This document shows positions 1 through 5,846 of a stretch of DNA of 5,846 bases, piece after piece. How positions within the stretch are numbered: position 1 is the stretch's first letter; every line of letters begins with the position of its first letter. Position numbers and translations under genes: made by a program. The stretch comes from Deltaproteobacteria bacterium (GTDB lineage Bacteria; Campylobacterota_A; Desulfurellia; JAGGSF01): positions 1-5,846 of the forward strand of contig JAGGSF010000069.1 of the NCBI GenBank assembly GCA_021159235.1, read 5' to 3'. Under the pieces are notes generated by a model, which saw nothing but the letters and a program-made list of their open reading frames with translations, was not told where the DNA came from and did no database searches.

Positions 1-150
1 AATACCACTGAGTATCTCAGGCAAGAATCCATTCTTTGATAGAAAAAAATAATGAGAAAAGCTAATTTTAAAAGAGGAAAGACCACTATAAAAGGCTAAA
101 AAATTTAAAGGATTTTGAAGATGCCCTTCGGGTGAAGTGAGGCTTAGTAT
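1..150. other. Upstream flank of cas1, no identifiable gene
   Basis: No complete gene is visible. Two plus-strand frames are open from the left edge. One ends at TGA 37-39 (tail ...EYLRQESIL) and one at TAA 50-52 (tail ...SGKNPFFDRKK). Either could be the last codons of an upstream gene, perhaps another cas gene, but neither tail shows a motif. In particular there is no cysteine cluster of the kind that ends Cas4. A 15-codon reading frame at 52-99 overlaps the second stop (TAATG) but is too short and lysine-rich to defend. TATAAA at 87-92 resembles a -10 box but has no good -35, so I do not call a promoter. A GTGAGG stretch at 137-142 is the likely Shine-Dalgarno of cas1, 8 bases before its ATG. 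Confidence 0.4.
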
Positions 151-1143
151 ATGAAAAAGACGATTTATATCTTTTCCGATGGTGAACTGAAGCGAAAACA
201 AAATACCCTGTTTTTTGAAAATGAAGATGGGAAAAAGTATGTGCCGGTGGAAAATACAGGTGAAATTATGGTGTTTGGTGAGGTAACAATTAACAAACGC
301 ATCCTGGAATTTCTTACCCAGAATGAAATTATTTTGCATTTTTTCAATCATTATGGTTATTATGTTGGTTCCTTTTATCCCAGGGAACATCTTAATTCAG
401 GATATATGATATTAAAGCAAGCTGAACATTATCTGAATAAAAATAAGCGTATGGCTCTTGCTATAAAATTTGTCCATGGAGCAAAAGAAAACATCATTCG
501 TGTGCTCAGGTTTTATGCAAATCGGGGAAAATCTGTTCAATCTGCCCTTGAAAACATAGAATCACTTGCAGAAATCATTCCAGATTGCTCAAATATCAAT
601 GAACTTATGGCCATTGAAGGAAATATTAGGGAACAATATTACAACTGCTTTGACGAAATCCTGGATAATAAGCATTTTGTATTTGAAGAAAGGACAAGAA
701 GACCACCTCAAAATAGATTGAATGCCTTAATCAGTTTTGGGAATTCCATGATATATACCATTGTTTTAAGTGAAATCTATAAAACTCATTTAGACCCCCG
801 TATTGGCTTTTTACATGAAACAAATTTTAGAAGGTTTAGCTTGAATTTAGATGTAGCGGAGACATTTAAACCACTTATCGTAGATCGTCTCATCTTCAAG
901 CTTGTAAACAAAAACATCACTACACCCCAGCACTTTGAAAAAAGATTAAACGGAATAGTATTGAATGAAAAAGGCAGGGAACTGTTTATAAGGGAAATGG
1001 ATGAAAGGCTAAAGACCACACTTAAACACAAAAGCTTAGGAAGAAATGTATCGTATAGAACATTGATTCACCTTGAATTGTATAAAATAGAAAAGCACCT
1101 GATGGGTGAAAGTGAATATGAACCTTATGTTTCTGGATGGTAA
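151..1143 (+). CDS. cas1: CRISPR-associated integrase/endonuclease Cas1, type I-B-like
   Basis: Cas1 is the catalytic subunit of the Cas1-Cas2 complex that integrates new spacers at the leader end of the array. At 330 residues it has the usual length for the type I-B group. The N-terminal part (about 1-75) matches the beta-rich domain, and the rest is the helical catalytic domain. Family metal-ligand motifs are visible: Glu156 in MAIEGNIR, His222 in GFLHETNFRR, and Glu237 in LDVAETFKPLIVDR. The H-to-E spacing of 15 residues fits known Cas1 proteins. All three ligands are present, so the enzyme looks intact. The ATG at 151 is preceded by GTGAGG at 137-142. The stop codon (TAA 1141-1143) directly touches the cas2 ATG, so the two genes are surely cotranscribed. 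No cas4 or interference gene is visible upstream within the window. Assignment to I-B rests on the family motifs together with the repeat type. Confidence 0.98.
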   Translation: MKKTIYIFSDGELKRKQNTLFFENEDGKKYVPVENTGEIMVFGEVTINKRILEFLTQNEIILHFFNHYGYYVGSFYPREHLNSGYMILKQAEHYLNKNKRMALAIKFVHGAKENIIRVLRFYANRGKSVQSALENIESLAEIIPDCSNINELMAIEGNIREQYYNCFDEILDNKHFVFEERTRRPPQNRLNALISFGNSMIYTIVLSEIYKTHLDPRIGFLHETNFRRFSLNLDVAETFKPLIVDRLIFKLVNKNITTPQHFEKRLNGIVLNEKGRELFIREMDERLKTTLKHKSLGRNVSYRTLIHLELYKIEKHLMGESEYEPYVSGW

Positions 1144-1407
1144 ATGTTTGCAATTCTTGTATATGACATAAATGAAAAGAGAGTGGCGAAGATACTGAAG
1201 ATATGCAGAAAATATCTCGTATGGGTCCAAAATTCTGTGTTTGAAGGTGAAATCACGAAAGCGAAGCTGGAAAAATTAAAGATGGAACTCAAGAAGGAAA
1301 TAAATGAAAAGGAAGACTCTGTAATAATCTACACTTTCAGAACCACCCGGTACAGTAATCGTGAGATTATGGGATTAGAAAGGGGCGGGCAGGACATAAT
1401 CCTATAA
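1144..1407 (+). CDS. cas2: CRISPR-associated protein Cas2
   Basis: Cas2 is the small ferredoxin-fold protein that bridges two Cas1 dimers and measures the spacer during integration. The 87-residue product has the family opening strand MFAILVYDINEKRV with the conserved Asp8, a central helix (KILKICRKYLVWVQNSVFEGE) and a later strand, SVIIYTFRT. Length and order of elements are normal. It begins immediately after the cas1 stop with no gap. The only Shine-Dalgarno-like bases (GGATGG, 1135-1140) lie within the cas1 3' end and very close to the ATG, so translation is probably coupled to cas1. The last codons lie in an inverted repeat (1368-1377 with 1397-1406). The CRISPR leader starts right after the stop, so this end of the array is where acquisition takes place. 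Confidence 0.96.
   Translation: MFAILVYDINEKRVAKILKICRKYLVWVQNSVFEGEITKAKLEKLKMELKKEINEKEDSVIIYTFRTTRYSNREIMGLERGGQDIIL
1368..1406 (+). other. Hairpin overlapping the cas2 stop
   Basis: TATGGGATTA (1368-1377) can pair along its whole length with TAATCCTATA (1397-1406), with one G-U wobble and a purine-rich 19-base loop. The hairpin covers the end of cas2. No T-run follows, so it is not a classical terminator. It might mark the 3' end of the cas mRNA or separate cas2 from the leader, or it may be chance. The pairing is seen in the sequence; the role is not known. Confidence 0.25.
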
Positions 1408-1557
1408 ATCAAAATTCGTCCATGTATGATGATGCAAAAACACTCAGGGATAGACGAATATAAATTACTTGTTTTTTCAACAAAATATTGATATACAAAG
1501 ATTGTGAAATGTTGCTCTTTGAAAATTTAGCATCGCATAACTGTGGGAATGCAACGA
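1408..1557 (+). promoter_or_regulatory. CRISPR leader
   Basis: This 150-bp AT-rich non-coding stretch lies between the cas2 stop and the first repeat. Its position beside cas1-cas2, and the fact that the repeats at this end are all perfect while decay is at the other end (3438, 3476-3501), identify it as the leader. It holds an inverted repeat ATTCGTC (1414-1420) / GACGAAT (1453-1459) and a shorter pair GTTGC (1511-1515) / GCAAC (1551-1555) that brackets the leader-repeat junction. These could be docking sites for the integrase or a helper protein, which is inference. The leader also contains the array promoter (1469-1497). Confidence 0.9.
1469..1497 (+). promoter_or_regulatory. Predicted pre-crRNA promoter in the leader
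   Basis: TTGTTT (1469-1474) and TATACA (1492-1497) are separated by exactly 17 bases and fit sigma-70 -35 and -10 boxes well. Transcription would start near 1504, about 54 bases before the first repeat, and read through the array in the orientation that places ATTGAAAT at the 3' end of each repeat. This is a sequence match only; no other hexamer pair in the leader is better. Confidence 0.6.
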
Positions 1558-1587
1558 GTTTTTACCCTACCTATGAGGAATTGAAAT

Positions 1588-1623
1588 TTCTTCATTTGGA
1601 AAAAGCATGCTTTTTCATATAAC
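1588..1623 (+). repeat. Spacer 1 (newest), containing an 18-bp palindrome
   Basis: The leader-proximal, and therefore most recently acquired, spacer is 36 bp. It contains a perfect 18-bp palindrome at 1599-1616, GAAAAAGCA followed by its reverse complement TGCTTTTTC. The A-tract/GC/T-tract form resembles a short bidirectional transcription terminator, so the protospacer may lie between genes of the targeted element. The source is unknown. Confidence 0.85.
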
Positions 1624-1719
1624 GTTTTTACCCTACCTATGAGGAATTGAAATGATGATGAACTTCCACCTTGCACACCTGAGGAAAGAGTTTTTACCCT
1701 ACCTATGAGGAATTGAAAT

Positions 1720-1757
1720 TTGCTTCCTCAAGCTTTCGAAGAGCTTGAGGAAGTGAT
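1720..1757 (+). repeat. Spacer 3, containing a 12-bp-arm hairpin
   Basis: This 38-bp spacer contains perfect 12-bp arms CTTCCTCAAGCT (1723-1734) and AGCTTGAGGAAG (1742-1753) around a 7-base loop, TTCGAAG. The hairpin fills most of the spacer, so the resulting guide would be strongly self-paired unless opened by the effector complex. It may come from a terminator or a replication-origin palindrome in the target. Confidence 0.85.
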
Positions 1758-2051
1758 GTTTTTACCCTACCTATGAGGAATTGAAATTATAAGGGCTATG
1801 GAGCATACCCATACTTGTGGCTTCGTTTTTACCCTACCTATGAGGAATTGAAATTGAGCTCACGGATGAAGTCAAAAAACAAATTCTAAAGTTTTTACCC
1901 TACCTATGAGGAATTGAAATTATTCTTCTAGGAGCTTAGCGTCCTCTACAGGGCGGTTTTTACCCTACCTATGAGGAATTGAAATCGAACGATTTAAGGC
2001 TTATATCTAAGGGGATTTATTGTTTTTACCCTACCTATGAGGAATTGAAAT

Positions 2052-2089
2052 ACACGGAAAATGTAATCTTCAAGATGAGCGTCCAGCCT
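2052..2089 (+). repeat. Spacer 8, sibling of spacer 22
   Basis: This 38-bp spacer opens with ACACGGAAAATGTAATC (2052-2068), which is repeated exactly at the start of spacer 22 (2976-2992). The remainder differs. On the reverse strand it reads without stops as RLDAHLEDYIFR. The shared end is the PAM-proximal (seed) side expected for a type I system. See the matching finding. Confidence 0.9.
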
Positions 2090-2647
2090 GTTTTTACCCT
2101 ACCTATGAGGAATTGAAATATAGTGTCAAATCCGTTTCGCTGTTCACGGCTACAAGTTTTTACCCTACCTATGAGGAATTGAAATTTCCGCCAGCATTCT
2201 TAATATCGCACCTTTTGAATGGTTTTTACCCTACCTATGAGGAATTGAAATGATAAAATGATCGTAACAATTGAAAGAAAACTATCGTTTTTACCCTACC
2301 TATGAGGAATTGAAATCCTTTTTTCCATAGATAAGTTCAACCATAAAAGGAATGTTTTTACCCTACCTATGAGGAATTGAAATTGGGATAACAGAGAAAC
2401 GCATAAAAACAAGAAAACAGTTTTTACCCTACCTATGAGGAATTGAAATTATTCTCCCTAACCATTTGTAAGGATACATCTCACGTTTTTACCCTACCTA
2501 TGAGGAATTGAAATTTCGCTCTGACCACGAAAAATAATCCCTGCACGGCTGTTTTTACCCTACCTATGAGGAATTGAAATTAAGAGTTTCAAGATTTGTT
2601 CTTCAATTTCTTTGGATGTTTTTACCCTACCTATGAGGAATTGAAAT

Positions 2648-2682
2648 GTTCGTTCAGTCTCTCAGCCATCTTTCCACCCCTT
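2648..2682 (+). repeat. Spacer 17, apparently spanning a gene start
   Basis: Read on the reverse strand, this 35-bp spacer has a Shine-Dalgarno-like AAGGGGTGG, then a short gap, then ATG and open codons giving MAERLNE. This suggests that the protospacer covers the ribosome-binding site and first codons of a gene of the targeted element. It is inference from pattern only. Confidence 0.5.
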
Positions 2683-2975
2683 GTTTTTACCCTACCTATG
2701 AGGAATTGAAATCTCTGTGGACGGAAACTTATTCATGAGAAAGTCAATCGTTTTTACCCTACCTATGAGGAATTGAAATAAATCCTCTCAGTTAAAGGTT
2801 GTATAAATGTCTGCGTTTTTACCCTACCTATGAGGAATTGAAATAAGGTTGAACCTCTGGAGATAGGCTCCTGCCTCATGTTTTTACCCTACCTATGAGG
2901 AATTGAAATTCAGTTAGTTTGGTTTAACTCTGTTTCCCTATCTTAGTTTTTACCCTACCTATGAGGAATTGAAAT

Positions 2976-3012
2976 ACACGGAAAATGTAATCCTGTAAGC
3001 TGGTCTCCATTT
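2976..3012 (+). repeat. Spacer 22, sibling of spacer 8
   Basis: This 37-bp spacer has the same first 17 bases as spacer 8 and a diverged remainder. On the reverse strand, in the frame matching spacer 8, it reads METSLQDYIFR with no stop. It lies fourteen spacers further from the leader than spacer 8, so it was captured earlier. Confidence 0.9.
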
Positions 3013-3042
3013 GTTTTTACCCTACCTATGAGGAATTGAAAT

Positions 3043-3078
3043 TAGGAACAGAAATCTTTATTTCTGCTCCCTCAATAA
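3043..3078 (+). repeat. Spacer 23, containing an 11-bp-arm hairpin
   Basis: GGAACAGAAAT (3045-3055) pairs with ATTTCTGCTCC (3060-3070) with one mismatch across a CTTT loop. It is the third strongly self-complementary spacer in the array. No T-run follows the stem on this strand. Confidence 0.75.
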
Positions 3079-3438
3079 GTTTTTACCCTACCTATGAGGA
3101 ATTGAAATCATATAAGGCTTAAAACCCGTTTTAGGTGTGCATTTGTTTTTACCCTACCTATGAGGAATTGAAATATTCTTATTACAAAAAAACTGCCGGG
3201 AGCACGAGTTGTTTTTACCCTACCTATGAGGAATTGAAATCACCTTCTGAGCCTGATTATCCATTATGTGTTTAAGTTTTTACCCTACCTATGAGGAATT
3301 GAAATATGGAAGTTGCGGCGGCGATAGATGAGCTGATGAGAGAGTTTTTACCCTACCTATGAGGAATTGAAATTTTTATTACATCTTCTATTGTTTTAGC
3401 TGTTTCTTGTTTTTACCCTACCTATGAGGAATTGAAAG

Positions 3439-3475
3439 AAGACAGGTATTGGGTGTTAGGCGTCAGGTATTGGGA
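3439..3475 (+). repeat. Last spacer, a short tandem repeat
   Basis: The 37-bp segment between repeat 29 and the decayed repeat contains CAGGTATTGGG twice (3443-3453 and 3464-3474) with a 21-bp period. It is G- and T-rich on this strand with only three C residues. It looks like a fragment of the GTATTGGGTGTTAGG kind of minisatellite found between genes in various bacterial genomes, not a typical viral spacer. It could be a very old spacer or non-spacer DNA at the array end. Confidence 0.7.
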
Positions 3476-3501
3476 GGTTTTACCCTACCTGTGAGGAATT
3501 G
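3476..3501 (+). repeat. Decayed terminal CRISPR repeat
   Basis: Aligned to the 30-bp repeat from 3476, this copy has G for T at repeat position 2, G for A at position 16, and has lost the final AAAT (TCTG instead). The core TACCCTACCT and GAGGAATTG remain. With no crRNA handle sequence beyond ATTG, it is probably not processed. It marks the trailer end of the array, and decay at the end distal to the leader is usual. Confidence 0.9.
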
Positions 3502-3563
3502 TCTGCTTGCGCTAAAGCTTCAGCGGATTTTAAGATTCCAGATCACCGATGCAGGCAGTAAGG
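3502..3563. other. Convergent gap between array and M48 gene, weak terminator candidate
   Basis: Transcription from the array (plus) and from the M48 gene (minus) converge on this 62-bp gap, so a terminator is expected. The only candidate is the imperfect palindrome CGCTAAAGCTTCAGCG (3510-3525, one mismatched pair), followed on the plus strand by ATTTT. The stem is short and the T-run weak, so I would not rely on it. Nothing else is seen here. Confidence 0.3.
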
Positions 3564-4349
3564 TTATTTATTTTCCGGATGGTAATACGTTAGTGCTTCC
3601 GGCAGAAGCCGTTTTATAGCTTCTATCCGTTTTTCATCTGTTGGATGGTCGGAGAGAAACTCAGGAATCTTATACCCTTTTTGTTCTCTCAACATGCGAT
3701 TCCAGAACACCAGAGCACCCCTCGGGTCATAACCTGCCTTTGCCATAAAGATAAGGCCAAGATGGTCTGCTTCGTATTCCTGAATACGACTGTAGGGTAA
3801 AATAACACCCAATTGAGCTCCCAGACCATAAGCGATTAAAAAGGCTTTAGAGCGCGCTTCTGAACCTTTTTCTAAAGCCGCAGCAAGAGCATCTTCTCCC
3901 ACCTGAGCTACCAACAACATACTCAACCTCTCTGCTCCGTGACGAGCAATAGCATGACCAATTTCATGTGCTAAAACTGTAGATAGGCCATTTTCATCCC
4001 GTGTATATTTCAAAATACCTGTATAAACAAAGACCTTCCCTCCCGGCAAACAAAAGGCATTAGCTGTTTCCGGGTCATCTATAACCGTAAATTCCCAGGG
4101 AAGATCTGTTCTTCCCGTTGCTTCAGCAATGCGCCAACCCACCTTATTCACCATATTCACTATCCGAGGATCCTTGCATATCTTAGCCTTCTTTAGAATC
4201 TCCTCACGCACCTCAAGCCCCAAAGCCAATTCAGTTTGAGGGTCAATAAGAATCAACTGTTTTCTTTGAGTAAAGGGAACTGTAGCACATGAAGACAAAA
4301 TTAAAAGTGTAAGCAAATATAAACCAAATTTCCTAATTTTGCCTTTCAA
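3564..4349 (-). CDS. M48-family zinc metallopeptidase, lipoprotein
   Basis: This is a predicted periplasm-facing, membrane-anchored zinc protease of the M48 family, of the LoiP/BepA-like kind that degrades misfolded envelope or outer-membrane proteins. Numbering is from the TTG at 4349 (261 residues). Residues 1-20 form a basic, hydrophobic signal peptide ending in the lipobox LSSC with lipidated Cys21, then ATVPFTQRKQL, a typical opening for this group. Zinc-site residues are HEIGH (His128, Glu129, His132) and Glu191 in the EYEAD motif (with Asp195). DHPTDEKRI near the C-terminus carries His235, which may match the switch histidine described in BepA. There are no TPR repeats. Start choice: an upstream in-frame TTG at 4364 overlaps the Shine-Dalgarno GAGGAGG (4356-4362). 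The TTG at 4349 lies 6 bases beyond that site and gives a better signal peptide. The gene is divergent from the folding-factor gene at 4471, which fits a shared envelope-stress role. All key residues are present. Confidence 0.93.
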   Translation of the reverse strand: MKGKIRKFGLYLLTLLILSSCATVPFTQRKQLILIDPQTELALGLEVREEILKKAKICKDPRIVNMVNKVGWRIAEATGRTDLPWEFTVIDDPETANAFCLPGGKVFVYTGILKYTRDENGLSTVLAHEIGHAIARHGAERLSMLLVAQVGEDALAAALEKGSEARSKAFLIAYGLGAQLGVILPYSRIQEYEADHLGLIFMAKAGYDPRGALVFWNRMLREQKGYKIPEFLSDHPTDEKRIEAIKRLLPEALTYYHPENK

Positions 4350-4470
4350 TGCTAACCTCCTCAAAAATTATAATACACAAATTGGGTGTTTATTGGAAGT
4401 AGATTAAGCATCTTGACCTTCAGACAAATATTTTGTAAAAAGGCTTTAAAAACAGAGAGGGGTAGAGAGC
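4350..4470. promoter_or_regulatory. Divergent promoter region between protease and PPIase genes
   Basis: For the plus-strand gene, TTGACC (4413-4418) and TAAAAA (4436-4441) are 17 bases apart and make a plausible promoter with a start near 4448. The spacer of that promoter carries a small operator-like inverted repeat, ACAAA TAT TTTGT (4424-4436). GAGGGG (4457-4462) is the likely Shine-Dalgarno of the GTG start. For the minus-strand gene, the self-complementary ATTATAAT (4367-4374) supplies a perfect TATAAT but no good -35. A start from it would fall at or inside the Shine-Dalgarno (4356-4362), so it is doubtful. No known regulator site is recognised. Confidence 0.4.
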
Positions 4471-5846
4471 GTGTTACAAATAATAAGAAAAAATCTAAAG
4501 CATTTGAGTATCCTGGTATGGATAGGCGTCGCTGCATTTGTTATCGCCGGTGCTTTCCTGTTCGTAAGTGGCCCTTTTCACATGGGAAAAGATGTGGTGG
4601 CAAAAGTCAACAAAACAACTATTACTGTGTCAGACTTTCAAAATACATACCGGCACCTGTATCATTTCTACTCTCAGCTTTTTCCCAATCTTACCGATGA
4701 AAACCTGAAAAAGCTGAATTTAAAGCAAAAAGCATTGGATATGCTGATAAATAGAGCACTCCTCATTCAGGAAGCTGAAAAGAGAAATATAAAAGCAACG
4801 GATGAAGAGGTGCAGAAAGCAATAGAAAACATGAGCGTTTTCTGGGACAAACCCGGACATTTCTCACAACAAAGGTATTTCGCCATATTAAAGATGAACG
4901 GTATTCAGCCCAGAGATTTTGAAGCTTCTCGAAGAACAGATATAATCATAGATAAACTGAAAAACAGTGTAGCATCAAAAGTTTTTGTCAGTGATAACGA
5001 AATAAAGAATTATATTGACGAAAACTATACTCCCATCAGGTTAGACTATGTAAAATTGGACAGAAGGTTACTGGCAAGAGATATCAAAATCCAGACTAAA
5101 GATATAAAATCCTTCTACCACGAACATAAAAATATCTTCAGGGTGCCTGTAAAAATAAAGGTTGTATATACAGAGATCACTCCGAAATTTGCAGAAAAGA
5201 GTGTAAAGATTGATGAAGATGAAATACTAAGTTACTACAACAGACATCAAAGTCAATTTATCGTTCCAGAAAAAAGGGAGGTATACCACATACTGGTAAA
5301 AATTCCCCCCAGAGAGGATGATAAAGAGTGGAAAAAGGGGAAAGAAAAGATAGACAGAATCTACAGGGAATTGAAGAGTGGAAAAGATTTCGCAACACTG
5401 GCAAAGAAATATTCAGAAGATCCTTTCTCCAAAAAGAAAGGAGGCTATCTGGGTTATATAACGAGAGATAAAGTGGTAAATGAATTTGGAAATGTTGTTT
5501 TTCATTTGAAGAAGGGAGAAATATCAAAACCGTTCAAAACAATCTATGGGTATCATATCGCAAAGGTCACAGATATAAAACCAGAACATATTTTGCCACT
5601 TGAAGATGTAAAAGAAAAAATCGTGAAAAAATTGCGGGTGGAAAAATCGAAAAGAAACGTTTTTAGAGAAGCAAAAAAATTGCAGGTTGAATTGAGAAAA
5701 AATCCTGAAAACTTTGAGCAGATTGTTCAATCAAAAGGATTGAAAGCAGTAAAAACAGGGTTCTTCTCCATGGAAGATGTAAAAAAGCCTTTAAACAAAG
5801 AAGTAGTTGAACAATCCTTATATATGGATGAGGGAAAGGTGAGTGA
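4471..5846 (+). CDS. SurA/PpiD-like membrane-anchored peptidyl-prolyl isomerase, 3' end missing
   Basis: The reading frame stays open for 458 codons and leaves the window without a stop. It encodes a periplasmic folding factor that combines chaperone and prolyl-isomerase activity and is anchored in the inner membrane. Residues 1-11 are basic, and about 12-33 form one membrane segment (ILVWIGVAAFVIAGAFLFV). Residues 45-190 resemble the SurA-type N-terminal chaperone domain: AKVNKTTITVSDFQNTY, then LINRALLIQEAEKRNI. Residues 269-368 form a parvulin (PPIC) domain with YHILVKI (His273), SEDPFSKKKGGYLGYI and a closing GYHIAKV (His362). One transmembrane helix plus one parvulin domain matches PpiD, which is about 620 residues in E. 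coli, so roughly a quarter is probably missing. The GTG at 4471 is chosen because the frame is closed by TAA at 4447-4449, GAGGGG lies 8 bases upstream, and the membrane segment follows directly. It is divergent from the M48 lipoprotein gene. Confidence 0.93.
   Translation, partial: MLQIIRKNLKHLSILVWIGVAAFVIAGAFLFVSGPFHMGKDVVAKVNKTTITVSDFQNTYRHLYHFYSQLFPNLTDENLKKLNLKQKALDMLINRALLIQEAEKRNIKATDEEVQKAIENMSVFWDKPGHFSQQRYFAILKMNGIQPRDFEASRRTDIIIDKLKNSVASKVFVSDNEIKNYIDENYTPIRLDYVKLDRRLLARDIKIQTKDIKSFYHEHKNIFRVPVKIKVVYTEITPKFAEKSVKIDEDEILSYYNRHQSQFIVPEKREVYHILVKIPPREDDKEWKKGKEKIDRIYRELKSGKDFATLAKKYSEDPFSKKKGGYLGYITRDKVVNEFGNVVFHLKKGEISKPFKTIYGYHIAKVTDIKPEHILPLEDVKEKIVKKLRVEKSKRNVFREAKKLQVELRKNPENFEQIVQSKGLKAVKTGFFSMEDVKKPLNKEVVEQSLYMDEGKVS

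What the first reader, a model, noticed from the sequence alone, without database searches (positions are those of the whole stretch)
2052..3012. Two spacers (8 and 22) captured from the same site of two related elements
Spacers 8 (2052-2089) and 22 (2976-3012) start with the same 17 bases, ACACGGAAAATGTAATC, then match at only about 7 of 20 ungapped positions. Among 378 spacer pairs, a 17-base shared start is not expected by chance (about 2 in 100 million for random sequence). On the reverse strand both are open in the same frame: RLDAHLEDYIFR and METSLQDYIFR. Differences such as L/M, D/E and E/Q are mostly conservative. This suggests homologous coding protospacers from two diverged viruses or plasmids, captured at different times at the same PAM and on the same strand. 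The shared part is the seed side for type I systems. The site may be a favoured capture point, or the host re-armed itself against a relative whose distal target region had drifted. It could be used to find the conserved target gene.
Basis: partly seen in the sequence, partly recalled or inferred. Interest (0 to 1): 0.75.

Follow-up and report, generated by a model that had tools for sequence, protein, structure and literature searches.

The report
Two CRISPR spacers sharing a 17-base start
A bacterial CRISPR memory bank holds two entries that begin with the same 17 bases and then differ, most likely because the cell sampled the same spot of two related invaders at different times; this is rare in a survey of similar arrays, but it is ordinary CRISPR behaviour and the invaders could not be found.

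Summary
Spacers 8 (2052-2089) and 22 (2976-3012) share their first 17 bases exactly; no other spacer pair in the array shares more than 9. Chance gives about 5 in 100 million over 378 pairs. In a survey of 1,670 spacers from 51 genomes with the same repeat core, this is the only non-identical same-start pair of 10 bases or more among 70,139 within-genome pairs. All 13 mismatches fall after base 17, so a mutated duplicate does not fit, and the differing halves match no other spacer, so array recombination does not fit either. The best reading is two separate captures at the same start and strand from two related elements, spacer 22 first. The stronger claims are unproven. No protospacer was found in phages, plasmids, IMG/VR, the host genome or 385 other genomes, so the shared PAM, target gene and re-arming are untested. 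The 'homologous peptide' is weak: best-frame p=0.03, and three frames are open in both spacers. DNA beyond base 17 is no more alike than chance. A mosaic junction or repeated motif fits as well. The assembly lacks the tested type I-B and type III effector genes, so a type I seed is inferred.

The parts
2052..2089 (+). spacer 8 (38 nt), the younger of the pair
   Evidence: between repeats 2022-2051 and 2090-2119
2976..3012 (+). spacer 22 (37 nt), the older of the pair
   Evidence: between repeats 2946-2975 and 3013-3042
2052..2068 (+). shared 17-mer ACACGGAAAATGTAATC in spacer 8
2976..2992 (+). shared 17-mer ACACGGAAAATGTAATC in spacer 22
1558..3504 (+). CRISPR array: 29 repeats of 30 nt plus a degenerate terminal repeat (3476-3504)
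1408..1557 (+). presumed leader, 69% A+T, between cas2 and the first repeat
   Evidence: position next to cas2, composition, degenerate repeat at the other end
151..1143 (+). cas1, I-B kind
   Evidence: TIGR03641 cas1_HMARI, 484 bits, over cut-off
1144..1407 (+). cas2
   Evidence: TIGR01573, 56.7 bits, over cut-off

Best explanation
The two spacers were captured separately by Cas1-Cas2 at the same start point and on the same strand of two related but different invading elements (or two variants of one element). Spacer 22 came first and spacer 8 came 14 acquisitions later, since new spacers enter at the cas2/leader end. The elements were identical for at least 17 bases from the capture point and different beyond. 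Shown: exact shared start, abrupt boundary, no array-internal source, rarity. Inferred: a shared PAM just upstream, the order of capture, and the origin in viruses or plasmids. Possible but untested: the crRNA of spacer 22, matching the first 17 bases of the second element, primed the later capture.
For: 17-base shared start with expectation 5e-8. All 13 mismatches lie beyond base 17 (p=2e-5 under uniform mutation). The 17-mer is absent elsewhere in the host. The distal halves match no other spacer by more than 8 nt. The pair starts at position 1 in both, as PAM-anchored capture predicts. It is unique among 70,139 within-genome pairs in 51 genomes, while 1.32 million between-genome pairs reach 11 nt at most. 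Precedent for related spacers within one I-B array: Methanomassiliicoccus sp59/sp63 almost identical, sp34/sp49 overlapping by 19 nt (PMC6336856).
Against: No protospacer for either spacer in phages, plasmids, IMG/VR or 386 genomes, so neither the elements nor the PAM have been seen. The distal halves show no DNA homology above chance.
Confidence: 0.68

Rival explanations
1. Mosaic junction or insertion: both elements carry one long identical segment ending 17 bases into the protospacer, where a recombination joint or inserted element begins. The second half is then non-homologous, and there is no drifting protein.
For: Abrupt boundary at base 17 with 17/17 then 7/20 matches. In the DYIFR frame all synonymous positions are identical before the boundary, while the conserved leucine beyond it is CTT in one and TTA in the other.
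Against: Five of the seven distal matches fall on second codon positions of the DYIFR frame, and the best-frame peptide score has p=0.03, a mild hint of homology beyond the boundary.
Confidence: 0.3
2. One reading: homologous coding protospacers of a fast-evolving viral gene, with protein conserved across the whole protospacer.
For: L/M, D/E, A/T, H/S, L/L, E/Q after a shared DYIFR; best open-frame score p=0.03.
Against: Three frames are open in both spacers and the p-value is marginal. No viral contig encodes the hybrid motif or L[EQ]DYIFRV in a plausible frame.
Confidence: 0.3
3. Two copies of a repeated short motif (transposon end, origin repeat, regulatory site) within one element or in unrelated elements, captured separately.
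For: Only 17 bases are shared; no homology is demonstrable beyond.
Against: Both captures begin at exactly the same base of the motif, which needs the PAM to be part of the motif too. The 17-mer hits only one IMG/VR contig, which looks like chance.
Confidence: 0.15
4. Array-internal recombination, or an assembly chimera that joined half of one spacer to another.
For: Whole-spacer duplications do occur in arrays of this repeat type (nine identical pairs in the survey); the assembly is in 122 contigs.
Against: Neither distal half matches another spacer by more than 8 nt. Duplication in the survey copies whole spacers, never halves.
Confidence: 0.05

Closest known systems
Related spacers in one type I-B array: Candidatus Methanomassiliicoccus intestinalis sp59/sp63 and sp34/sp49 (PMC6336856)
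   Same: Within one I-B array, spacers that are near-identical or overlap, in a host whose spacers match a family of related viruses.
   Different: There the viruses (smacoviruses) are known and many PAMs are CCN; here no protospacer is known. The window pair shares start and strand and splits at base 17, whereas sp34/sp49 overlap in opposite orientation.
Primed / interference-driven adaptation in type I systems (PMC5059440, PMC4117759)
   Same: An older spacer with a partly matching target can provoke new captures near the recognition site, even with more than 10 mutations (as stated in PMC5059440).
   Different: Those studies see many new spacers around the priming site. Here a single recapture at the same start is inferred from sequence, and no effector genes of the tested kinds are in the assembly.
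PGZO pair (HGW-Firmicutes-7, L059/L126) in this survey
   Same: Two spacers of one genome overlapping by 20 bases with divergence next to the overlap.
   Different: Opposite orientation and offset starts.

Membership tests
CRISPR array of type I-B | regular identical repeats with unique spacers | tested here: met
   29 repeats, 35-38 nt spacers
CRISPR array of type I-B | Cas1 of the I-B family and Cas2 next to the array | tested here: met
   TIGR03641 484 bits, TIGR01573 56.7 bits
CRISPR array of type I-B | Cas3, Cas5b, Cas7/Csh2 and Cas8b effector genes | tested here: not met
   no Cas3 over cut-off, no Csh2, no Cas8b relative in the assembly; Cas5b was not searched. A relative of the same class has the complete operon directly before cas1. 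The contig breaks 150 bases before cas1, so loss and an assembly gap cannot be told apart. Cas6 is present elsewhere.
CRISPR array of type III | RAMP (Cmr/Csm) genes | tested here: not met
   no PF03787 match in the assembly
Same-PAM recapture from related elements | both spacers begin at the same base and strand of a shared sequence | tested here: met
   shared 17-mer at position 1 of both
Same-PAM recapture from related elements | protospacers in two homologous elements with the same PAM | tested here: inconclusive
   no protospacer found
Primed adaptation | new spacer acquisition dependent on the older spacer and on effector/Cas3 | not testable with these tools
   needs an experiment

The most novel reading that the evidence does not exclude
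A natural record of re-arming at the very same target site: the older spacer 22, its first 17 bases intact against an escaped relative but its distal half defeated, primed capture of spacer 8 at the identical PAM.
Probability: 0.12. Interest if true: 0.5.

Novelty: new member of a known kind. Interest (0 to 1): 0.27.

Why it matters
If the two source elements were found, the pair would give a direct view of how a viral site changed between two captures, and whether the distal part of a protospacer is where escape happens while the PAM-proximal part stays. The survey shows that such same-start partial pairs are rare in arrays of this repeat family, so each one is a pointer to a site sampled twice. 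As it stands it is a lead, not a result.

Tried and rejected
Exact 17-mer in IMG/VR: one hit (L003), inside an unknown-function phage protein (phrog_1194) on the opposite strand to the proposed peptide, judged chance. Degenerate codon pattern for L[EQ]DYIFRV: three hits, all out of frame with the real genes; AGR arginine version: none; wider hybrid motif: none in IMG/VR, and only the array itself among 386 genomes. An alternative frame (W....[KR]ITFSV): 34 hits against roughly 28 expected by my estimate, best spacer identity 25/38. Array against phages and plasmids: only repeat matches and chance-level hits, none at spacers 8 or 22 among the rows listed (six plasmid rows were not shown). Array against 25 genomes of the class: no protospacer evident, mainly other arrays and short low-scoring matches. 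17-mer with one mismatch in 41 genomes: one chance hit in a host gene of G005. Coding patterns for spacers 4, 20 and 26 in IMG/VR: none.

Full report
What is there. The window is one whole contig (C60) of a 1.13-Mb assembly in 122 contigs. It carries cas1 (151-1143, I-B kind), cas2 (1144-1407), a 150-base A+T-rich stretch, and an array of 29 perfect or near-perfect 30-base repeats plus a degenerate one. The degenerate repeat at the right and cas2 at the left put the leader at the left, so spacer 8 is younger than spacer 22 (inference from established array polarity).

The observation. Spacers 8 and 22 share exactly their first 17 bases and no more. The next-best shared stretch among all pairs and orientations is 9 bases. 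With the array's own composition the expected number of such pairs is 5e-8. The 17-mer occurs nowhere else in the host assembly, so it is not a host sequence in the assembled part.

How unusual it is. I fetched arrays with the same repeat core from public genomes and extracted 1,670 spacers from 51 genomes, this window included. Among 70,139 within-genome pairs there are nine full duplicates. The window pair is the only non-identical pair with a shared start of 10 or more bases. In 1.32 million between-genome pairs the longest shared start is 11. Other overlaps exist but with offset or opposite orientation, such as a 20-base antisense overlap in HGW-Firmicutes-7. Several indel-bearing near-copies come from one AT-rich assembly, L067-L120.

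What it is not. A duplicated and mutated spacer would spread its changes, but all 13 lie beyond base 17 (p=2e-5). A patchwork of other spacers would show the distal halves elsewhere in the array, and they match nothing beyond 8 bases.

Coding homology. The proposed peptides LDAHLEDYIFR and METSLQDYIFR are the best-scoring of three frames open in both spacers. Pairs built from the same 17-mer and random spacer tails reach that score in 3% of cases. Five of the seven distal matches are on second codon positions of that frame. Against this, DNA similarity beyond base 17 is at chance (7/20, p=0.26; gapped p=0.62). Also, five codons agree in every synonymous position before the boundary, while the conserved leucine after it uses CTT in one spacer and TTA in the other. 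A mosaic joint explains that abruptness at least as well as a drifting protein. The peptide argument is therefore a hint, not evidence.

Search for the source. No protospacer was found in 50,697 phage records, 72,556 plasmids, IMG/VR by exact 17-mer or by codon-degenerate patterns, or in 386 genomes including the host's own. The hits that did appear are out of frame or at chance level.

The CRISPR system. Cas1 and Cas2 are intact and a Cas6 gene lies on another contig (C57:244-879). No Cas3 over cut-off, no Csh2, no Cas8b relative and no RAMP gene is in the assembly. A relative of the same class (G008) has a complete I-B operon, cas8b-cas7-cas5-cas3-cas4-cas1, with Cas1 58% identical. The contig here breaks 150 bases before cas1, so the effector genes may be lost or just unassembled. 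Another relative (G003) has genes that look like a Cmr set beside a 61% identical Cas1 (judged from its ORFs, not scanned), so the effector type of the window's array should not be taken for granted.

Most likely account. Two captures at one start point and strand from two related elements, separated by 13 other acquisitions. PAM-anchored capture explains why both begin at the same base. Priming by spacer 22 is possible, because a 17-base PAM-proximal match with a ruined distal part is a state in which type I systems are reported to prime (PMC5059440 states that priming occurs with more than 10 mutations), but nothing here tests it. Related spacers within one I-B array are known from Candidatus Methanomassiliicoccus intestinalis (PMC6336856).

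Verdict. Observation confirmed and rare; interpretation partly supported; kind of event known; source unknown. Modest interest.

Noticed in passing
1720-1757 (spacer 3): Spacer 3 is almost entirely a hairpin, CTTCCTCAAGCT-TTCGAAG-AGCTTGAGGAAG, a 12-bp perfect stem (RNA fold -23.4 kcal/mol). Only two of 1,670 surveyed spacers have a stem of 12 bp or more. It may come from a terminator.
   Followed up: partly
1588-1623 (spacer 1) and 3043-3078 (spacer 23): Two more self-complementary spacers: GAAAAAGCATGCTTTTTC is an 18-base perfect palindrome, and CAGAAAT-CTTT-ATTTCTG is a 7-bp hairpin.
   Followed up: partly
1-150, whole assembly: The contig ends just before cas1, and no Cas3 over cut-off, Csh2, Cas8b or RAMP gene was found in an assembly rated 100% complete, although Cas1, Cas2 and Cas6 are there. 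Either the effector is lost or the locus is broken by the assembly.
   Followed up: partly
3439-3475 (spacer 29): The last spacer, before the degenerate repeat, holds an internal direct repeat (CAGGTATTGGG twice).
   Followed up: no
L202 (G000:C57) 3304-5715: The contig with Cas6 also encodes an 803-aa family B DNA polymerase of archaeal look and a THEP1-like NTPase; judged by eye, not scanned.
   Followed up: no
L059 and L126: HGW-Firmicutes-7: two spacers overlap by 20 bases in opposite orientation with a difference right next to the overlap, another case of one site sampled twice.
   Followed up: no
L162 (G003:C12): A Cas1 61% identical to the window's lies beside what look like type III-B Cmr genes, so this Cas1 branch serves more than one effector type in the class.
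   Followed up: no
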